64,000 nucleotides of DNA from Micromonospora peucetia (GTDB taxonomy: Bacteria > Actinomycetota > Actinomycetes > Mycobacteriales > Micromonosporaceae): NCBI RefSeq assembly GCF_900091625.1, contig NZ_FMIC01000001.1, forward strand, positions 32,222 to 96,221, in the 5' to 3' direction. The notes below the pieces were generated by a model that worked only from the letters and a program-made list of their open reading frames with translations, was not told where the DNA came from and made no database searches. Within the stretch, counting starts at the first letter, position 1; each line of letters begins with the position of its first letter. Both the position numbers and the translations under genes were made by a program. Positions 1-64,000 of the stretch are shown in pieces.

Positions 1-199
1 CCGCCGCGTCGGCCTGCTGTGCCGCGCGAGCCTGCGCACGGATCTGCCGGGCCTGCTCCTCGCTGGCCCGCGCGGCGCGTTGCAGCTGCGCGATCCGGGC
101 GTCGATCAGCACCTGAGCCAGCTGGCCGGCAGCCTGAATCGCGGCGGTCATCGCCGCGGTGGCCCGCTGGTGGATCTCGGCCATCTCGTTGTCGGCCAC
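1..199 (-). CDS. Ala/Gln-rich coiled-coil protein downstream of relaxase, partial
   Basis: An open frame begins at a GTG (complement of 197-199) behind a strong GGGGAGAGG ribosome binding site and runs off the left edge. It starts 17 bp after the relaxase stop, so it is probably the third gene of the mobilization operon. The visible 66 residues are rich in Ala, Gln, Arg and Glu and predict a continuous helix or coiled coil. The function is unknown; an accessory mobilization protein is only an inference from position. Confidence 0.55.
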   Translation of the reverse strand, partial: MADNEMAEIHQRATAAMTAAIQAAGQLAQVLIDARIAQLQRAARASEEQARQIRAQARAAQQADAA

Positions 200-215
200 T
201 ACCTCTCCCCGTCCC

Positions 216-1712
216 TCATCGCTGCGTCTGCTGATCCACCGCCGGGTCGACACGGGCCCGTGCCCGTGCCGCGTCCGGCTCCTCGCGCCCGACGCGCGGG
301 CCTGGAACGTCTCGCTCGACGTGCACCGCGCCCTGCGCGAGCAGCGGCATCAGGTGCGCCGCTGCCCTGGCCGCCGCGCCGGCCGCGTGTGCCTGCTGCT
401 CGGCCGCGCGCAGCTCGGCCAATGCCACCACCAGCCGGGCCGCCTGCACGACCACGGCGAGCAGCACCGCCGCCTCACCGCCGTCGCGGGCGGGTCCGGT
501 GACCATCAGCGCGTCGGCGACCCGGCCCAGCTCGGCGGCGATCGTCGACGCCGCCGGCGCCGGTGCGCGACGCGGTGGTGCCGCCGCGCGGGCCAGTGCG
601 TCAGCCGCCCGCGTCACCGGACCCCGCCCCGATGGCTCGGTGGCCGCCGCGACCCGCGCCAGCAGGTCGGCGCTGGCGCGGGCCACCACCGGCCACTGCG
701 GCGAGCCCGGCGCGACGCCAGCCAGCCGCCCGCTGATCGCCTCCAGGGCGGCGGCCGACGACCGCCACACCGCCATCCGGTCCTCACCGCGCAGCGTCGT
801 CGATTCCGCAGAATCCGCCGTCTTCCACTGCACTGCCGGCGCTGGCGGCGCGTCGGGCCACCGCTTGCGGATCTGGGGCAGGCTCAGGTCGCCGTCCAGG
901 CTGCGCCCGGCATACCAGCGTGGCTTACCGGCACCGGTCGACCGTAGCGCCACGGCGTATCCGACCACCTGGTCCCGGTCCGTCGCCGCGGTGCGCGCAG
1001 CGACCAAGAGGCCGGCACCCTTCATTCGCGCGACCCACTCGGCTTCGCTGGTGGCGCCGGCGAGCGCGGCCCGGACCTGGCGGCGCAGCAACTCCCGGTC
1101 CGGCGCCTGGTCGACGCGCCGGGCCCGCTCGACCTCGGGCCGGGTCAGCTCCGGACGCCGGGTCGCCCCGGCCCGACCGGGTGTCCACTTGCCCAACCCG
1201 AACTCGTCCTCGATGAGGTCGGCGACCTGCTGGCTACGCCGCTTGTCCTGCCGCAGCCACACCGGCGCCCCGTCCTCGGTGGCGAGGGTGACGACCAGGT
1301 GCACGTGGTCGTTGCCGCGCGCCGACAGTCCGTGCCGCACCGCGATCCACCGGCACCCGGCCCGCTCCGCGTCGCCGGTGAAGCCCATCTCGGCCACGAA
1401 CCGGCCCGCGATGCGGCCCCACGTCGCGTCGTCGAGCTGGCCCTCGTGGGCCGGCATGCTCAGCGAGCACTGCCACACGTACTGCTTCACTCCGCGCTCG
1501 CCGGCGGCGATCTGCGGCGCGTCCAGCCGCGCCGCCAGCTCGTCCAGCGACCATCGCTCGCCGTCGCGGTCGTGCCGGCTGGGAGTCAGCAGCGCCATGT
1601 CGTCGTACCCGGCGACCAGGTGCGGGTTGACGTGTTCCTCGGCCTTCCCTGGGCCAAACAGGTACTCCAGCAGGCCCCGGACCCGGGCGCCGTAGGTGAC
1701 CTTCGGGATCAT
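216..1712 (-). CDS. relaxase / mobilization nuclease (MobA-type)
   Basis: This 498-residue protein opens with MIPKVTYGARVRGLLEYLFG, the typical start of actinobacterial relaxase/mobilization nuclease proteins. A metal-binding histidine motif lies in GNDHVHLVV near residue 133. The N-terminal third carries the nick-and-join nuclease. The C-terminal half is Ala/Arg-rich and predicted helical, as in coupling-protein contact regions of other relaxases. The enzyme should nick oriT, attach to the 5' end and pilot the strand to the TraG-like coupling protein at 10715-12496. Its ATG overlaps the MobC stop by one base (TGATG), so the two genes are translationally coupled. The family assignment is firm; the catalytic tyrosine was not pinned down. 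Confidence 0.88.
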   Translation of the reverse strand: MIPKVTYGARVRGLLEYLFGPGKAEEHVNPHLVAGYDDMALLTPSRHDRDGERWSLDELAARLDAPQIAAGERGVKQYVWQCSLSMPAHEGQLDDATWGRIAGRFVAEMGFTGDAERAGCRWIAVRHGLSARGNDHVHLVVTLATEDGAPVWLRQDKRRSQQVADLIEDEFGLGKWTPGRAGATRRPELTRPEVERARRVDQAPDRELLRRQVRAALAGATSEAEWVARMKGAGLLVAARTAATDRDQVVGYAVALRSTGAGKPRWYAGRSLDGDLSLPQIRKRWPDAPPAPAVQWKTADSAESTTLRGEDRMAVWRSSAAALEAISGRLAGVAPGSPQWPVVARASADLLARVAAATEPSGRGPVTRAADALARAAAPPRRAPAPAASTIAAELGRVADALMVTGPARDGGEAAVLLAVVVQAARLVVALAELRAAEQQAHAAGAAARAAAHLMPLLAQGAVHVERDVPGPRVGREEPDAARARARVDPAVDQQTQR

Positions 1713-2164
1713 CAGCGTCGGCCGGTTTGGGCGGCGGCGATCGCGGTGACGAGGTCGTCGACGCGGGCCGCGATCCGTGCCAGGTACGCCGCCGTGGCGG
1801 CCAGGTCCCCGGCTGGTTCCCCGGTGGAGTGCAGCCGCGCTACCGCCTGGTTGAGGTTGGTCGCCGCGCCCCGCACCTGCCGGTGCACCCCCATCAGCTC
1901 GACCAGCAACGGGCCCGTCTCCCCGCCCCCGCCCAGGCCCGTTGGGGCGGGCACGAGCGGCGCCGAACCGGCCTCCGCCAGGTACGCCGAGGTGGCCATC
2001 CGGGCCGCCGCCGCATTCGCCTCGACCGCCGCCCGCTCCGCCTCGGACAGCCGCACGGTCACCCGGTGCACGCGCGGATCATCGTCGTTGTGGGCACGTC
2101 TCCGGCGCTCGCTGGCACCGAACCGGACCACACCGACCTGCGGCGACTCAGCCACGTCGACCAC
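1712..2164 (-). CDS. MobC-like relaxosome accessory protein
   Basis: This is a 150-residue protein. Residues about 33-62 read like a ribbon-helix-helix DNA-binding element (RVTVRLSEAERAAVEANAAA). A C-terminal LNQAVARLH-type segment follows, which is typical of MobC relaxosome proteins. MobC proteins bind oriT and help the relaxase open the nic region. It is the first gene of the minus-strand mobilization operon and overlaps the relaxase start. Upstream, at 2223-2312, lie palindromes that could be its binding sites. Confidence 0.8.
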   Translation of the reverse strand: MVDVAESPQVGVVRFGASERRRRAHNDDDPRVHRVTVRLSEAERAAVEANAAAARMATSAYLAEAGSAPLVPAPTGLGGGGETGPLLVELMGVHRQVRGAATNLNQAVARLHSTGEPAGDLAATAAYLARIAARVDDLVTAIAAAQTGRR

Positions 2165-2222
2165 CCTCCCGGCGGGCCGACGCCGCCCTGATCTGCCCGG
2201 CCGCTACGCGGCCCGTCTGACC

Positions 2223-2312
2223 AAAAGTCAGACTTTTATTCCAACTTGCTCCGGCAGCGCTGGTGGATCGCGCGTGCGCGATCTGGCCGTGTGGTCGCGC
2301 ACGCGAGCACAC
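2223..2312. promoter_or_regulatory. candidate oriT / mobC control region with three inverted repeats
   Basis: The 406-bp intergenic region (2165-2570) between the leftward mob operon and the rightward 2571 gene contains three closely spaced dyads. They are AAAAGTCAGACTTTT (2223-2237), GATCGCGCGTGCGCGATC (2266-2283), and an imperfect 11-bp stem around TCGCGCACGCGA (2289-2312). Location next to mobC and relaxase plus stacked inverted repeats is the usual architecture of oriT. The nic site cannot be read from sequence alone. The rest of the gap, 2313-2570, shows no gene. Confidence 0.45.
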
Positions 2313-2570
2313 CTGGCGGCGCGCACCACGAGACGGCCTTGTGGTGACCCGACGCGGCCGGTCGCCAGCGTCCGCCGTCGTCGACGCGGCGCGGCGCTGT
2401 GCGACGTGCCGGTGGCACGTCCGTGCTCCTGGTCGACGTCCTCGTCGAGCGCTGCCGGCGTCTCCGGCGGTCACCAGCGGTGCCACAAGGTCGGGCCCAC
2501 GTGGATCGATCTTGACCGCTAGGCTCGGCGTCCACAGCCACCAGACCGGAGCATCCAGGGGGAGGATCCC

Positions 2571-2909
2571 ATGGCCGACCAGTCCGCCAAGGCCATCCGT
2601 ACCGAGACCGAGAAGGCCGCGCTGCAACTGCTGCGCGAGCGCGCGGCCCTGGTCGGCGAGGCCGCTACCGCCCGGCACGACCGCGACCAGCTCGTCGACG
2701 CGCTGCGCGAGGCCAACGCCCGATACGCTGCCCGATACGCCGACGCCGTCGCCGGCGGCTGGAGCGCCGAGGAACTGGCCAAGCTCGGCCTGGACGCGCC
2801 GGAGTCGTCGACCACGTCCAGGCGACGCCGCGCACCCCGGCAGGCGCAGCCCGCGCAGGGTCAGCCGGACGAGCTGGTGGCGCCGGCCGAGGTCCCGGCG
2901 CAGACGTAA
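2571..2909 (+). CDS. small coiled-coil protein of the conjugation region
   Basis: A 112-residue protein starts at ATG behind GGGGGAGG. Residues 1-65 are a charged helix rich in Ala, Glu and Arg and predict a coiled coil. The tail is Pro/Gln/Arg-rich and probably disordered. It resembles the small proteins of unknown function often encoded beside actinobacterial mob genes, but I do not recognise a family. It is followed by a strong bidirectional terminator and faces the hydrolase gene. Confidence 0.65.
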   Translation: MADQSAKAIRTETEKAALQLLRERAALVGEAATARHDRDQLVDALREANARYAARYADAVAGGWSAEELAKLGLDAPESSTTSRRRRAPRQAQPAQGQPDELVAPAEVPAQT

Positions 2910-2927
2910 CGGCCACGCCCACGTCAC

Positions 2928-2967
2928 GATGACGGCCTCTCCAGCTTCGGCGGGGGAGGCCGTCATC
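2928..2967. terminator. bidirectional hairpin terminator
   Basis: A near-perfect stem starts GATGACGGCCTC and ends GAGGCCGTCATC, with a short loop. It lies between the convergent genes 2571-2909 and 2981-4120, so it would terminate both. No long T-run follows, which is usual in actinobacteria. Confidence 0.8.
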
Positions 2968-2980
2968 TTGTGGGCGCCGG

Positions 2981-4120
2981 TCACGACCTGGTCCCGAGCG
3001 GCACGCCGCGGGCCCGCATCCAGGCTTCCGGGTCGACCGCGTTGCTGCTGTTGGCGTTATACGGACCAGGACGCACGTCGACGTGCACCTCGAAGTGCAG
3101 GTGCGGCCCGGAGCTACCGCCGCTGTTACCGACGTGTCCGATGACCGCTCCGGCCGCGACGCGCTGACCGATGGACACCTCGGGCGGCTCGATCATGTGG
3201 CAGTAGCGGGTCACGACGTTGCCGGCGTGGCGGATGTCGACGTACCAGCCGCAACCGCGCGCGCCGGTGTGCCCGTCGCGGTTGCAGGTGGTGTGCCAGT
3301 CGCACTTGACCTGCTCCACGACCCCGGCCGACGCGGCGCGGATCGGGTCACCCCGCACGTCTGAGGTCGACATGTCGACGCCGGCGTGCAGGCGGCCGTT
3401 GCGTTGCCCGAACGGGCTGGTGACCATCGCCCGTAGCGGCTGCACCCAACCGCCCGGGCCGACCGGGACCGGGCCCAGGTCGTCAACGCCGCACGGGGCC
3501 GTCGGCGCACCACCGCCGATGTCGTCGATGCTCGGCAGACCGAGCACCCGCGCGGCAAGCTGCTCCGCGTCAGGCTCCCACTTCTGGTACGCCTCCGGCA
3601 GGCCCGAACGCTGCACCGCCTGCGCGGCATCGGTCAGCCGCATCCGCTGCCACCCGTCGACACGCACCAGCGCCTCGTAGAACTTCCCGGCCGCGTAGCT
3701 GGGCGTCATCCGCTCCCGCACACTGCCCCACCCCGGACGCTGCTGGAACAGCCCGACCGAGTCGTGATCACGGCCCACACCCTCGTGCGGCAGCGACAGC
3801 GACTCAGGCACCGTCGCGTTGGCCAAGTTGCGCAGGGTGGACTCCTGCATCGCGGTGGCCAGCGCAATGACGTACCCACGGGGCGGCACCTGACGCTGGC
3901 GTCCAACCGCCACGATCGTCGCCGCGTGCGTGCTCTGGGCACTGTCCCACCTGCCACCGCCCGGCACCGGTGAGGCACCAGGTAGCGACGGCACCTCGCA
4001 CGCCGCCGCCTCAGCCTGCGCCAGGCCGAACAACATCAACGGCAGGCCCACCGTCCCGCCGCACACCAGCATGACCACGGCGGCCACCGCCACGATCAAC
4101 GCGACCGGTCGCCGCGTCAC
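2981..4120 (-). CDS. bifunctional peptidoglycan hydrolase: lysozyme-like domain plus M23 peptidase (VirB1-like)
   Basis: This 379-residue exported protein has a single N-terminal membrane segment (residues about 7-33). Residues about 60-190 look like a lysozyme/transglycosylase-like domain (ALATAMQESTL, SVGLFQQRP). Residues about 235-375 are an M23 metallopeptidase. The zinc ligands are visible in HAGVD and HLHFE. Such two-domain hydrolases open peptidoglycan for type IV secretion channels in Gram-positive conjugative elements. Its ATG overlaps the stop of the upstream lipoprotein gene by four bases, so the two are coupled. Confidence 0.87.
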   Translation of the reverse strand: MTRRPVALIVAVAAVVMLVCGGTVGLPLMLFGLAQAEAAACEVPSLPGASPVPGGGRWDSAQSTHAATIVAVGRQRQVPPRGYVIALATAMQESTLRNLANATVPESLSLPHEGVGRDHDSVGLFQQRPGWGSVRERMTPSYAAGKFYEALVRVDGWQRMRLTDAAQAVQRSGLPEAYQKWEPDAEQLAARVLGLPSIDDIGGGAPTAPCGVDDLGPVPVGPGGWVQPLRAMVTSPFGQRNGRLHAGVDMSTSDVRGDPIRAASAGVVEQVKCDWHTTCNRDGHTGARGCGWYVDIRHAGNVVTRYCHMIEPPEVSIGQRVAAGAVIGHVGNSGGSSGPHLHFEVHVDVRPGPYNANSSNAVDPEAWMRARGVPLGTRS

Positions 4121-4683
4121 CGAACCGCCCGAACGAAGTCGTTACCGATGACCACCCAACGCCCGGCCACGGCGGCGAGGGTGACGGTCAACGTGCCGGC
4201 ATCGGTGGGCACCTCGTACACCGCCGCCCCGTTCTTCGGCGGCTGCTTCGCCGCCGGGCGGCCCGTCACCTGGGTCGCCGGAACCTGCGCCGGGTCAACG
4301 GTACGCAGCGCATGGGCAAAGCCGTCCTCGCAGTGCGGCGCGACCCGCTTCCACCACACATCCGCCGGCAGATCCGAACGTGCCCATGCCACCGCGAACG
4401 CCTCCACCACCCTCGGCGCCTGAGCGGCCGGCGGCAGCGCGGCCGGCGCCTGCTCGTCGCCGTGGTCGTCGCTGCCCGGTGCCTCACGGGACGACGTCGG
4501 CGACACCTCGACCGCGCTGACGGTCGGATACACCGGGCCGCTGACATCCGGTGCCGGTGTGCCCGGCCCTGCCGCCGTGCCGCACCCCGTCAACGCCACC
4601 GCCGCACCCACAGCAGCCAACGCCGCCCGAACCTGCCATCCACCGTCTGTGATGCGCGCGGATGTGGCTGCTCTGCGTGCCAT
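4117..4683 (-). CDS. putative lipoprotein of the conjugation region
   Basis: I chose the ATG at 4683, giving 188 residues, because GGGGGAGG sits just upstream; an in-frame ATG at 4707 lacks this. A hydrophobic stretch ends in the lipobox ALTGC, followed by a Pro/Ser-rich linker. The C-terminal domain of about 100 residues, with a single-strand-rich end (GRWVVIGNDFV), could be an NTF2-like fold. It probably sits outside the membrane next to the transfer channel and is co-translated with the peptidoglycan hydrolase. Its precise role is unknown. Confidence 0.65.
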   Translation of the reverse strand: MARRAATSARITDGGWQVRAALAAVGAAVALTGCGTAAGPGTPAPDVSGPVYPTVSAVEVSPTSSREAPGSDDHGDEQAPAALPPAAQAPRVVEAFAVAWARSDLPADVWWKRVAPHCEDGFAHALRTVDPAQVPATQVTGRPAAKQPPKNGAAVYEVPTDAGTLTVTLAAVAGRWVVIGNDFVRAVR

Positions 4684-4810
4684 ATGACGCCTCCCCCGTA
4701 CTTTCATTCGCGTCCTTGTCGCGGCAGAGCAATCACCATAGATCCATTGAGAAACGCGGTGCTACTGTCGGCTACTCGTCGGTGACCTTGTTACACGGGG
4801 GAGGCATCAG

Positions 4811-4849
4811 ATGGCGGGGAGCATCTGCGCGCGGCGGGAACGCCGGTGA
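4811..4849 (+). CDS. 12-codon leader peptide overlapping the DUF6668 start
   Basis: An ATG with an excellent site (GGGGGAGG, spacing 6) opens a 12-codon frame beginning MAGSIC. Its TGA at 4847-4849 overlaps the GTG start of the next gene (GTGA). The downstream GTG has no Shine-Dalgarno of its own, so translation of the leader probably delivers ribosomes to it. This could be a simple coupling device or a regulatory peptide. No experimental family is known to me. Confidence 0.45.
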   Translation: MAGSICARRERR

Positions 4850-5391
4850 AGGCAACGACTGTTACCGCGCACCGCACGCGCCTTGGGAGCGCACCCCACC
4901 TTCCGTCCTCGGCGATTCCGGAGAATGTCCTCCTGAGTGGATGGCCGCCGATCTGGTGGGTCGGATGCCACGGTGGAGCGGGCACGAGCACCCTGGCGCG
5001 GCTGGCCGGCTTCGGAGTCGACTTCGGTCGGACGTGGCCGCTGACGACGCCGGCGATGCCGCCCGCCCAGGTGGTGCTGGTGTGCCGCCTGTCCGCCCAC
5101 GGCACCTGGGCGGCCACCGGAGCAATCGAGCAATGGCGTCGCCGCGCCGGCATATCCGGCACAACCACCGTGCTCGGCGTGGTCGCCGTCGCGGCCTCCC
5201 CACGGCGCCCCCCACGCATCGCCACCGAACGACTACACCTGCTCGGCGGCTGGGCGCCGCAGGTGTGGCGCGTCGGCTGGATCGACGCCCTCCTGGCCGC
5301 CGACGACCCCCGCGACGTCGGCACACCCCCCGACGTCGAAACACTCCGCCACGCCCTCGCACAAAAGATCAACACGAAAGTGAACCGATGA
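4846..5391 (+). CDS. DUF6668-like P-loop protein of actinobacterial conjugative elements
   Basis: This is a 181-residue protein with a ParA/CobQ-like nucleotide-binding start (GCHGGAGTSTLARL near residues 40-53), followed by a Rossmann-like sequence. It matches my memory of DUF6668 proteins, which are conserved at the head of actinobacterial conjugation operons. Its role is unknown; regulation or assembly of the secretion apparatus is an inference from position. The start is the GTG overlapping the leader stop. The end overlaps the next ATG (ATGA). Confidence 0.7.
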   Translation: MKATTVTAHRTRLGSAPHLPSSAIPENVLLSGWPPIWWVGCHGGAGTSTLARLAGFGVDFGRTWPLTTPAMPPAQVVLVCRLSAHGTWAATGAIEQWRRRAGISGTTTVLGVVAVAASPRRPPRIATERLHLLGGWAPQVWRVGWIDALLAADDPRDVGTPPDVETLRHALAQKINTKVNR

Positions 5392-5702
5392 CGCTCGCAG
5401 ACCTACCCGCTCGCATCGGGCTGTACCTGGCAGCCCCCACCCCTCCCCCCGGTGGGGTCCCGAACCCAGGCGGCGGCGTGGCACCCCCCGGAGTGGTGCA
5501 GAGCAACGTGCTAGAGATCCTCCAGTGGATCGCGTGGCTCGCCACCGCCGCGTGCGTCGGAGGGATCATCTACAGCGCCGCGAAGATGGCCATCGCGCAC
5601 CGCCGCGGTGACGACACCAACGTCGCCCAACTCGGCTGGGTGTTCGCCGCCTGCATCCTGATCGGCAGCGCATCCACCATCGTCGGCGCCCTGATCGTCT
5701 AG
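5388..5702 (+). CDS. small two-TM membrane protein, VirB2/TrbC-like
   Basis: This is a 104-residue protein. A Pro/Gly-rich N-terminus is followed by two hydrophobic helices (about residues 41-63 and 81-103) separated by a short basic loop. Size, topology and position directly before a VirB8-like and a VirB6-like gene match the pilin-type subunit of type IV secretion systems. There is no classical cleaved signal. The start ATG overlaps the DUF6668 stop. Sequence identity with known pilins is not claimed. Confidence 0.6.
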   Translation: MTLADLPARIGLYLAAPTPPPGGVPNPGGGVAPPGVVQSNVLEILQWIAWLATAACVGGIIYSAAKMAIAHRRGDDTNVAQLGWVFAACILIGSASTIVGALIV

Positions 5703-5718
5703 CTCGGGGAGGCCCCTC

Positions 5719-6459
5719 ATGTCACAGCCTGACTTCACCCAGCGACCGCCATGGACGCGGCCCGGATTCATCGCCGCCGCCGTGCTGGTGGTGCTTATCC
5801 TCGCGGCGGGTCTGCTGGTCGCACTGCTACCCAAGGGTGACGACGACAGGGGCGGCGGCGGTACGACCACCGGCACGCCGACGACAGCGCCCGCTCCGGC
5901 CGACAGCAGTACCGAACAGGAGCTGCCCACGGCCGTACCGACGTCTCCACCGGCCGACGTGCGCTGGGAACTCGTCGGCGCGTCCGCCGTGCCGGTCAGC
6001 GCCACCGCAGGTCCGAAGCGGATCACCGAGACCACCGCGTCTGGGTACGCCCACACCCCGGAAGGTGCTCTAGTCGCTGCCGCCCAGCTCATGACCAGAG
6101 CCAGCCACACCCTCGGGCCCGCCTACTGGCAGCCCACCATCGAAAGCCAATTCGTACCGAGCGCCGACCGAGACCGCCTCGTCGCCGAGTACCGCGCCAG
6201 TGACAGTGGCCCCGCCGACCCTGGCTCGCTGAGCCAGATCGCCGGCTTCACCTACCAGTCCTACACGCCGGACACCGCCGTCATTGGGCTGGTGCTGCGC
6301 GCACCGTCGGCCGGCACCCCCCGCTACCACGTGCTGTCGCTGACGCTGCTCTGGCGTGACGGCGACTGGCGCATGCAAGCCCCGCCCGGCGGGGCGTGGG
6401 TCTCCATCAACCGCGTCACCAGTGACCTCGCCGGGGTCGTCGAGTGGGGGCCGCGGTAG
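5719..6459 (+). CDS. conjugal transfer protein, VirB8/TcpC-like
   Basis: This 246-residue protein has a short cytoplasmic N-terminus and one membrane helix (about residues 18-38). A Thr/Pro/Ala-rich linker follows, then an extracytoplasmic domain of about 150 residues. The layout is that of the single-pass VirB8/TcpC channel scaffold. The external part contains a W-x-DGDW element typical of NTF2-like folds. AGGCCCCTC is upstream of the ATG, and the TAG shares its last base with the next gene's GTG. Confidence 0.6.
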   Translation: MSQPDFTQRPPWTRPGFIAAAVLVVLILAAGLLVALLPKGDDDRGGGGTTTGTPTTAPAPADSSTEQELPTAVPTSPPADVRWELVGASAVPVSATAGPKRITETTASGYAHTPEGALVAAAQLMTRASHTLGPAYWQPTIESQFVPSADRDRLVAEYRASDSGPADPGSLSQIAGFTYQSYTPDTAVIGLVLRAPSAGTPRYHVLSLTLLWRDGDWRMQAPPGGAWVSINRVTSDLAGVVEWGPR

Positions 6460-7748
6460 TGCCGGACGACTGCCCCATCGTCAACCCCGTCTGCGTCCCA
6501 GGTCACGTCCTCGACACCACCGCCGGCCGGTTCCTCGACGAACTGTCCGAGCAGGCATCCGAGGCCGCTGCGGAGATGCTCAAGGCCTTGGTCGCCGGCT
6601 GGTTGTCCATCCCTACGCCCAAGGTTTCCCAGGGCTCCTGCCACACCGACGCATCCGGGAAGCTCGTCTGCGACGGCACCGTCGACTACCTGAGCGCCTA
6701 CACCAACTGGGCGGTAGCCGCGCTCGCGGTGGGCGCGGTGCTCGTCGGGGCGATCCGGCTCGCCTGGGAACGCAACGGCCGCGACGCTGGCACCCTGACC
6801 AAGGGCCTGGTGACCATGGTCGTGCTCGCCGGCGCTGGCGTGCCCGCCGTGCAACTGCTGATCGGCATCGGCGACGCCTACTCCGACTGGATCCTCCAGG
6901 CCTCCGCCGACGGTGACCTCGGTGCCCGGCTGCGTGCCTTCGCGCCAGCCGCCGCCACCAATGGGCTATCCGCGCTGATGGTGATCGGCATCTCGATCAT
7001 GATGTTCCTGGCCACCATGGTGCAGTTGCTGCTGCTGCTGGCCCGGGGCGCCGGCTTGGTGCTGCTGGCCGGGCTGCTCCCGCTGGCTGCCGCGTCGGGC
7101 ATCGCCGGGTCCGGCCGTGCGATCCGGGACCGGTACCTGACGTGGCTGCTCGCCCTGGTGCTCTACAAGCCTGCGGCGGCCACGATCTACGCGGCGGTCT
7201 TCTGGATGCTCGGCAAGGCCCAGGACCTCACGACGCTGCTCACCGGCCTGGTGATGTTCTGCATGGCCATCGTGGCGTTGCCTGCCCTCATGCGGCTGAT
7301 CGCCCCGGCGGTGTCGGTGCTGTCCTCCGGCGGCTCCGGGAGTGCGGCGATGGCAGCGACCTCCGCAGCCGGACAGATCGCCTCGGGTGCGATCCGGCTC
7401 AACGCCAGTAGCGGTGCAAGCGGCGGCGGGCCCGGGGCGCGCTCCGGTGGCAGTGACCCCGGCAGGCCCGGCGGTGCCACCCCGTCTGCCCCGATGCCAG
7501 CGCCCCGCCCCTCCGGTGAAGGCGCGAGGACCGGCACGGCGGCCCCGGTGCCGGCAGGGTCCGGGAGTTCGACGGCCACGACAGCCCAGACGGCAGCCAG
7601 CACGGCGCAGACGACGGGTGCGGCAGGAGCCGCCACGTCGGCGGCCGGACCGGCCGGGCTCGCGGTCACAACAGCACAGGCGGGGCCCGGCACCGTGCGC
7701 AAGGTCGGCGGGACGGCGTCCGGAGCGGTTGGCGGTGAGGGCGCATGA
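6459..7748 (+). CDS. polytopic conjugation membrane protein, VirB6/TrbL-like
   Basis: The start is taken as the GTG at 6459, which shares a base with the previous TAG, giving 429 residues. A Cys-containing extracellular N-terminus precedes at least five or six hydrophobic segments between residues about 75 and 285. A long Ala/Gly/Pro/Thr-rich tail (about 290-429) is probably disordered. This architecture is that of the VirB6/TrbL channel core. The stop overlaps the SCO6880 gene start. Confidence 0.7.
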   Translation: MPDDCPIVNPVCVPGHVLDTTAGRFLDELSEQASEAAAEMLKALVAGWLSIPTPKVSQGSCHTDASGKLVCDGTVDYLSAYTNWAVAALAVGAVLVGAIRLAWERNGRDAGTLTKGLVTMVVLAGAGVPAVQLLIGIGDAYSDWILQASADGDLGARLRAFAPAAATNGLSALMVIGISIMMFLATMVQLLLLLARGAGLVLLAGLLPLAAASGIAGSGRAIRDRYLTWLLALVLYKPAAATIYAAVFWMLGKAQDLTTLLTGLVMFCMAIVALPALMRLIAPAVSVLSSGGSGSAAMAATSAAGQIASGAIRLNASSGASGGGPGARSGGSDPGRPGGATPSAPMPAPRPSGEGARTGTAAPVPAGSGSSTATTAQTAASTAQTTGAAGAATSAAGPAGLAVTTAQAGPGTVRKVGGTASGAVGGEGA

Positions 7749-9226
7749 GCACCGAGGTACGGGAACGAGCTGGCGAGCAGCAGCAGCGCACCTACGGCAA
7801 CTGGCGCCTCGGACGCGGGGCCGGGTTGTTCGGGCTCGGCCCGGCCGGCACAATCGCCGCGTTCCTGGTCATGGTGCTGTCCGCAGCGATGCTGCCGGTC
7901 TCCGCCCTGGCCGCACTGATCACCGCCGTAATCGGGCTACTCGTGCTCGCGCCCCTGGCGATCCGGGTTGGCGGGCGCACTGGATTCCAGGTCATCAACG
8001 CGCGGGTGGCGTGGTGGCTGGCGCGGGCCCGCCGCCACCACGTCTACGTCTCGGGGGTGGCGTCCCGGGTCACCGCCGCGCACCAGCTCCCCGGGGTGCT
8101 GGCCCGCTCCGAGGTGTACGAGGTGGAGACCGGCCGGTCCGGGCTCGTCGCCGTCGTCGTGGTGCCGCAGAGCCGGCACTACACCGTCACCCTGCGGTGT
8201 GCGCCCGAGGGCATGGACCTGGTCGACCAGGCCGTCATCGACGCCCGCGTCAGTCACCTGGCGTCGTGGCTGGCGGCGCTGTCGCGTGAGCCGCAGCTCG
8301 TGCAGGCACAGGTCACCGTCGAGACCACCCCGGACCCGGGCACCCGGCTGGCCGCCGAGGTCACCGCCACGTCCCGGCCCGACGCACCGTCGCTGGCCCT
8401 GCAGGTCCTCGACGACGTCGTACGGTCCTACCCGGCCGGGTCGGCGGCCGTCGACACCCGCGTGTCGCTGACCTACACCGCCCCGCCAGGCCGGTCGATG
8501 TCGCACGAGGACGTGTGCCGGGAGGTCGCCGCCCGGCTGCCGCACCTGCACGCCGGGCTGACCGGCGCCACCGGCGCCGGCATCGTGCCGATGTCCGCCC
8601 GCGGCCTCGCTGCCGTGGTGCGCGCCGCCTACGACCCGGACGCCGCCCTGGACCTCGCCCGCGACCCGCAGCTCACCCCCGACTGGACGCAGGCCGGACC
8701 GGTGGCCACCCGGGAGAGCTGGGATTCCTACCGCCACGACTCCGGCGTCTCGCGCACCTGGTGCATGGTCGAGGCCCCGCGCGGGGTGGTGTACTCGCGG
8801 CTGTTCGCCCGCCTCACCGACCCGGACCCGCAACTGCTGCGCAAGCGGGTGAGCATGATCTACCGGCCGTACTCCCCCGCCGACGCGGCGCGGCTGGTGG
8901 AGGCCGACAAGCGCGACGCCCGGTTCCTGGCTGGCAAGAGTCACCGGCCCAGCGCCCGGGACCTGACCGACCTGGCCGCCGCTGAGCAGGCCGCCCAGGA
9001 GGAGGCCACCGGCGCGGGCGTCGTCCGCTTCACCGTGCTCGTCACCGCCACCGTCTCCGCGGCTGACGACGGCAAGCAGCTCGACGAGGCCACCGGCATC
9101 ATCCGGGCCCGCGCCGGCGAGGCCCGCCTGACGATCCGGCCGATGTACGGCTGCCAGGCAGCCGGGTTCGCCGCCGGCCTGCCCGCCGGCGTGGTCCTGC
9201 CCGTCCACGCCACGATCCCCTTTTAG
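7745..9226 (+). CDS. SCO6880-family conjugation protein
   Basis: This 493-residue protein has a pair of membrane helices near residues 35-75 and a soluble remainder. The opening (RTYGNWRLGRGAGLFGLG) and overall layout match the SCO6880 family found immediately before the VirB4-like ATPase in actinobacterial elements. Functionally it probably combines VirB3-like membrane anchoring with the non-ATPase N-terminal part of VirB4. ATGA overlap with the preceding gene places it inside the operon. Confidence 0.82.
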   Translation: MSTEVRERAGEQQQRTYGNWRLGRGAGLFGLGPAGTIAAFLVMVLSAAMLPVSALAALITAVIGLLVLAPLAIRVGGRTGFQVINARVAWWLARARRHHVYVSGVASRVTAAHQLPGVLARSEVYEVETGRSGLVAVVVVPQSRHYTVTLRCAPEGMDLVDQAVIDARVSHLASWLAALSREPQLVQAQVTVETTPDPGTRLAAEVTATSRPDAPSLALQVLDDVVRSYPAGSAAVDTRVSLTYTAPPGRSMSHEDVCREVAARLPHLHAGLTGATGAGIVPMSARGLAAVVRAAYDPDAALDLARDPQLTPDWTQAGPVATRESWDSYRHDSGVSRTWCMVEAPRGVVYSRLFARLTDPDPQLLRKRVSMIYRPYSPADAARLVEADKRDARFLAGKSHRPSARDLTDLAAAEQAAQEEATGAGVVRFTVLVTATVSAADDGKQLDEATGIIRARAGEARLTIRPMYGCQAAGFAAGLPAGVVLPVHATIPF

Positions 9227-9236
9227 GACGGCGGCG

Positions 9237-10718
9237 ATGACCAACCCTCGCACCAACACCCCACCACCACGGCGCCGACCGGCCGGGCGTCGGCCCGGCC
9301 GCCTCGGCTACGCCGCACCCGGGGGTGGCCGGTGGTCGTGGATCGAGCCCTCGACGGAGTACCGGGGCACCACCGTGCAGGTGTGCGGTTTGTACCCGTT
9401 CGGCACCGGCGCGTCGACGCCGATGATCGGCGTCCCGGTCGGCCGGCACCTCTACACCGGCAGCGCCGTCTGCTTCGACCCGATCTCCTGGTACACCCGC
9501 GCCCGGCTGATCAACAACCCGTCGGTGTGGATCGAGGGCGAGCCCGGCATGGGCAAGAGCACGGCGGTGCGGCGAATGGTCCTCGGCCTCACCGCCCAGG
9601 GCGTCACCCCGCTGATCCTCGGCGACCTCAAGCCCGACTACGCCGAGCTGGTCCGCGCCCTCGGCGGGCAGGTGCTGCGCGTCGGGCCCGGCCTCGATCG
9701 CATCAACCCCCTGGACGCCGGCCCGTGGCGGCAGGTCCTCGACCGCGTCGACGAGCGCACCGGCGCCGTCGTGCGCGCCGCGGTGACCGACCGGCGGCTC
9801 AACATGCTCGTCGCCCTGGCCACCCTCGTGCGGCGCGGGCCCGTCACCTCCGACGAAACCACCGTCCTCGCCGCCGCGCTGCGCTACCTCGCCGAGCGGG
9901 AGACCGACACCCCGCCGGTGCTCTCCGACGTCCTGAACGTCATCCGCGACGCCCCAGCCGAGGTGCGCGCGGTCACGCTGTGGCAGGAAGACGGGGACGT
10001 CCCCCGGTTCCGTGAGGACGTCGCTAACCTGCACCGCACTCTGCTGGCGCTGCTGCACGGCCCGCTCGGCGACACCTTCGAGGGGCAGACCACCACGCCG
10101 ATCCGCCTCGACACCCCGGCGGTGTGCGTCGACATCTCCAGCATCGACGACACCGACGAGCTGCGCACCGCCGCGACCCTGCTGTCGACCTGGTCCTACG
10201 GCTTCGCCCAAGTGGAAGCCGCGCACCTGATGGCCGACCTCGGCCTGGCGCCACCGAGAACGTTCTTCACCGTCCTCGACGAGCTGTGGCGGGCGCTGCG
10301 CGTCGGGCACGGCCTGGTCGACCGCGCCGACGGCCTCACCCGGTTGAACAGACAGAAGGGCACCGGCACCGCGTTCATCACCCACAGCCTGGCCGACCTG
10401 GAGGCGCTGCCCACCGCCCACGACCGGGCCAAGGCCAGAGGCTTCGCCGAACGGTCCGCGGTGCTGATGATCGGCCCCTGCTCCGAGCAGGAACTCGACG
10501 CCGTCGCGCGGGTCCGGCCGCTGTCGCAGGCCGAGCGGCGCGAGGTGCTGTCCTGGTCGGCGCCGCCGTCCTGGACCTCGGCTGAGGGCAGCGGCACCGT
10601 CGGCCGTGGCAACTTCCTGATCAAGGTCGGATCGCGGCCGGGTATCCCGGTGCACCTGGAACCCACCGAGACGGAGATGCGCCTGGGCAACACCGACTTC
10701 CGCTGGACTATGACATGA
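9237..10718 (+). CDS. VirB4-like conjugation ATPase
   Basis: This is a 493-residue cytoplasmic ATPase. Walker A is GEPGMGKST near residue 100 and Walker B is in FFTVLDELWR near residue 345. A later conserved motif (GTGTAFITHSLADLE) resembles the VirB4/HerA arginine-finger region. It powers assembly of the transfer channel. It lies 10 bp after the SCO6880-like gene and overlaps the coupling protein gene by four bases. The family normally has an N-terminal non-ATPase part; here that part seems to reside in the upstream SCO6880 protein. Confidence 0.88.
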   Translation: MTNPRTNTPPPRRRPAGRRPGRLGYAAPGGGRWSWIEPSTEYRGTTVQVCGLYPFGTGASTPMIGVPVGRHLYTGSAVCFDPISWYTRARLINNPSVWIEGEPGMGKSTAVRRMVLGLTAQGVTPLILGDLKPDYAELVRALGGQVLRVGPGLDRINPLDAGPWRQVLDRVDERTGAVVRAAVTDRRLNMLVALATLVRRGPVTSDETTVLAAALRYLAERETDTPPVLSDVLNVIRDAPAEVRAVTLWQEDGDVPRFREDVANLHRTLLALLHGPLGDTFEGQTTTPIRLDTPAVCVDISSIDDTDELRTAATLLSTWSYGFAQVEAAHLMADLGLAPPRTFFTVLDELWRALRVGHGLVDRADGLTRLNRQKGTGTAFITHSLADLEALPTAHDRAKARGFAERSAVLMIGPCSEQELDAVARVRPLSQAERREVLSWSAPPSWTSAEGSGTVGRGNFLIKVGSRPGIPVHLEPTETEMRLGNTDFRWTMT

Positions 10719-12496
10719 GCAGCCGGCCCGCCGGGCCGCGCGGTGGCCACGACGACGCCGGCCTGATCGCCGGTGGCATCGCCGCCCTGGTCCTCATTCT
10801 CGCCAGCGGCGCGTGGCTGCCCGTCGTGCTGGCCCGCCCGCCCGGATACACCGGCGGCGGACCGATCCAGGTCGCCGCCGCGGTGCTACGCGGCGACATC
10901 ACCTGGACCACCACCTGCACCCTCATCGCCGTCGCCGAGGTGACCGTCCTGCTGCTCCTGGCCGTCGGCGGGGCTGCCGCCTGGCGGTGGGCACGTCGGC
11001 GCCGCACCCGCGTCGACCCGGCCGCCCGCCGCATGGCCAGCCGCAAAGACCTCGCGCACCTCGGGCCGAAGGGCATCGCCGACAGCGGCCGGCGGCTGCG
11101 GCCCAGCCTCGCCGACGTCGACCGGCCCGAGGCCGACCAGCTCGGCGTGCTGATCGCCTACACCGTCGCCGGCGGAATGCCGCTGCGCCAGTCCTGGGAG
11201 GACATGGCCGTCGACATCTGGGGCCCGCGCACCGGCAAGACCACCTGCCGGGCCATCCCCGCCATCGTCGCCGCCCCCGGCCCGACCCTGGTCACCAGCG
11301 TCAAGGGCGACATCGTCGACGCCACCCGCGACATCCGCGCCGCACGCGGCACCGTGTGGGCGTTCGACCCGCAGCACATCCTCGGCCCCAAGCAGGGCAT
11401 GTGGTGGAACCCCCTGCGCGCCGTGGCCACCATCACCGACGCCCGCCGCCTCGCCGAGCACTTCGCCTCCGCCGAACGCGAGCCCGGCGTCAGCCGCGAC
11501 GCCTTCTTCGACCCGAGCTCCGAGGAGTTGGTGGCGAACCTGCTCCTCGCGGCCGCCGTAGCCGGCCGCGACATTCTCGCCGCCTACCGGTGGGCCGTCA
11601 GCCCCCGCGACGACGAACCCGCGATGCTGCTACGCGAGCACGGCTTCGACCTGCCCGCCGACGCGGTCGCCGGGGTGGTCAACATGCCCGACAAGACCCG
11701 CGGCGGCATCTACGCCGGCGCGCAGAAGATGCTCATGTGCCTCACCGAACCCGCCGTCACCACTTGGGTCACCCCACCCACCCGCGGCGGGGTCCTCGAG
11801 TTCGACCCGGCCGCCTTCGCCGCCAGCACCGACGTGCTGTACCTGCTGTCCCAGGGCGGCCCCGGATCCCCTGCCCCGCTGGTCGCCGCTCTCACCGACG
11901 CCGTCCTGCGTGCTGGCGAGCTGCGGGCCCGCACCTGCCCCGGCCGGCGCCTCGATCCGCCGCTGCTGAGCGTCCTCGACGAGGCCGCGAACATCTGCCG
12001 GCTGCGCCAGCTCCCGGCCCTCTACTCCTTCTACGGCTCCCACGGCCTGCCCATCATCACGATCCTCCAGTCCTATCCCCAGGGGGTCGACGTGTGGGGA
12101 CGCGAGGGCATGCGCAAGCTGTGGTCCGCGGCGAACGTCCGCACCTACGGCGGCGGCGTCGCCGACCCCGACTGGCTGGAAGAGCTGTCCAAGCTCATCG
12201 GCGAGCACGACGTCACGACCAGGTCGACCAGCAGCAGCGGGTCCGGGTGGGGCCAGCGGTCCGTCTCCCACGCCACCCGGCGGCAGCGGATCCTCGACGT
12301 CGCCGACCTGCACGCCCTGCCCCGGGGCCGGATGGTCGTCTACGCCTCCGGCGCCCCGCCCGCGCTCGCCCGCACCGCCCCCTGGCAGACCGGCCCCTAC
12401 GCGGCGGCGATCCGCGCGTCGATCGCCCGCTGGGATCCCCACGAGCGCACCGACTGGACCCTCACCCCCGACGCCCCGCCGGAGCCGACCCCATGA
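10715..12496 (+). CDS. type IV coupling protein, VirD4/TraG-like
   Basis: This 593-residue protein has two N-terminal membrane helices (about residues 15-35 and 65-92). The ATPase domain has Walker A GPRTGKTT near residue 170 and Walker B in LLSVLDEAANI near residue 420. A TraM-recognition-type segment follows (LPALYSFYGSHGLP...QSYPQGV). The protein docks the relaxase-DNA complex at the channel and pumps DNA. It overlaps both neighbours by ATGA, so expression is coupled with VirB4 and the DUF4913 gene. Confidence 0.9.
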   Translation: MSSRPAGPRGGHDDAGLIAGGIAALVLILASGAWLPVVLARPPGYTGGGPIQVAAAVLRGDITWTTTCTLIAVAEVTVLLLLAVGGAAAWRWARRRRTRVDPAARRMASRKDLAHLGPKGIADSGRRLRPSLADVDRPEADQLGVLIAYTVAGGMPLRQSWEDMAVDIWGPRTGKTTCRAIPAIVAAPGPTLVTSVKGDIVDATRDIRAARGTVWAFDPQHILGPKQGMWWNPLRAVATITDARRLAEHFASAEREPGVSRDAFFDPSSEELVANLLLAAAVAGRDILAAYRWAVSPRDDEPAMLLREHGFDLPADAVAGVVNMPDKTRGGIYAGAQKMLMCLTEPAVTTWVTPPTRGGVLEFDPAAFAASTDVLYLLSQGGPGSPAPLVAALTDAVLRAGELRARTCPGRRLDPPLLSVLDEAANICRLRQLPALYSFYGSHGLPIITILQSYPQGVDVWGREGMRKLWSAANVRTYGGGVADPDWLEELSKLIGEHDVTTRSTSSSGSGWGQRSVSHATRRQRILDVADLHALPRGRMVVYASGAPPALARTAPWQTGPYAAAIRASIARWDPHERTDWTLTPDAPPEPTP

Positions 12497-12990
12497 CCCT
12501 GCCCCAGCCCGGACCGGCCGGTGACCCGGTCGCTGACCTCAGCGCCCTGCTCGGCCAACTCGCTGGCGACCCGGACGTGACGCCGCCGGCCGCCACACCG
12601 CCAGCCGGCGACGACGCCGCACCGGAGCCGGCCTACCGCAACGTCGAGGCGTTCGTCGCCGACTACCTCGCCCACGTCGTCGAACGGCGCCTCGCCACCG
12701 GGCCGACCTCCGGGGTGAACTGGTGTCCCCGCTGGTGGGCGCACCCGGAGGCGATCTCCCGCCTGTACGCGCTGTGGCGGGCCTGGGAAACGCTACGGGT
12801 CAGCGACCCGCAGACCGGCATGAGCATCTGGTGGCGCGACCACCTCGACCCCCACCTCGCCGCGCTGGCCGCCGAGTACGGCCCGTTCAGCCGCTGCAGC
12901 CCGGACAAGCACACTGAACCCCGACCCCTGCCCGTCGAGCCGGCCCCACCGGAGGTGCTCACGCAGCTTCCCGACGCCGACGGCGTCTAA
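12493..12990 (+). CDS. DUF4913-like protein closing the conjugation operon
   Basis: This 165-residue protein starts at an ATG that overlaps the TraG stop. After a Pro/Ala-rich N-terminus comes a Trp-rich core (WCPRWWAHPEAISRLYALWR). That core is the signature I associate with DUF4913 proteins encoded behind TraG-like genes in actinobacterial elements. The biochemical role is unknown. The operon ends here; no strong terminator is visible before the tRNA-like gene at 13.1 kb. Confidence 0.75.
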   Translation: MTLPQPGPAGDPVADLSALLGQLAGDPDVTPPAATPPAGDDAAPEPAYRNVEAFVADYLAHVVERRLATGPTSGVNWCPRWWAHPEAISRLYALWRAWETLRVSDPQTGMSIWWRDHLDPHLAALAAEYGPFSRCSPDKHTEPRPLPVEPAPPEVLTQLPDADGV

Positions 12991-13097
12991 TTCCCCGGCA
13001 TTGCAGGCGACTCGGCTGGCCTCGATCCATCCGACGAACACCTGGGCATCCAGGAGGCATCCCACCCCGAAGGGGACGAAGACGGACAGATCTATGC

Positions 13098-13210
13098 TAT
13101 GATGGACACGGCACCGAGGTGCCCCATAAGTACTCCGCAGGTTACGGGTTCGAGCCCCGTCGTCTCCACCAACAAGGGGACGTAGTTCAATTGGTTAGAG
13201 CAGCGGATTG
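13098..13210 (+). tRNA. tRNA-like gene with halves in permuted order (3' half, then 5' half)
   Basis: From 13134 the sequence reads as the 3' half of a tRNA: anticodon-stem strand TCCGC, variable loop AGGTT, T arm ACGGG-TTCGAGC-CCCGT, acceptor strand CGTCTCC, A73 and an encoded CCA (13169-13171). Four bases later (13176) comes a 5' half: acceptor GGGGACG, TA, D arm GTTC-AATTGGTTA-GAGC, A26, and anticodon-stem strand GCGGA followed by TTG. The two halves pair with each other in the acceptor stem (one G-U) and in the anticodon stem (5/5). A TATGAT -10-like box (13098-13103) and a GGCACC/GGTGCC dyad precede the 3' half, and a terminator follows the 5' half. Depending on the joint, the anticodon would be AGU or GGU (Thr), GAU (Ile) or GAC (Val). 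Two element insertions into tandem tRNAs are an alternative. Confidence 0.55.
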
Positions 13211-13214
13211 ACCA

Positions 13215-13250
13215 GACGAGGCCGGAGCGGACCCCCGCTCCGGCCTCGTC
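13215..13250. terminator. 16-bp perfect hairpin terminator after the tRNA-like halves
   Basis: The arms GACGAGGCCGGAGCGG and its exact complement flank a four-base loop. The hairpin begins only a few bases after the 5' tRNA half, as expected for the end of a small RNA transcript. Confidence 0.8.
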
Positions 13251-13733
13251 CGTTCTGATTCACCGTCCGCGTGTCAGGCGAAGCAGACAGTGAAATCCGC
13301 TCGGGTCATGCCCGTCAGCGGTACGGACGCAAGCCATAGCCGCGTCTGGCCGGCCGATGATCACTACCCTGTCTCTCACCCGCACCCGTTCACCGTCGGC
13401 GAGCCCGAGTGACCGGCCGCACGGAGAGGGGTGAGGGTGCGGCAACGCGAAAGGGCCCCGCGGACGTCCACGGGGCCCTCCCGACGGGAGCGAGACGCCG
13501 ACCTTGCGCCGCGACGCGGAAACCCAACGAAGCGACTCGTTTTGTAGTGGGCCCGCAGGTACTCCCGTTGACCTCCGCCGGAACCTCCTGGCACCGCGCC
13601 CACCGACTGTGTGAATGCGGCACTGACCGTCCTCGACCTCGATCTGGACACAAGGTAGCATGGGGTCTGCCGCTTACGCAAACCACTCCGCCACCAGGCG
13701 CTCGCCACACCCCTGCCGCTTTCGCTCCGCCTG
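13251..13733. other. intergenic stretch without a convincing gene
   Basis: No reading frame here has a recognisable product. The only clear structure is an inverted repeat GGGCCCCG / CGGGGCCC at 13453-13478 with a ten-base loop, which could terminate transcription from either side. Base composition becomes less GC-rich towards 13700, as often seen near replication origins. Confidence 0.4.
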
Positions 13734-13794
13734 TACGTTTACACCGGTGCTACCATAACTAAAGAACACCGGATCAACCCCTACGCTTACACCG
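13734..13794 (+). repeat. iteron-like direct repeats upstream of the winged-helix gene
   Basis: TACGTTTACACCG (13734-13746) and TACGCTTACACCG (13782-13794) match at 12 of 13 positions and lie 48 bp apart. They sit in the comparatively AT-rich leader just upstream of the 13823 gene. Direct repeats before a replication-initiator-like gene can be iterons or operator sites. Only two clear copies were found, so this is tentative. Confidence 0.35.
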
Positions 13795-13822
13795 CACAGG
13801 ACTGTATCGCTGAACAAGTAGA

Positions 13823-14779
13823 ATGGCCAGACTGGTGAAAAACGCGGGCGAGACGAAGTTTCATCAGGATCCTCACCAGCTGGGGACTGCACACGAGGCG
13901 GCTCGACACGCTGGTGCCTCCAGCGCTGCCATCCGGTGGCGGTTCATCGCTCGGAACGATCCGACGGAGCCGCCTCCCCCAATGGCGCGGATCCTCCGTG
14001 GTGGCGGCGGCCGCGGCGGAGTCACTCGGTTGAAGCTGTTCCTGTCGTTGCTCTGGTTGGCCCGCGGTCGCCCCGATCCGGTGTTCGGCTACCCGGCGCG
14101 GCAACTGGCGTCACTGCTCGGGCTGTCCAACCCGTCCGGTGCAGGCGCCCGACGCATCCGTGAAGCGCTCAAGTGGCTGGAGGAAGAGGGCTTCATTGCA
14201 CTGGAGCACCGGCCCGGTGAGGCCGCCCGGATCCACATGCTGGACGACGCCGGCTCCGGCGGGGCGTACGAGGCGCCGGGACCACTGGTGACCAAACACC
14301 GCAAGCGCTCGCCGGAGCAGCGGGAGAAGCACTTCTACGTGCAGCTCAAGCGAGAGTTCTGGACCGAGGGCTGGATCAGTCACCTGTCCGGGGCAGCGGT
14401 CGCCATGTACCTCGCCGCGCTACATGAGGAACGCGGTAAGACGGGCGAAGCCGTATGGATCTCCCCACGCATCGGGCGGGAACGCTACGACCTGAGCGAC
14501 GAGACCCGGGGAAAAGGTTTGGGAGAGTTGGTCAACCTCGGCCTGCTCAACCTGGGCAAACGCCCCGTGCCCCAAGCCTCGTTCGACGAGCGGTACCGGG
14601 CCCGCAACGTGTACCGGGTGGTTACCACCGGCCTCGGCAACGTGCATGGCAAGACCCGAGACGCCCTGACCTCCCAGGACCTCCTGGACCCATTCGAGAC
14701 GCCGGAAGATCCCGCCCCTGATCCGTATTCAGCGCCGCGCTACCGTCGTCGCGCATCCCACCTAGAAGCCCTTCGGTGA
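13823..14779 (+). CDS. two-winged-helix, replication-initiator-like protein
   Basis: This is a 318-residue protein. Residues about 68-125 form a winged-helix segment (LKLFLSLLWLARG, PARQLASLLGL, RRIREALKWLEEEGFI). A second helix-rich domain (about 170-265) contains LSGAAVAMYLAAL and GKGLGELVNLGLL. Tandem winged helices are the architecture of many plasmid Rep proteins, and the upstream direct repeats fit this. However, I see no diagnostic motif, and a transcription regulator is equally possible. The start ATG lies 28 bp beyond the second repeat and has no strong Shine-Dalgarno, so it may be leaderless. Confidence 0.5.
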   Translation: MARLVKNAGETKFHQDPHQLGTAHEAARHAGASSAAIRWRFIARNDPTEPPPPMARILRGGGGRGGVTRLKLFLSLLWLARGRPDPVFGYPARQLASLLGLSNPSGAGARRIREALKWLEEEGFIALEHRPGEAARIHMLDDAGSGGAYEAPGPLVTKHRKRSPEQREKHFYVQLKREFWTEGWISHLSGAAVAMYLAALHEERGKTGEAVWISPRIGRERYDLSDETRGKGLGELVNLGLLNLGKRPVPQASFDERYRARNVYRVVTTGLGNVHGKTRDALTSQDLLDPFETPEDPAPDPYSAPRYRRRASHLEALR

Positions 14780-14943
14780 GCTGCTGCCCGGCAGCAGAAG
14801 TCGACAGATCCCCCGACCGCTGCTGATGTTGATCTCCGCCGGCGTCCTCGCTGCTGGCCACCAGCTACGAACGAGCCTTCCAGACCCGCTGCACCTTGAT
14901 CATCTTCCGGATTTTGACCCTGAGTGACTAGGAGGTACGAGCC

Positions 14944-15237
14944 GTGACCGAACAGTCCGTGCTGGCCAACCTGGGCCAGTTCGAGTGGGACTCGACCGAG
15001 TCCGTTTCCTACGAGGTCGCCATCGAGGCGGTCAGCCAGGCGGTCGCCGCCATCACCCCGCTCATCGCCACCGCTCGGCAGCAGGACAACGACGCTGCGG
15101 TGGCGGAGCTGATCGACCTGCGGAAGCAGTGCATCGCCGCGCGTAACGAGCTGCGGCCGACCGACCACCAGGCAGTCGCCGCCACCACGCAGCGCTACCG
15201 AGCCCTGGCCGAGCAACTCGGTCGGCGCGCTGCCTGA
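14944..15237 (+). CDS. antitoxin of zeta-type toxin-antitoxin pair
   Basis: This 97-residue acidic, helical protein starts at GTG behind TAGGAGG. Its stop overlaps the zeta-toxin ATG by one base (TGATG), the usual order and coupling for epsilon/zeta-like modules in actinobacteria. It should bind and block the nucleotide site of the downstream kinase. Sequence similarity to classical epsilon was not recognisable, so the call rests mainly on position. Confidence 0.72.
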   Translation: MTEQSVLANLGQFEWDSTESVSYEVAIEAVSQAVAAITPLIATARQQDNDAAVAELIDLRKQCIAARNELRPTDHQAVAATTQRYRALAEQLGRRAA

Positions 15238-16265
15238 TGCCGATCGACCCGAGGCGCTACCTGCTTCCCGAGGAGCAGTCGCAGCGGATCTTCCGCGAGG
15301 AGATCGCCCCGGAGGAACTCGCCCACGGGGTGTCCCAAGACCAGCCGGTGGTGGTCTTCGTCGCCGGGCAGCCCGGCGCGGGCAAGACTATGACCACCGA
15401 GTCGGTCAAGCGTGAACTCGATCAGCGTGGCGGCGCGATTGTGGTCAACTCCGACTTCTACAAGCCCTACCACCCTGAGTACAGCAGGCTGCTGCGGGAG
15501 GACGACCGCAACGCTGCGCCGTACACCAGCATGGACGGACGCCGGTGGATGGCCGCCGCCGAGCAGTACCTCATCGACCGGCGGGTCGACACGATCATCG
15601 AGACGACGATGCGGGACCCCGGAGACTTCCTGGAACCCGCGGCAATGTTCCGCGCGGCCGGCTACCGGGTGGAGGCCGCGATCATGGCGGTGCCCGAGCC
15701 GCTCAGCCGACTCGGCATCGTCCACCGCTATCACGACCAGGTCCAGAAGCTCGGCCACGGCCGGTTAACCGCGAGGGACAACCACGACGCCTCCTACCAG
15801 GGTGTCCGCCAGGCCGCCGTGGCGATCGACCGACAGCGGGTGGTCGACGTCGCCACCGTCTACCGGCGCGGCAACCACCAGCTACACATCAACTACCTCG
15901 ACGCCGCCGGCGCATGGCGCTGGCCGGCCGGCACCGCGGCAGCCATCGACGCTGAGCGCCAGCGGCCGTGGACCCCCGAGGAGACCAAGGCGTTCGCGGC
16001 AATTGCGAAGCAGCTCACCGACGAGATGGGCCCCGAGTGGCACGGAGAGCTCCGAGACATCGTCCGGCTCACGGCACCTCTCGCCGACCCGCAGACCCCG
16101 CTGCCTCAGATCACCGACGTCTCTCCCGGAATCACGGCGGCCGCGCGAGCGTTCCCGACCAGCACCCGTCAGTCCCTACCCCGGCAGCCGGCGGTGCGCG
16201 ACGCCGAGTCCACACCGCCAAGAGCGAGCCGCGAAGCCTCCAGAGGCGAGGAACCCAGCCGTTGA
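15237..16265 (+). CDS. zeta toxin family kinase
   Basis: This is a 342-residue protein. Walker A is GQPGAGKT at residues 44-51, followed by VNSDFYKPYHPEY, the conserved substrate-side Asp region of zeta toxins, and IIETTMRDP. Zeta toxins phosphorylate UDP-N-acetylglucosamine, blocking wall synthesis. Residues beyond about 230 form an extra C-terminal part, ending in a Pro/Ser/Arg-rich tail, longer than the minimal kinase. Encoded directly after its antitoxin, it would stabilise the element by post-segregational killing. Confidence 0.88.
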   Translation: MPIDPRRYLLPEEQSQRIFREEIAPEELAHGVSQDQPVVVFVAGQPGAGKTMTTESVKRELDQRGGAIVVNSDFYKPYHPEYSRLLREDDRNAAPYTSMDGRRWMAAAEQYLIDRRVDTIIETTMRDPGDFLEPAAMFRAAGYRVEAAIMAVPEPLSRLGIVHRYHDQVQKLGHGRLTARDNHDASYQGVRQAAVAIDRQRVVDVATVYRRGNHQLHINYLDAAGAWRWPAGTAAAIDAERQRPWTPEETKAFAAIAKQLTDEMGPEWHGELRDIVRLTAPLADPQTPLPQITDVSPGITAAARAFPTSTRQSLPRQPAVRDAESTPPRASREASRGEEPSR

Positions 16266-16419
16266 CTCAGGGATCCCGCAAGAGCGGGAAGCAAGGTGGC
16301 CGTCATCCGGCCGCGGAACGTCGTCCCGCACGCGAGGGGGTCATCCGGCGTCTAGCTAATCGGCTCGGGCACGGCGGCATGCGTCCTCGGCTACGGCTCC
16401 TACCGCAACCTGCCCCGAC

Positions 16420-16780
16420 ACCCTCCTTGACCATCCCGATCGCATCGAAGAGCTGCCCGACGGGCGGGTGCGTCGCCTGTGGCGGCGTCGCACCGTGTGG
16501 GCGGTGGCTGATGCCCGCACCGGGCGGCACTCCACTGGCCGTACCCCCGGCACGACCGGTGCCCGCCAGCCCCACCCGTACGCCAGCGATCCGCGCCTTC
16601 CCGCCGCGATCGAGCTACTTGTTGAGGCGGACGCCGCTGGGCGGGACCGGCGGGGGGCTCGGTGTGGAGTTGGCGCGGATACTCGGCGTCTCGCAGCGCA
16701 CCGCGCAGCGGCTGCTTGCCGAGGCGCAGGCGGCGCCGACTGCCGCTGGTGATGTCAAGCTCTCCGGCCCCTGTCAGTAA
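16420..16780 (+). pseudogene. frameshifted remnant of a helix-turn-helix protein
   Basis: Two adjacent frames each look coding. About 16445-16650 encodes a sequence including WRRRTVWAVADARTGRHS and LPAAIELLVEADAAG. About 16650-16780, in another frame, encodes VELARILGVSQRTAQRLLAE, a clear helix-turn-helix. Joining them needs one frameshift near 16650, and no start is visible upstream. I read this as the decayed end of a DNA-binding protein; the parent family is not recognisable. Confidence 0.45.
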
Positions 16781-16791
16781 CGACTGCGCTT

Positions 16792-18162
16792 TTGTCGGAG
16801 GCTGGTCCTATCGTTGACCGCGTGGTTCTGCAGATCGACACCTCCGCGCCGCTGCTGCGCCCGAGCCAGCTCACCGATCTTGTTCGGGCTGTGAGTCTCG
16901 CTGACCCGGACGACGAGAGTCTGTGGATTGAATGGAAGTCGACCCTCGACCTAAGTACTTCGGCAGGGCTGGAGCAGGTCGTCAAGGCCATCATCGGGCT
17001 GGCCAACCGTGAGCCGGCTGCCGCCGGGCGACGGGCTGGAGGGTACGGCTACCTTCTCGTCGGGGTCGAGCCCGGGTGGATTAATGGTGTGGCGACTATG
17101 GACCCGGAGAAGTTGGTCGGTAAGGTGCGCTCCTACGCCGGCACCGCTATCAGCTGGACGCCGGAGTACATCGCAATCGAGGGGAAACAGGTCCTTGTCG
17201 TGATCGTGGATCCGCCGCAGCCCGGCGACCCGATCCATATCCTCCGCAAGCAGACCGAAAAGTTTAAACCGGCCACAATCTTCGTCCGCCACACCGGCCG
17301 TACCGACCCGGCGAACCCCGACGACTTTGACAAGCTTCAGGCCAGGTTGCTTCAACGGACCCCAAGTCTGCAGCTGTCCGTGGCGGCTATGCCCTCAACG
17401 ATTGAGGAGGCAGCTGACATCCGGGGCGCGGTGAGCCGATGCGTGGATGAGCGCCGGCCTGGTCTTCTCGCCGCACGTCACCAGTCCGGACGGCGTGAAC
17501 CCGACATTGACCTCGTGGGGGTACGCGGCGGACTGCTAGGGCAGCGAGTGCCCGACAGCCGGACCGAGGAACAGTACGCCGAGGAGGTCGAGCAGTTTCT
17601 CCACGACGCGGAAGAGGCTCTCGTGCATCGCGGAGCCTGGGATCTTTTCCGGCACGAGCCGGCCTCGCTCAACGTGACGGTGGCCAATCCCACCGATGTC
17701 GGTTTCGTCGGCGTTCGGCTTGAGTTGCATGTCCCAGGGCAGGTGCAAAGCTACCCCGAGGAGCTGGTCGAGGCCCTGGAAGGCGATCGCCCGGACGCTC
17801 CGCGTGCGCCCAAGCCCCTCGGCACGCCCACCTTTCGCAGCCCCATCCAGCTCGGCGTCCACAACTTCGGGTCGTACATCCCCGCGCCCGTGTTCCCCGG
17901 CCCAGGCCCCTCGTACACCGTGCGAGACACCGGGTCCGTCACCATCGTTTACGACGACTTCGAGTTGCGCGCCGAGGACGCGATGACCTTGGAACCAGTG
18001 CCACTACTCGTACACGAGGAGCCAGGAACGACGCTGACGGCCACCTGGTCCGCAACCGCTAACGGAATACGTGGCCGGATCAGCGGTGAGTTCCCCATCA
18101 CGGTTAGCCCCAGCACCCTTGACCTGGAGAATCTAGATGAGAACGGAGAGAGCGACGAGTAG
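16792..18162 (+). CDS. AlbA/Schlafen-type ATP-binding domain protein
   Basis: This frame of up to 456 residues begins at a TTG at 16792; an in-frame GTG at 16822 is an alternative and neither has a good ribosome binding site. Residues about 38-190 carry the AlbA_2/Schlafen-type pattern: LWIEWKSTLDL, then GLANRE and GGYGYLLVGVE. The remaining 260 residues are unrecognised, with beta-rich stretches. Proteins with this domain occur as regulators and in defence islands. The nearby toxin-antitoxin and CRISPR genes make either role possible. Confidence 0.68.
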   Translation: MSEAGPIVDRVVLQIDTSAPLLRPSQLTDLVRAVSLADPDDESLWIEWKSTLDLSTSAGLEQVVKAIIGLANREPAAAGRRAGGYGYLLVGVEPGWINGVATMDPEKLVGKVRSYAGTAISWTPEYIAIEGKQVLVVIVDPPQPGDPIHILRKQTEKFKPATIFVRHTGRTDPANPDDFDKLQARLLQRTPSLQLSVAAMPSTIEEAADIRGAVSRCVDERRPGLLAARHQSGRREPDIDLVGVRGGLLGQRVPDSRTEEQYAEEVEQFLHDAEEALVHRGAWDLFRHEPASLNVTVANPTDVGFVGVRLELHVPGQVQSYPEELVEALEGDRPDAPRAPKPLGTPTFRSPIQLGVHNFGSYIPAPVFPGPGPSYTVRDTGSVTIVYDDFELRAEDAMTLEPVPLLVHEEPGTTLTATWSATANGIRGRISGEFPITVSPSTLDLENLDENGESDE

Positions 18163-18209
18163 CCCACGTTCGGTGAGACCATGCTGCTGACGCTGGAGAA
18201 GACGCCAGC

Positions 18210-18365
18210 CGCCTGCGCACCGGCAACGCACCCCGTGTCATGGCCACCCTGCGCAACACCGCGATCAGCCTGCTACGCCTGACCGGCACCACCGCCATCG
18301 CCAAAGCCCTACGCCGCAACAGCCGAAACCCTTACCAACCACTACAACTGCTCGGAATGGCCTGA
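18210..18365 (+). pseudogene. C-terminal remnant of an ISAs1-type transposase
   Basis: A 51-codon open stretch reads [20 protein letters not shown]..., ending in a TGA. It closely resembles the C-terminus of ISAs1-family transposases as I remember them. The rest of the transposase is absent; the frame breaks just upstream where the 16792 gene ends. It is an old insertion scar. Confidence 0.55.
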
Positions 18366-18449
18366 ACGGGCATACGACAACCTTGCCTGAGGGCCCTGGC
18401 ACCGCCCCATACCGACAGCGAGTACGGGAGATGGTGAGAGCAGCTCGAC

Positions 18450-18505
18450 CTAGTACGGCACAGGGCGGCCACCCGGGTTGGGGCGGCTGCCCTGTGCCGC
18501 ACTAG
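18450..18505. terminator. long hairpin terminator
   Basis: The arms CTAGTACGGCACAGGGC and GCCCTGTGCCGCACTAG (16 of 17 paired) flank a GC-rich loop. It lies just beyond the 3' end of the leftward NYN gene fragment and probably terminated that gene. Confidence 0.7.
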
Positions 18506-18531
18506 TCAGGGGCACCGCGTCGGAAACCGAC

Positions 18532-18794
18532 TCATGAAGCGGGCCGAAGTACCTGATCGATTTTCATGATGTGGCTGAGGCTGTCGAAGTGAGAGTCCAG
18601 TGCAAGGTACTCATCGGCGGTGTCGCGGAGGTGGCGGCTTACGGCGTGGGACCAGGAGACCACACGGACGGCGAGGCCACGGGCCTGAAGCGACTGGATG
18701 GCAGGCAGGAAGTCACCGTCTCCCGCGGCAAGTACGGCCGTGTCGCCAGCCTTCATGTACTTGAAGGAGTCCTCCAGCATGGTGGTGCTGAGAG
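18532..18794 (-). pseudogene. NYN-domain nuclease gene, C-terminal part, cut by IS21
   Basis: The frame reads from the IS boundary through TLSTTMLEDSFKYMKAGD, AVLAAGDGDFLPAIQ and SHAVSRHLRDTADEYLALDS. This is the second half of an NYN/LabA-type RNase domain, with the acidic GDGDF motif intact. The first half is on the other side of the insertion (21331-21610). Removing the IS and one copy of its 6-bp duplication restores a continuous VDTALSTTM reading. Confidence 0.8.
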
Positions 18795-18908
18795 TGTCAA
18801 CGGCCAATCAGATCTCCCCGTAGGCGGCCAGTAGTTTTCCCCGCTGGCGGCCATGGTTTCTCCCCAGTGGCGGCCAGATAGTTCCCCGCCTGTGGGGTGG
18901 TGCTGGGG

Positions 18909-19700
18909 TCAGTGCAAGGCTTTGACGCCCTGTCCGGCGGTGGCTTGGTTGAACCGGTAGCTGTCACCCTGGGTCACGACGACGTGGGCGTGGTGCAGGA
19001 GTCGGTCGACGGTGGCGGTGGCCAGGGTCTTGGGCATGATCTCGTCGAAACCGGACGGGTGCAGGTTCGAGCTGACCGCGAGGCTGCGGCGTTCGTAGGC
19101 GGCGTCGACGAGGCGGTAGAACCCTTCGGCGGCGTCCGGGGAGACCGGTAGCAGGCCGATGTCGTCGATGATGATCAGGTCGGTGCGGATCAGTCTGGCC
19201 ATGGCTCGGGCGACGGAGTCGTCGGGGCGGTGGCGGCGGACCATGACGCCGAGGTCTTCGATGGTGAACCAGGCGACGGTCATGCCGGCCTCGACGGCGG
19301 CTTGGCCGAGGGCTTCGCAGAAGTGGCTCTTGCCGGTGCCGGACGGGCCGCAGATGGACAGGTTCTCCTTGCGCTGCACCCATTCCAGGCTGCGCAGGGC
19401 GTCCTGGGTCGGCCGCGGGATCGAGGAGGCCTGCTCGTCCCAGTCGCCGAAGGTTTTGCCGGCGGGGAACGCGGCGCGTTTGCGCCGGGTGCGCAGGTTG
19501 GCCTGGTCCCGGCCGGCTGCCTCCTCCGCGAGGAGGACCCGCACGACTTCGGCCGGGTCCCAGCGTTGCGCTTTCGCGGTGGGGATGAGGTCGGCCATGG
19601 CCCGGCGCAGGTGCGGCAGTTTCAGCCGGCGGGTGAGCTCGATCGCTTCGGTCAGCGGGTCACCGGCTGCGCCGGTGACCCGCAACGGGGTGATGGTCAC
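18909..19700 (-). CDS. istB: IstB-type transposition helper ATPase
   Basis: The start is taken at the GTG that overlaps the istA stop (GTGA), giving 263 residues. Walker A is GPSGTGKSH and Walker B is LIIIDDIGLLP; a sensor-type VSSNLHPSGFDEI follows. IstB proteins are AAA+ regulators that load onto target DNA and direct the IstA transposase. A longer open frame extends upstream on this strand but lies over istA and is not coding. Confidence 0.93.
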   Translation of the reverse strand: MTITPLRVTGAAGDPLTEAIELTRRLKLPHLRRAMADLIPTAKAQRWDPAEVVRVLLAEEAAGRDQANLRTRRKRAAFPAGKTFGDWDEQASSIPRPTQDALRSLEWVQRKENLSICGPSGTGKSHFCEALGQAAVEAGMTVAWFTIEDLGVMVRRHRPDDSVARAMARLIRTDLIIIDDIGLLPVSPDAAEGFYRLVDAAYERRSLAVSSNLHPSGFDEIMPKTLATATVDRLLHHAHVVVTQGDSYRFNQATAGQGVKALH

Positions 19701-21232
19701 TGTTCTCCAGTCGTCGTGCCGAAGGTTGACCAGGCAGAGGTGCCTGGTTGCAGGCTGTGGGTTTCGCTGGCCCGAGTGGGTGGGGTGTCGTCGTCGCGTT
19801 GGTGGGCCAGGATGCGGATCAGGTCGTTGTCGGCGAACCTGCCCGCCAAAGCGGCGGTGCCGAGGGCCCGGTCGACGTGGTCGACGCCGTGCAGCTTCGC
19901 GAGAGCGACGGCTTCGGCCATCTTGCGGCGCACCCCGCGGACCCCGGCGGCTGCGGCCTCGACCAGCCACGCGGCGGCGCCGGGGCCGAGAGCCAGGAAC
20001 GCGGCCTCGTCGGCGGTGCGGGCCCGCGGCACCCGATCGGCGGTGTCGGACTGGCGTGATCGGGGCGGGTAGTGCTCGTCGAGGATCGACGGGCGGCCCG
20101 GCTGGGCCCGCTGGTGGCGGGCGACCTCGGCCGGCCCGTCCTCGCTGACGGCGGTGACGATGAGTTCGTCGCCGTGGAACCGGGCCCAGACCCGGGTGTC
20201 GACCAGGTGGTGCGGGACCGAGTAGCGGACTCCGTCGACGGAGATGGTGCAGTCCCAGTTCACTCGGCGGGTGGTGCCGAACGCGACGGTGAACGGCTGC
20301 GCCGGCAGCGGATGCAGCCGGTCGCGTTCGTCCAGGAGGGCTTCGGCCGGGCGGCGTCGGGTGTCGCGGTGGATGCGGGCGTTGACCTCGTCGGTGAAGT
20401 CGCGGCAGGCCGCCTCCAGTTCCGCGAACGTGCGGTACTGGCCGAGCAGGTTCGCGCTGGTCGGGACCAGGTCCGCCTTGGCGATCTTCACGGTGTTCTC
20501 GGCGCCGCCCTTGGACTGCGGGTCCGCCGGCACGCAAGTGCGGATCGTCATCCCGTAATGCCGGGCCACCTGCACGATCTCCGGATTACGCACGGCGATG
20601 TCCGCGACGTGCTCCACCGTGATCGTCTTCTCGTTGTCGGTCAACACATAGGCCGGCACCCCACCCAGGCGCCGCAGGGTGGCATCCAGGCAGGCCACGA
20701 CCGTCGGCAGGGTCTTGTCCAGCACCGGGATCACGACCCGGAACCGGGACCAGGGCAGCCACGCGCACCACAACGTGGTCCGCCGGCCGCCGATGCGTGG
20801 GCCTTCGCCCCAGTCGAACTGAAGCCACAAACCGGGCTCGGGGATCCACGGGCGGAACACCCGTCGCTGCCCGGCCTGCCAGGACTTCTTCACCGCCGCG
20901 ACCGCCCGGCGGGTGGTGCGCTCTCCGCCGGCGAAGCCCATCGTGGTGATCCGCCGGTGCACCACATCGGCGCGGACCCGGCCACCCGAGCGGGCCACCA
21001 ACTCCTCGATCTTGTCCATGAACTCGTCGATCGGCCGAGCCCGCTGGGTCCGCTCCTCGGGGCTGCGTCCCTCGGCCCGCAACTTCACATACCGGGCCAC
21101 GGTGTGGTGATCACACCCGGCCAGCTCGGCCGCCGCACGGTAACTACCCGTGAGGTCGTATGCCTCCAAAATTTCCACGATCTCCCTGCCGCGTTTCACG
21201 CCGCCGACCCTCGCCGACCAGCGTCTCGTCAT
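19697..21232 (-). CDS. istA: IstA-type DDE transposase of IS21 family
   Basis: This 511-residue protein has an N-terminal helix-turn-helix (GSYRAAAELAGCDHHTVARYV). The catalytic triad is visible as D140 (LQFDWGEG), D197 (VLTDNEK) and E243 (KGGAENTVK). Length and order before istB are typical of IS21. The first two of about three repeat blocks at the right end lie just upstream of the start, as expected for promoter and transposase binding. Confidence 0.93.
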   Translation of the reverse strand: MTRRWSARVGGVKRGREIVEILEAYDLTGSYRAAAELAGCDHHTVARYVKLRAEGRSPEERTQRARPIDEFMDKIEELVARSGGRVRADVVHRRITTMGFAGGERTTRRAVAAVKKSWQAGQRRVFRPWIPEPGLWLQFDWGEGPRIGGRRTTLWCAWLPWSRFRVVIPVLDKTLPTVVACLDATLRRLGGVPAYVLTDNEKTITVEHVADIAVRNPEIVQVARHYGMTIRTCVPADPQSKGGAENTVKIAKADLVPTSANLLGQYRTFAELEAACRDFTDEVNARIHRDTRRRPAEALLDERDRLHPLPAQPFTVAFGTTRRVNWDCTISVDGVRYSVPHHLVDTRVWARFHGDELIVTAVSEDGPAEVARHQRAQPGRPSILDEHYPPRSRQSDTADRVPRARTADEAAFLALGPGAAAWLVEAAAAGVRGVRRKMAEAVALAKLHGVDHVDRALGTAALAGRFADNDLIRILAHQRDDDTPPTRASETHSLQPGTSAWSTFGTTTGEQ

Positions 21233-21330
21233 GATCAGCGGGGAGGTATCTGGCCGTCCACGGGGAGAACCCTGGCCATCAGCGGGGCGGTAAATGGCCG
21301 CCTATGGGGATCTTTCACTGGCCGCCGACA

Positions 21331-21610
21331 TGAGAGCGGTGTCGACCTGCTTCTCCTTGTTGGTGAAGGTGCTGCGGTCGTACGTACGCACCTCGAAGTC
21401 GGCGTCGCGCACTCGTTGCCAGATGCTGTCGTTCTCCGGTGGGCGCGAGCCGAACAGGATAGATCTGCCGACCGGGGCACCAGGGGGACAGAGCAGGTCA
21501 TATAGGCGTCCGAAGTCGTAAGTCCAGGGCGCGGTGATGTTCTGGCGAAGCAGAGCCGTCCGTGTTCGGCTTGGCCGGCCAGTTCGGTACGCAGCCGCCG
21601 CGCCGCCGAC
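21331..21610 (-). pseudogene. NYN-domain gene, N-terminal part, cut by IS21
   Basis: In one frame the sequence reads YDFGRLYDLL, SILFGSRPPENDSIW, FEVRTYDRSTFTNKEKQVDTAL, then meets the IS end. This is the middle of an NYN domain of the kind with SRPP-NDS and NKEK-VDT motifs. An in-frame stop upstream at about 21611 and the absence of the usual VYIDNSN-type start suggest the extreme N-terminus had already been lost or frameshifted. The remaining 170 bp to 21780 show no other gene. Confidence 0.7.
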
Positions 21611-21780
21611 TCACGTCCGGATCTCTACGCAGCTCAGCAAGGTTCTCGTAGGTTGTGTGGATCACGCTTTTCAGGTTCTGTTGCACTTCTGGTGAACTGC
21701 GTTGATGGAATTCCTGACCCTCGGGCACGCTGCTTGGACACCGCCGATCGCAAGCGGACGAGCAGAAGCAGGAGGTGGGC

Positions 21781-23139
21781 ATGACCGATCAGTTGCACCG
21801 CCGACCCGCGCTACTGCGTTGGTGGCGTACCGAGCAGTCGGAACTCAGCCTCGAGGACCTTGCCCAGTCCGCCGGGGTAAGTCGCGCAACGATGCACAAC
21901 TGGGAGACTGGCCAGACCGACGGCCCGAGCTTGCAGCAACTGGCGGTTCTCGATGATCGCCTCGGCGCCGGTGAGGTGCTGCACGACCTGTATGTCGCCC
22001 TCCGTACACCCGATGCGCTGAATGCAACGCCGAAGTGGTGGCGGAATTTCCAGGGTGAGTCGCGACCGTGCTGGGCGTGGCTGCGGGTGGCGGGCACACA
22101 GCCGGGGGCCGCACGGATCGACGCGGGCCCGTTCCGGCTCGACTGCGAAGTTCCGGCCGGCGAGGGAGTGTTCGCGCAGGCGTATGCGTTCGCGTCGAAC
22201 CCGGCCGTCACCGTCGAGTTCGACAGGGCCGGCTGGGTCGATTTCGGATACGGCGTACTGCCGGCCGCCATCGGCGCGGGCGTAATCGACGCGGTCAAGT
22301 ATGCGGTTATCGGATCGCGTGATCGCCCCGACCACGCGTTGGTGGAGGCCAGCAGGACGTGGATGCCCAGTATCACGGAGTTCGGCGGCCCGGATCGCTG
22401 GTTCGACACCATAAGGCGACGCTTTGGGCGCCGAGTCGAGGTGGCCCGGCACTTCGTGACCACGTCGGCGAGGACGGTGGTGTCCACTGGTGTCGACGTG
22501 AGCAAGGCGGACGCGTCGCGTGAGGCCGTGCCGCGGCACTGGGGCGGTGACCGATACCGCCGGCTGCGCGTTGCACGCGGTTTCAGCCTGGCAGACCTTG
22601 CCCAGCTGGCCTCCGAGCAAGACCCAGATCTGTCCGCCGTCACCAAAGACCATCTCCATCGGCTTGAGCACGGATCCACACCCCGTGTGCCGCAGCTGGT
22701 CGAACGTCTCGACATGGCGCTCGGCGCCGACGGCCGCACCTGCACCGCCGAGGTGACGACGGTCCAGGATGTCGAGCGCGGCGTTGAAATCACGTTCCCG
22801 CCGTACTGGATCGGGCCGGTCTGGGTGCAGTTTCTGCAGTCCGGCAGGGCCACCGAGCACCGGGCCAGGCTCGTCTGGAGTCCCTGGCACAAGAACCTCA
22901 AGCTCTGCGACGGCGTCGTGGTCACGACACGACGCTCCGAGCCGAGCAACGCACCGCTGCGGATCGACCTCACCGCAGGGTGGAGCGTCCGCGCCGGCGT
23001 CGGCGTACACCCGCGCGCCGTCGACGTCAACGAAGGCTGGGGCCTGCTCAGCCGTGACGTCGCGTTCGACACCCTCACCCACTACTTCAAGGTCCTGGAA
23101 GCCGCGTTCCGCAACTCGCCAGACGGATCGCGGACCTGA
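21781..23139 (+). CDS. regulator with two helix-turn-helix segments
   Basis: The start is ATG 21781, placed five bases after AGGAGG; the GTG six bases earlier overlaps that site. The 452-residue protein has an XRE-type helix-turn-helix near residues 20-55 (LSLEDLAQSAGVSRATMHNWE). A second XRE-like segment lies near 255-305 (FSLADLAQLAS...HLHRLEHGSTPRVPQLV). The middle and the C-terminus are unrecognised. The C-terminal half has WSPWHKNLKLCDG-type beta-rich sequence and may sense a ligand. Sequences of this kind are common in actinomycetes as orphan regulators. It lies 18 bp before the small secreted-protein gene, suggesting co-transcription. Confidence 0.7.
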   Translation: MTDQLHRRPALLRWWRTEQSELSLEDLAQSAGVSRATMHNWETGQTDGPSLQQLAVLDDRLGAGEVLHDLYVALRTPDALNATPKWWRNFQGESRPCWAWLRVAGTQPGAARIDAGPFRLDCEVPAGEGVFAQAYAFASNPAVTVEFDRAGWVDFGYGVLPAAIGAGVIDAVKYAVIGSRDRPDHALVEASRTWMPSITEFGGPDRWFDTIRRRFGRRVEVARHFVTTSARTVVSTGVDVSKADASREAVPRHWGGDRYRRLRVARGFSLADLAQLASEQDPDLSAVTKDHLHRLEHGSTPRVPQLVERLDMALGADGRTCTAEVTTVQDVERGVEITFPPYWIGPVWVQFLQSGRATEHRARLVWSPWHKNLKLCDGVVVTTRRSEPSNAPLRIDLTAGWSVRAGVGVHPRAVDVNEGWGLLSRDVAFDTLTHYFKVLEAAFRNSPDGSRT

Positions 23140-23157
23140 AAAAGGAAGGAACCTGCC

Positions 23158-23619
23158 ATGCGTAACATCCCGCGGCTCACCCAGCTCAAGATCTGGACCG
23201 CTGCCCTCGTCGCCGCCGCCAGCGGCGCTCTCGTCTCCGCCGGACCGGCCCACGCCACCTGGAACGACCCACAGGTCAACGTGAGCGGCCACCTCGACTG
23301 CGGCGGCGCCCAGGAGGCCACCTGGGTGTGGTACGAGGCGACCAACGGCGAACGCGGCTGGGCCAAGAGTGACCTGTGGACCAGCGTCAACCGCGCCGTG
23401 CCGGGCGGGCTGAAGCTCGTCCAGATCAAGAGCTACAGCCTTAGCCTCTACAAGGTCTCCAAGGACGGCACCACGCTGACCATCAAGGTCGGATGCAAGG
23501 GCGTGCTCAGCGGCCAGGTCAAGGAGTACAAGACGTCATTCGGCGTCAATCGGCCAACCTTCGGCCGTGGTGTCACCCGGCACATCTGCTCCGATGCCCC
23601 GCTCGGCTGCATCTGGTAG
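23158..23619 (+). CDS. small secreted protein
   Basis: This 153-residue protein is behind AAGGAAGG. An n-region with Arg/Lys is followed by a hydrophobic core and an AHA-like cleavage site near residue 32. The mature part of about 120 residues has four Cys (DCGG, GCKG, ICSD, LGCIW), suggesting two disulfides. No family is recognised. The regulator just upstream is a plausible partner. Confidence 0.7.
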   Translation: MRNIPRLTQLKIWTAALVAAASGALVSAGPAHATWNDPQVNVSGHLDCGGAQEATWVWYEATNGERGWAKSDLWTSVNRAVPGGLKLVQIKSYSLSLYKVSKDGTTLTIKVGCKGVLSGQVKEYKTSFGVNRPTFGRGVTRHICSDAPLGCIW

Positions 23620-23757
23620 AAGCAGCACCGCCCAGCGCAGCAGCTCCGAGGCTGGGCCGTCATTGGCGAATGCGTCCGATGAGGCATACCGCGAGTCGGC
23701 TACCTGACTCGATGCAAACTTCCCGACCTTGATCAGGGGAGGTTCACTTATTGGAGT

Positions 23758-23802
23758 GCTGCCGCGTCCACGTCTGGTATGAGCAGACGTGGGCGCGGCA
23801 GC
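23758..23802. terminator. 19-bp hairpin between convergent genes
   Basis: The arms GCTGCCGCGTCCACGTCTG and CAGACGTGGGCGCGGCAGC pair at 18 of 19 positions around a seven-base loop. It follows the secreted-protein gene and faces the RHH gene. The rest of 23620-23996 has no recognisable gene. Confidence 0.75.
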
Positions 23803-23996
23803 GCGCGGAGACTGCCGACATAGCAACCCAGCCCAGGAAGTGGATGGCAACCCAGCCCCAGATTGATCGCCGGCTTGTTTCCGCAGATCATCGCATCGTC
23901 AAGCCTTGACGATGATTGGCTCGACCCGAACTCAGCCCCAACATCCGTCCCAGTCGGCTCCGTCGTCCATAGGGGCGGCTACCAAGAGCGGAAGAG

Positions 23997-24263
23997 TCAG
24001 AGCATGCGAAGGCGCTCGATCTCAGCGCCATCTCTTTCTCGGAGATACACCGCTCCGCCCGCTTCCTGCACACGTTGGAGTAGTGCGTACATCTGTAGCG
24101 CTTTGTTGATTGCGTCCGTCTTGCTGTCGCTTGTGATCCCGACAGCTTCGGCGAGCGCCTTGGATGTCTTTTCGGTGAGATTGACGGTCACCCGCTCGTG
24201 CGATCCGCCACCCCGCGTCGTCGCTGGGGCGGAATTTGCGACTGCTGTCGAGCTCCTAGCCAT
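23997..24263 (-). CDS. ribbon-helix-helix DNA-binding protein
   Basis: The ATG at 24263 is preferred because GGAGGGTGAGG precedes it, giving 88 residues. The core ERVTVNLTEKTSKALAEAVG, followed by TKTDAINKALQMY-like residues, is an RHH (Arc/CopG) fold, usually a dimeric repressor or antitoxin. No partner toxin gene is adjacent, so it is either an orphan antitoxin or a regulator. The tail includes YLRERDGAEIERLRML. Confidence 0.72.
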   Translation of the reverse strand: MARSSTAVANSAPATTRGGGSHERVTVNLTEKTSKALAEAVGITSDSKTDAINKALQMYALLQRVQEAGGAVYLRERDGAEIERLRML

Positions 24264-24497
24264 GATCCTCACCCTCCTGTGCCAACTCCCCCGTGCACAG
24301 CCCAGCAAGCCGAGACCGCAGTGGGTATGTGGACCCACACGCCAAGGCCGACTCACTGCCCCCTCCGGAGAGTCCCTTCCCTCCGGAACATTGCCCTGAC
24401 AGTGTCACAGCAGGCACGTCAATGCGCAAGTCAAACGCCGCACAACATGCAGCCGATCGCCGCGTGATGCGTGTCACTTGATGGCTAGTTGCTTGAC

Positions 24498-24585
24498 GAT
24501 GCACGTGCATCTGATGTGTCGAGCACGTAACGTGTGCGAGTGGATGGCAACCCTCGTATGTCTCCGGCCCCTTCGGGGGCCGGAG
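24498..24585 (+). promoter_or_regulatory. palindrome and UUCG hairpin in the leader of the 24612 gene
   Basis: GATGCACGTGCATC (24498-24511) is a perfect 14-bp palindrome, a likely operator. Further on, CTCCGGCCCC-TTCG-GGGGCCGGAG (24562-24585) forms a ten-base-pair stem with a stable UUCG tetraloop, just before the TAGGAG site of the next gene. The hairpin could stabilise the mRNA or attenuate it. The remainder of 24264-24611 shows no gene. Confidence 0.45.
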
Positions 24586-24611
24586 TCCTATCCGCCCCCG
24601 TTAGGAGTCCG

Positions 24612-25037
24612 ATGCCCAAGAAGCAGCCCAACGACCCGGTCCGGGTCACTGACCTGTCGCACGAGGTCCCGGCCGCCTCGGCGGACGAGAACAACCACTC
24701 GCGGACCCGCGTGGCGGGCTTCCACGAGGAGCTCGAGCAGGCGCACCGCAAGATCGCCGAGCTCGAACGGGAGCGGGAGAGCTCCGCCACCCACACCGCA
24801 CACATCGTGGATCACTTTCGCCGCCGGACGTGGGCGCTTGGTACCGCGTTCGTGACCTTGGGCGCCAAGGCTGGGTACGGCATGGCGACCTCGGGGTGGG
24901 GAGACCAGCAGTGGTGGCTCAACTTCGGCCAGGCGGTCGGCATCGTGCTGACCACCGGGTACGTGATCGCCCCTAACATCCGCAAGCTGCTGCGTCTGGC
25001 AAGCGTGCTCGGAGACCCGGAGCGGCGCGAGCACTAG
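24612..25037 (+). CDS. small membrane protein with N-terminal coiled coil
   Basis: The ATG at 24612 behind TTAGGAG gives 141 residues. Residues about 36-65 predict a coiled coil (ELEQAHRKIAELERERE). Hydrophobic segments follow at about 75-92 and 103-120, separated by a Trp-rich turn. I do not recognise the family. It is separated from the recombinase gene by a strong two-way terminator. Confidence 0.62.
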   Translation: MPKKQPNDPVRVTDLSHEVPAASADENNHSRTRVAGFHEELEQAHRKIAELERERESSATHTAHIVDHFRRRTWALGTAFVTLGAKAGYGMATSGWGDQQWWLNFGQAVGIVLTTGYVIAPNIRKLLRLASVLGDPERREH

Positions 25038-25046
25038 ACAACGCCC

Positions 25047-25086
25047 GAAGCGCGCCGAACCCGTCATGGACGGTTCGGCGCGCTTC
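25047..25086. terminator. 15-bp bidirectional terminator
   Basis: GAAGCGCGCCGAACC and its exact complement GGTTCGGCGCGCTTC flank a ten-base loop. The hairpin sits between the convergent 24612 gene and the recombinase gene. A short T-rich stretch follows on the plus strand. Confidence 0.85.
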
Positions 25087-25099
25087 TATTGGGGCGGGA

Positions 25100-26008
25100 C
25101 TAGTCGAAGATGCGCTCAACGACGGCGGCCTGCTCGGCGGCGCCGGCGCGGAAGTAGCGGGCGGTGGTGTCGAGAGAGGCGTGACCGAGCAGGGCCTGGA
25201 CCTGGGCCGGATCGGCGCCGCCTTGGCGGAGCCGGGTGGCGTAGGTGTGACGGAGCCGGTGCGGTCGCTGGCCGGGCAGGCCGGCGTCGGCGCCTGTGGC
25301 CAGGACGACTTGGGCGATGCCGGAGTCGCTGAGCGGGCCGCGTTGGCCGGTCCACAACGGTCCCGGCTCGGCGCCGCGGCGGCGGATCCAGGCAGTGAGC
25401 CGCTCGCGCGCACGCGCCGGGACGGGCACGTGGCGGACCTCGTCGCCCTTGCCGTGCAGGCGGATCGTGCCGGTGCGGGCGGTGAGAGCGAGGTCGTCGA
25501 CATCGAGGCGGGCGCACTCCTGGGCCCGGGCGCCGGTGTAGAGCAGCAGGGCGATGATGGCGGCGTCGCGGACGCCGCGGCGGTCGGCGGCCCGCTCAAG
25601 CGCGCCCTGCTCCTTCGGGGTGAGCGCGTCCGGTTCGCCGGGGCGGGGCACGCGGGCCCGCTTGACCTTCAGCCGTAGGCCGGCGCCGGTCTCGTAGAGC
25701 AGGTCGACGGCGGCGAGGGCCTGGTTGACGGTGGACGAGCTGGCCTTGGTGGCGATGAGGTGTCGGCGCCAGGCGGTGACGGCGGCCTCGGCGCCGACCT
25801 GGTCGACGAAGGCGTCCGGATGGTCGCCGGCATGGGCGGCGAGCCAGGCGGCGTACGCGCGGGCGCGGGCGCGGTACGCCTTGGTGGTGTTGGCGGACAG
25901 GGCGCACCGGTCGAGGTGGCGGTACAGCGCCACGAGGGCCCGGTTCACCGCCGCCTCCGGGTGAGCGGGGCGCAGCGGGACGACCTTCGCGGTCGCGGTG
26001 CGGGCCAT
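25100..26008 (-). CDS. tyrosine recombinase (XerC/D-like)
   Basis: This 302-residue protein has an N-terminal SAM-like core-binding domain (about 20-115) and a catalytic domain. The active-site set is complete: R161 (TGARAQE), K187 (HGKGDEV), H250 and R253 (PHRLRHTYATRL), H276 (LLGHASLD) and Y285 (ARYF). It is the length of XerC/D and plasmid resolvases rather than long phage integrases. Directly upstream, at 26097-26126, is an inverted pair of 12-bp arms around six bases, resembling a dif/core site. A role in multimer resolution or in integration of the element is likely. Confidence 0.9.
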   Translation of the reverse strand: MARTATAKVVPLRPAHPEAAVNRALVALYRHLDRCALSANTTKAYRARARAYAAWLAAHAGDHPDAFVDQVGAEAAVTAWRRHLIATKASSSTVNQALAAVDLLYETGAGLRLKVKRARVPRPGEPDALTPKEQGALERAADRRGVRDAAIIALLLYTGARAQECARLDVDDLALTARTGTIRLHGKGDEVRHVPVPARARERLTAWIRRRGAEPGPLWTGQRGPLSDSGIAQVVLATGADAGLPGQRPHRLRHTYATRLRQGGADPAQVQALLGHASLDTTARYFRAGAAEQAAVVERIFD

Positions 26009-26026
26009 CCGGGTCCACCGTCCTTC

Positions 26027-26126
26027 TTATCCACTGAGTTTGGCCCAGACTTGCAGCCACGCCTGGAAGACGTTATCCACTGAGATGGCAGGAGCACTCA
26101 GCGGATAAGGAACATTATTCGCTGAA
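26027..26126. repeat. recombinase arm repeats and dif-like core site
   Basis: Four related 12-mers occur upstream of the recombinase start: TTATCCACTGAG at 26027-26038 and 26073-26084, CTCAGCGGATAA (inverted, one mismatch) at 26097-26108, and TTATTCGCTGAA at 26115-26126. The last two face each other across GGAACA, which is the geometry of a tyrosine recombinase core: two inverted arms and a six-base exchange region. The first two are single arms 46 bp apart and could be accessory or autoregulatory sites. Confidence 0.6.
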
Positions 26127-26185
26127 TATTACTGGAGGGCGGCCGACACCCGGCTGCATCGTCGGCAGCATCTGGACGGCCTGGG

Positions 26186-26869
26186 TCAGCCAGCCGCGTC
26201 GCCATCGTCGTCGCGCTCTCGATCATCACCTGGCACGAACCTGACGTCCTCAGGCGTGACCGCCAGCGGCACCCCGGAGCTTTCGAGGGCGCTCAGAATC
26301 TGCGTCGCCAGACGTTCCTGCTCGGCACTCCGGCGGTGGTGTTCGTCGTCCTCCACCTCCAACGCAACTCGGGCGGCTAGCACTTCACGCAGGACCGTCA
26401 CCTCGGGCGTGAACTCAAGCCAACCGCCGGATCGGCCTTCCGCCCATGTCACCGACAGGCCGGCGTCCATGGCGCTACGGACAGCGACCGCGAGATTCTC
26501 CAGTGCTTCGATCTGGGCGGCGGCAGCAGCGCGGGTCTGCGCGGCCAGCTCATAAGCCCGACGGCGCCAATGATCGACGGTTATCGCGAGGTCGAACTCG
26601 GCGGGCTTGACGGTCAGTTCCGTCCACCTCCACAGGCCGAGCGCTCCGCCGATGGCGACGGCCTCGGTGAGCTTCGGCTCGCGGTGCCCCTGCTCAAGCT
26701 TCCAGATCGTCGCCTGAGTGCAGGGGTGACCAAGTTCCTTGACCCGCTGGGCCAGATCGGCCTGTGACAGACCCCGCGCCTCACGGGTCTTGCGCAGGTT
26801 GATCGCGAAGTACTCCGCGACCGAGCTATCGGAATCCAGCGTCGGCACTCCCGGGTTCCCATCTCTCAC
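26186..26869 (-). CDS. XRE-family transcription regulator
   Basis: This is a 227-residue protein. Residues about 22-75 form a typical XRE helix-turn-helix (NLRKTREARGLSQADLAQRV, then QATIWKLEQGHREP). The rest is helical with an acidic C-terminus and no known domain. The divergent promoter region at 26873-26950 has three copies of an ACTC-N7-GAGT type dyad, which this protein probably binds to control itself and the 26955 gene. Confidence 0.8.
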   Translation of the reverse strand: MRDGNPGVPTLDSDSSVAEYFAINLRKTREARGLSQADLAQRVKELGHPCTQATIWKLEQGHREPKLTEAVAIGGALGLWRWTELTVKPAEFDLAITVDHWRRRAYELAAQTRAAAAAQIEALENLAVAVRSAMDAGLSVTWAEGRSGGWLEFTPEVTVLREVLAARVALEVEDDEHHRRSAEQERLATQILSALESSGVPLAVTPEDVRFVPGDDRERDDDGDAAG

Positions 26870-26872
26870 TCA

Positions 26873-26950
26873 ACTCCGGAATGGAGTCAGGTACGACTAC
26901 GAACCATAGTGTACTCTGCTGCGGAGTCAAGGCCCAATCTGAATTGGAGT
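26873..26950. promoter_or_regulatory. three operator-like dyads between divergent genes
   Basis: ACTCCGGAATGGAGT (26873-26887) and ACTCTGCTGCGGAGT (26913-26927) share the pattern ACTC-N7-GAGT. AATCTGAATTGGAGT (26936-26950) is a weaker third copy that overlaps the ribosome binding site of the next gene. This layout fits autoregulation of the XRE gene and repression of the small membrane protein. Confidence 0.6.
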
Positions 26951-26954
26951 CGAC

Positions 26955-27173
26955 GTGGCGAAGCAGCCGCAAGCCGACAGCCGTCCCTACCTGCTCAGCG
27001 TCCGAGCGAGCATCATCCTGGCGTTAAGCGCACTGGTCGGCAGCGCGACCGCCGGGCTGACCATCGCGTCCGGCGGAGGCTGGGCGAGTGCACTGCTTAC
27101 CGGCGGCGCGGCGACCGGCGGCGCGATCGCGCTGTTCAACCAAATCATCGGGGACGACGGCGGCGTTCGGTAA
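26955..27173 (+). CDS. small two-TM membrane protein
   Basis: The GTG start follows TTGGAG. The 72-residue product is almost entirely two hydrophobic helices (about 17-37 and 42-62) with a Gly/Ala-rich middle and short polar ends. The function is unknown. Control by the adjacent XRE protein is suggested by the operator-like repeats overlapping its start. Holin-like or toxin-like roles are possible but unsupported. Confidence 0.55.
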   Translation: MAKQPQADSRPYLLSVRASIILALSALVGSATAGLTIASGGGWASALLTGGAATGGAIALFNQIIGDDGGVR

Positions 27174-27229
27174 CCTGCCACCAGCCAGGCATGAAGCAGG
27201 GCCTCCACCTTCCCCACCGGGATTGCTGG

Positions 27230-28060
27230 TCAGTACAGGGCCGGCGGGCGAGCTGCCGTCTTAGCCAGTCGCTGGGCGCGGGCGTAGAGCTCTTCGCGGG
27301 CAACGGTGGGGGGAGCCCAGCCGTCGGCCCAGATGGTGAGGAACCGCTCGGCGGCCTGCTTGCGAGCAGCGGCCGACCCGGCCCGCTGGTAAGTGGAGTC
27401 GGCGAGCAGGTCTGCGGCAAGCTGCTCGTAGTGGTCGTCGATGTCGACGTACCGCTGCCGGGTCAGCTCGTCGGCGCGGTCGCACGCCAGCCGCACGGCC
27501 GTGTGCGTGACGCGCTCGTCGATGTCGGCGGGCAGGTGCTGCTGCGCGAACCGGTATCGGCCGCCGCCAGGCTTCTCAACGCGGAACTCGGGCATCGCGA
27601 GCAGGGCCTGCACGGCGGGCTCGGCCAGTTCCGCCCTCTCGCTCTCGGTCAGCCAGCGCGGCCGGTCGTCGTCGACGTCCTCATCACAGACAGCGGCTCG
27701 GCTAGCGTCGATCAGGTCTTCCCACTCGGCGTACCAGGACGCGGTGTGCTCCCAGAAGTGCACGACGCCGCCGGCGACGAATGCCATCTCGATGCCGTGC
27801 AGCTGCCCGCGGCGGGCGAGCAGGTGCCGTGGCGGATCGGCCACCAGGTCCGGGTCTGGGTCGAACGGGTCGACCTCCAGATACAGGGCTGGCGCACCCA
27901 TCCGCTGTGCCAGGGCCAGGAAGCCCGGCAGGTCGATGACCTCCGCGTCGAGCTGCACCTCGGGTCCGAGGTCGTGCAGCGGCACAGCGGGCACCACCGT
28001 CATGGCGTGCTGCTCGGCGAAGGCGGTCGCCGAGGACCGCAGGCTGCTCACGTCGTCCAC
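27230..28060 (-). CDS. hypothetical protein
   Basis: Codon use and composition support a gene of about 276 residues; I place the start at the GTG at 28060, but GTG 28051 is also possible. The sequence includes LYLEVDPFDPDPDLVAD, GGVVHFWEHTASWYAEWEDLID and an Arg/Ala-rich helical C-terminus. No family is recognised and no membrane segment is seen. It is transcribed towards the 26955 gene and has no operon partner. Confidence 0.6.
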   Translation of the reverse strand: MDDVSSLRSSATAFAEQHAMTVVPAVPLHDLGPEVQLDAEVIDLPGFLALAQRMGAPALYLEVDPFDPDPDLVADPPRHLLARRGQLHGIEMAFVAGGVVHFWEHTASWYAEWEDLIDASRAAVCDEDVDDDRPRWLTESERAELAEPAVQALLAMPEFRVEKPGGGRYRFAQQHLPADIDERVTHTAVRLACDRADELTRQRYVDIDDHYEQLAADLLADSTYQRAGSAAARKQAAERFLTIWADGWAPPTVAREELYARAQRLAKTAARPPALY

Positions 28061-28348
28061 GGCGGGAAACGTAACCGCCCTGTACGACGAACCGTAGCCG
28101 CCGCGCCCAGGTACGCACCGGGCTGGCATACCGCTGGGCGCGACGGGTGGTGCCGCTGCAACGATGCCGGGGTGACCGATCCCGCGATCCCTGACGGCTA
28201 CATGACCCTGGGGTCTGCGCTGTGGCACGCGGCCATCGCACGGCCTTCGGTTGTCCTCACAAACCATCGATGAGCACGCGGTGGCCGTCCTCATGCCCAC
28301 GCCGGAGCCAAGTGACGTTGGAGTACCAAAGAATTGGAGACTGGCGGA

Positions 28349-29176
28349 ATGCGGATCAGAAGCTCGATCGTCATGTTGACGCTACTTCTGAGCGCCTGCA
28401 CGTCAGACACCGGCAGCACGCCGGCCGGAGGCGAGATGCCCAGCGGGACAACGCCATCCGATAGTGCCGGGCCGAGGGCAGTGCCGCCGTCTTCGTCGAG
28501 CCGGGCACGCGTGATCCCGTGCGCCGAGTCGGTCGGTAGCGCGGAGGAACCTGATGCAGAGCTCGTCGTCATTGCCGATGCGGTGGCGCTTCCTGGAACG
28601 CGGGTGCTCCAGGCCCAGCTAAGCACAGAGGATGAGATCGGCCCTGGAGTGCTCTTCGCCAAGGCTGGTGTACTGGTCCGCCGTGGCCACGCCGTCGAGT
28701 TGCTGATCGATGATTCGCAGGCCGGGAAGGCGTGGCTCGGCTGGGGCACACCGGCGACGCCTAGCTCGCACGTACGGGTGGACGCCTGCGATCAGCCAGA
28801 TGAGTGGCTGGCGTTCGCCGGCGGCTATTGGGTGCGGTCGGCCGGTTGTGTGCGGGGCAAGGTGTCCGTGGACGGCGGTCCGTGGCGGGAGTTCACGGTG
28901 CCGATCGGTGCGCCGTGCTCGGAGAAGAAAGTAGATGCGCACCGCGGCACCGTGGCTCGCCGCATCTGCCGCGGCTACTGCGGCTGTCTTGGCCAGCCGG
29001 AGCAGACGATTCCGGAGCCTCAGCGTGACGGTGCCGGAGCAGTCGGTGTCCAAGAAACCCGTGATCGCCTGTTGGCCACACCGACTTTCTGGATGGGTTT
29101 CTTGGACGGCTCGGAGCGGCACGAACGACAGTATTTGATCTTGTCCGGGAAACGATCGATTCTCAGACAGTCTTGA
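28349..29176 (+). CDS. putative lipoprotein, possibly frameshifted near its end
   Basis: The start at ATG 28349 gives 275 residues; an ATG at 28334 is also in frame. The lipobox LLSAC lies at residues 13-17, then a Pro/Ser-rich linker. The body contains VLFAKAGVLVRRGHAVEL and AWLGWG, a pattern I associate with actinomycete secreted proteins of unknown function. After VPIGAPCSEKK the frame becomes Arg/Gln-rich and unlike the rest, while another frame offers ATG 28935 behind GGAGAAG. A single-base change near 28930 may have fused two readings. Confidence 0.55.
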   Translation: MRIRSSIVMLTLLLSACTSDTGSTPAGGEMPSGTTPSDSAGPRAVPPSSSSRARVIPCAESVGSAEEPDAELVVIADAVALPGTRVLQAQLSTEDEIGPGVLFAKAGVLVRRGHAVELLIDDSQAGKAWLGWGTPATPSSHVRVDACDQPDEWLAFAGGYWVRSAGCVRGKVSVDGGPWREFTVPIGAPCSEKKVDAHRGTVARRICRGYCGCLGQPEQTIPEPQRDGAGAVGVQETRDRLLATPTFWMGFLDGSERHERQYLILSGKRSILRQS

Positions 29177-29284
29177 GCGGCCCTGCCTTAGATCAACTTC
29201 TGAGCGTTGCTCGAGCTGACAGCTACAGACGGGCCGGGTGGACGGCGGCGAGACCTGGTTGGCCGTGCGACATGACCTTGTTGG

Positions 29285-30547
29285 TCAGGTCGCACGGGCC
29301 GTCGCCTTCAGGGCTATGTTGCGCACGGGTCCGCTGGTAATACAGGCGGCGGCGCCGACGAGTGCGAGGGCGGCGGCGGCGAGGAATGCGGTTCGTAGCC
29401 CTGCCTGGTCGGTGATGAGTGCGGCGGCTGCGATGGACAGTGGGGACACGCCGACGGTGGCGAGGGCGAACAGACTCATGGTGCGGCCGAGAATGTCGGG
29501 GGGTGTGTCGGCTTGGATGATCGGTAGGACGATCCCGGCGACGGCACCGCCGACCGCGCCGAGGGCAACCGAGAGCGTAAGGGTGGCCGGTAGGTCGACT
29601 GCGGCGGGGAAGAGGCTCATGACGATGGCCCCGGTGCAGGCTGCGCCGGCGACGACGAGCCCTGGTGCAGGTAGGCGTCGGATGATCACGAGGACGAGTG
29701 CAGCTGCTGCGGCGCCCGCGCCAAGGGCCGCCATCAGCCACCCGAGGCCTTGAGCTCCCCACTGTCGTTCGGCAGCGAGAGCTGGAAACGCGGTGTTGAT
29801 GACCCCGTTTACCGCGAATTCGAGCAGCGCGACCATGAGAAGCAGGTTGCGTATCACGGGCTTGCCAAGGGCGTAGCGGAGCCCTTGCATCGCCTGACGG
29901 ACGACGCCACCGGCGCCGTCTTGATGCTGAGCCACAACGGAGCGGATGCGTAGGGCTGTCAGGGCTACGGCCGACACGGCGAAGGTGGCGGCGTTGACGG
30001 CGAAGGAGGTGGACGGGCCTCCGATCGCCAGGAGGAGGCCGCCGAGAGGAGCGCCGATCAGGACGGCGGCGCGGGTGCCGAGTGCACGCAGATTCTGGAC
30101 TCGGACGAGTTGGTCATGGGCTACGACGAGTGGGGCGAGGGCGTTGGTTGCGGGATAGAAAAGTGCGTCGATGACGCCGAAAATCAGTGCGAGAGCCAGG
30201 AGCAGGGGGATCGTCGCACCGGCGGCGGCGATCACGGCGGCCGCGAGCATGAGCAGGGCACGCAGGATGTCGCTGCTGAGGGCGACGCGTCGAGGGCCGA
30301 GACGGTCGACGAGCGTCCCGCCCAGGAGCATGAAGAGCGCGCGGGGCACGGCGCCGGCGGCGAGGACCAGACCGGCGCCGGCTGGACCTGCTTCCTGTAC
30401 GGCGGTCCACGCGATCGCCAGGAAAAAAATCTGGTCTCCGATGAGGGAGACCGGCTCGGCGGTCAGCCAGCAGAGCAGCCGCCAGCGCGGTTGGTTCGGC
30501 GTGACGACGGCGGATGAAGTCTTTGTGGCCTCGGTCATGAGGGTCAC
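29285..30547 (-). CDS. MFS transporter, candidate exporter of the RiPP locus
   Basis: This is a 420-residue major facilitator. About 10-12 hydrophobic helices are visible, with a typical loop motif GGTLVDRLGPRRVALSSD after helix 2. It resembles enterobactin/macrolide exporter types (LVRVQNLRALGTRAAVLIGAPLGG). The GTG start overlaps the stop of the ArsR-like gene (GTGA), so repressor and pump form one operon. Export of the adjacent peptide or of a drug is plausible; the substrate is unknown. Confidence 0.82.
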   Translation of the reverse strand: MTLMTEATKTSSAVVTPNQPRWRLLCWLTAEPVSLIGDQIFFLAIAWTAVQEAGPAGAGLVLAAGAVPRALFMLLGGTLVDRLGPRRVALSSDILRALLMLAAAVIAAAGATIPLLLALALIFGVIDALFYPATNALAPLVVAHDQLVRVQNLRALGTRAAVLIGAPLGGLLLAIGGPSTSFAVNAATFAVSAVALTALRIRSVVAQHQDGAGGVVRQAMQGLRYALGKPVIRNLLLMVALLEFAVNGVINTAFPALAAERQWGAQGLGWLMAALGAGAAAAALVLVIIRRLPAPGLVVAGAACTGAIVMSLFPAAVDLPATLTLSVALGAVGGAVAGIVLPIIQADTPPDILGRTMSLFALATVGVSPLSIAAAALITDQAGLRTAFLAAAALALVGAAACITSGPVRNIALKATARAT

Positions 30548-31155
30548 CTCATTGGGAAGGCATGGACGAACACGAACATGCTGCGCGTCGCTTCTTCAGC
30601 GGCAGAGGCAGCGCTGTCGGTCGGACGGTTGTTGTCCCGGAAGCGCAGGAGCACCTCGGTGAGTTGCTCGCGCAGGAGATCCACCTCGGCGCGGCTCAGG
30701 TTGAGGACCATGTCGGAGCCGAACGCGGCGGTGCGGAACTCGTCCTCGGCGTCCGGACCGCTCGCGAAGAACTCCTGCAGATGCTCGAAGTGGATGCCAG
30801 CCTGGCCACGGTGCAGCACCTCCAAGTCACTCACCGTGTCGGATCCGAGACTGTCGGCAGTGAAGGAGAGGCCCTGGGTTGATCGCTTCCAGTAGCGCTC
30901 CCGGCCTCGGGCGGGGGCCGCGTCGTCCTCCTCGAGCACGCCTAACTCGGCCATCCGCGAGAGATGGTAGAAGGCCAGCTGAGCAGTGGTTTCCACATCC
31001 TTAGCCAGGCTCGTAGCAGTCGCCGAGCCGCGCTTGGCGAGTGCGTAGTACAGACGCAGGCGCAGCGGGTGGGAGAAGGACTTCAAGACCTCCACCTGGG
31101 TCACTCGCCTGGGTTGCTGTTCGTCCACAGTGCGCACGATACGTGACGGACCCAC
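30544..31155 (-). CDS. ArsR-like winged-helix repressor
   Basis: This is a 203-residue protein. Residues about 20-95 form an ArsR/HTH_20-type winged helix (VEVLKSFSHPLRLRLYYALAKRGSATATSLAKDV, split here by helix turns), with ARGRERYWKRS in the wing. The C-terminal half is a helical ligand or dimer region. It is the first gene of an operon with the MFS transporter and diverges from the RiPP precursor. An ATTCAA/TTGAAT dyad at 31160-31177 lies just upstream of its start and is a likely operator. Confidence 0.8.
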   Translation of the reverse strand: MGPSRIVRTVDEQQPRRVTQVEVLKSFSHPLRLRLYYALAKRGSATATSLAKDVETTAQLAFYHLSRMAELGVLEEDDAAPARGRERYWKRSTQGLSFTADSLGSDTVSDLEVLHRGQAGIHFEHLQEFFASGPDAEDEFRTAAFGSDMVLNLSRAEVDLLREQLTEVLLRFRDNNRPTDSAASAAEEATRSMFVFVHAFPMR

Positions 31156-31159
31156 CGTT

Positions 31160-31177
31160 ATTCAAGAGTTTTTGAAT
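31160..31177. promoter_or_regulatory. operator-like dyad in the divergent RiPP promoter
   Basis: ATTCAA-GAGTTT-TTGAAT is a perfect six-base dyad in an AT-rich island, with a further TTTCAAG half site about 18 bp downstream. It lies between the ArsR-like gene and the precursor, where the repressor would control both directions. Confidence 0.55.
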
Positions 31178-31308
31178 TAACCGCCGATCGAATGTTTCAA
31201 GCTTCCTTTTACAGGATCCCTTGACTCACTAAATCGATGCGAGCTAGCTTCATCTCGCGGCCCGCACCCATCGACACATCTGGCTCTCTACGGGGGGAGG
31301 TGCTCCAC

Positions 31309-31380
31309 ATGTTCGACGACGCCCTCATCACCACCACTGCTGGTGGACCGGCAGACCGCAACGTGAACGTCATCTGCTGA
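31309..31380 (+). CDS. 23-residue RiPP precursor peptide ending in Cys
   Basis: An ATG behind GGGGGGAGG opens a 23-codon frame that starts MFDDALITTT, contains AGGPADRN, and ends NVNVIC before TGA. The strong ribosome site, the terminator directly after it and the maturation genes downstream mark it as the precursor. The C-terminal Cys is exactly what an EpiD-like decarboxylase (32874 gene) acts on. The leader would be unusually short. It is below usual gene-calling limits, so it would normally be missed. Confidence 0.72.
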   Translation: MFDDALITTTAGGPADRNVNVIC

Positions 31381-31413
31381 CCTACTCCTTCGGAGAGGTC
31401 CGTAGATCTACAA

Positions 31414-31448
31414 AGGCCGGGTGCCGCTGTACAAGCGGCACCCGGCCT
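31414..31448 (+). terminator. terminator/attenuator between precursor and maturase genes
   Basis: A perfect 15-bp stem (AGGCCGGGTGCCGCT and its complement) encloses GTACA. Placed between a short precursor gene and its enzymes, it would give more precursor transcript than enzyme transcript, as is common in RiPP operons. Confidence 0.82.
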
Positions 31449-31495
31449 CTGTATCCAAGCACCGCATTCGGCGTCGAACGGGGAGGACAAGCAAC

Positions 31496-32869
31496 GTGGA
31501 GAAGGTAAGCCGGTACAAGGTCATCAGCCGCAACTCGTACCTCGCTCCTGGTGGAGACGCGGTTCGTCTGGTCTACGCCACCCGTGTCAGCAAGGTCCTA
31601 CCGGTCAAGGAGGCCGTCGCCAACCAACTGGAACTCGGTGAGGTGCCGGCTCTCAACGAGGAGCAGTTGGACACCCTGCGCCGCTACCAGCTGATCATCC
31701 CCGATGTCGAGGACGAACTCGCCACCATCACCGACCGGTTCGTCGCGGACACGAGCGATCGCACAAGGCGCCACATAGCGCTGTTTCCCACCGCCTACTG
31801 CAACATGGGTTGCACCTATTGCGGCCAGACCCACCGTCGGACGACACTTCGGGCGAACCACCGAGACGCGGTTCGACGCCGGGTGTCCGCGATCATGCAG
31901 CACCCTGAGACCACTGCGATGCGCCTGGACTGGTTCGGTGGTGAACCGCTGATGGGATTCGCGGTGATCCGCGATCTCTCCCGCTCCTTCGTTCCGCTGA
32001 TCGAGGATAGAGGACTCGACTGGGCCTCCGTCATCGTGACCAACGGGGCGCTGCTCGACATCCGTAAGATCCGAGTCCTAGCACAGGAGTGTCGAGTCAC
32101 GCACGCCGAGATCACCATCGACGGCCCGCCCGAAACGCACGACAGGCATCGCCCGCTGAAGAGCGGTGGGACATCGTTCTGGCGCATCGTGGAGGCGGTC
32201 AGCCAAGCGCTCGAGGACGAGGCGACCAGCGGGCTGACCTTCGGCATCCGCACCAACGTCGACGTCCACAACGAGGATGCCGTCGATGAACTCCTCACGC
32301 TGCTAGCCGAACGCGGCTTCGCTCACCAACGGGTCCGCTTCGCCATTAAGCCCGTGCATTCATGGGGTAACGATGTCAGCGCCATCGAACTAGGTAAGCG
32401 GCACTTCGCTGAGCGCGAGGCACGATGGCTGACACTCATGCGCCAGCTCGGGCTCAACTTCGAGGTCTTGCCTCCCAGCCCGGCGACCGTTGTCTGCCCG
32501 GCCGTGACTCGCTCCGACGAACTCATCGCCCCCGACGGAAGCATCTTCTCCTGCAGCGAACAGCCACTCGTCGACCACCTCGCCGACACCGCTGTCGGCG
32601 ACATCACCCAGCCATGGGCTCAGGGAGCCGATCTGCGTCCTGAGGGGGCATACGACGACTGGCCCCAAGAGGTAGGACGGGGCCAACGATCCTGCTCATC
32701 CTGCGAGTTCTATCCGTCCTGCGGCGGCGCGTGCCCCAAGCTGTGGAGAGAAGGCCACGGCCCCTGCCCCAGCTTCAAGTTCAACGCGCAACAACGCCTC
32801 GACCTCATCGCCGAGATGAACGGGCTAACCGGCACCCCCACACTCGCAGCCGCGCCTAGCAGGCGATGA
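31496..32869 (+). CDS. radical SAM/SPASM peptide maturase
   Basis: The start is GTG 31496 behind GGGGAGGA, giving 457 residues. The radical SAM cluster motif CNMGCTYC is at residues 102-109. Residues 1-95 are an N-terminal part typical of peptide-modifying members. The C-terminal SPASM region has Cys in CPAVTRSDELIAPDGSIFSC, then CSSCEFYPSCGGACPKL and GPCPSF, enough for auxiliary clusters. Such enzymes cross-link or oxidise ribosomal peptides using SAM. Its substrate should be the 23-residue peptide upstream; the kind of bond cannot be told from sequence. Confidence 0.88.
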   Translation: MEKVSRYKVISRNSYLAPGGDAVRLVYATRVSKVLPVKEAVANQLELGEVPALNEEQLDTLRRYQLIIPDVEDELATITDRFVADTSDRTRRHIALFPTAYCNMGCTYCGQTHRRTTLRANHRDAVRRRVSAIMQHPETTAMRLDWFGGEPLMGFAVIRDLSRSFVPLIEDRGLDWASVIVTNGALLDIRKIRVLAQECRVTHAEITIDGPPETHDRHRPLKSGGTSFWRIVEAVSQALEDEATSGLTFGIRTNVDVHNEDAVDELLTLLAERGFAHQRVRFAIKPVHSWGNDVSAIELGKRHFAEREARWLTLMRQLGLNFEVLPPSPATVVCPAVTRSDELIAPDGSIFSCSEQPLVDHLADTAVGDITQPWAQGADLRPEGAYDDWPQEVGRGQRSCSSCEFYPSCGGACPKLWREGHGPCPSFKFNAQQRLDLIAEMNGLTGTPTLAAAPSRR

Positions 32870-32873
32870 CGCC

Positions 32874-33470
32874 ATGATGACCGAGACCTCCGACACCTCA
32901 GAAAACTCTCCCCGCAAACGGCTCCTTATTGGCGCCTGCGGCGCGGCGTCCGTCGTCATGCTGCCAAGCTACCTGGCTGCCCTACGGGCCCAACTCGGCT
33001 GTCAAACCACCGTGGTCCTGACCGCTGCAGCAACGCGATTCCTGCCTCCCCATACGGTGAGCCTCTTCGCCGACGAGGTTGTGGACTCCACCGACCCGGA
33101 AGCCCCCTTCCGCACCAACCACGTCAAGTTGGCTACCAGCCATGACCTGGTCCTCGTACTTCCCGCCACTGCCAACCTGCTGGCTGAAGTCGTCCACGGG
33201 CACGCCCCCAGCCTGTTGACCGCAGTTATCCTGGCCGCGCCCACCCCCGTGCTCCTAGTCCCTGCCATGAACCGGCTCATGTGGTCTAAGCCTGCTGTAC
33301 AACGCAACATCCAGCAAAGTCGCGCGGACGGCCTTGAGATCATCGAGCCACAGTGGCGTGAAGGGTTCGAAGTCTCCAGTAAACGCATGGTCGATAATCC
33401 CTCCATGCCTGCACCTCTTGACCTAGCGAACCTCATTGGCATACGTCTCAAAGAAGCGGCGGAGGCGTAA
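32874..33470 (+). CDS. flavoprotein peptidyl-cysteine decarboxylase (EpiD/MibD-like, HFCD family)
   Basis: This is a 198-residue flavoprotein. Conserved features are H83 (TNHVKLA), PATAN at residues 97-101 and PAMNRLMW at 130-137. These correspond to the active His, PASANT and PXMNXXMW motifs of EpiD-type enzymes. The family oxidatively decarboxylates a C-terminal peptidyl Cys to an enethiol. The precursor upstream ends in Cys. It starts 4 bp after the radical SAM stop. A stand-alone coenzyme A synthesis enzyme (PPC decarboxylase) is less likely because the context is a peptide locus. Confidence 0.85.
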   Translation: MMTETSDTSENSPRKRLLIGACGAASVVMLPSYLAALRAQLGCQTTVVLTAAATRFLPPHTVSLFADEVVDSTDPEAPFRTNHVKLATSHDLVLVLPATANLLAEVVHGHAPSLLTAVILAAPTPVLLVPAMNRLMWSKPAVQRNIQQSRADGLEIIEPQWREGFEVSSKRMVDNPSMPAPLDLANLIGIRLKEAAEA

Positions 33471-33562
33471 AGAGCAAACTCTAGATTCCAAGGGTCTGTG
33501 GATCTAAAGGTGTTTCCGGCCTGACCTGCCGGGCGTTGTGCCCTGGTGAGGAGGGTGCCGTG

Positions 33563-34011
33563 ATGACCGCGACACTGAACGACCAGACCGGACGCAAGAA
33601 GCGGCCCGAGCCGTCGGCGGAGGCGAAGGCCGCAGCCGAGCTCGTCCGGGCAGCCAAGGAACAGGGCCCGTCGTTGACGGGCCCGGACGGGCTACTCAAG
33701 CAGTTGACCAAGACGGTCCTGGAGACCGCACTGAACGAGGAGATGACCGAGCACCTCGGCTATGCCAAACACGAACCCGACGGCGCCGGCTCGGGCAATA
33801 TCCGTAACGGCAGCCGGTCGAAGACCGTGCTGACCGACGCGTCAGGGCCGGTGCAGATCGACGTGCCGCGGGACCGGGCTGGCACGTTCGAGCCCCAGGT
33901 TGTCCGCAAGCGGCAGCGCCGCCTGTCCGGGGTCGACGAGGTCGTGTTGTCGCTGTATGCCAAAGGGCTGACCACGGGCGAGATCTCAGCCCACTTCGCC
34001 GAGATCTACGG
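33563..34011 (+). pseudogene. IS256/mutator-type transposase, N-terminal fragment
   Basis: About 150 residues match the N-terminus of IS256-family transposases: LKQLTKTVLETALNEEMTEH, NGSRSKTVLTD, DVPRDRAGTFEPQVV, LYAKGLTTGEISAHF. The frame then leaves homology at EIYGG and runs into an unrelated GC-rich stretch containing a run of eight Gs. The catalytic core is missing, so the element is dead. It lies right behind the RiPP genes and may have moved with them. Confidence 0.8.
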
Positions 34012-34152
34012 CGGCTGCCAGCTCCCGGGCCTGGGCGGGGGGGGTGCTGGGCGGTGTGCGGTTTCCAGTAGTCGTCGTCGGGGAGCTCAACCTTGATTGC
34101 GGCCGGCGCAAGCTATTGCGATCATCGCAACCGGTTGCGCAGAATGTAGGAC

Positions 34153-34590
34153 ATGACTCGACGAGACATCTTCACCGACGTGGCCGCGATCCTGTACCCG
34201 ATCCCGCAGCCCGACCCCGGCGAGGAACACGACGACGGCTTCCTCGCCGCGCGGGACGAAGCCGCTGAAGACCAAGAACGTGCCACCGAGAACCTGCGGG
34301 CCGCGTGGGACGGAGCGGATCAGGACCCCCTGATCGGCGCGCTAGCCGGTGCCCGTCGCGCGAAGGAGGAAGCCGAGCAGCGGATCCGTGAGTTGATCGC
34401 CTACGGGCGCGAGTTCGTCCAACCCCGCCCCTACACGCTGGGCGACCTCGCCGCAGCCGCCGGCATGTCCATCTCCGGCACCCGCACCGCCTACAGCCAC
34501 CGCGACGTCGCCCAAGTCGCCGACGCCACCGGCGCCAAGCCCCGAGAGTGGCGAGCCCCCGACCCCGAGGACGGGCAGGCAACGGCATGA
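34153..34590 (+). CDS. small protein with possible C-terminal helix-turn-helix
   Basis: This is a 145-residue acidic protein. The middle is helical (ARRAKEEAEQRIRELIAYGREF) and the C-terminal part reads YTLGDLAAAAGMSISGTRTAYS, which resembles a helix-turn-helix. It overlaps the next small gene by ATGA, indicating a two-gene unit. The family is not recognised. Similar coupled pairs occur on actinobacterial mobile DNA. Confidence 0.6.
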   Translation: MTRRDIFTDVAAILYPIPQPDPGEEHDDGFLAARDEAAEDQERATENLRAAWDGADQDPLIGALAGARRAKEEAEQRIRELIAYGREFVQPRPYTLGDLAAAAGMSISGTRTAYSHRDVAQVADATGAKPREWRAPDPEDGQATA

Positions 34591-34781
34591 GCACGCCGGC
34601 CTGCCTCTGCCCAATCCGCTGGCGGCACCTCTACGCCATGATCGACGGCATCCGCCACGAGGTGGAACCAAGCCCCGTCGACACCGCGACCAGTCTACTG
34701 TTCCGGGCCTGGTGCACCTGCTGCGGTACCGAGTACACCCACCCGTTTCGCCTCAGCGCCACGCGTCACCGGGCGGCCTGA
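34587..34781 (+). CDS. 64-residue zinc-ribbon-like protein
   Basis: The ATG overlaps the preceding stop. Cysteines are arranged as CLC near the N-terminus and CTCC near residue 49, enough for a small zinc site. The sequence includes WRHLYAMIDGIRHEVE and LLFRAWCTCCGTEYTHPF. The function is unknown; co-translation with the HTH-like protein suggests a joint role. Confidence 0.55.
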   Translation: MSTPACLCPIRWRHLYAMIDGIRHEVEPSPVDTATSLLFRAWCTCCGTEYTHPFRLSATRHRAA

Positions 34782-34915
34782 CCAGGTGACGTGGGCCCGC
34801 CGTCGCGGCGCTCGATCATGAAGATCCACCGGCCTCCGGTGGTGTCGATGGCGGTCACCGCGGCGTCGGTGCACTGCGCCTCGCCCCAGTGTCCGAGGCG
34901 GTTGCGTAGGTGTTA
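34766..34915 (-). pseudogene. possible 3' remnant of an unknown gene
   Basis: On the minus strand, an open stretch after a TAA reads LRNRLGHWGEAQCTDAAV, then GGRWIFMIERRDGG to a TGA at 34766. The sequence looks coding but has no start and is closed upstream by the stop. The same frame continues above the stop with plausible residues, so this may be an interrupted gene reaching to about 35100. The remainder of 34916-35153 shows nothing clear. Confidence 0.3.
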
Positions 34916-35153
34916 CGTCCGGGCCCGCCGGGAGGTCGCCACCGCCGAAAGCCTGGTGATCGCCGCGTGCGGGTTGGTGCGGGCGCCGGCGGCCGCGATC
35001 ACCGACCCGGTGTGGGCTGGTCGCCACCGACGAGCGTGACGACGAGCCGGCCGCCGGGTGCGGCTGGTCCATCTGCAGCACCCCCGGCCTGATGGCGTCA
35101 TCGCGTAGATCTCCGTGTTGACGGCTCGGCGTCATGGCCGGCAGCTTTGAGTG

Positions 35154-36032
35154 TTACTGGTTAGCGCCTCGGACCAGCGTGGACAGGAACCGGATGGAGT
35201 TCTCCACGCGGTGCTTGATCGCGCGCAGGGCGGGGATATCGAAGTTGCCGGCGGTCCCGTGCGTGCCCTTGTTGAACTGGGAGAACAGGTTCAACACGTC
35301 GTTGACGTCTTGCTCGACGAAGTCGCCCAGGGTTTCGTAGCCGGCGCCGTTGAGATCGAGCAGGTAACCGATCTTCTCGCGCCGCGCCACAGCCTTGCCG
35401 TCTGGTCCCCGCGCGCAGTCTGGCTTGGCCTGCAGCACCGCGACGGCGGGAGCGTTCATGTCGATCAGCTTCACCACGACCTCGCGGGCGCTGGTGCAGA
35501 AGTGCCGCGCCGCGTCGGGATTGCGCGGGTTGATCGCGAACCGGGCGCCCTCCCAACGGTTGTGCAGGTCGAGCGACAGAGACGACAGCTCGTCGGTGAG
35601 CGAGGTTTCCTCGATCTGCTCGGCGTCGGCGGCCGTGCCGTCCAGAAGAGTGTTAGCGAGCTGGGCGCTGTTGGCCGTCTCGGCTTCCGCCAGGTCGGCC
35701 AGTTCCTGCCCGCGCGCGTTCCAGCCCTCGGACTGTTCATCGACGTGGGAGTACGCGGTATGCAGCGCGATGGTGGAAGTCTGCACCGTGACGTAGCGGG
35801 TCGCCGAGCGTTGCCGGTTGACCCGTGCTATCTCGGCGTTGAGCCGCTGCCGGTTGGCGCGCACGCGGGCGTTGTACGCGCGAACCTCGCGGTTGTGCTC
35901 GTCGACGGCGCGCTTGAGCTTGCGGTTGTAGTCCGTGACCTCGCGGTTGTAAGTGTCGACGGCCCGCTTCACCTTGCGGTTGTGCTCGTTGACCATGCGG
36001 TTGTACTGGGCCGGCGTGACCTTTCGTGGCAT
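35154..36032 (-). CDS. unknown protein with N-terminal Asn-rich coiled-coil repeats
   Basis: The ATG at 36032 behind GGAGG gives 292 residues. Residues 8-65 contain a repeated YNR/HNR pattern (YNRMVNEHNRKVKRAVD, TYNREVTDYNRKLKRAVD, EHNREVRAYNARV), repeating about every 17 residues, which should form a long helix. The C-terminal half is conserved-looking: GYETLGDFVEQDVNDVLNLF, FNKGTHGTAGNFD, HRVENSIRFL. The arrangement suggests a sensor or scaffold helix plus a globular, possibly enzymatic, domain. No family could be named. The neighbours are another unknown gene and the CRISPR locus. Confidence 0.65.
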   Translation of the reverse strand: MPRKVTPAQYNRMVNEHNRKVKRAVDTYNREVTDYNRKLKRAVDEHNREVRAYNARVRANRQRLNAEIARVNRQRSATRYVTVQTSTIALHTAYSHVDEQSEGWNARGQELADLAEAETANSAQLANTLLDGTAADAEQIEETSLTDELSSLSLDLHNRWEGARFAINPRNPDAARHFCTSAREVVVKLIDMNAPAVAVLQAKPDCARGPDGKAVARREKIGYLLDLNGAGYETLGDFVEQDVNDVLNLFSQFNKGTHGTAGNFDIPALRAIKHRVENSIRFLSTLVRGANQ

Positions 36033-36105
36033 ATCAACCTCCGCGCGCGAGAATACGCCTGGGGTCCGACAGAAACGCAGGTCAGTTCGGTGGGCGCGTC
36101 GGCGT

Positions 36106-37032
36106 TCACTGGTCGTTGTAGCGCTCGACGAGGACACGGCGCACGCCGGCGTCGAGCATCGCTTGCGCGCGGTGCTGGCCGTTGTTGTAGCCCTCGCGGC
36201 GTGGCCACGGCGCGTACGGGCGGATCGTGTCGACCAGCAGCGAGTCCAAGGCCTCGCGCTCCCATTCGGTGAGGCGCCGCGCGTCCGGGTGGTCGAGCAC
36301 GTACGACATGGTGTCGTCGAAGGAGAGGCCGTCGGCCTTGGCTTGCTCGGCCAGCCGGATGGCCAGCCGCGTCACCTTCTGCCAGTCGCCGCCGTGGTAC
36401 CAGCAGCAGTCCCGGCCGCGGCGACGCGGCACGAGCTGGCGGCCGAAGCGACGCCACCACGGCACCCCGGTCGCCATACAGCCGTCCTCACGAAACGGAG
36501 TGGGACGTGGCAGCCAGACCACGAGCCGGGCCGCGTACGTCGATTCAGGGTCCGGCTCGATTTCGGGCGCGATGAAGCCGCTGCCCCGGGTCAGGTCGAC
36601 GGGCCGGCCGACGAGCGCGTCGATGTCGGCCGGCGACACCGATAGCCACTCAGGACCGTGCAGGGTGTGCTCGGCCCGGTCCGCGGTGAAGGTCACCAGC
36701 TGCGGACCGCGGCTCGGCAAGCTGCTCTCATCGTCGGTGACCATAACTTCCATCCAGACCGGCGGTTCCGGTTCGTCGGGGCAGTACTGCCGCCACACCA
36801 CCGCCGCGCACTCCTCGGCCGCGTTGGCCAGCGAGCGGCCCTCGCCGGCGGACGGCATCTGCGTGGCGATCGCAACGGGACGCAGACCGGCCGCGGTGAA
36901 CAGCTGCAACCGGAACGTCGTACGCCAGCGCGCCTCGGGCGGCAGCCGGAACATGTGCTCGTCGACGACCTGCTCGCGCGGTCCGGCGAGAGCGGCCAGC
37001 GGGGCGGGCAGGGGCGGCACATCGGTGGTCAT
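36106..37032 (-). CDS. unknown protein with ParB-like C-terminal motif
   Basis: This 308-residue soluble protein is notable for a C-terminal YNNGQHRAQAMLDAGVRRVLV, which resembles the dNTPase/nuclease-fold motif of ParB-like domains. A Trp/Cys-rich middle lies around GRDCCWYHGGDWQKV. The N-terminal part is unrecognised. It is in the same direction as the 35154 gene with a 73-bp gap, so they could be one operon. A role in defence is a guess from location beside the CRISPR array. Confidence 0.6.
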   Translation of the reverse strand: MTTDVPPLPAPLAALAGPREQVVDEHMFRLPPEARWRTTFRLQLFTAAGLRPVAIATQMPSAGEGRSLANAAEECAAVVWRQYCPDEPEPPVWMEVMVTDDESSLPSRGPQLVTFTADRAEHTLHGPEWLSVSPADIDALVGRPVDLTRGSGFIAPEIEPDPESTYAARLVVWLPRPTPFREDGCMATGVPWWRRFGRQLVPRRRGRDCCWYHGGDWQKVTRLAIRLAEQAKADGLSFDDTMSYVLDHPDARRLTEWEREALDSLLVDTIRPYAPWPRREGYNNGQHRAQAMLDAGVRRVLVERYNDQ

Positions 37033-37295
37033 GCCGGCACGGTAGCCGCTCCCAGGCTGATAGCCGCGAGTGCGTCAACGCGTCGCCAAGAGTGCGTTAA
37101 GACGCTACCTGCGCCCGGCAGCCGTCACCGGTTGACCGGTCGGAAAGAGCCGGTACAGCTCGGCCTCGCCCGGAGACGCGGGATACCCGATGCTCGAGGC
37201 CAGCTCATGGATGCGGTCGGGCGGATCAGTAGTCTCTGCAACGGAGCGGGGATCACCCAGCCCTGAACATGGGTACTCGCCCAGGGGAGCACTAC

Positions 37296-37661
37296 GTGAG
37301 CGAATACGACTACTCGGGCACCTGGTTTAGCCGATACAACGGCTTCTCAACCAGCCAGGACAAAGACGTCACCGTCACCCACGACGTGATCATTACCCAG
37401 GACGGTGATCATCTGGAAGTCCGGAGCCGACCGTGGTCCGCCTCAACCCTTAAGCTCTCGCTCGACGTCACAGGGTGGGTCGTGACCGGGACCTGGTCGG
37501 AGATCACCGACCCGAACGGGGAATATCGAGGACAGCGATTCCACGGTGCGCTCCAGTTGGTGATGGACGGCGGGGGTGTGCTTACGGGCAGGTGGGTTGG
37601 CTTCGACCCCTTCAGCAGCAGGTTCAATACAGGTGAGTGGGTGCTCGCACGGCGGGGTTAG
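37296..37661 (+). CDS. small beta-rich protein of unknown function
   Basis: GTG 37296 is chosen because GGGGAGC precedes it; the in-frame ATG at 37269 has no site. The 121-residue product is rich in alternating hydrophobic and polar residues (FSRYNG, VTHDVIITQDGDHLEV, GWVVTGTWSEI, LTGRWVGFDPF). This suggests a lipocalin-like or other small barrel. There is no signal peptide. It ends about 120 bp before the first degenerate CRISPR repeat. Confidence 0.6.
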   Translation: MSEYDYSGTWFSRYNGFSTSQDKDVTVTHDVIITQDGDHLEVRSRPWSASTLKLSLDVTGWVVTGTWSEITDPNGEYRGQRFHGALQLVMDGGGVLTGRWVGFDPFSSRFNTGEWVLARRG

Positions 37662-37783
37662 AACTCGGCGCCGGACTCGCAGATCCGCGGCCACCACGCG
37701 TCCAACGTCGCCTCGATGCCGGGCTGCTGCTGTGGCATGTCGGGGACGCCCCGCTGCCGACGGCCTGCGCGTTCCTGGTCGTC

Positions 37784-39153
37784 GGAAGACCCCGCGCATG
37801 CGGGAACGACTGGCGGGCGGCGGCGCGCAGCGCGGCGCGGGCCGGATGACCCCCCGCGCGTGCGGTAACAACCGGGTCGGCGGCCATGTGGTCGGGGTTG
37901 GTGGCGGAAGGTCCCCGCGCGTGCGGGGATAACGGCGAGTCCCCCGGTGGCTGGTTCGGGTGCTGGGGAAGACCCCCGCGCGTGCGGGGACGACCGCTGC
38001 TGACGCGGCGTCAGCCGGGCCGTGCCGGAAGGACCCCCGCGCGTGCGGGGACGACATGCGCCGGAGTCCAATGAGTGAGATCCCAGGCGGAAGACCCCCG
38101 CGCGTACGGGGACGACGGGCGGCGCAACTGAGCCGGCTCGTCGGTTGCCGGAAGACCCCAGCGCGTGCGGGGACGACCGCGACCACGGGTCCACCTCGTA
38201 CCACTCGCCGGGAAGACCCCCGCGCGTGCGGAGGCGACTTCGGGTCATCGCTGAACTTGTACCCGCCGAAGGGAAGACCCCCGCGCGTGCGGGGACGACG
38301 TCACCGTGTGGACCGAGTTCGCGCCGTTCCAGGGAAGACCCCCGCGCGTGCGGGGACGACCCCACGCGGCCCGCTCAACGTTGTCGTACACGAGGAAGAC
38401 CCCCGCGCGTGCGGGGACGACCAGAACTTCGGCGGCCCGATCCAAGAGGTCTGGGGAAGACCCCCGCGCGTGCGGGGACGACGACCCGTGCGCCCCCGAT
38501 GCGGTGACGGCGAACCGGAAGACCCCCGCGCGTGCGGGGACGACCTCGGGTCGTCCTGGAACGCGTACCCGCCGAACGGAAGACCCCCGCGCGTGCGGGA
38601 CGACTACAACACGGCAGAGCAGATGACGCCGGCCGACGGAAGACCCCCGCGCGTGCGGGGACGACGCCGCCGGAGCCGGTCCGCACGGTGAGGGTGGCGG
38701 AAGACCCCCGCGCGTGCGGGGACGACGTTCCGTCCCTGTTCACGCGGCTGCGCGGCATGGGAAGACCCCCGCGCGTGCGGGGACGACTCTCAGCTCACCA
38801 TGCCAGTGGTATCCGCCGTCGGAAGACCCCCGCGCGTGCGGGGACGACATCGCGGGCGAGCGTCTCGCCACCGGCGCCCGCGGAAGACCCCCGCGCGTGC
38901 GGGGACGACGACCTTGCGGCCGTCAAGCGCACCAAGAGCGACGGAAGACCCCCGCGCGTGCGGGGACGACATGATCACGGGCACGCCCGACCTGATCGCA
39001 GGAGGAAGACCCCCGCGCGTGCGGGGACGACCTGGTATGAGCCGGGGTACGTGTCTCGCGTCATGGAAGACCCCCGCGCGTGCGGGGACGACATGGCCTG
39101 GTACCTGAACCGCGCGCTGACGAACGGAAGACCCCCGCGCGTGCGGGGACGAC
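37784..39153 (-). CRISPR. CRISPR array 1, type I-E, 23 repeats / 22 spacers
   Basis: Repeats of 28 bp start at 37784, 37844, 37906, 37967 and then about every 61 bp to 39126. On the minus strand the repeat begins GTCGTCCCCGCACGCG and ends GGGGTCTTCC, with the CCCCGC/GCGGGG stem of type I-E. The leftmost three copies are degenerate (for example CGCATGCGGGAACGAC), marking the old end. The array is therefore read leftward from a leader at 39154-39378. Spacers are 32-34 bp. The repeat differs from array 2 in its first base (G instead of C). Confidence 0.97.
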
Positions 39154-39378
39154 GCTTGCTGACCTGCTCTTATTGGCGAGATAGGGGCCTGGTTCGATTA
39201 GTCCTCGCCGCCATATCTCCCCAACGATCGGTGTCTGCGCCTGGAGTCATTTCCTCGCAGGCGAACCATCGTACGGGCGGCAGTATGCGTGTGGGCGTTG
39301 GTCAAGTGTTAGTCGGGGTTTTGACTGGGCTCGCGTCGTCGAGGGTTGCTGTCGGTAGGGCGTTCTAGGGTGCACGCC
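39154..39378. promoter_or_regulatory. array 1 leader and divergent cas3 promoter region
   Basis: This 225-bp gap separates the newest repeat of array 1 from cas3. It is less GC-rich than its surroundings (for example CTCTTATTGGCGAGATAG) and contains no gene. By position it must hold the leader of array 1 (leftward) and the promoter of the cas operon (rightward). Individual boxes could not be assigned. Confidence 0.6.
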
Positions 39379-42162
39379 ATGGTTTCGGATCCGACTGGCG
39401 CCCTCGCTGTGTTGTGGGGGAAGTCCAATGCTGGCGGCAGGCAGAACCTGCTGGTGCAGCATTTGTTGGACTCGGCTGCGGTCGGTGAGTTGATCTGGGA
39501 CTTCTATCTGGCGCCGGCGGTGAAGAGGCATCTCAACGACTCCTGCGACGAGCAGGGGCGGGTCGTGTTTGCCTTGTTGTGTGGGCTGCACGACTGTGGG
39601 AAGGCGGTGCCGGCCTTCCAGTGCAAGGACGAGGGCCTCTCGCAGGCGGTCCGGAGAATCGGCTTGGTGTGGCCTGCGCTCAATGCGGAGGCGCGGCGTT
39701 GGCATCACTCGTGCGCGGGGGCGGTGATTGCTTCTCGGGTCCTGTCTGCCAACGGGTGGAGTCCGGAGGTGGTCAGTTGGGTGTGGCCCGTAATCGCTGG
39801 GCATCACGGGCTTATTCCGTCTGACGAGATTTTCGCGGTGGCGAGGAGGCTGCGTAACGCGCAGGGCCGCGGTGGGCAGTGGGAGGCGGCGCAGGACCAG
39901 GTGGTGACGGCTGTCGCTTCGGCTCTCGACGTCGATCTTCAGCGGCTGAGTTCGATCCGGGTGCCGCGTCGAGGGATCCAACTGGCGCTGTCGGGCGCGG
40001 TAATCATGGCCGACTGGATCGCAAGCGGTGAGCACTTCGTCGGGGTCGACGAGATTGCAAAGGTGTCGGTGTCCACTGCTCGCAAGCGCGCCAGCGATGC
40101 CTGGTCGCTGCTTGACCTGCGGGGCGGCTGGGCGGGTGATTCCTATGTTTCGGTGCCGGACTTGGTGGCGGCCAGATTTGGTCGAGGTCCGGCACGGCCG
40201 GTGCAGGCCGCTGCGGTGGCGCTGGCGGAGCAGATGAGCGCGCCGGGTCTAGTGGTGATTGAGGCGCCGATGGGTGAGGGCAAGACCGAGGCGGCGTTGG
40301 CGGCCGCGGAGGTGCTCGGTCGGCGGTTCGGGCATAACGGTGTGTTCGTGGGGCTGCCGACCCAGGCGACGAGTGATCCGATGTTCGACCGGGTGCTGGC
40401 GTGGGCGGAGGCGGTCGAGCCAGGTCTGCCTGTGGGGTTGTTGCACGGCAAGCGGATGTTCAACTCGCGCTGGGCACAGTTGCAGAGCCAGGTCCGGTTT
40501 GTGGGCATCGACGAGTACGGCTGTGACGATGAGTACGGCAGCGGGGCGGGTCAGTGGGTGAAGCCGGAGCAGGCTCCGCCGGAGTGGTTCCTGGGTCCCA
40601 AGCGGGGCATGCTGATGCCGGTCGCCGTCGGCACTGTCGATCACTTGTTGCACGCGGCCACGCGTACGAAGCACGTCATGCTCCGCCACGCCGGCTTGGC
40701 CAACCGTGTTGTCGTCATCGATGAGGTGCACGCGTACGACGTCTACATGTCGCAGTTCCTCGAGGAGGCGCTGCGGTGGTTGGCGGATGCGGGTGTGCCG
40801 GTGATCCTGCTGTCAGCGACGCTTGCGCCCGGGCAGCGGGCTGCACTGGCTCGGGCCTATCTGCAGGGCGCCCATGGCACCCGCGAGGTGGACACCTCGG
40901 CGGTGTCTGCGATTGCCGGCTATCCGGTGATCCACGGGGTGAGCGTCGATGATCCGGCGCCGTTGTACAAGACGCCGCAGGCGTGGCGGTCGTCTGCGCC
41001 GGTGACGGTGCGGGTGGTGCAGGAAGCACCGAAGGACGGTCCGGGCGCTGTCGTCGACCTGCTGACCGATGAACTGTCCGAGGGTGGATGTGCCCTCGTC
41101 ATCCGCAACACGGTGGGGCGTGCGCAGCAGACGTACCAGGCGCTGAAGAAGGTCATGAGGGACGACGAGGTCGTCCTGCTGCATGGCCGGCTGACCGTCG
41201 GTGAACGCGCGGAGCGCACCGCGAAGGTTCTGAGTCTTCTGGCCGCCCCGGGGGCTTCCGACGCTGCGGCTCGCCCGGCTCGGTTTGTGGTGGTCGCGAC
41301 GCAGATCGCCGAGCAGTCCTTCGATGTCGACGCCGATCTGCTGGTCACCGATCTGGCGCCGGTCGACCTTCTGCTGCAACGGATCGGACGGATCCACCGG
41401 CATGACCGGCCGGCCACAGACCGGCCCGCCGGGCTTCGGCGACCTCAGGTCGTCGTCACGGGAATGACCACGGCGGGGACCGGTGTGCCGGTCTTTCCCT
41501 CCGGAAGTGAGTTCGTCTACGGCCGTCACATGCTCCTACGGACCGCGGTGCTGGTGCAGGAGGCGGCGGCCGGAGAGAGGTGGAGCATCCCGGCCGACGT
41601 TCCGGATCTGGTGCGCCGGGCGTACGGCGAGGAGGACATTGCCCCACCCCAGTGGAGGGAGTTGGCGGCTGAGGCCCGTAAGCAGTGGGTTGCGAGCGAG
41701 GGGCAACGGCAGGGGGCTGCGGTCTCCTTCCTGCTGTGCGGTGAGGACAACCTCGGCACAACGAACCTGGTTGGTCTGCACGGCCGGGCGACGGGCGACC
41801 TCCCCGACGACGACGCGGTCGCCGCTGTCGTCCGCGATGGCCCGGAAACCGTGGAAGTCGTTCTCGTCCGCGCGGATCGCAGCGGATATCTGACGCTGCA
41901 GGGCAGCAGTCTCGGCCCGAACGGCGACGGGGTCAGCGACCCTGAGATCGCCCGGTCCGTGGTTGGGGCGACGCTACGCCTGCCGCCGGCCCTCACCGAC
42001 GCCGCGAAGGCAGACCTCAAACCGCTTCCCGGCTGGGACGGGAGTGCCTGGCTGCGCCGCTCGCGCGCCCTGGTGCTCGATGAGAGCTTCTCCACCTCGC
42101 TCGGAGGGCACCGTCTCACCTACGACGCGGACCTCGGACTCCTCCAGACGAGGCTGCGATGA
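39379..42162 (+). CDS. cas3: Cas3 nuclease-helicase, type I-E
   Basis: The start is taken as ATG 39379 (927 residues); a GTG at 39370 is possible. The N-terminal HD nuclease has LHDCGK near residue 70 and RWHHSCAG plus AGHHGL further on. The SF2 helicase has Walker A in MGEGKTEAA near residue 298, DEVH in VVIDEVHAYD near residue 447, and motif VI in LLQRIGRIHRH. Cas3 is recruited by Cascade to unwind and degrade target DNA. It heads the cas operon and all key motifs are intact. Confidence 0.96.
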   Translation: MVSDPTGALAVLWGKSNAGGRQNLLVQHLLDSAAVGELIWDFYLAPAVKRHLNDSCDEQGRVVFALLCGLHDCGKAVPAFQCKDEGLSQAVRRIGLVWPALNAEARRWHHSCAGAVIASRVLSANGWSPEVVSWVWPVIAGHHGLIPSDEIFAVARRLRNAQGRGGQWEAAQDQVVTAVASALDVDLQRLSSIRVPRRGIQLALSGAVIMADWIASGEHFVGVDEIAKVSVSTARKRASDAWSLLDLRGGWAGDSYVSVPDLVAARFGRGPARPVQAAAVALAEQMSAPGLVVIEAPMGEGKTEAALAAAEVLGRRFGHNGVFVGLPTQATSDPMFDRVLAWAEAVEPGLPVGLLHGKRMFNSRWAQLQSQVRFVGIDEYGCDDEYGSGAGQWVKPEQAPPEWFLGPKRGMLMPVAVGTVDHLLHAATRTKHVMLRHAGLANRVVVIDEVHAYDVYMSQFLEEALRWLADAGVPVILLSATLAPGQRAALARAYLQGAHGTREVDTSAVSAIAGYPVIHGVSVDDPAPLYKTPQAWRSSAPVTVRVVQEAPKDGPGAVVDLLTDELSEGGCALVIRNTVGRAQQTYQALKKVMRDDEVVLLHGRLTVGERAERTAKVLSLLAAPGASDAAARPARFVVVATQIAEQSFDVDADLLVTDLAPVDLLLQRIGRIHRHDRPATDRPAGLRRPQVVVTGMTTAGTGVPVFPSGSEFVYGRHMLLRTAVLVQEAAAGERWSIPADVPDLVRRAYGEEDIAPPQWRELAAEARKQWVASEGQRQGAAVSFLLCGEDNLGTTNLVGLHGRATGDLPDDDAVAAVVRDGPETVEVVLVRADRSGYLTLQGSSLGPNGDGVSDPEIARSVVGATLRLPPALTDAAKADLKPLPGWDGSAWLRRSRALVLDESFSTSLGGHRLTYDADLGLLQTRLR

Positions 42163-42171
42163 CGTGACATC

Positions 42172-42196
42172 TAACCCCGCGTAGGCGGGGACAAAG
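42172..42196 (-). repeat. isolated CRISPR-repeat-like hairpin behind cas3
   Basis: On the minus strand the sequence GTCCCCGC-CTAC-GCGGGG reproduces the stem and first flank of the type I-E repeat used in both arrays, with a different four-base loop. It stands alone, ten bases after the cas3 stop. It may simply terminate cas3 transcription. It may also be a relic repeat or a repeat-like RNA element processed by Cas6e. Confidence 0.45.
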
Positions 42197-42352
42197 TTGC
42201 TCCGGTGTGCAGCTAGGCCGCTTCCCTGGATGACCCTGGCGTTGGCCAGGCAAGGCTCAGCATACGTACCTACCGGTCAGCATCATTCGTCGCTAGCCGG
42301 AAGGCCATCAGCTTGGCCGGTTCCCCTTAGGACCATAGCGTATGGTGACCGC

Positions 42353-42736
42353 ATGGGACGGACACGAGACGACCACAAGGTGCTGCGTGCCATTGTCGAG
42401 GCCGCCGAGAGCGGCAAAGAGCTGGTAAACGCTGACGATCTGATCGATCGGACGGGGCTGGGTTACGAATCGGTCCAGCGTGCGCTGCGGACGCTGTCGG
42501 CCAGCCGTGACCTGTTCTTCAAGGTCAATCTGGGGGCCGGAGGAGATGTAGTTGCAGTCCACAGCGTTACGGCACTGGCACGGCTCGTGGCTGCCGGCTT
42601 ACCGACGACGCCGGAGAAGCCTGATCGTCGCGCTCAAGGGCTCCTACGAACTGTTGGGACAGCGGTCGGGGGGTTCGCTCTGACGCTGACCGCGAAGGTC
42701 CTCGCCAACATGATCACCGAACAGACTCACCGCTGA
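42353..42736 (+). CDS. small winged-helix/hydrophobic-tail protein inside the cas operon
   Basis: This 127-residue protein starts at ATG 42353. Residues about 5-62 look like a winged helix (DHKVLRAIVEAAESG, ADDLIDRTGLGYESVQRALRTL). The C-terminal 30 residues (LLRTVGTAVGGFALTLTAKVL) are hydrophobic or amphipathic and may touch the membrane. Type I-E operons normally go straight from cas3 to cas8e, so this is an addition. It could regulate the cas genes or act as an accessory effector. It ends 30 bp before cas8e. Confidence 0.6.
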   Translation: MGRTRDDHKVLRAIVEAAESGKELVNADDLIDRTGLGYESVQRALRTLSASRDLFFKVNLGAGGDVVAVHSVTALARLVAAGLPTTPEKPDRRAQGLLRTVGTAVGGFALTLTAKVLANMITEQTHR

Positions 42737-42766
42737 CGGATCGACCTCTGACTCTCTGGATGTGAC

Positions 42767-44362
42767 ATGAGCCCACCTTCGTTCAGCCTGGTTGATGAGC
42801 CTTGGATTGAGGTGACCGACGGCGGTCGCCCTACCGTGGTGTCGTTGCGCGACGCGTTGACCAGGGCGCATGAGATCGCTGGTTTGGCCACGGCCAATCC
42901 GCTGGAGATGGTGGCGGTGCTGCGGCAGGTGTTGCTGCCGGTGTATCTCGATGCGTGTGGGCGGCCGGCTGACCGGCGGCAGTGGTTGACGCGCTGGAAC
43001 GCCGGGGAGCTGCCGGTCCCGGAGATCAAGCGGTACCTTGACGAGCAGCGTCACCGGTTTGATCTGTTCGGGGCCCAGCCGTTCGCGCAGGTCGCGGACT
43101 TGCGGACGGCGAAGGATGAGACCAGGCCGGTGGCGTTGTTGGCCGCGGCAGCTGCGACGGGCAATAACGTTCCGCTGTTCTCGACCAGGACCGAGGCCGA
43201 GCCGGTGGCGTTGTCTGCGGCGCAGGCTGCTCGGTCGTTGCTGGCCACGCAGTGCTGGGACACGGCAGCGATCAAATCCGGGGCGGTGGGCGACCCTCAG
43301 GTCGCCGGGGGGAAGACGACCGGTAACCCCACCGGTCCGCTCGGGTCGTTGGGTGTGACGGTGCCGATCGGGCGCAACCTTGCCGAGACGCTGCTGTTGA
43401 ACACCCCGTTCGGGGGGCAGCCGGCGTCGGATGACGTGCCACAGTGGCGGCGGGCGCCGGCGACGGCCGGTTGGGCGCCACGGCCAGCGAAGGGTCTGCT
43501 GGATCTGCTCACCTGGCAGTCGAGGCGGGTGCGTCTGGTGCCTGAGTTCGACGGTGATCAGCTTGTGGTGCGGCGGGTGGTGTTGGCCGCCGGTGATCGG
43601 TTGCAGCCGGTTCCGTTGGACATTGAGCCGCACACCGCCTGGCGGCGGGTGGACAAGCCGAAGGCGAAGCAGCAGCCGCAGACGCCGGTGCGGCATGTGG
43701 CCGGCCGGCAGGCGTGGCGTGGTCTGGAGCCCATGCTCGCCACGGTCGCCAAGGCGGATCCGAAGTTCACCAGCAGCAGGCTGATCAACCAGTTACACAG
43801 CCTGCGCCCGCCGGCGGGCAGCCCTCAACCTGACGGGCTGCCAAGCGACACTCCCGTTCAGGTGATGACAGTCGGTGTGGTCTACGGCAACCAGTCCGCG
43901 GTCGTGGAGGATGTCCTGGCCGACCTGGTACCGCTGCCCTTGGCGGCCCTGGAGCCCTCCGAGGACGTTCACGTGTTCCTGGAGAACGTGCTGGTGCAGG
44001 CTGAGGGGTTGCGCCAGGCCGGGAACCGGTTGGTCGACGAGATCCGGCTGGCCAGCGGCGGTGAGAGCCTGCCATGGGACAAGGGCCTGCGAGTCGGTGA
44101 CGCGTTGATGCACGAGCTGACTCCGGTCGTGCAGCGGCTGCTCGCGGGTCTGCAGCGGCAGCCTGAGCGCTGGGAGCAGGCCGAGCAGGCATGGCAGACG
44201 CTGGCGGAACGCATCGCCCTGCGCACCGCGGAGCCTGTTCTCTGCGCGGTACCGCCGTCGGCGTTCCTCGGCCGCAAGAGCAAGGACGGCAAGTGGACCC
44301 ACCGGGCTGCGACCGCCGAAGCGGTCTACCGGCGGGCTGTTCGCAACGTCCTCGGTCGCTGA
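42767..44362 (+). CDS. cas8e: Cas8e (Cse1/CasA) large subunit of Cascade
   Basis: This is a 531-residue protein. The opening FSLVDEPWIEV and the segments LREALTRAHEI-like SLRDALTRAHEIAGL, NPLEMVAVLRQVLLPVYLDA and LFGAQPFAQV are typical of Cse1. Cse1 recognises the PAM and recruits Cas3. A zinc-type Cys pair is not obvious, which is within the range of the family. It is followed 32 bp later by cse2. Confidence 0.93.
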   Translation: MSPPSFSLVDEPWIEVTDGGRPTVVSLRDALTRAHEIAGLATANPLEMVAVLRQVLLPVYLDACGRPADRRQWLTRWNAGELPVPEIKRYLDEQRHRFDLFGAQPFAQVADLRTAKDETRPVALLAAAAATGNNVPLFSTRTEAEPVALSAAQAARSLLATQCWDTAAIKSGAVGDPQVAGGKTTGNPTGPLGSLGVTVPIGRNLAETLLLNTPFGGQPASDDVPQWRRAPATAGWAPRPAKGLLDLLTWQSRRVRLVPEFDGDQLVVRRVVLAAGDRLQPVPLDIEPHTAWRRVDKPKAKQQPQTPVRHVAGRQAWRGLEPMLATVAKADPKFTSSRLINQLHSLRPPAGSPQPDGLPSDTPVQVMTVGVVYGNQSAVVEDVLADLVPLPLAALEPSEDVHVFLENVLVQAEGLRQAGNRLVDEIRLASGGESLPWDKGLRVGDALMHELTPVVQRLLAGLQRQPERWEQAEQAWQTLAERIALRTAEPVLCAVPPSAFLGRKSKDGKWTHRAATAEAVYRRAVRNVLGR

Positions 44363-44394
44363 CCACCACACACCTCGACCATCGGAGTTTCCCC

Positions 44395-44988
44395 ATGTCC
44401 AGGCCTGAGAGCCCACGCCAGAACCGGCGCCCCTACTTCTGGGAGCAGTTCACCACAACCGTCCCGGAAGGTAGGGATCTTGCCGCGCTGCGCGCCGGGA
44501 TCGGACGCGGCGCCGGTGAGGTTGCGGCCATGTGGCCGTACTACACGGCGCTGCGCCCGAGCGGAGAGGTCACGGCCCGGCTGCGGGCCGAACACGCCGC
44601 CCTGTGTCTGTTCGCCTCCCACCAACAATCCCAACGCACCCTCATGCACCGCCCTGGCATCGGCCTGGGCATCGCCATGGGAGTGCTGCGGGCCGACGGC
44701 AAGTTCAGCGAGGAGGCAGTGGACCGCCGGTTCGGTGCTGCCGCCACCGCGACCAGCTTCACCGAGCTCACCCTGCACCTGCGGGGCCTGGTGACCCAGC
44801 TACGCGCCCTAGCCAAGCCGCAGCCGCTGGACTACACCCGGCTCGTCCAGGACCTCGTCGACTGGCAGGACCCCGACAAAGCTGCGGTGACCCGGCGGAT
44901 CTGGGGCAGCCAGTACTTCACCCGCCGCGACGACCGGGCAGGCGACGCCGACCAGGCGGCCACGGCTGACCCGGCCCCCGCAGCGTGA
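44395..44988 (+). CDS. cse2: Cas11 (Cse2/CasB) small subunit of Cascade
   Basis: The ATG at 44395, after GGAGTTT, gives 197 residues. The sequence has the helical Cse2 layout: YFWEQFTTTV, GRGAGEVAAMWPYYTAL, AALCLFASHQQSQ, FTELTLHLRGLVTQLRAL. Two copies line the belly of Cascade and stabilise the R-loop. The C-terminus has a short Ala/Asp-rich tail. Confidence 0.92.
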   Translation: MSRPESPRQNRRPYFWEQFTTTVPEGRDLAALRAGIGRGAGEVAAMWPYYTALRPSGEVTARLRAEHAALCLFASHQQSQRTLMHRPGIGLGIAMGVLRADGKFSEEAVDRRFGAAATATSFTELTLHLRGLVTQLRALAKPQPLDYTRLVQDLVDWQDPDKAAVTRRIWGSQYFTRRDDRAGDADQAATADPAPAA

Positions 44989-45040
44989 CCCTCCCCTCCC
45001 CCACCCTCATCGCAGGCCCGTTCACCTATCAGGAGACGCC

Positions 45041-46195
45041 GTGACTGACCGCACCTACATCGACATCCACGTCCTGCACAGCGTGCCGCCGTCGAACCTC
45101 AACCGTGACGACGCGGGCAGCCCCAAGCAGGCCGTCTACGGCGGGGTCCGGCGAGCCCGGGTCTCATCGCAGGCGTGGAAACGCGCGACCCGCGTCGCGT
45201 TCACCGACGAGCTGCACCTGCCCGCCGAGCAGCTCGGCACCCGCACGAAGCGCATCAGCAGCCTGCTGGCCCGCCGCATCGCCGCCCGCACCGGCCTGGA
45301 CGACGTCGCGGCCGCCCGACTGGGCACCGCCCTGCTGGCACAGGACCTGAACATCAAGGCCGGCAAGAAGGAAACCGAGACGGCGTACCTGCTGTTCTTC
45401 GGCATCAACCAACTCGACGCGATCATCGACCTGATCGCCGACCGGGCCGAGGAACTGGCCACGCTGGCTGACGACGCCCTCACCAAAGCGGTCGCTGACC
45501 TGCCCGTGCGTGAACAGCTGACCAACGGGCACCCGATCGACGTCGCCCTGTTCGGGCGGATGGTCGCCGACATCACCTCGCTCAACGTCGACGCCGCCAC
45601 CCAGGTCGCCCACGCCATCTCCACCCACCCCGTAGAGATCGAGTTCGACTACTACACCGCCGTGGACGACCAGAAGACGGCGCAGGAAGACGCCGGCGCT
45701 GCGATGATCGGCACCGTCGAGTTCACCTCAGCCACGCTCTACCGCTTCGCGACCCTCGGCGTGCACCAGCTCACCGCCAACCTCGGCGGCGACACCAACG
45801 CCGCCCTGGATGCCACCCGAGCGTTCCTCACCGCGTTCGTCCGCTCGATGCCCACCGGACACCAGAACACCTTCGCCCACCGCACCCTGCCCAGCCTGGT
45901 CAGCTTCGTCGTCCGCGACGACCAGCCCGTCAACCTGGTGTCCGCGTTCGAAAAGCCGGTACGCAGCCGCAACAACGGCATCGCCGCAGAATCAGCCCGG
46001 CGACTGGCCAAGGAGCTGAGCCGCGCCGCCTCCTCGTGGGGCATCACCCCCCTCACGGTCGCCTCGGTCTACGAACCCGACAGCGACCAGGACACCGACA
46101 CCCTCACCGCCGCGTTCGGTGCCCCCCACAGCCTGGATGAAGCCATCGCCTCCGTCCTGCAGGCCGTCCGGGACCGCCTCCAGGAGCCGGCGTGA
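45041..46195 (+). CDS. cas7e: Cas7e (Cse4/CasC) backbone subunit of Cascade
   Basis: The GTG start follows AGGAGACG; 384 residues. Diagnostic segments are IDIHVLHSVPPSNLNRDDAGSP, RRARVSSQAWKRATR and PTGHQNTFAHRTLP. Six copies normally form the crRNA-binding backbone. The stop overlaps the cas5e GTG by four bases. Confidence 0.95.
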   Translation: MTDRTYIDIHVLHSVPPSNLNRDDAGSPKQAVYGGVRRARVSSQAWKRATRVAFTDELHLPAEQLGTRTKRISSLLARRIAARTGLDDVAAARLGTALLAQDLNIKAGKKETETAYLLFFGINQLDAIIDLIADRAEELATLADDALTKAVADLPVREQLTNGHPIDVALFGRMVADITSLNVDAATQVAHAISTHPVEIEFDYYTAVDDQKTAQEDAGAAMIGTVEFTSATLYRFATLGVHQLTANLGGDTNAALDATRAFLTAFVRSMPTGHQNTFAHRTLPSLVSFVVRDDQPVNLVSAFEKPVRSRNNGIAAESARRLAKELSRAASSWGITPLTVASVYEPDSDQDTDTLTAAFGAPHSLDEAIASVLQAVRDRLQEPA

Positions 46196-47028
46196 CGCAG
46201 AATCCCCACAGTCTGGTGCTGCGGCTAGCGGGCCCGTTGCAGTCGTGGGGCGCCCGAGGACAGTTCAACTGGCGCGGCACCCAGAACGAACCCACCAAGA
46301 GCGGCATCCTCGGCCTGCTCGCCGCCGCCTCCGGCTACCGTCGGCAGGACCCGATCGACGACCTACTCAGGCTCAGCCTCGGCGTGCGCACCGACCAGCC
46401 CGGCTCGCTGCTGCGTGACTACCACACCGTCAGCGACCACCGAGGTCGGCCGCTGCTGTCGGCGGCCGTCAACGCCAAAGGCGCGCAGAAGCCGACCTCC
46501 CCAGCCAAACTCACCCACGTCACCCAGCGCTACTACCTGCAGGACGCAGTCTTCGTCGCCACCGTCAGCGGACCCACCAGCCTGCTCCTCGCCCTAGTCG
46601 ACGCGCTGCGCGCACCCGCCTTCCCGCTCGCGCTCGGACGCCGGTCCTGCCCACCGGCACTTCCCCTGCTGCTGACCCCAGCCGGGTCGAGCGTGGAGTC
46701 CGAGCCAGCGGCCAACGCGATCCGCACCGCCGAGGACGCCTTGTGGAGCGGCTCTCCACTCGATGTCCTCGCCGCCGTGCGCTGGCAAGCCAGTGACACC
46801 CACACCGCTGCCCGCCGACGACCCGCCCGGCCCGCAGCCGTCGACCTGCCCGTCACCGTCGACGACGACAACGGCGCTGACCTGCGCGCCGACGTGCCCC
46901 GCTCGTTCGACCCCCACAAGCGCGGCTTCAACACCCGCCGGGTACGCCAAGGATGGGTACGTATCCCCACCGGCGCACCCGACACCGCCCCACCAGACCA
47001 TGACCCTTTCGCACTGCTCGGGTGGTAG
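46192..47028 (+). CDS. cas5e: Cas5e (CasD), binds the 5' handle of crRNA
   Basis: This is a 278-residue protein beginning LVLRLAGPLQSWGARGQF, the classic Cas5e opening with the Gly-rich RAMP-type strand. Other family features are GILGLLAAASGY and LSLGVRTDQPG. The GTG overlaps the cas7e stop, and the next gene follows after a few bases. Confidence 0.95.
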   Translation: MTQNPHSLVLRLAGPLQSWGARGQFNWRGTQNEPTKSGILGLLAAASGYRRQDPIDDLLRLSLGVRTDQPGSLLRDYHTVSDHRGRPLLSAAVNAKGAQKPTSPAKLTHVTQRYYLQDAVFVATVSGPTSLLLALVDALRAPAFPLALGRRSCPPALPLLLTPAGSSVESEPAANAIRTAEDALWSGSPLDVLAAVRWQASDTHTAARRRPARPAAVDLPVTVDDDNGADLRADVPRSFDPHKRGFNTRRVRQGWVRIPTGAPDTAPPDHDPFALLGW

Positions 47029-47032
47029 CCCC

Positions 47033-47773
47033 ATGCCATACCTGTCCCGTCTGCACCTCAACCCGCTGCGCACCCAGACACAACGCATGCTGCGCAACCC
47101 CCAAGTGCTCCACGCCGCCGTCCTCGGTGGCCTCAGCCGCCAACCCGTCACCGAGCGGGTGCTGTGGCGCCTGGACCCACCCCACCAGCACCGCCTCACA
47201 CTGCTCGTCCTCACCGGATCCCGCCCGTCCTGGGAACACCTCATCGAGCAGGCCGGCTGGCCCGGCGCCGACGAACCCCAAACCCTGGTCAAGCCCTACG
47301 AACCACTCCTCGACCAGGTGCAGCGCGGCCGGATCTTTGCCTTCCGCCTGAAGGCCAATCCCACCAGCGCCACCAAGAAACCCGCCGCACCATCCGAGGC
47401 TCAGGCCCGGCACCTCGCCGGTCCCCGTCCCCGTGGCGTTCGCGTCGCGCACCGCAAGCTGCCCGACCAGCTTGACTGGCTCATCGCGCGGCTACGCCAG
47501 TCCGGCTGCTCTGTCCTGACCGACACGATCGCCGGCACCGAGATGCCGGCGGTGCAGGTGACCGACCGGCACCGGCTCCGCTTCCACAAGACCGGCGGCT
47601 CCCGGTCGGACACACCCCCGGTGACCCTGGAAAGCGCGACCTTCGACGGCATGCTCCGCATCGACGAACCGGAGACCGCCCGACAGACGCTCCTCGAGGG
47701 AATCGGCTCCGCCAAGGCGTACGGCTTCGGCCTGCTCACCCTCGCCCCACCCCACCCCCGCACAGCGAGCTGA
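47033..47773 (+). CDS. cas6e: Cas6e (Cse3/CasE) crRNA endoribonuclease
   Basis: This 246-residue protein starts YLSRLHLNP. NPQVLHAAV contains the usual catalytic His. GSAKAYGFGLLTL is the C-terminal glycine-rich RAMP motif. It cuts each repeat at the base of the CCCCGC/GCGGGG hairpin, producing crRNAs from both arrays. It lies one base before cas1. Confidence 0.95.
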   Translation: MPYLSRLHLNPLRTQTQRMLRNPQVLHAAVLGGLSRQPVTERVLWRLDPPHQHRLTLLVLTGSRPSWEHLIEQAGWPGADEPQTLVKPYEPLLDQVQRGRIFAFRLKANPTSATKKPAAPSEAQARHLAGPRPRGVRVAHRKLPDQLDWLIARLRQSGCSVLTDTIAGTEMPAVQVTDRHRLRFHKTGGSRSDTPPVTLESATFDGMLRIDEPETARQTLLEGIGSAKAYGFGLLTLAPPHPRTAS

Positions 47774-47774
47774 C

Positions 47775-48767
47775 ATGTGGTGGCTCGCCGACCCACAGGA
47801 CCTGCACCGAGTCAGCGACCGGATATCCAGCCTGTATGCCGAACGCTGCCACGTCGACCGCGCCGACAACGCCGTCGTCCTGGTCAACAAGGAACGGACC
47901 ATCCGCGTCCCCGCCGCGATGGTCGCCACCCTGCTTCTCGGCCCCGGCACCCGCATCACCACCGCCGCCGTACGCCTGCTCGCCGACTCCGGCACCGCCC
48001 TGTGCTGGGTCGGTGAGCGCGGCGTCCGCCTCTACGCCAGCGGCATCGGCCCCAGCCGAGGATCCCAACTCCTGCTCCGCCAGGCATACCTCGTCACCCG
48101 CACCAAGGAACGCCTCGGCGTAGCCCGCCGTATGTATGGCATGAGATTCCCCGACGAGGACGTCAGCACCCTCAACATGCAGCAACTCCGTGGTCGGGAA
48201 GGCGCACGCGTCAAGAAGATCTATCGCCTGCACTCCACCCGCACCGGCGTGCCCTGGGACGGCCGACTCTACAAACCCGGCCAACCCTTCGAAGCCGGCG
48301 ACGACGTCAACCGACTCCTCTCCGCCGGACACAGTTGCCTCTACGGCATCTGCCACGCCGCCATCGTCGGCCTCGGTGCCAGCCCCGGCCTCGGCTTCGT
48401 CCACACCGGCGGAGCCACCTCGTTCGTCCTCGACATCGCCGACCTCTACAAGGCCGACTACACCATCCCGCTCGCCTTCGACCTCACCGCGCAAGGACTC
48501 ACCAGCGAACGCGACATACGCACCGCCTTCCGCGATCGCGTCACCGACGGCAAACTGATGACCCGCATCGTCCAGGACATCAAGGCACTACTACTCGACG
48601 GCAAAGACGACGACCACGACGCAGACGCCCACGAACTCTGGGACGACACGCTCGGCTCCGTACCCGGCGGCATCAACTGGGCACATGAGTACGCCGACAG
48701 TCTGGACACCGGCTCCTTCATCGGAGTCACCGGCCCAGACCTCAACGAACCCAGGTGGGACTTTTGA
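47775..48767 (+). CDS. cas1: Cas1e spacer-integration nuclease
   Basis: This is a 330-residue protein. The three metal ligands are present: Glu in LRGREGARV, His in LGFVHTGG and Asp in VLDIADLYK, corresponding to E141, H208 and D221 of the Escherichia coli enzyme. The N-terminal beta domain has RITTAAVRLLADSGTALCWVG. Intact acquisition genes and many distinct spacers suggest an active adaptation module. Confidence 0.96.
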   Translation: MWWLADPQDLHRVSDRISSLYAERCHVDRADNAVVLVNKERTIRVPAAMVATLLLGPGTRITTAAVRLLADSGTALCWVGERGVRLYASGIGPSRGSQLLLRQAYLVTRTKERLGVARRMYGMRFPDEDVSTLNMQQLRGREGARVKKIYRLHSTRTGVPWDGRLYKPGQPFEAGDDVNRLLSAGHSCLYGICHAAIVGLGASPGLGFVHTGGATSFVLDIADLYKADYTIPLAFDLTAQGLTSERDIRTAFRDRVTDGKLMTRIVQDIKALLLDGKDDDHDADAHELWDDTLGSVPGGINWAHEYADSLDTGSFIGVTGPDLNEPRWDF

Positions 48768-49042
48768 CCGTCATCGTCCTCATCGCCGCAGCAGAAGGAC
48801 TACGCGGACACCTCACCCGGTGGATGATCGAGGTCGCCGCCGGCGTCTTCGTCGGCAACCCCAGCACACGAGTACGCAACCGCCTATGGACCGTACTCTC
48901 CACCCGGGTAGGAGACGGACAAGCAATCATGGTCGAGCCGGCCCGCAACGAACAAGGATGGGCAATCCGCACCGCAGGCCGCGACCGCTGGCTACCCGTC
49001 GACCTCGACGGACTAATCCTGGCAGCCCGACCCCGCCGATAA
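48764..49042 (+). CDS. cas2: Cas2e spacer-acquisition subunit
   Basis: TTG 48764 overlaps the cas1 stop (TTGA) and gives the usual beginning TVIVL; a GTG at 48755 is in frame too. The 92-residue protein has GLRGHLTRWMIEVAAGVFVG, the family signature. It dimerises between Cas1 dimers. Its stop is only 18 bp before array 2, leaving almost no separate leader. Confidence 0.94.
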   Translation: MTVIVLIAAAEGLRGHLTRWMIEVAAGVFVGNPSTRVRNRLWTVLSTRVGDGQAIMVEPARNEQGWAIRTAGRDRWLPVDLDGLILAARPRR

Positions 49043-49060
49043 AACGCCAGGTCGGCAAGC

Positions 49061-52000
49061 CTCGTCCCCGCACGCGCGGGGGTCTTCCCCCGAGTCGTCA
49101 TGACACCCTTCAACCCGTGACCTCGTCCCCGCACGCGCGGGGGTCTTCCCCTCGCCGATGCGCTCTTGGCCCTGCGCGGAGTCTCGTCCCCGCACGCGCG
49201 GGGGTCTTCCCTCGCGGAGCTGCCGGGGGATGGCCACCTCAAGCTCGTCCCCGCACGCGCGGGGGTCTTCCTTCGGAGTTCCCGGCACCGACATGCCGAA
49301 TTCTCTCGTCCCCGCACGCGCGGGGGTCTTCCGGCAGGCGACGCGTGGCCGCTGCTCAGCTCGCTCTCGTCCCCGCACGCGCGGGGGTCTTCCGGCCGGC
49401 ACCCCCTACGTGGTGGGTGAAGAGGGCTCGTCCCCGCACGCGCGGGGGTCTTCCAGCCGATCGTCATCCCACACGGCGTCCGCGTTCCTCGTCCCCGCAC
49501 GCGCGGGGGTCTTCCTAGGACCATGCGCCCATCATCGGCCTGATGCCCCTCGTCCCCGCACGCGCGGGGGTCTTCCCCGGGCTGTCCGCTTGATGTCCGC
49601 TAACCAGTTCTCGTCCCCGCACGCGCGGGGGTCTTCCCTGTTCGGTCGGGTGGGCGCCGGCCGCAGGAAGCTCGTCCCCGCACGCGCGGGGGTCTTCCTG
49701 GCTGCCCGAGCACCACAGCGGCGAGGTACCCCTCGTCCCCGCACGCGCGGGGGTCTTCCGCGCCCCCGCCCGGGATGGGTGGGGGCGCTGTCCTCGTCCC
49801 CGCACGCGCGGGGGTCTTCCCCAGGCGATCTGCTCATCCGACGGCTTCCGGTCCTCGTCCCCGCACGCGCGGGGGTCTTCCTCCTCCTGTCCCGCGCCGG
49901 CTGGCCGGAAATCCCTCGTCCCCGCACGCGCGGGGGTCTTCCAGACGGCCGGGTCGTCACGAGCGACCAGGCGTGCTCGTCCCCGCACGCGCGGGGGTCT
50001 TCCCTTCACGTCCCGGACGATCCCGACCGCCGTTTCCTCGTCCCCGCACGCGCGGGGGTCTTCCCGCCGCCCGGCGGGTGTCCGAGCGGGCGGCAACCTC
50101 GTCCCCGCACGCGCGGGGGTCTTCCGAGGTCGCCGAAAAGTCAGGCGTGCACCTCTCCCTCGTCCCCGCACGCGCGGGGGTCTTCCCCCGGGCCCGTAGC
50201 CGTCATCGGGCCGCGGCACCTCGTCCCCGCACGCGCGGGGGTCTTCCGGCCGGCGACGCCTGGCCCAGCGTGCAGACGATCTCGTCCCCGCACGCGCGGG
50301 GGTCTTCCGGGGTGGAACGCGCAGAGCGGGGGCGAGCAGGTCTCGTCCCCGCACGCGCGGGGGTCTTCCCTGGACCGCCGAGGGCGCCGAGGTGCCGGAC
50401 AACTCGTCCCCGCACGCGCGGGGGTCTTCCGGCGGGCCTGATCCGCGCCCGCGCGGTCATGAACTCGTCCCCGCACGCGCGGGGGTCTTCCCGTGGACGA
50501 GGGCCGGCACCCTCCCCGGATGCCCTCGTCCCCGCACGCGCGGGGGTCTTCCGGGACGCCCGCCGGGCGTCCTCTCGCGAAGGTTCTCGTCCCCGCACGC
50601 GCGGGGGTCTTCCGCGAGGCAGCTCCTCGTCGGCGGACGGGCGGATCTCGTCCCCGCACGCGCGGGGGTCTTCCCGATCTCGGCCGCGCGGTCGCTATCG
50701 CTATCGCCTCGTCCCCGCACGCGCGGGGGTCTTCCGGCGTTCGCCATCTACAACGCGTTCGTGACGGACTCGTCCCCGCACGCGCGGGGGTCTTCCGCAC
50801 GGCGGCGTGCACCCGGGCCCCTCGGAGGACTCGTCCCCGCACGCGCGGGGGTCTTCCGCACGGGGACCACGACCGGGTGGCGATGCTGTCCTCGTCCCCG
50901 CACGCGCGGGGGTCTTCCTGACGCTGTTGGCGTGCCTCACCCACCAGTCCACGCACGCGCGGGGGTCTTCCGAGCTACGCCCCCGCCTAGGAGTCCGTAC
51001 GGTCCTCGTCCCCGCACGCGCGGGGGTCTTCCCTGCACTTCGTCGACGTTGACGCGTACGGGGAGCTCGTCCCCGCACGCGCGGGGGTCTTCCGCAGGCC
51101 AAGACCAAGGCCAAGGCACGCGCCCGCTCGTCCCCGCACGCGCGGGGGTCTTCCCCGGCCCGCGACCATCGGGGAGACCAGCGACGTCTCGTCCCCGCAC
51201 GCGCGGGGGTCTTCCCGCGGACGACACCCCCGGGTCGCTGCCAGAGTCCTCGTCCCCGCACGCGCGGGGGTCTTCCCACGGCGCAGCCCTTTTGCTCGCG
51301 GACCTGCCGCTCGTCCCCGCACGCGCGGGGGTCTTCCGGTGCAGCCGAAGACCCGGTGGACCACGGAGGCCTCGTCCCCGCACGCGCGGGGGTCTTCCCG
51401 TGCCCTCCCCGCGCACGGGGACGGTCAGCCCCTCGTCCCCGCACGCGCGGGGGTCTTCCCTGCCAGTAGTAGGCGTGGACGTCGGTGTCGACCTCGTCCC
51501 CGCACGCGCGGGGGTCTTCCCCTGGGCCGGCGCATCAACCCTGACGCCCTGCTCTCGTCCCCGCACGCGCGGGGGTCTTCCCTCCGGGCCGGCCGGGGCG
51601 CTCTTCGCCGCCCGCTCGTCCCCGCACGCGCGGGGGTCTTCCGACCGCCGTTCGGCTGCTGGCCGCGCTGGGCAGCTCGTCCCCGCACGCGCGGGGGTCT
51701 TCCCTTCCGCGCGCCGGACAGCTTCACGCCCCGCTTCTCGTCCCCGCACGCGCGGGGGTCTTCCCGCGACCGGTCTCGACCCGGAGGATCTGGGCATCTC
51801 GTCCCCGCACGCGCGGGGGTCTTCCGCTGCTGGCGGCGCTGACCGCTCTCGGGATGACCTCGTCCCCGCACGCGCGGGGGTCTTCCGTCGCGTTCCCCGC
51901 CGACCGCGTCCCGCTCGTTCTCGTCCCCGCACGCGCGGGGGTCTTCCGACCGACCACGCGGATTCGCTGTGCATGTACCGCTCGTCCCCGCACGCGCGGG

Positions 52001-54248
52001 GGTCTTCCGCAGCTCTTCGGCGACCTACGCAAGCAGCAGGCCTCGTCCCCGCACGCGCGGGGGTCTTCCGGTGACGGTCTTTCCGCGCGTGTTGCGGATG
52101 GTCTCGTCCCCGCACGCGCGGGGGTCTTCCGTCGGCCAGCGGCGCCAAGGGCACCGCCGTAGCCTCGTCCCCGCACGCGCGGGGGTCTTCCGGGGGGCCG
52201 CTGCACGTTGGTCGGTCCTGGCCGCTCGCCCCCGCACGCGCGGGGGTCTTCCGAGCTGGCGACCACCGTCACCGGCTACGTCATGCTCGTCCCCGCACGC
52301 GCGGGGGTCTTCCGCGGCACGGCCGTATGCGGTCCCTGCTCAACCGCTCGTCCCCGCACGCGCGGGGGTCTTCCGGACATCGCCGAGGGCCACCGGCACC
52401 AGTGGACCTCGTCCCCGCACGCGCGGGGGTCTTCCTCCCCACGTCAGGACCCCTCTCCGGGCTCGCCGCTCGTCCCCGCACGCGCGGGGGTCTTCCCGAG
52501 CTGTACCTCGCGTTGACGCGGCTGACCACCTCGTCCCCGCACGCGCGGGGGTCTTCCCAGCGGCTGGATCAACGGGATCCTGTGGGAGGCCTCGTCCCCG
52601 CACGCGCGGGGGTCTTCCTCCGTACGCGTCGTCGTCGTCCATTTCGCCCGCCTCGTCCCCGCACGCGCGGGGGTCTTCCGACCAGAGAGGTATCCGACAC
52701 GGCGCACCCCCCTCGTCCCCGCACGCGCGGGGGTCTTCCGTCGCTCATCCGGTTGAACACTTCCTGGGCGCTCTCGTCCCCGCACGCGCGGGGGTCTTCC
52801 GCGGTAGCCGAGGGCGGTGAGCTGCTCGCGCCACTCGTCCCCGCACGCGCGGGGGTCTTCCGTCGACGCCGTCCGATAGCCACGCGGCGTTGGTCTCGTC
52901 CCCGCACGCGCGGGGGTCTTCCCGGTCCCAACGGCTGGTCACGCCATCACCTCCGCTCGTCCCCGCACGCGCGGGGGTCTTCCGTGGGGGAACGACCATG
53001 GATCCGATCACCCTGGCTCGTCCCCGCACGCGCGGGGGTCTTCCGGTCGCCGCCGCGATGCGGTCGTTCGGCGAGTTCTCGTCCCCGCACGCGCGGGGGT
53101 CTTCCTCGTCGAGTGCCTTTTCGACTGGCATCGCCGGCTCGTCCCCGCACGCGCGGGGGTCTTCCGACCTGATCATGTACCTCGCCGCGCAGCCCCACCT
53201 CGTCCCCGCACGCGCGGGGGTCTTCCTGACTCCGGCGGCGGCGTGGCGTGCGAGCATCGCTCGTCCCCGCACGCGCGGGGGTCTTCCCCTGGTCCGGATC
53301 CACGCGCCGCATGCGCGAGCTCTCGTCCCCGCACGCGCGGGGGTCTTCCGGCTGCGGCGTTGGTGATCTCGCCCTCGGCGCGCTCGTCCCCGCACGCGCG
53401 GGGGTCTTCCCTGCAGGTCGGCGACTTCGGGTTCACCTCGATCCTCGTCGCCGCACGCGCGGGGGTCTTCCGCTGTCGGCCACCCGCTCTCACCCCCCTG
53501 CCTGCTCGTCCCCGCACGCGCGGGGGTCTTCCCCAGCGCCCGCGCGGCGTCCTCCGGGTTGACGTCTCGTCCCCGCACGCGCGGGGGTCTTCCGTCGCGT
53601 TCACCGCCGACCGCGTCCCGCTCATTCTCGTCCCCGCACGCGCGGGGGTCTTCCGCGGGAGCTCGACAAGGTCCTGGCGAACCCCAGCTCGTCCCCGCAC
53701 GCGCGGGGGTCTTCCCGCTTCGCCGTCTCTGCCTCCGTCTGGGCAGCCCTCGTCCCCGCACGCGCGGGGTCTTCCGGTCGGCATCACCATTGTCGCTCGT
53801 CCCCGCACGCGCGGGGGTCTTCCGGTCGTCGCGGGTGTCTTCGTCGTCGAGGACCACTCGTCCCCGCACGCGCGGGGTCTTCCGCGGGTGCGCCACACCC
53901 GGTGATCCGCCACATCCTCGTCCCCGCACGCGCGGGGGTCTTCCCTCACCGGTGACGGTGACGTTGCGCCCGCCGACCTCGTCCCCACACGCGCGGGAGT
54001 CTTCCTGCGTGGTGCCCATCGCCGGATCACGGCCGACGCTCGTCCCCGCACGCGCGGGGGTCTTCCCCTGTTCGAATCCCGGAAGCCGTCCGGCCATCTC
54101 TCGTCCCCGCACGCGCGGGGGTCTTCCGTACGGCGGGTACGCGTTCCAGGACGACCCCCGCTCGTCCCCCACGCGCGGGGGTCTTCCGGACGCCGGGCGG
54201 GACCTGAACCGGCTGCGGGCCTCGTCCCCGCACGCGCGGGGGTCTTCC
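49061..54248 (+). CRISPR. CRISPR array 2, type I-E, 86 repeats / 85 spacers
   Basis: The 28-bp repeats begin CTCGTCCCCGCACGCG and end GGGGTCTTCC, from 49061 to 54221, nearly all at 61-bp spacing. The first 31 are evenly spaced. Changes gather towards the right: a copy at 50944 with three mismatches behind a 25-bp spacer, CTCGTCGCC at 53444, one-base deletions at 53749, 53857 and 54161, and a 20-bp spacer before 53796. The old end is therefore on the right and reading is rightward, away from cas2. It is a very large array for one locus. Confidence 0.98.
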
Positions 54249-54299
54249 GGCTACGTGAATCCGGCAGGTCCAGACGAGAGGCCAGCGGACGCAACTCGA

Positions 54300-54313
54300 T
54301 TAACCGCGGTTAA
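54300..54313. promoter_or_regulatory. candidate parS site 1
   Basis: TTAACCGCGGTTAA is a perfect 14-bp palindrome in the 182-bp gap between array 2 and parA. The identical sequence recurs inside parB (55869-55882). Repeated palindromes around parAB are the usual centromere-like sites bound by ParB. The rest of this gap holds only the parA promoter region. Confidence 0.6.
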
Positions 54314-54430
54314 CCAGGACACGCCGCCTGGATCAGGGCTTCTGGTCAGGCCCTAGGCAGCCCTAGCATGGCGGGCATCCGAAGTACCGCGGCCACGATC
54401 GGCCCGGGAAGCACACGGAACGGAGCCCGC

Positions 54431-55177
54431 ATGACTCAGGTGCATGTCGTCGCCAACCAGAAGGGCGGCGTCGGTAAGACCACTCTCGCCGTGAACCTGG
54501 GGGCGGTGACCTACGACGTCTTGGTCAACCCCGAGCCGATTCTCCGGTCAACCGCTGAAGCTGTCGGCGATCCAGAGAGCCCGGTAATGGTTGCGTCCAC
54601 AGACCCCCAAGCGTCGTCCGTGTGGTGGTCGAGGCGCGTGGAGCAGCAAGGAGGAGGGCTGCCGTTCGACTTCGCTCAAGTCGACGACCCCCGCGATCTC
54701 CGAAAGCTGCGGAACCTGCACTACGAGCACATCTTCGTCGACACGCCAGGCTCGCTGGAGGACGAGCGCATCCTCCAGGCCGCGCTCGACGAGTGCGATG
54801 ACGTCCTCGTGCCGATGGTGCCGGAGCCACTCTGCTACGACCCGACGACTCGAACGATCGAGTCCGTCATCGCATCGCGCGGGATCCCGTACCGTGTGGT
54901 CGTCAACAGCTGGGACCCGCGAGACGGGCTCCCGGATCTTCAGCAGACCGCGCAGTTCATCCGCCGCAAGGGCTGGCCGATGTGTAACACCGTCATCCGG
55001 CGGTACAAGCTGCACTCGCGAGCCTCTGCGGAGGGCTTGGTCGTCACGCAATACCCGAAGAATCGGACGGCCATGGAGGCACGCGAGGACTTCTTCCGGC
55101 TAGCGCTGGAAATGGGCTATGGCGGGGGAACTACAGTCCCCTCGCAGGCCAGCGCGCCGAACCTCCAGGAGGTCTGA
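54431..55177 (+). CDS. parA: ParA-type partition ATPase
   Basis: ATG 54431 behind GGAG gives 248 residues. The deviant Walker A motif KGGVGKTT lies near residue 12. Switch regions follow as VASTDPQASS and HIFVDTPGS. It is a small, HTH-lacking ParA. ParB starts one base after the stop, so the pair is an operon that segregates the element. Array 2 ends about 180 bp upstream. Confidence 0.9.
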   Translation: MTQVHVVANQKGGVGKTTLAVNLGAVTYDVLVNPEPILRSTAEAVGDPESPVMVASTDPQASSVWWSRRVEQQGGGLPFDFAQVDDPRDLRKLRNLHYEHIFVDTPGSLEDERILQAALDECDDVLVPMVPEPLCYDPTTRTIESVIASRGIPYRVVVNSWDPRDGLPDLQQTAQFIRRKGWPMCNTVIRRYKLHSRASAEGLVVTQYPKNRTAMEAREDFFRLALEMGYGGGTTVPSQASAPNLQEV

Positions 55178-55178
55178 C

Positions 55179-56108
55179 GTGGCGGGGAAGCGGGTAAACC
55201 TGTCGGACCTCGCTAGTGATCCGGTGCTGCCAGAGGCCCGCGTACCGGCCTTCGCCGAGGCAGCACCACGAACGGCCCGGGTTCACCATGTCGCGGCCAA
55301 CCCACTGAACACCCGGGAACTCGACGCCGACCACGCAAAGATCGAGAGCATCGCCGAGTCGATGCGTACGCACGGGCAACTCCAGCCCTGTGCCGTGGTA
55401 GCCCGGGAAGCCTTCCTGCGCATCTTTCCGGAGCATGAGGCTGCGATCGGGAAAGCCGCATGGGTACAGGTCACCGGCGGTAGACGACGCGCGGCGGCGC
55501 TCCTGGTGAGCCAGCCAACGCTGGACATCGTCGTCAAGAACAACCTGGCGGACAGCAGAGAGGCGTGGGTCAGCGCCACGGCCGCCGAGAATCTCGACCG
55601 CGAGAACCTCGACCCCATAGAGGAGGCCAAGGCGGTTCAGCTGCTGGCGCAGGAGTGCGGGACAGGGAAGGCAGCAGCGATACGGCTGTCCCGCACACCC
55701 GCCTGGGTGACCCAGCGGCTCAACCTTCTCAAGCTGGCACCGGAAGTGCAGGCCATGCTGAGGTCTGGAGAGCTTCCTCTCCGAGAAGTCCGTGATCTTC
55801 ACCAGCTCCCGCTCGATCAACAGCTCGGAGAACTGCAGCAGCGGCAGCAGCCGGCCGAGTCGCCTGAATTAACCGCGGTTAACCGTGAGCGCAGTCCCGA
55901 TGGAGCCTCCCCCGCGGCAGCGAGAACTCGGGCATCGGCAGTAGCGTCCGCCATCAAGCGCCTCGGCGGCACGCCCGACAAGATCGCCGAGGCGCTACGG
56001 ACAGAGATGACGGACGAGGATCTTCGAGTCCTGGCAGATCTCCTTCTGCGCTCACCTGCAGCTACCGGGGGAAAGGAATCAGTAGCCCTACAGCCGCAGG
56101 ACAACTGA
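55179..56108 (+). CDS. parB: ParB-type centromere-binding protein
   Basis: GTG 55179 behind AGGAGG gives 309 residues. Visible motifs are NPLNTRELDADHAKIESIAESM and GQLQPCAVVARE in the CTPase-type N-terminal region, followed by a helix-turn-helix (AAAIRLSRTPAWVTQRLNLLKL). The motif usually written GERR is VTGGRRRAAAL here. A TTAACCGCGGTTAA palindrome lies within the gene near codon 232. Confidence 0.9.
   Translation: MAGKRVNLSDLASDPVLPEARVPAFAEAAPRTARVHHVAANPLNTRELDADHAKIESIAESMRTHGQLQPCAVVAREAFLRIFPEHEAAIGKAAWVQVTGGRRRAAALLVSQPTLDIVVKNNLADSREAWVSATAAENLDRENLDPIEEAKAVQLLAQECGTGKAAAIRLSRTPAWVTQRLNLLKLAPEVQAMLRSGELPLREVRDLHQLPLDQQLGELQQRQQPAESPELTAVNRERSPDGASPAAARTRASAVASAIKRLGGTPDKIAEALRTEMTDEDLRVLADLLLRSPAATGGKESVALQPQDN
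55869..55882. promoter_or_regulatory. candidate parS site 2, inside parB
   Basis: This is the second exact copy of TTAACCGCGGTTAA, in codons reading Leu-Thr-Ala-Val of parB. Palindromes embedded in or near parB are common ParB nucleation sites. Confidence 0.55.
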
Positions 56109-56220
56109 GCCTTGCGTTGTTTCGCTGGAAGCTACGGGCGGGCCAGAAGCCTGATCTAGCGATCGAGCGGGCCCAGCGTCTCCTGGCGCTTGCCTCCTGG
56201 TCGAGGTCGAGCCAACGAGA

Positions 56221-56260
56221 GAAGCACCCGTGTCCCGGTAACCGGGGGCACGGGTGCTTC
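56221..56260. terminator. bidirectional terminator after parB
   Basis: GAAGCACCCGTG and CACGGGTGCTTC form the outer stem, with a nested CCCGGT/ACCGGG inside. It separates convergent parB and the toxin gene at 56290. Confidence 0.82.
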
Positions 56261-56289
56261 CTTTGAAGCTGGATCGCTGCGGCCTGCGG

Positions 56290-56694
56290 TTACGTGGGCA
56301 TGTGGATGACCGGCAGGTGCCCCTCGGGCCCGTACCGGTTGCCCTCGCTGGTCAGGATCGATGCCCGGTGCTCCAGGGCGGCCATCACCGTCGCTGCCAG
56401 GTCGACGCGCCCGGTGAGACCACGCCAGTAGGACAGTTCCTGCCACGACTCGCCCCGGGTGGGCAGCCGTGCACAGGAGTCGTGGCTGAGCAGCCGGTGC
56501 AGGTGCTTTCGGTGCTTGGCGTCGGCGGCCAGTTCCAGGGCCTCAGCGGCAGTGACCGCGGTGATGCCGAAGCGCTGGCCATCGGTGATGACCTCACCGA
56601 TGGGTTCGCCGACGTGGATCGAGTACGGGTAGGCCAGCAGCGCTGAGCGGTCCAGCACCAGCGCGACCGGGCGCTGCTCGTCCTCGGCGCTCAC
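56290..56694 (-). CDS. PIN-domain toxin (VapC-like)
   Basis: This is a 134-residue protein. The first acidic residue sits in VALVLDRSALLAY; a Glu is in TAAEALEL; later acidic and polar residues follow in GRVDLAATVMAAL and ILTSEGNRY. The fold order fits the PIN ribonucleases of VapBC modules, although the last Asp is less canonical. The start overlaps the antitoxin stop by four bases. Confidence 0.72.
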   Translation of the reverse strand: MSAEDEQRPVALVLDRSALLAYPYSIHVGEPIGEVITDGQRFGITAVTAAEALELAADAKHRKHLHRLLSHDSCARLPTRGESWQELSYWRGLTGRVDLAATVMAALEHRASILTSEGNRYGPEGHLPVIHMPT

Positions 56695-56990
56695 GCGGCC
56701 GGCCGGCTGGCGTCGTCTGGCTCATCCTGCATGTGCTGGCGCATCCGGTCGCGTACGGCGTCGTAGCGCTCTTGGGGCCATTGGGCCTGCACCTGTAGCC
56801 GGCGGGCGCGAGCCTCGGCCATGCCTTGGTCGGTGAGCTGCACCCCGGCATCGGCCATCAGGGCGCGGAACTCGTCCATGCGCCTGCGGTCGCGGACGGC
56901 CTGGGCGACGTACGCGGAGGCGTTGGGCTGCTGCTCCAGGGTCTCGGCCACGTCCTCGGGCACGGAGACCGTCACTCGGCGCTTTGTCAT
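56691..56990 (-). CDS. antitoxin, ribbon-helix-helix type (VapB-like)
   Basis: This is a 99-residue protein with RRVTVSVPEDVAETLEQQPN, an RHH-type strand and helix, followed by helical, acidic sequence that would wrap the toxin. It is upstream of and overlaps the PIN gene, the standard toxin-antitoxin order. Confidence 0.72.
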   Translation of the reverse strand: MTKRRVTVSVPEDVAETLEQQPNASAYVAQAVRDRRRMDEFRALMADAGVQLTDQGMAEARARRLQVQAQWPQERYDAVRDRMRQHMQDEPDDASRPAA

Positions 56991-57040
56991 ACCGATCAGG
57001 CTACTCCTGTCATACCATCACGTACAGCAACGTCATGAAC

Positions 57041-57250
57041 TCAGAAGGGCGCCGGGCCGGGGGTACGGTCCGAGAGCGGGATCGGGGGCTGCTGGCCGAC
57101 GTCGGCCAGTTCCTGGGCCAAGTCGCGGTCGATGATCTCGGCTCGGCCGCTGACGTGGGTGCAGTCCGGCCGCTCGCAGGTGAACCCGCCGCCGGGAAGC
57201 CGCCGGTGGTCCTGGTCGTACGTCGTCGCGGCGTTGTCGATGTCGGTCAC
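57041..57250 (-). CDS. small zinc-site protein
   Basis: The GTG at 57250 overlaps the stop of the gene before it. The product has 69 residues and one CERPDCTH motif that could bind zinc. The end is Pro-rich. The function is unknown. Confidence 0.45.
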   Translation of the reverse strand: MTDIDNAATTYDQDHRRLPGGGFTCERPDCTHVSGRAEIIDRDLAQELADVGQQPPIPLSDRTPGPAPF

Positions 57251-57534
57251 GATCTCGTCCTTTTGTCTGGTGGCGTACCGGCGGGCAGTTCGGCGTGCAG
57301 GTAAAGGGAGACACTGTCGCCGCTGCGGCGGGGGACCGGTCGGCTGGTGTGGGTGATGGTGAGGGCCTGGGGGAGGCGGCGGCCGGCACCCGGCCGGGCA
57401 GGCCACCTGTCGGCGGCCGGCGTGGCCAACCCTCCGGGCGAGGCAACCCCGGGTTCTCGCCAGGAAGGCACGACAGGTGATCGATGATCGATATTTATGG
57501 CTTCGCGGGTGACAGCGGCATAGAGCGGGTACAC
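57247..57534 (-). CDS. hypothetical small protein, start uncertain
   Basis: An open frame of 95 codons ends with PRRSGDSVSLYLHAELPAGT, which looks coding. It overlaps the next start by GTGA, which supports it. The first 60 residues are Pro/Arg-rich and may not be real, so the true start may lie nearer 57400. Confidence 0.4.
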   Translation of the reverse strand: MYPLYAAVTREAINIDHRSPVVPSWREPGVASPGGLATPAADRWPARPGAGRRLPQALTITHTSRPVPRRSGDSVSLYLHAELPAGTPPDKRTRS

Positions 57535-57542
57535 TGTGCTCC

Positions 57543-57675
57543 ATGTGGAGGCTCTTTTACTGCCCGCCTGGTGTCGCGATCCAGGCGGGGGCTATGAGCG
57601 ACACCGCGAAGGTGCCCTCGTAGCCAACCCCCGCACGCGCAGCGCCCAGGCCAAACGGCCGGGGCGCTTTTTTTG
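57543..57675 (+). promoter_or_regulatory. leaderless peptide frame and rho-independent terminator (attenuator-like)
   Basis: A TACACT -10-like box ends about nine bases before ATG 57543, so transcription would start almost at the ATG. The frame has 26 codons (MWRLFYCPPG..., stop at 57621-57623). Then AGCGCCC...GGGCGCT (57641-57668) is followed by an unbroken T-run. Peptide plus terminator ahead of the 57976 gene is the arrangement of translation-controlled attenuators. Confidence 0.5.
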
Positions 57676-57778
57676 TGGTCAAGAAGGGATGGGCGCACAT
57701 GTCGAACCTCGCGCAGCTCGCGGGCCGCCTCGGCGCGCTCGGCTTCGGCTTTACCTTTCCCTTTGACCGGTTCACGAT

Positions 57779-57816
57779 GACTGCGGCCCCGGAGCGATTG
57801 CTCCGGGGCCGCAGTC
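57779..57816 (+). terminator. 17-bp hairpin in the leader of the 57976 gene
   Basis: GACTGCGGCCCCGGAGC and its exact complement flank GATT. It lies between the attenuator and the membrane-protein gene. A small open frame starting at ATG 57699 (MSNLAQLAGRL...) reads through it; that frame has a fair ribosome site but cannot be confirmed as a gene. Confidence 0.55.
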
Positions 57817-57975
57817 GTTTCGGCGGGCCAGGCTGGCACCCGGTCTGCCGTCGTTCCTCTCGGATGCACCCGAACGTCCGGGTCATCCAGGTCCCGGAGC
57901 GTTCCCACGCCTACCTGACAAGTCCGCGTGGGGGCGCTCCACAACCGATCCCCTTGCTAGAAAGGACCTCCTCCC

Positions 57976-58635
57976 ATGATGCCTGCTCAACTGGCGGGTG
58001 CGCTCCCCAATACCGCGGGTGTTGACCTTGCCGCGCACGGCGTGACCAACGGTGATTGGCTCGGGTTCGGCAGCGGCATCGCGATCGGGATGCTGGCCAT
58101 CGCCGTCGCCATCGCCATTGCCTGGTGGCAGCGTTTGATTCACCTGCGGGACCGAGCCGCAGATCGCGCGGAGCAGCGGCGGCGGCAAGACGACGAGCGT
58201 GATCGTCAGCGTCGTCTCGACCATCGTGATGTCTGGCGCGCCGAGTACGAGGAGATCCGCGAGTTGTTCAAGCTCGGAGAGGACATCGCCTACCACTCCA
58301 CGCACAACGGGCCGCACACCACCGCTGAGCAGGCGGGAATCGGACTCGCTGGGTTCAAGATGAAGGCTGACCAGCTAGCCGGCCGGTGCCCCGACGCCCT
58401 GCAGAAGCCGTTGCTGCGGATCGCGACGCTGGCTAACCGCCTGGCCCACGCCGCAGTGCCAGAGACCGCCGACGTCGCGGCCGCATACGCGGCCGCCGCT
58501 GGCCACCCCGTGCCAGCCCATTTGCAGGTGCGCGCCGCTCAGTTGCTGGCCATCGAACAAAACCGGGCAGCTCGCGAACTCACCGAGGAGCTCAGCGCCG
58601 CGTGGCGGACGCTTCGCGACGAATGGGGCACGTGA
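57976..58635 (+). CDS. membrane-anchored coiled-coil protein
   Basis: The ATG follows AGAAAGGACC; 219 residues. One membrane helix (about 32-50) is followed by a strongly charged Arg/Glu/Asp coiled coil (about 55-85) and a helical cytoplasmic domain with LLRIATLANRLAHAAV. The function is unknown. It is preceded by an attenuator-like leader, suggesting conditional expression. Confidence 0.6.
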   Translation: MMPAQLAGALPNTAGVDLAAHGVTNGDWLGFGSGIAIGMLAIAVAIAIAWWQRLIHLRDRAADRAEQRRRQDDERDRQRRLDHRDVWRAEYEEIRELFKLGEDIAYHSTHNGPHTTAEQAGIGLAGFKMKADQLAGRCPDALQKPLLRIATLANRLAHAAVPETADVAAAYAAAAGHPVPAHLQVRAAQLLAIEQNRAARELTEELSAAWRTLRDEWGT

Positions 58636-58748
58636 GCCAGCGGACTGGTTCATGACCCGGCGCCCTTTCGACGGGCACCACACGGCAGGCGACGATCCGT
58701 GCCGTGCCGGCCGCACTGGCTCGTCGACGTCGGCGGCGGGTCGGTTGG

Positions 58749-59075
58749 TCAGTCTCTGCGGTACAGGGCCTCAGTAACGACGTCGATGCCGTGGCGGTCA
58801 ATCATCTGCTGCAACTCCTGCGCGGGGGTGGGTCGGCCACGGCTGTCGGCGCGGTCCGCTCCCTGCCCGTGCAGTCCGAGAGCGAAGCGGACGGTCTGCT
58901 CGTCCGCGCCGTTGCGCAGGGCCTTGGAGATCTCGGCGGTCTGCTGCTGTTGGAGGCGGGCGGCTTCCTTGCTGAGCTTGGTCCGGCGGGGGTCCCTGGG
59001 GCCCATGCCGGCCAGCTCGGTCTCGACGCGGTCGAGGTCCCGGCCGGTGCCGATCGCTCTGTTGATCCAACCCAT
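58749..59075 (-). CDS. small conserved-looking helical protein
   Basis: The ATG at 59075 behind AAGGAGG gives 108 residues. It starts GWINRAIGTGRDLDRVETEL and ends IDVVTEALYRRD, with a Gln/Arg-rich middle. Codon use and the strong ribosome site support expression. It is the last gene of the leftward group 61184-58749. No family is recognised. Confidence 0.55.
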   Translation of the reverse strand: MGWINRAIGTGRDLDRVETELAGMGPRDPRRTKLSKEAARLQQQQTAEISKALRNGADEQTVRFALGLHGQGADRADSRGRPTPAQELQQMIDRHGIDVVTEALYRRD

Positions 59076-59103
59076 ATGTCTGTCCTCCTTGGGGCAGGGG
59101 TAG

Positions 59104-59889
59104 TCAGTTCTCGTACCAGCGGTACCTGGGATACGTGGTGTTAGTGGGCCAGAGTCGGGGGAGGCCGGTGCCCGGCTGGGCGACCGCTGGCCAGTCCTGC
59201 GCGTCGGCGGCGATGGCGCGGGCGGCGGCGTGGTCGCCACGCGCGGCGGCGCGGGCGGCGGCCAGGGCGGCGTGGCGGCCGGCGCCGGGCCCGGCGCGCT
59301 CGGCCTGGCGGGCCTGCTCGCGGCTGTCCCACTCGGCGCGAGCGGCATCGCGGGCGGTGGCCACTGCGGCGGCCTGCTCGACAATGTCGCGGCGGTGCTC
59401 GGCGACGACCTGGGCGCGGTGCTGGTCGTAGCGGCGGGCCGGGTGCGGCGGCTCGACGTCGCCGGTCAGCGACTCGTCGAGCAGGGACCGCAGGTAGCCC
59501 AGCGGCAACTTCGGCGCGTCGAGCAGCTCCCGGCCGCCACGGCTGCGCTCGATCCAGTCGAGCAGCACCGGCATCGTCCAGCCCGAACCGAGCCGGGACC
59601 CGAGCGTGGCCGCGACCCGGGGCAGAGGCACGTTTGCCAGCCACTTCCAGGCCCGCCGTGCGGCCCGTGCCAGGTCGTACGCGCCCCATCCCATCCAATC
59701 TGGACGGCGCGACCCTCGTGACGGCGCACACGCCCTCTCGATCGGCCTAGGACGCCGTACGGATCGTGGCACCCCTCTTGCTGGTGAGCGCGAAGCGCCA
59801 TTCTCCCGCCGACTCGGCCCCACGGACTGAGGGTGAGTGATCGACGGAGGAGTCTTACCCCGAACCACGAGCCAGGAGTAAACACTCAT
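59104..59889 (-). CDS. unknown Ala/Arg-rich protein
   Basis: The start at ATG 59889 overlaps the upstream stop (ATGA), giving 261 residues beginning MSVYSWLVVRGK. The central part reads WKWLANVPLPRVAATLGSRL and LLDWIERSRGGRELLD. From about residue 155 to 235 it is a long Ala/Arg/Glu helix. The function is unknown; it is co-translated with the Cys-rich protein upstream. Confidence 0.5.
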   Translation of the reverse strand: MSVYSWLVVRGKTPPSITHPQSVGPSRRENGASRSPARGVPRSVRRPRPIERACAPSRGSRRPDWMGWGAYDLARAARRAWKWLANVPLPRVAATLGSRLGSGWTMPVLLDWIERSRGGRELLDAPKLPLGYLRSLLDESLTGDVEPPHPARRYDQHRAQVVAEHRRDIVEQAAAVATARDAARAEWDSREQARQAERAGPGAGRHAALAAARAAARGDHAAARAIAADAQDWPAVAQPGTGLPRLWPTNTTYPRYRWYEN

Positions 59890-61184
59890 ACCTGTAGACG
59901 CTGCGCGGGGTGGCAGATATTCAGCGCGTGCCGAGCGAGGTCCTCGGCGCCCTCGATGGCGGTGTCCCGGGCGGCGGCCACGGCCTGGCGAAGCTGAGCA
60001 CGCCGCGCCATGGCGGCCATGTCCATCACCGTGCCGGCGCGGGCGTGCAGCGCGTCGACGTCGTCCTGGGCGGCCTCCAGCAGCGCCACGGCGTGCGCGA
60101 GCAGCCCCTCGATCACTAGGAGCGCCACCGGCAGGTACGGCTCCCGCGCGACAGCACGCTCCCGGCCGCCCAGGGGCGCCAGGTCGAACTCCGCCCGGTC
60201 GTACGTGCGGCCCAGCCGGGTCCGCTCCTCCATCGACAGGCGGCGGCCCTGAGCGGTGCGCTCCATCCACTCCAGGGCCTCCGCGCGGGCCCAGCAGCCG
60301 GTGACGGTGCGCGGCTGGCAGCCGGCCAGCTCGGCGGTACGCAGCCGCCCCGGACGGGTGATCCGGGCGTTGGCGTCCACGGCCAGCACGCCGGCGACGC
60401 GGGCCAGCACCGACGGACGACCACGCTTCGACGCCTTCGCCGACGCCTGGCGGGCCAGCAGATCGGCCAGGTGCACCACCGCACGCCCACGGCGACGGCC
60501 GTCAGCGAACGCCTCGATGACCTCCCGCAGTCGCTGCACCCACGCGGTCAGCTCCGCCACCCGCTGCTCAGCCTCGGTGATCTCGACCATCTGGCCGAAG
60601 CGGGCCTCCACCGCGACCCGCTCCGCCTGGACGACGGCCGCCGCGGTGGCCTGCTCGGCCTCCTGCTCTAGGGCGAACTCCTCGCGGATAGCCGCCAGCC
60701 ACGAGTAGCCACACAGCCAGCACGCCGGCGACGGCTCCCACTCACCACACGCCGCACAGCCCTCCACAACGTCGTCGACGTCGTCGAGCACCCCGGCGCG
60801 TAGCTCGGTCGCCTGGCGGCGCTCTTCCCGCTCCGTGCGGCTGCGCCAGCATGGAATGCACAGCGGTTCCGACCCGGCGCCGTCACGGGGCAGGCCCTGC
60901 GTGTCCCGGCCCGCACTGGCGCAGGACGCGCACGGCGTCTGCACACCGGTCGGATACACCGGCCGCCGACGAGCACCCGCCGGAGCGACCAGCCGGGCCT
61001 GCCCGGTTCGGGTCGTCTCCACCAACAGGGCGGGCCGGGCCAGGTGCACCGTGCAGCGGTCGCGGCCGGGAGCGGCCAGCACCGCCGACCGACAGCGGCG
61101 CAGACCGGGCAGTGCCCGGTCGCGGCCACCCGGTCGGCGGACAGCAGGGTCACGTTCGGTGCCGTCATCATCGCGGCACCGCAA
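59886..61184 (-). CDS. Cys-rich zinc-binding protein with long helix, N-terminus frameshifted
   Basis: About 400 residues are clearly coding: CASCASAGRD, CIPCWRS, CAACGEWEPSPACWLCGY as zinc-site pairs, then a long helical region and KRGRPSVLARVAGVLAV. The start is unclear. In another frame ATG at about 61168 gives MTAPNVTLLSADRVAATGHCPVC, which looks like the true N-terminus. One frameshift between about 61080 and 61100 would join it to AVLAAPGRDRCTVHL. It may be a replication or regulatory protein of the element; I cannot assign a family. Confidence 0.5.
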   Translation of the reverse strand: MRCRDDDGTERDPAVRRPGGRDRALPGLRRCRSAVLAAPGRDRCTVHLARPALLVETTRTGQARLVAPAGARRRPVYPTGVQTPCASCASAGRDTQGLPRDGAGSEPLCIPCWRSRTEREERRQATELRAGVLDDVDDVVEGCAACGEWEPSPACWLCGYSWLAAIREEFALEQEAEQATAAAVVQAERVAVEARFGQMVEITEAEQRVAELTAWVQRLREVIEAFADGRRRGRAVVHLADLLARQASAKASKRGRPSVLARVAGVLAVDANARITRPGRLRTAELAGCQPRTVTGCWARAEALEWMERTAQGRRLSMEERTRLGRTYDRAEFDLAPLGGRERAVAREPYLPVALLVIEGLLAHAVALLEAAQDDVDALHARAGTVMDMAAMARRAQLRQAVAAARDTAIEGAEDLARHALNICHPAQRLQV

Positions 61185-61286
61185 TCACGGCAGGATCAGG
61201 CGAGGGGACTGGGCGCGCACAGGTGTCGCCGCGACACGCAGAGAAGGTGTCGAGAGACAACAGTGCACCCAGCCCGGAGGTGGGTG

Positions 61287-61368
61287 CTATGGTGTCCTCC
61301 GAGCTTGTGAAGAGCCTCAAACCCTCACCGCGGCCAAACGAGAGGGGTTTGGGGCTCTGTTTTTTTTG
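61287..61368 (+). promoter_or_regulatory. second attenuator-like leader: short frame plus terminator
   Basis: After a GCACCC/GGGTGC dyad and a TATGGT-like box, a short frame starts MVSSELVKSL at ATG 61289. It runs into the hairpin GAGCCTCAAACCCTC / GAGGGGTTTGGGGCTC (61312-61357) followed by eight Ts. The hairpin loop has GGCCAAACG, as does the one at 57650. No plus-strand gene follows nearby. The stretch 61369-61624 shows no gene. Confidence 0.45.
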
Positions 61369-61624
61369 TGGAGTTAGGGGTTGAGCGCTGGCGCTCCCTC
61401 AAGATCAGATCGGGGTTATAACCCGTGGATCTTACGGCGACATTCGATCGCTCAGGGAGCCAACACGCGCCGAAACCAGGGATCCCCGGGGATCCTGTGT
61501 AGACTCCACCGCAAATATGGAATACCATCACGAGCCGGGCGGCATTTGCGGCAAAGAAAATCTGAATACATGCAGCCGAATGGCGCCCGGTCAATCGGGC
61601 CGCCCATTCGCGCGCCTTGAATGG

Positions 61625-61878
61625 TCACTTGGGCCGGTGAATGGTGTCGCAGTAGACCGCGGTGCCGTCTCCGTCGTGGGCGTACAGCTCGCCGTAGCGG
61701 TCGGCCGGCCCTCAACAGCGTCGAGCAGCCGCTGCGCCTGGCGGCAGCGGCGTCGAGGGTGTCGGCGGTGAAGTAGGTGACGGCCTGGGGGTTGTCGGGC
61801 TCCGGGTCCGGTGACGACGTCGAGGCGGTACTCGTTGGTGGCGCCGGTGACGTAGATGGCGAAGAGGCGGCGGGTCAT
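61625..61878 (-). pseudogene. small gene readable only with frameshifts
   Basis: From ATG 61878 the sequence reads TRRLFAIYVTGATNEYRLDV, then in a second frame PEPDNPQAVTYFTADTLDAA, then back to QAQRLLDAVEG, and finally in the third frame DRYGELYAHDGDGTAVYCD to a TGA. The pieces join into a plausible protein of about 84 residues. Either the gene is broken or the sequence has indel errors. Confidence 0.5.
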
Positions 61879-61944
61879 CGGGCCACCGCCTCGGGGTGTG
61901 GGGGCCGACGTAGCCAATCGCCGTGGTGGTCACGGTCATGGCGA

Positions 61945-62085
61945 TCACCTGACCCAGATCGCCAGGGCGGCGGTGACGGCGCGCCGCGTACCGCCAGTAC
62001 AGCGGTTACCGCCCGGGCGATGGCCCGGTACTTGGTGCGGACGGTGCGCGAGAGCCACCAGAGCTCGCGGCGCGGGTCAGCGGAA
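61945..62085 (-). pseudogene. small membrane protein, frame disturbed
   Basis: The frame contains DDSADPRRELWWLSRTVRTK and YRAIARAVTAVLA. A one-base shift then continues as RRAVTAALAIWVR to TGA 61945. It would be a small protein with one hydrophobic segment. The start is not visible because of the likely indel. Confidence 0.35.
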
Positions 62086-62671
62086 TCATCTGCGGAACTT
62101 GCTCGGCGTCACCGCGGCGAGGCGGGTGAGCACGTCCTGGGCGTCGTCGGCGTCGGCGTAGGCCACGAAGCCGAAGTCGCCGCCGAGGCGCGGCGGAGGC
62201 CATCAGCAGCAGCACCACGGCGGTCAGCACCACGGCGGTCGTCGTCGCGCCGGTGACGAGGGCTGCGGTGGGGAGGTGGCCGCTGGCTCCGGCGCCGCCG
62301 AGCACTGCCAGGCCGGCGCCGAGCAGTACGCCGGCCATCTGCAGGTAGCCCGACGCTTGGGGTCGACGCGGTACAGCTCGGCCGCACGGTGGCGATCTCG
62401 GCGTCTAGGGCTGCGGTGGCGGTGCCTCGGCCGCAGCGGAGCGTGGGCTCCGGCGCGAGCGAGGATCTCCAGCTCACTGAAGTCGCTGTCGGTGGTGCCG
62501 CAGCCGGTGCAGCGGAGGTGCTGTTGGCGAGGCTGGTAGAGATCTCCACCAGCACCGCGAAGGCGCCTGCGGTCGGGATCTGGAAGTGCGGCGCGGGCCG
62601 TACGGGCTGCGCGGCTCGTAGGTGCTGGCGTACGCGACGCCGAGGTAGGTCGACTCTCCGGGATCAGGCAC
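62086..62671 (-). pseudogene. zinc-ribbon membrane protein, multiple frameshifts
   Basis: GTG 62671 opens PDPGESTYLGVAYASTYEP. Other frames continue it as FQIPTAGAFAVLVEI, then YQPRQQHLRCTGCGTTDSDF, AELYRVDPKRRA, MAGVLLGAGLAVLGGAG, TAVVLTAVVLLLMAS, and finally GGDFGFVAYADADDAQDVLT before TGA at 62086. The composite has one CxxC site and two membrane helices. At least four indels are needed. The GTG overlaps the end of the 63194 gene. Confidence 0.5.
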
Positions 62672-63194
62672 GATGAGGGTGCTCCTCTGGTTCGTTGTGG
62701 GCTGGATGGGTGGCGGGCGGCCCCGGGCTGTAGGAGGCAGGGGGCCGCCCGCGCGGCGTTATCGGCTGGTGGGTCGTACAGAACGGAGTCGGGGCGCGGT
62801 ACACCTCGCGGCGGCAGGAGTCGTCGTAGCCGCACCAGCTCCACGGGGCGTCACTCGGGCGCAGCGGGGTGACGCGGGTGTCGGCGAGGATCTGCGCGGC
62901 TCGTCGCTCCAGTCGATGCCGGTGGCGATCGCCGCGGCGGCGGCCTCGTCGATGTGGCGGGCGCACAGTCGGTGTGCCAGGGCGAGGCCGCTGGGCAGGT
63001 GCACGAGGCTGTAGCGGCCGTCGAGGCGCTGCCCGTCGTCGACGGTGACGTGCACGGCCAGGCCCGGCGCGACGGCCAGCCGGTGACGATCATCTGGCTG
63101 ACGCGGGGCTGGTCGGCGGCGTCGGTGTCGCTGACCTGAAGGCGGACGGGGATGGTGACCGGGGTGGTGGTGGTGCGGGTCTGGTGGTCGTCAT
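62664..63194 (-). pseudogene. hypothetical gene with frameshifts
   Basis: Pieces in three frames join into one protein of about 175 residues: TTTRPAPPPP, VTIPVRLQVSDTDAADQPRV, VHVTVDDGQRLDGRYSLVHL, ALAHRLCARHIDEAAAAAIA, AAQILADTRVTPLRP, WSWCGYDDSCRREVY. The last piece is intact to TGA 62664. No family is recognised. It sits between the ftsK-like gene and the zinc-ribbon gene. Confidence 0.5.
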
Positions 63195-63215
63195 GGCGGA
63201 GGTCTCCTGTCCTGG

Positions 63216-64000
63216 TTAGCGGCGGGTGCCGCTGCGGAAGGGCAGCACCGTGGCGTCGGTGCTGTCGTCGGGCTCGGTGGCCGGCTGGCCGCCGAGTGCG
63301 GTGAGCAGGTCGGGCAGCTCGTCGGGGCGGATGAGGACGTCGCGGGCCTTGGAGCCTTGGCGGGGCCGACGATGCGCAGGTCGGCGAGGGTGTCCATGAG
63401 GCGGCCGGCTTTGGCGAAGCCGATGCGCAGCTTGCGTTGCAGCATCGAGGTCGACCCGAACTGGCTGGTGACGATCAGTTCGATGGCCTCGCGCAGCAGG
63501 GCCCGCTCGTCGGCGTCGAGGTCGTCGAGCGCCGTGGTGTCCACCGTCGGCCCGGCAGGGGTGGTGGCGGCCGGCGGCACGGCGGAGGTCGCGGCGGCCG
63601 GCTGAGCGCTGGCCTGGGTACGCCAGTGGTCGACGACGGCGGCGACCGGCGTCGGACACCCAGGCGCCCTGGATCCGGATCGGGGTGGACGCGCCCATCG
63701 GCAGGTACAGGCCGTCGCCCTTGCCGAGCAGTTTCTCGGCGCCGGGCTGGTCGATGATGACCCGGGAGTCGATCAGGGAGCTGGTGGCGAACGCGAGGCG
63801 GGACGGCACGTTGGCCTTGATCAGTCCGGTGACCACGTCCACGGAGGGGCGTTGGGTGGCCAGGACCAGGTGGATGCCGGCGGCGCGGGCGAGCTGGGTG
63901 ATCCGCACGACGGAGTCTTCGACGTCGCGGGGGGCGACCATCATCAGGGTCGGCCAGCTCGTCGACGATGACCACCAGGTACGGGTACGGCTCCAGGGTC
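63216..64000 (-). pseudogene. ftsK: FtsK/SpoIIIE-type DNA translocase, C-terminal part, frameshifted and cut by the window edge
   Basis: The right edge reads [13 protein letters not shown] (Walker B), then after a one-base insertion [54 protein letters not shown] and [11 protein letters not shown], all FtsK motor motifs. In another frame [20 protein letters not shown] and [19 protein letters not shown] form the gamma winged helix. At least three indels (near 63365, 63640 and 63945) are needed. The gamma domain means a chromosome-type FtsK rather than a TraB-type plasmid pump. Confidence 0.8.

Follow-up and report, generated by a model that had tools for sequence, protein, structure and literature searches.

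In the account of PMC3978253, the permuted tRNA genes of algae and of Thermofilum pendens place the 3′ half, a short spacer, and the 5′ half within one gene. The structure of a bacterial Y RNA has been described as a circular permutation of tRNA (PMC11472068), operons of the rsr-yrl-rtcBA kind have been described (PMC7790460), and yrlA is predicted as possibly acquired in some mycobacteria (PMC9569102). Permuted tmRNA offers a second parallel: as presented in PMC3985003, it is probably processed into two pieces by RNase P and tRNase Z, and the third acceptor pair of tmRNA is a conserved G-U that acts as a determinant for alanyl-tRNA synthetase (AlaRS); the same source says that jakobid mitochondrial tmRNAs are without a tag and pseudoknots. 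Among the papers listed by a literature search, mostly of open-access work, none concerns a permuted tRNA-like RNA of actinobacterial plasmids. The fold of the RNA reported here is already known from YrlA, and what we file as new is a class that lacks the Ro60 stem, bears a terminator of its own and has alanine identity.

Organization of the locus

The window, a stretch of 64,000 nucleotides from Micromonospora peucetia, carries the locus on its forward strand at positions 13098–13250 (Table 1). Both by reading and by script parsing, the locus begins with a −10-like box, and the two tRNA halves, the 3′ one first and a short loop between them, are followed by a 16-bp terminator-like hairpin. 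The 3′ half runs from an anticodon-stem strand (TCCGC) through a 5-nt variable loop and a T arm with the T loop TTCGAGC to an acceptor strand (CGTCTCC), A73 and CCA, and the script pairs the two halves in full, 7/7 for the acceptor and 5/5 for the anticodon stem. The sequence-only reading of this DNA had proposed two tRNA halves in permuted order, and this is borne out by the parse, by the pairing, and by homologues in the same order. Its proposal of one small transcript also stands: the locus looks like one unit with a 16-bp hairpin, but as a promoter it has only the −10-like box, no consensus −35/−10 promoter being found at the locus.

Neither a tRNA by ARAGORN nor any Rfam match at gathering score is reported at 13098–13250. 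The 149-nt segment at 13108–13256 has a folding energy of −73.8 kcal/mol (z −5.5, with 0/200 shuffles as low), much of it from the terminator hairpin, which starts 7 bases past the anticodon stem. A terminator scan alone is not significant (1 found versus 0.6 expected in shuffles), and we count the hairpin as meaningful because of its length and its recurrence in homologues; in the Verrucosispora copy the homologous hairpin has changed pairs. By eye, there is little or no leader in the Nocardia and G815 copies. The host chromosome has no close match to either half, the best tRNA-overlapping match being 78% over 32 bases (E 7.7). We regard the arrangement as more than chance because homologues in the same order exist.

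Table 1. Features of the permuted tRNA-like locus, in window coordinates.
Feature	Position	Strand	Basis
TATGAT, −10-like box (candidate only)	13098..13103	+	Read; full consensus promoter absent
Leader hairpin of the presumed transcript, 5 pairs	13110..13123	+	Fold; presumed transcription start
A37-C38 equivalent, 3′ side of opened anticodon loop	13132..13133	+	Purine 37 in 11/11 members
3′ tRNA half	13134..13171	+	Read, script parse, Rfam YrlA positions 17–92
Acceptor-stem loop A73-CCA-ACAA, 8 nt	13168..13175	+	7 nt in 9/11 members
ACAA linker between the halves	13172..13175	+	Read
5′ tRNA half: acceptor strand, D arm, anticodon-stem strand	13176..13207	+	Read, script parse
TTGAC, 5′ side of opened anticodon loop, U33-G34 conserved	13208..13212	+	Member comparison
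Terminator-like hairpin, 16 pairs (13 G-C)	13215..13250	+	Hairpin scan; homologous hairpin in Verrucosispora copy

Homologues in the same order

The sequence-only reading had suggested looking for the same order elsewhere, and it is present in at least 10 other loci, giving at least 11 members with the window when Nocardia farcinica is counted once; this count covers parsed loci only and is a lower bound, not a measure of rarity. The parser accepted loci with at least 6/7 acceptor and at least 4/5 anticodon pairs. BLAST with the window segment finds a Verrucosispora plasmid (carried by genome G607), with 80.8% identity over 128 bp extending into the hairpin, and four N. farcinica plasmid records, in two of which the arrangement was read. 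Further BLAST queries add the Anabaena sp. 90 plasmid pANA01 and the Gluconobacter plasmid pSJF2-e, both read. A pattern scan of genome contigs gives Rhodococcoides fascians A44A (genome G201) among the matches listed, and a pattern scan of viral contigs, with 46 stretches, gives L582 and L600. Covariance model R1 finds G617 among 160 genomes of the genus and, in the Rhodococcoides family (351 genomes), G815 and G940. Ten of the 11 members lie on plasmid records or on contigs of 9.6 to 124 kb, and the G617 copy is on a 7.87-Mb contig.

BLAST matched 1342 plasmid and 193 phage records at E up to 10, of which a minority was examined. With R1 at E 0.1, all 394 genomes of the class are matched, and the 30 parsed loci are mostly tandem tRNAs and Ro60-type RNAs, a term that in the counts of 46 loci below stands for a parsed permuted module that overlaps no ARAGORN tRNA and is followed by no hairpin of 12 or more pairs, Ro60 adjacency not being part of the definition. 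At 1e-12, R1 matches 51/160 genus genomes, and at 1e-13 it matches 73/351 genomes of the Rhodococcoides family, the best 30 loci being parsed each time. Model R2 at 1e-14 matches 62/394 class genomes, with no new member in the 30 loci parsed.

Several other matches were set aside. Those in Mycolicibacterium, Arthrobacter, Limimaricola, Ketogulonicigenium, Gemmobacter, Pseudomonas and Nonomuraea are ordinary tandem tRNAs by eye, those in Deinococcus and in a Thermus phage contain the 3′ half only, and the annotated ones among the enterobacterial matches sit on tRNA-Trp and tRNA-Asp. A copy in another genome of the same genus (L040:1178–1262; G014:C366) keeps the 5′ half and hairpin but has a diverged 3′ half and lies beside transposase-like sequence; it is likely a decayed copy, and stands outside the 11 members.

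Pairing is kept through sequence change

In a seven-row alignment of the Ro60-free copies, 98.6% of the cells are paired and 10 of the 21 pairs are changed on both sides, values that 0/500 shuffles reach, with slid versions at most 46.9% paired. Close relatives behave in the same way: there are two pair-keeping double changes between the window and Verrucosispora (acceptor 6-67 and anticodon 31-39), one between Verrucosispora and G617 (30-40), two between Nocardia and G815 (4-69 and 6-67), and zero stem changes between Rhodococcoides and G940, and no pair is broken in the five close-pair comparisons. Across the members, pair 27-43 is absent in 3/11 and pair 6-67 in 1/11. The pattern of substitution indicates that the permuted structure is under selection.

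Relationship to YrlA Y RNA and Ro60

The window matches the Rfam YrlA model (RF02553) at positions 17–92 of 114, at 34.7 bits (E 3.4e-6, below the cut-off of 69), and the permuted tRNA-like module of YrlA is thereby present; model positions 1–16 and 93–114, the Ro60/Rsr-binding stem, are unmatched in the window. The T arm, the closed acceptor stem, and the D arm within an anticodon-like stem are common to both RNAs, whereas the window RNA is without the Ro60-binding stem and has its own terminator, the alanine pair and U33-G34, and most of the member genomes tested are without a Ro60 gene. Among nine sources searched, YrlA rows are obtained in seven other members, six of them confined to the module and one (L582) spanning 1–114; two Rhodococcoides-type sources give no YrlA row. 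For Ro60-type loci from 13 sources, 18 of the 24 YrlA rows span 1–114 and six do not.

BLAST from the Nocardia copy also matches 43 Rhizobium plasmid records, and the one examined has a Ro60-domain gene with a divergent RtcR gene, then the RNA, then an RtcB gene. A Xanthomonas record has the order RtcR, VWA protein, RNA, RtcB, RtcA. The YrlA model matches the Rhizobium locus at 1–114 with 64.1 bits and the Xanthomonas locus with 72.1 bits, and both loci fit the operon kind described in PMC7790460.

A TROVE search of the window's contig finds none, and no Ro60 gene thus lies near the RNA; the host chromosome has one TROVE gene (57 bits). Genome-wide, TROVE is absent from five of six genomes with members or the relic (G607, G815, G940, G201 and G014), the exception being G617 (present at 56 bits). 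Nor does TROVE match the plasmid records of Verrucosispora, pNF2, Gluconobacter or Anabaena; for N. farcinica, Gluconobacter and Anabaena the result covers these plasmids only, and L582 and L600 stand outside the set searched. Among five Y RNA-type controls, four match TROVE, two of them below the curated cut-off, and the fifth, a 16.8-kb viral fragment, has no TROVE match. The vWA_Ro60 model scores the same four controls above its cut-off and finds none in five Ro60-free records or genomes; for absence in actinobacteria we use only TROVE, because vWA_Ro60 misses the host's own Ro60 gene. Together, the unmatched stem and the genomes without TROVE point to RNAs that do not need Ro60.

Y RNA-like sequences of other kinds were also seen. 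Several repeats upstream of the TROVE gene on the host chromosome (L320:1490–2100, contig C2) share the motif GGTGCGCAGGCAACGG and look Y RNA-like to the eye, a label that comes from reading and from similar flanks at other Ro60-type loci; Rfam YrlA at E 1 has no match in this interval. The viral contigs L213, L242, L286, L521 and L581 each contain more than one permuted tRNA-like module, with the strong hairpin absent, and so resemble arrays of Y RNAs carried by phages; TROVE has no match on the 16.8-kb L213 contig.

The alanine pair and the opened anticodon loop

G3.U70 is the mark that identifies alanine tRNAs to the cell. Of the loci that were parsed after the R1 searches, 6/6 with the hairpin versus 0/46 of Ro60 type have it together with A73, three of these six being training members or derived from a pattern that forces G3.U70. 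The remaining three give p = 5.4e-5 for the alanine pair, and without G940, whose acceptor stem is the same as in the pattern-forced Rhodococcoides copy, it stands at 2/2 versus 0/46 (∼9e-4). U33-G34 occurs in 6/6 versus 1/46 of the same loci and is free of both biases because neither model R1 nor the hairpin rule covers the loop bases; in the remaining three loci it is found in 3/3 versus 1/46 (∼2e-4). The corresponding counts are 3/6 versus 5/46 for an encoded CCA and 5/6 versus 7/46 for a 7-nt acceptor loop.

Across the 11 members, G3.U70 is present in 10 (Gluconobacter has U3-A70 instead), A73, G34 and purine 37 in all, U33 in 10, a 7-nt acceptor loop in nine and an encoded CCA in five. 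Independent support for G3.U70 is thinner than these counts, because 3/11 members come from patterns forcing it and one of these three has the same acceptor stem as G940. The would-be anticodon varies among the members (Val, Asp, Ile, Asn, Gly) and the acceptor end stays alanine-like. U33, G34 and purine 37 give the impression of a retained anticodon loop, though the strand is open there.

Comparison with permuted tmRNA and permuted tRNA genes

The T arm and acceptor of the window match the permuted tmRNA model RF04321 at positions 36–95 of 213 (31.6 bits, below the cut-off of 47), and a full-length RF00023 row scores 21.1 bits, also below a cut-off of 47. An alanine acceptor end with G3.U70 is present in the window in permuted order, as in permuted tmRNA, the likeness extending over the T arm, the acceptor 3′ strand with CUCCACCA, the loop, and the GGGG 5′ strand. 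The window RNA differs in being short, without a tag or pseudoknot region, and in having an ordinary tRNA D arm and a 5-bp anticodon stem: RF04321 is matched at 36–95 only, and by eye the leader and linker have no room for a tag reading frame and pseudoknots. Nearest to it in size among tmRNAs are those of jakobid mitochondria, as PMC3985003 presents them.

With the permuted tRNA genes of algae and T. pendens the locus shares the order of the halves. However, those transcripts are BHB-spliced to a circular precursor that gives a standard tRNA, whereas in the window there is hardly any space between the opened loop and the terminator, and the anticodon mismatches the acceptor identity.

Plasmid setting and neighboring genes

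The window lies on a contig of 96,221 bp (C1), the genome's other contig being 7,269,546 bp. C1 has a coupling-protein gene at 10715–12496, and its backbone is largely common to the Verrucosispora NA02020 plasmid (ParA, 93.5% over 248 aa; TraG-like, 74.7% over 645 aa; also FtsK-like, GntR and PP2C). Because of this gene and the shared backbone we treat C1 as a plasmid-like contig.

Downstream of the RNA, P0001 (13823–14779) encodes a replication-initiator-like protein by weak PHROGs matches. Its relatives lie about 1 kb from the Rhodococcoides and G940 copies, and the gene is common to the window, Rhodococcoides and G940 only; relatives are present in 2/160 genus genomes, one being the window's own, and none are found in viral contigs. 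That the RNA is part of a replication module was considered and rejected: the module in G033 is 84% identical in DNA, its similarity to the window beginning at 13441, and no permuted RNA is parsed there. No gene is common to the flanks of all copies, which makes a host factor the likely partner.

A Zeta-toxin-like gene is also near the RNA (15237–16265; 169.5 bits). ARAGORN calls a 93-base tRNA-Arg(TCG) at 58633–58725, for which Rfam has none at gathering score and which is not tRNA-like by eye; it is probably a false call.

Proposed explanation and alternatives

Sequence comparison establishes the order of the halves, their pairing and its upkeep by double changes, the missing Ro60-binding stem, the member genomes without a detectable Ro60 gene, and the conservation of G3.U70, A73, U33 and G34. 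On this basis, assignment of the RNA to a class of Ro60-independent permuted tRNA mimics is very probable. As the best explanation of the whole we propose a plasmid-borne RNA of permuted tRNA fold, an alanine-type mimic with two-piece maturation, a proposal whose chances we put slightly below even. The transcript would pass from the 3′ side of the opened anticodon loop through the T arm, the loop-closed acceptor stem and the D arm to the other half of that loop, and then into the terminator. By analogy with permuted tmRNA, cuts of RNase P and tRNase Z type would open the acceptor loop, leaving a two-piece tRNA-like molecule held together by the acceptor and anticodon stems, and with CCA encoded or added this molecule could be alanylated. 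The RNA may act in trans on a core part of the host's tRNA machinery; the most likely partner is alanyl-tRNA synthetase, as suggested by G3.U70 with A73. That the RNA is in fact alanylated is possible, with the balance tilted against it.

We prefer the two-piece alanine mimic, with an uncut decoy close behind, because of the alanine pair, the match to the permuted tmRNA model, and the tmRNA parallels as PMC3985003 gives them. The loss of the encoded CCA in close relatives fits CCA addition and equally an uncut loop. Several points count against the preferred explanation: CCA is encoded in 5/11 members, the independent support for G3.U70 is thinner than its counts, Gluconobacter has its U3-A70, the D arm is not that of tmRNA, L582 has the full YrlA span, and there is no partner gene. 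In its most specific form (a plasmid-encoded, tag-less, permuted, tmRNA-like two-piece alanine RNA with an open anticodon loop, cut by host RNase P, charged by AlaRS and representing the type of a bacterial Ro60-independent permuted tRNA family) we advance it only tentatively.

An alternative we rate as somewhat unlikely, though worth weighing, is that the intact permuted RNA is an uncut decoy, occupying a tRNA-binding enzyme such as an anticodon nuclease, another tRNA-acting toxin or AlaRS; without a closed anticodon loop, it could bind yet escape cleavage. The sequence as encoded has the uncut topology, and YrlA has been suggested as a competitive inhibitor of anticodon nuclease in PMC7790460. 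Schlafen/AlbA_2-domain genes are seen 3.6 kb downstream of the RNA in the window (16792–18162; 32.7 bits) and adjoining the G940 copy (a relative, 39.8% over 191 aa; 24.2 bits, below the cut-off), but no such gene is common to all loci, and a decoy would not need to keep the alanine pair.

It is improbable that the RNA is a YrlA-type Y RNA working with the chromosomal Ro60 (Rsr) of the host. The permuted module is the same and the host chromosome and G617 have TROVE genes, but the YrlA Ro60-binding stem is unmatched and five member or relic genomes have no TROVE match.

We give equally little credence to a permuted gene for a decoding tRNA, as the sequence-only reading had put it, in which ligation of the transcript at the anticodon loop would give a circular precursor, with opening at the acceptor loop as the next step. 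The conserved U33, G34 and purine 37 would suit such a tRNA, and joined halves are read as tRNAs by ARAGORN in 11/11 members; but so are 8/8 joined Y RNA controls, and joining the halves therefore does not discriminate. In topology the RNA agrees with the tRNA-like module of YrlA Y RNAs, themselves not tRNAs, the anticodon varies over an alanine-like acceptor end, and the terminator comes within 7 bases of the anticodon stem. We know of no BHB splicing in bacteria.

Integration into tRNA anticodon loops is common, and true tandem tRNAs give the same BLAST pattern, but a remnant of tandem tRNAs with elements inserted on both sides, as also raised by the sequence-only reading, or an integrase attachment site, is very hard to sustain when the same order recurs at the other loci, diverged copies keep their pairing by double changes and have hairpins of their own, close matches to the halves are missing from the host chromosome, and the member loci read have no intact tandem pair, with no overlapping ARAGORN tRNA in 11/11 members.

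Returning to the preferred two-piece alanine mimic and the class to which it is assigned, the bacterial permuted tRNA-like RNAs that can be placed are otherwise tied to Ro60, as Y RNA, or to trans-translation, as tmRNA. If the assignment is true, a mainly plasmid-borne, Ro60-free class that keeps the alanine pair would make the permuted tRNA fold a reusable module of mobile elements, and would permit a direct test of whether bacteria process and charge a nicked, two-piece tRNA.
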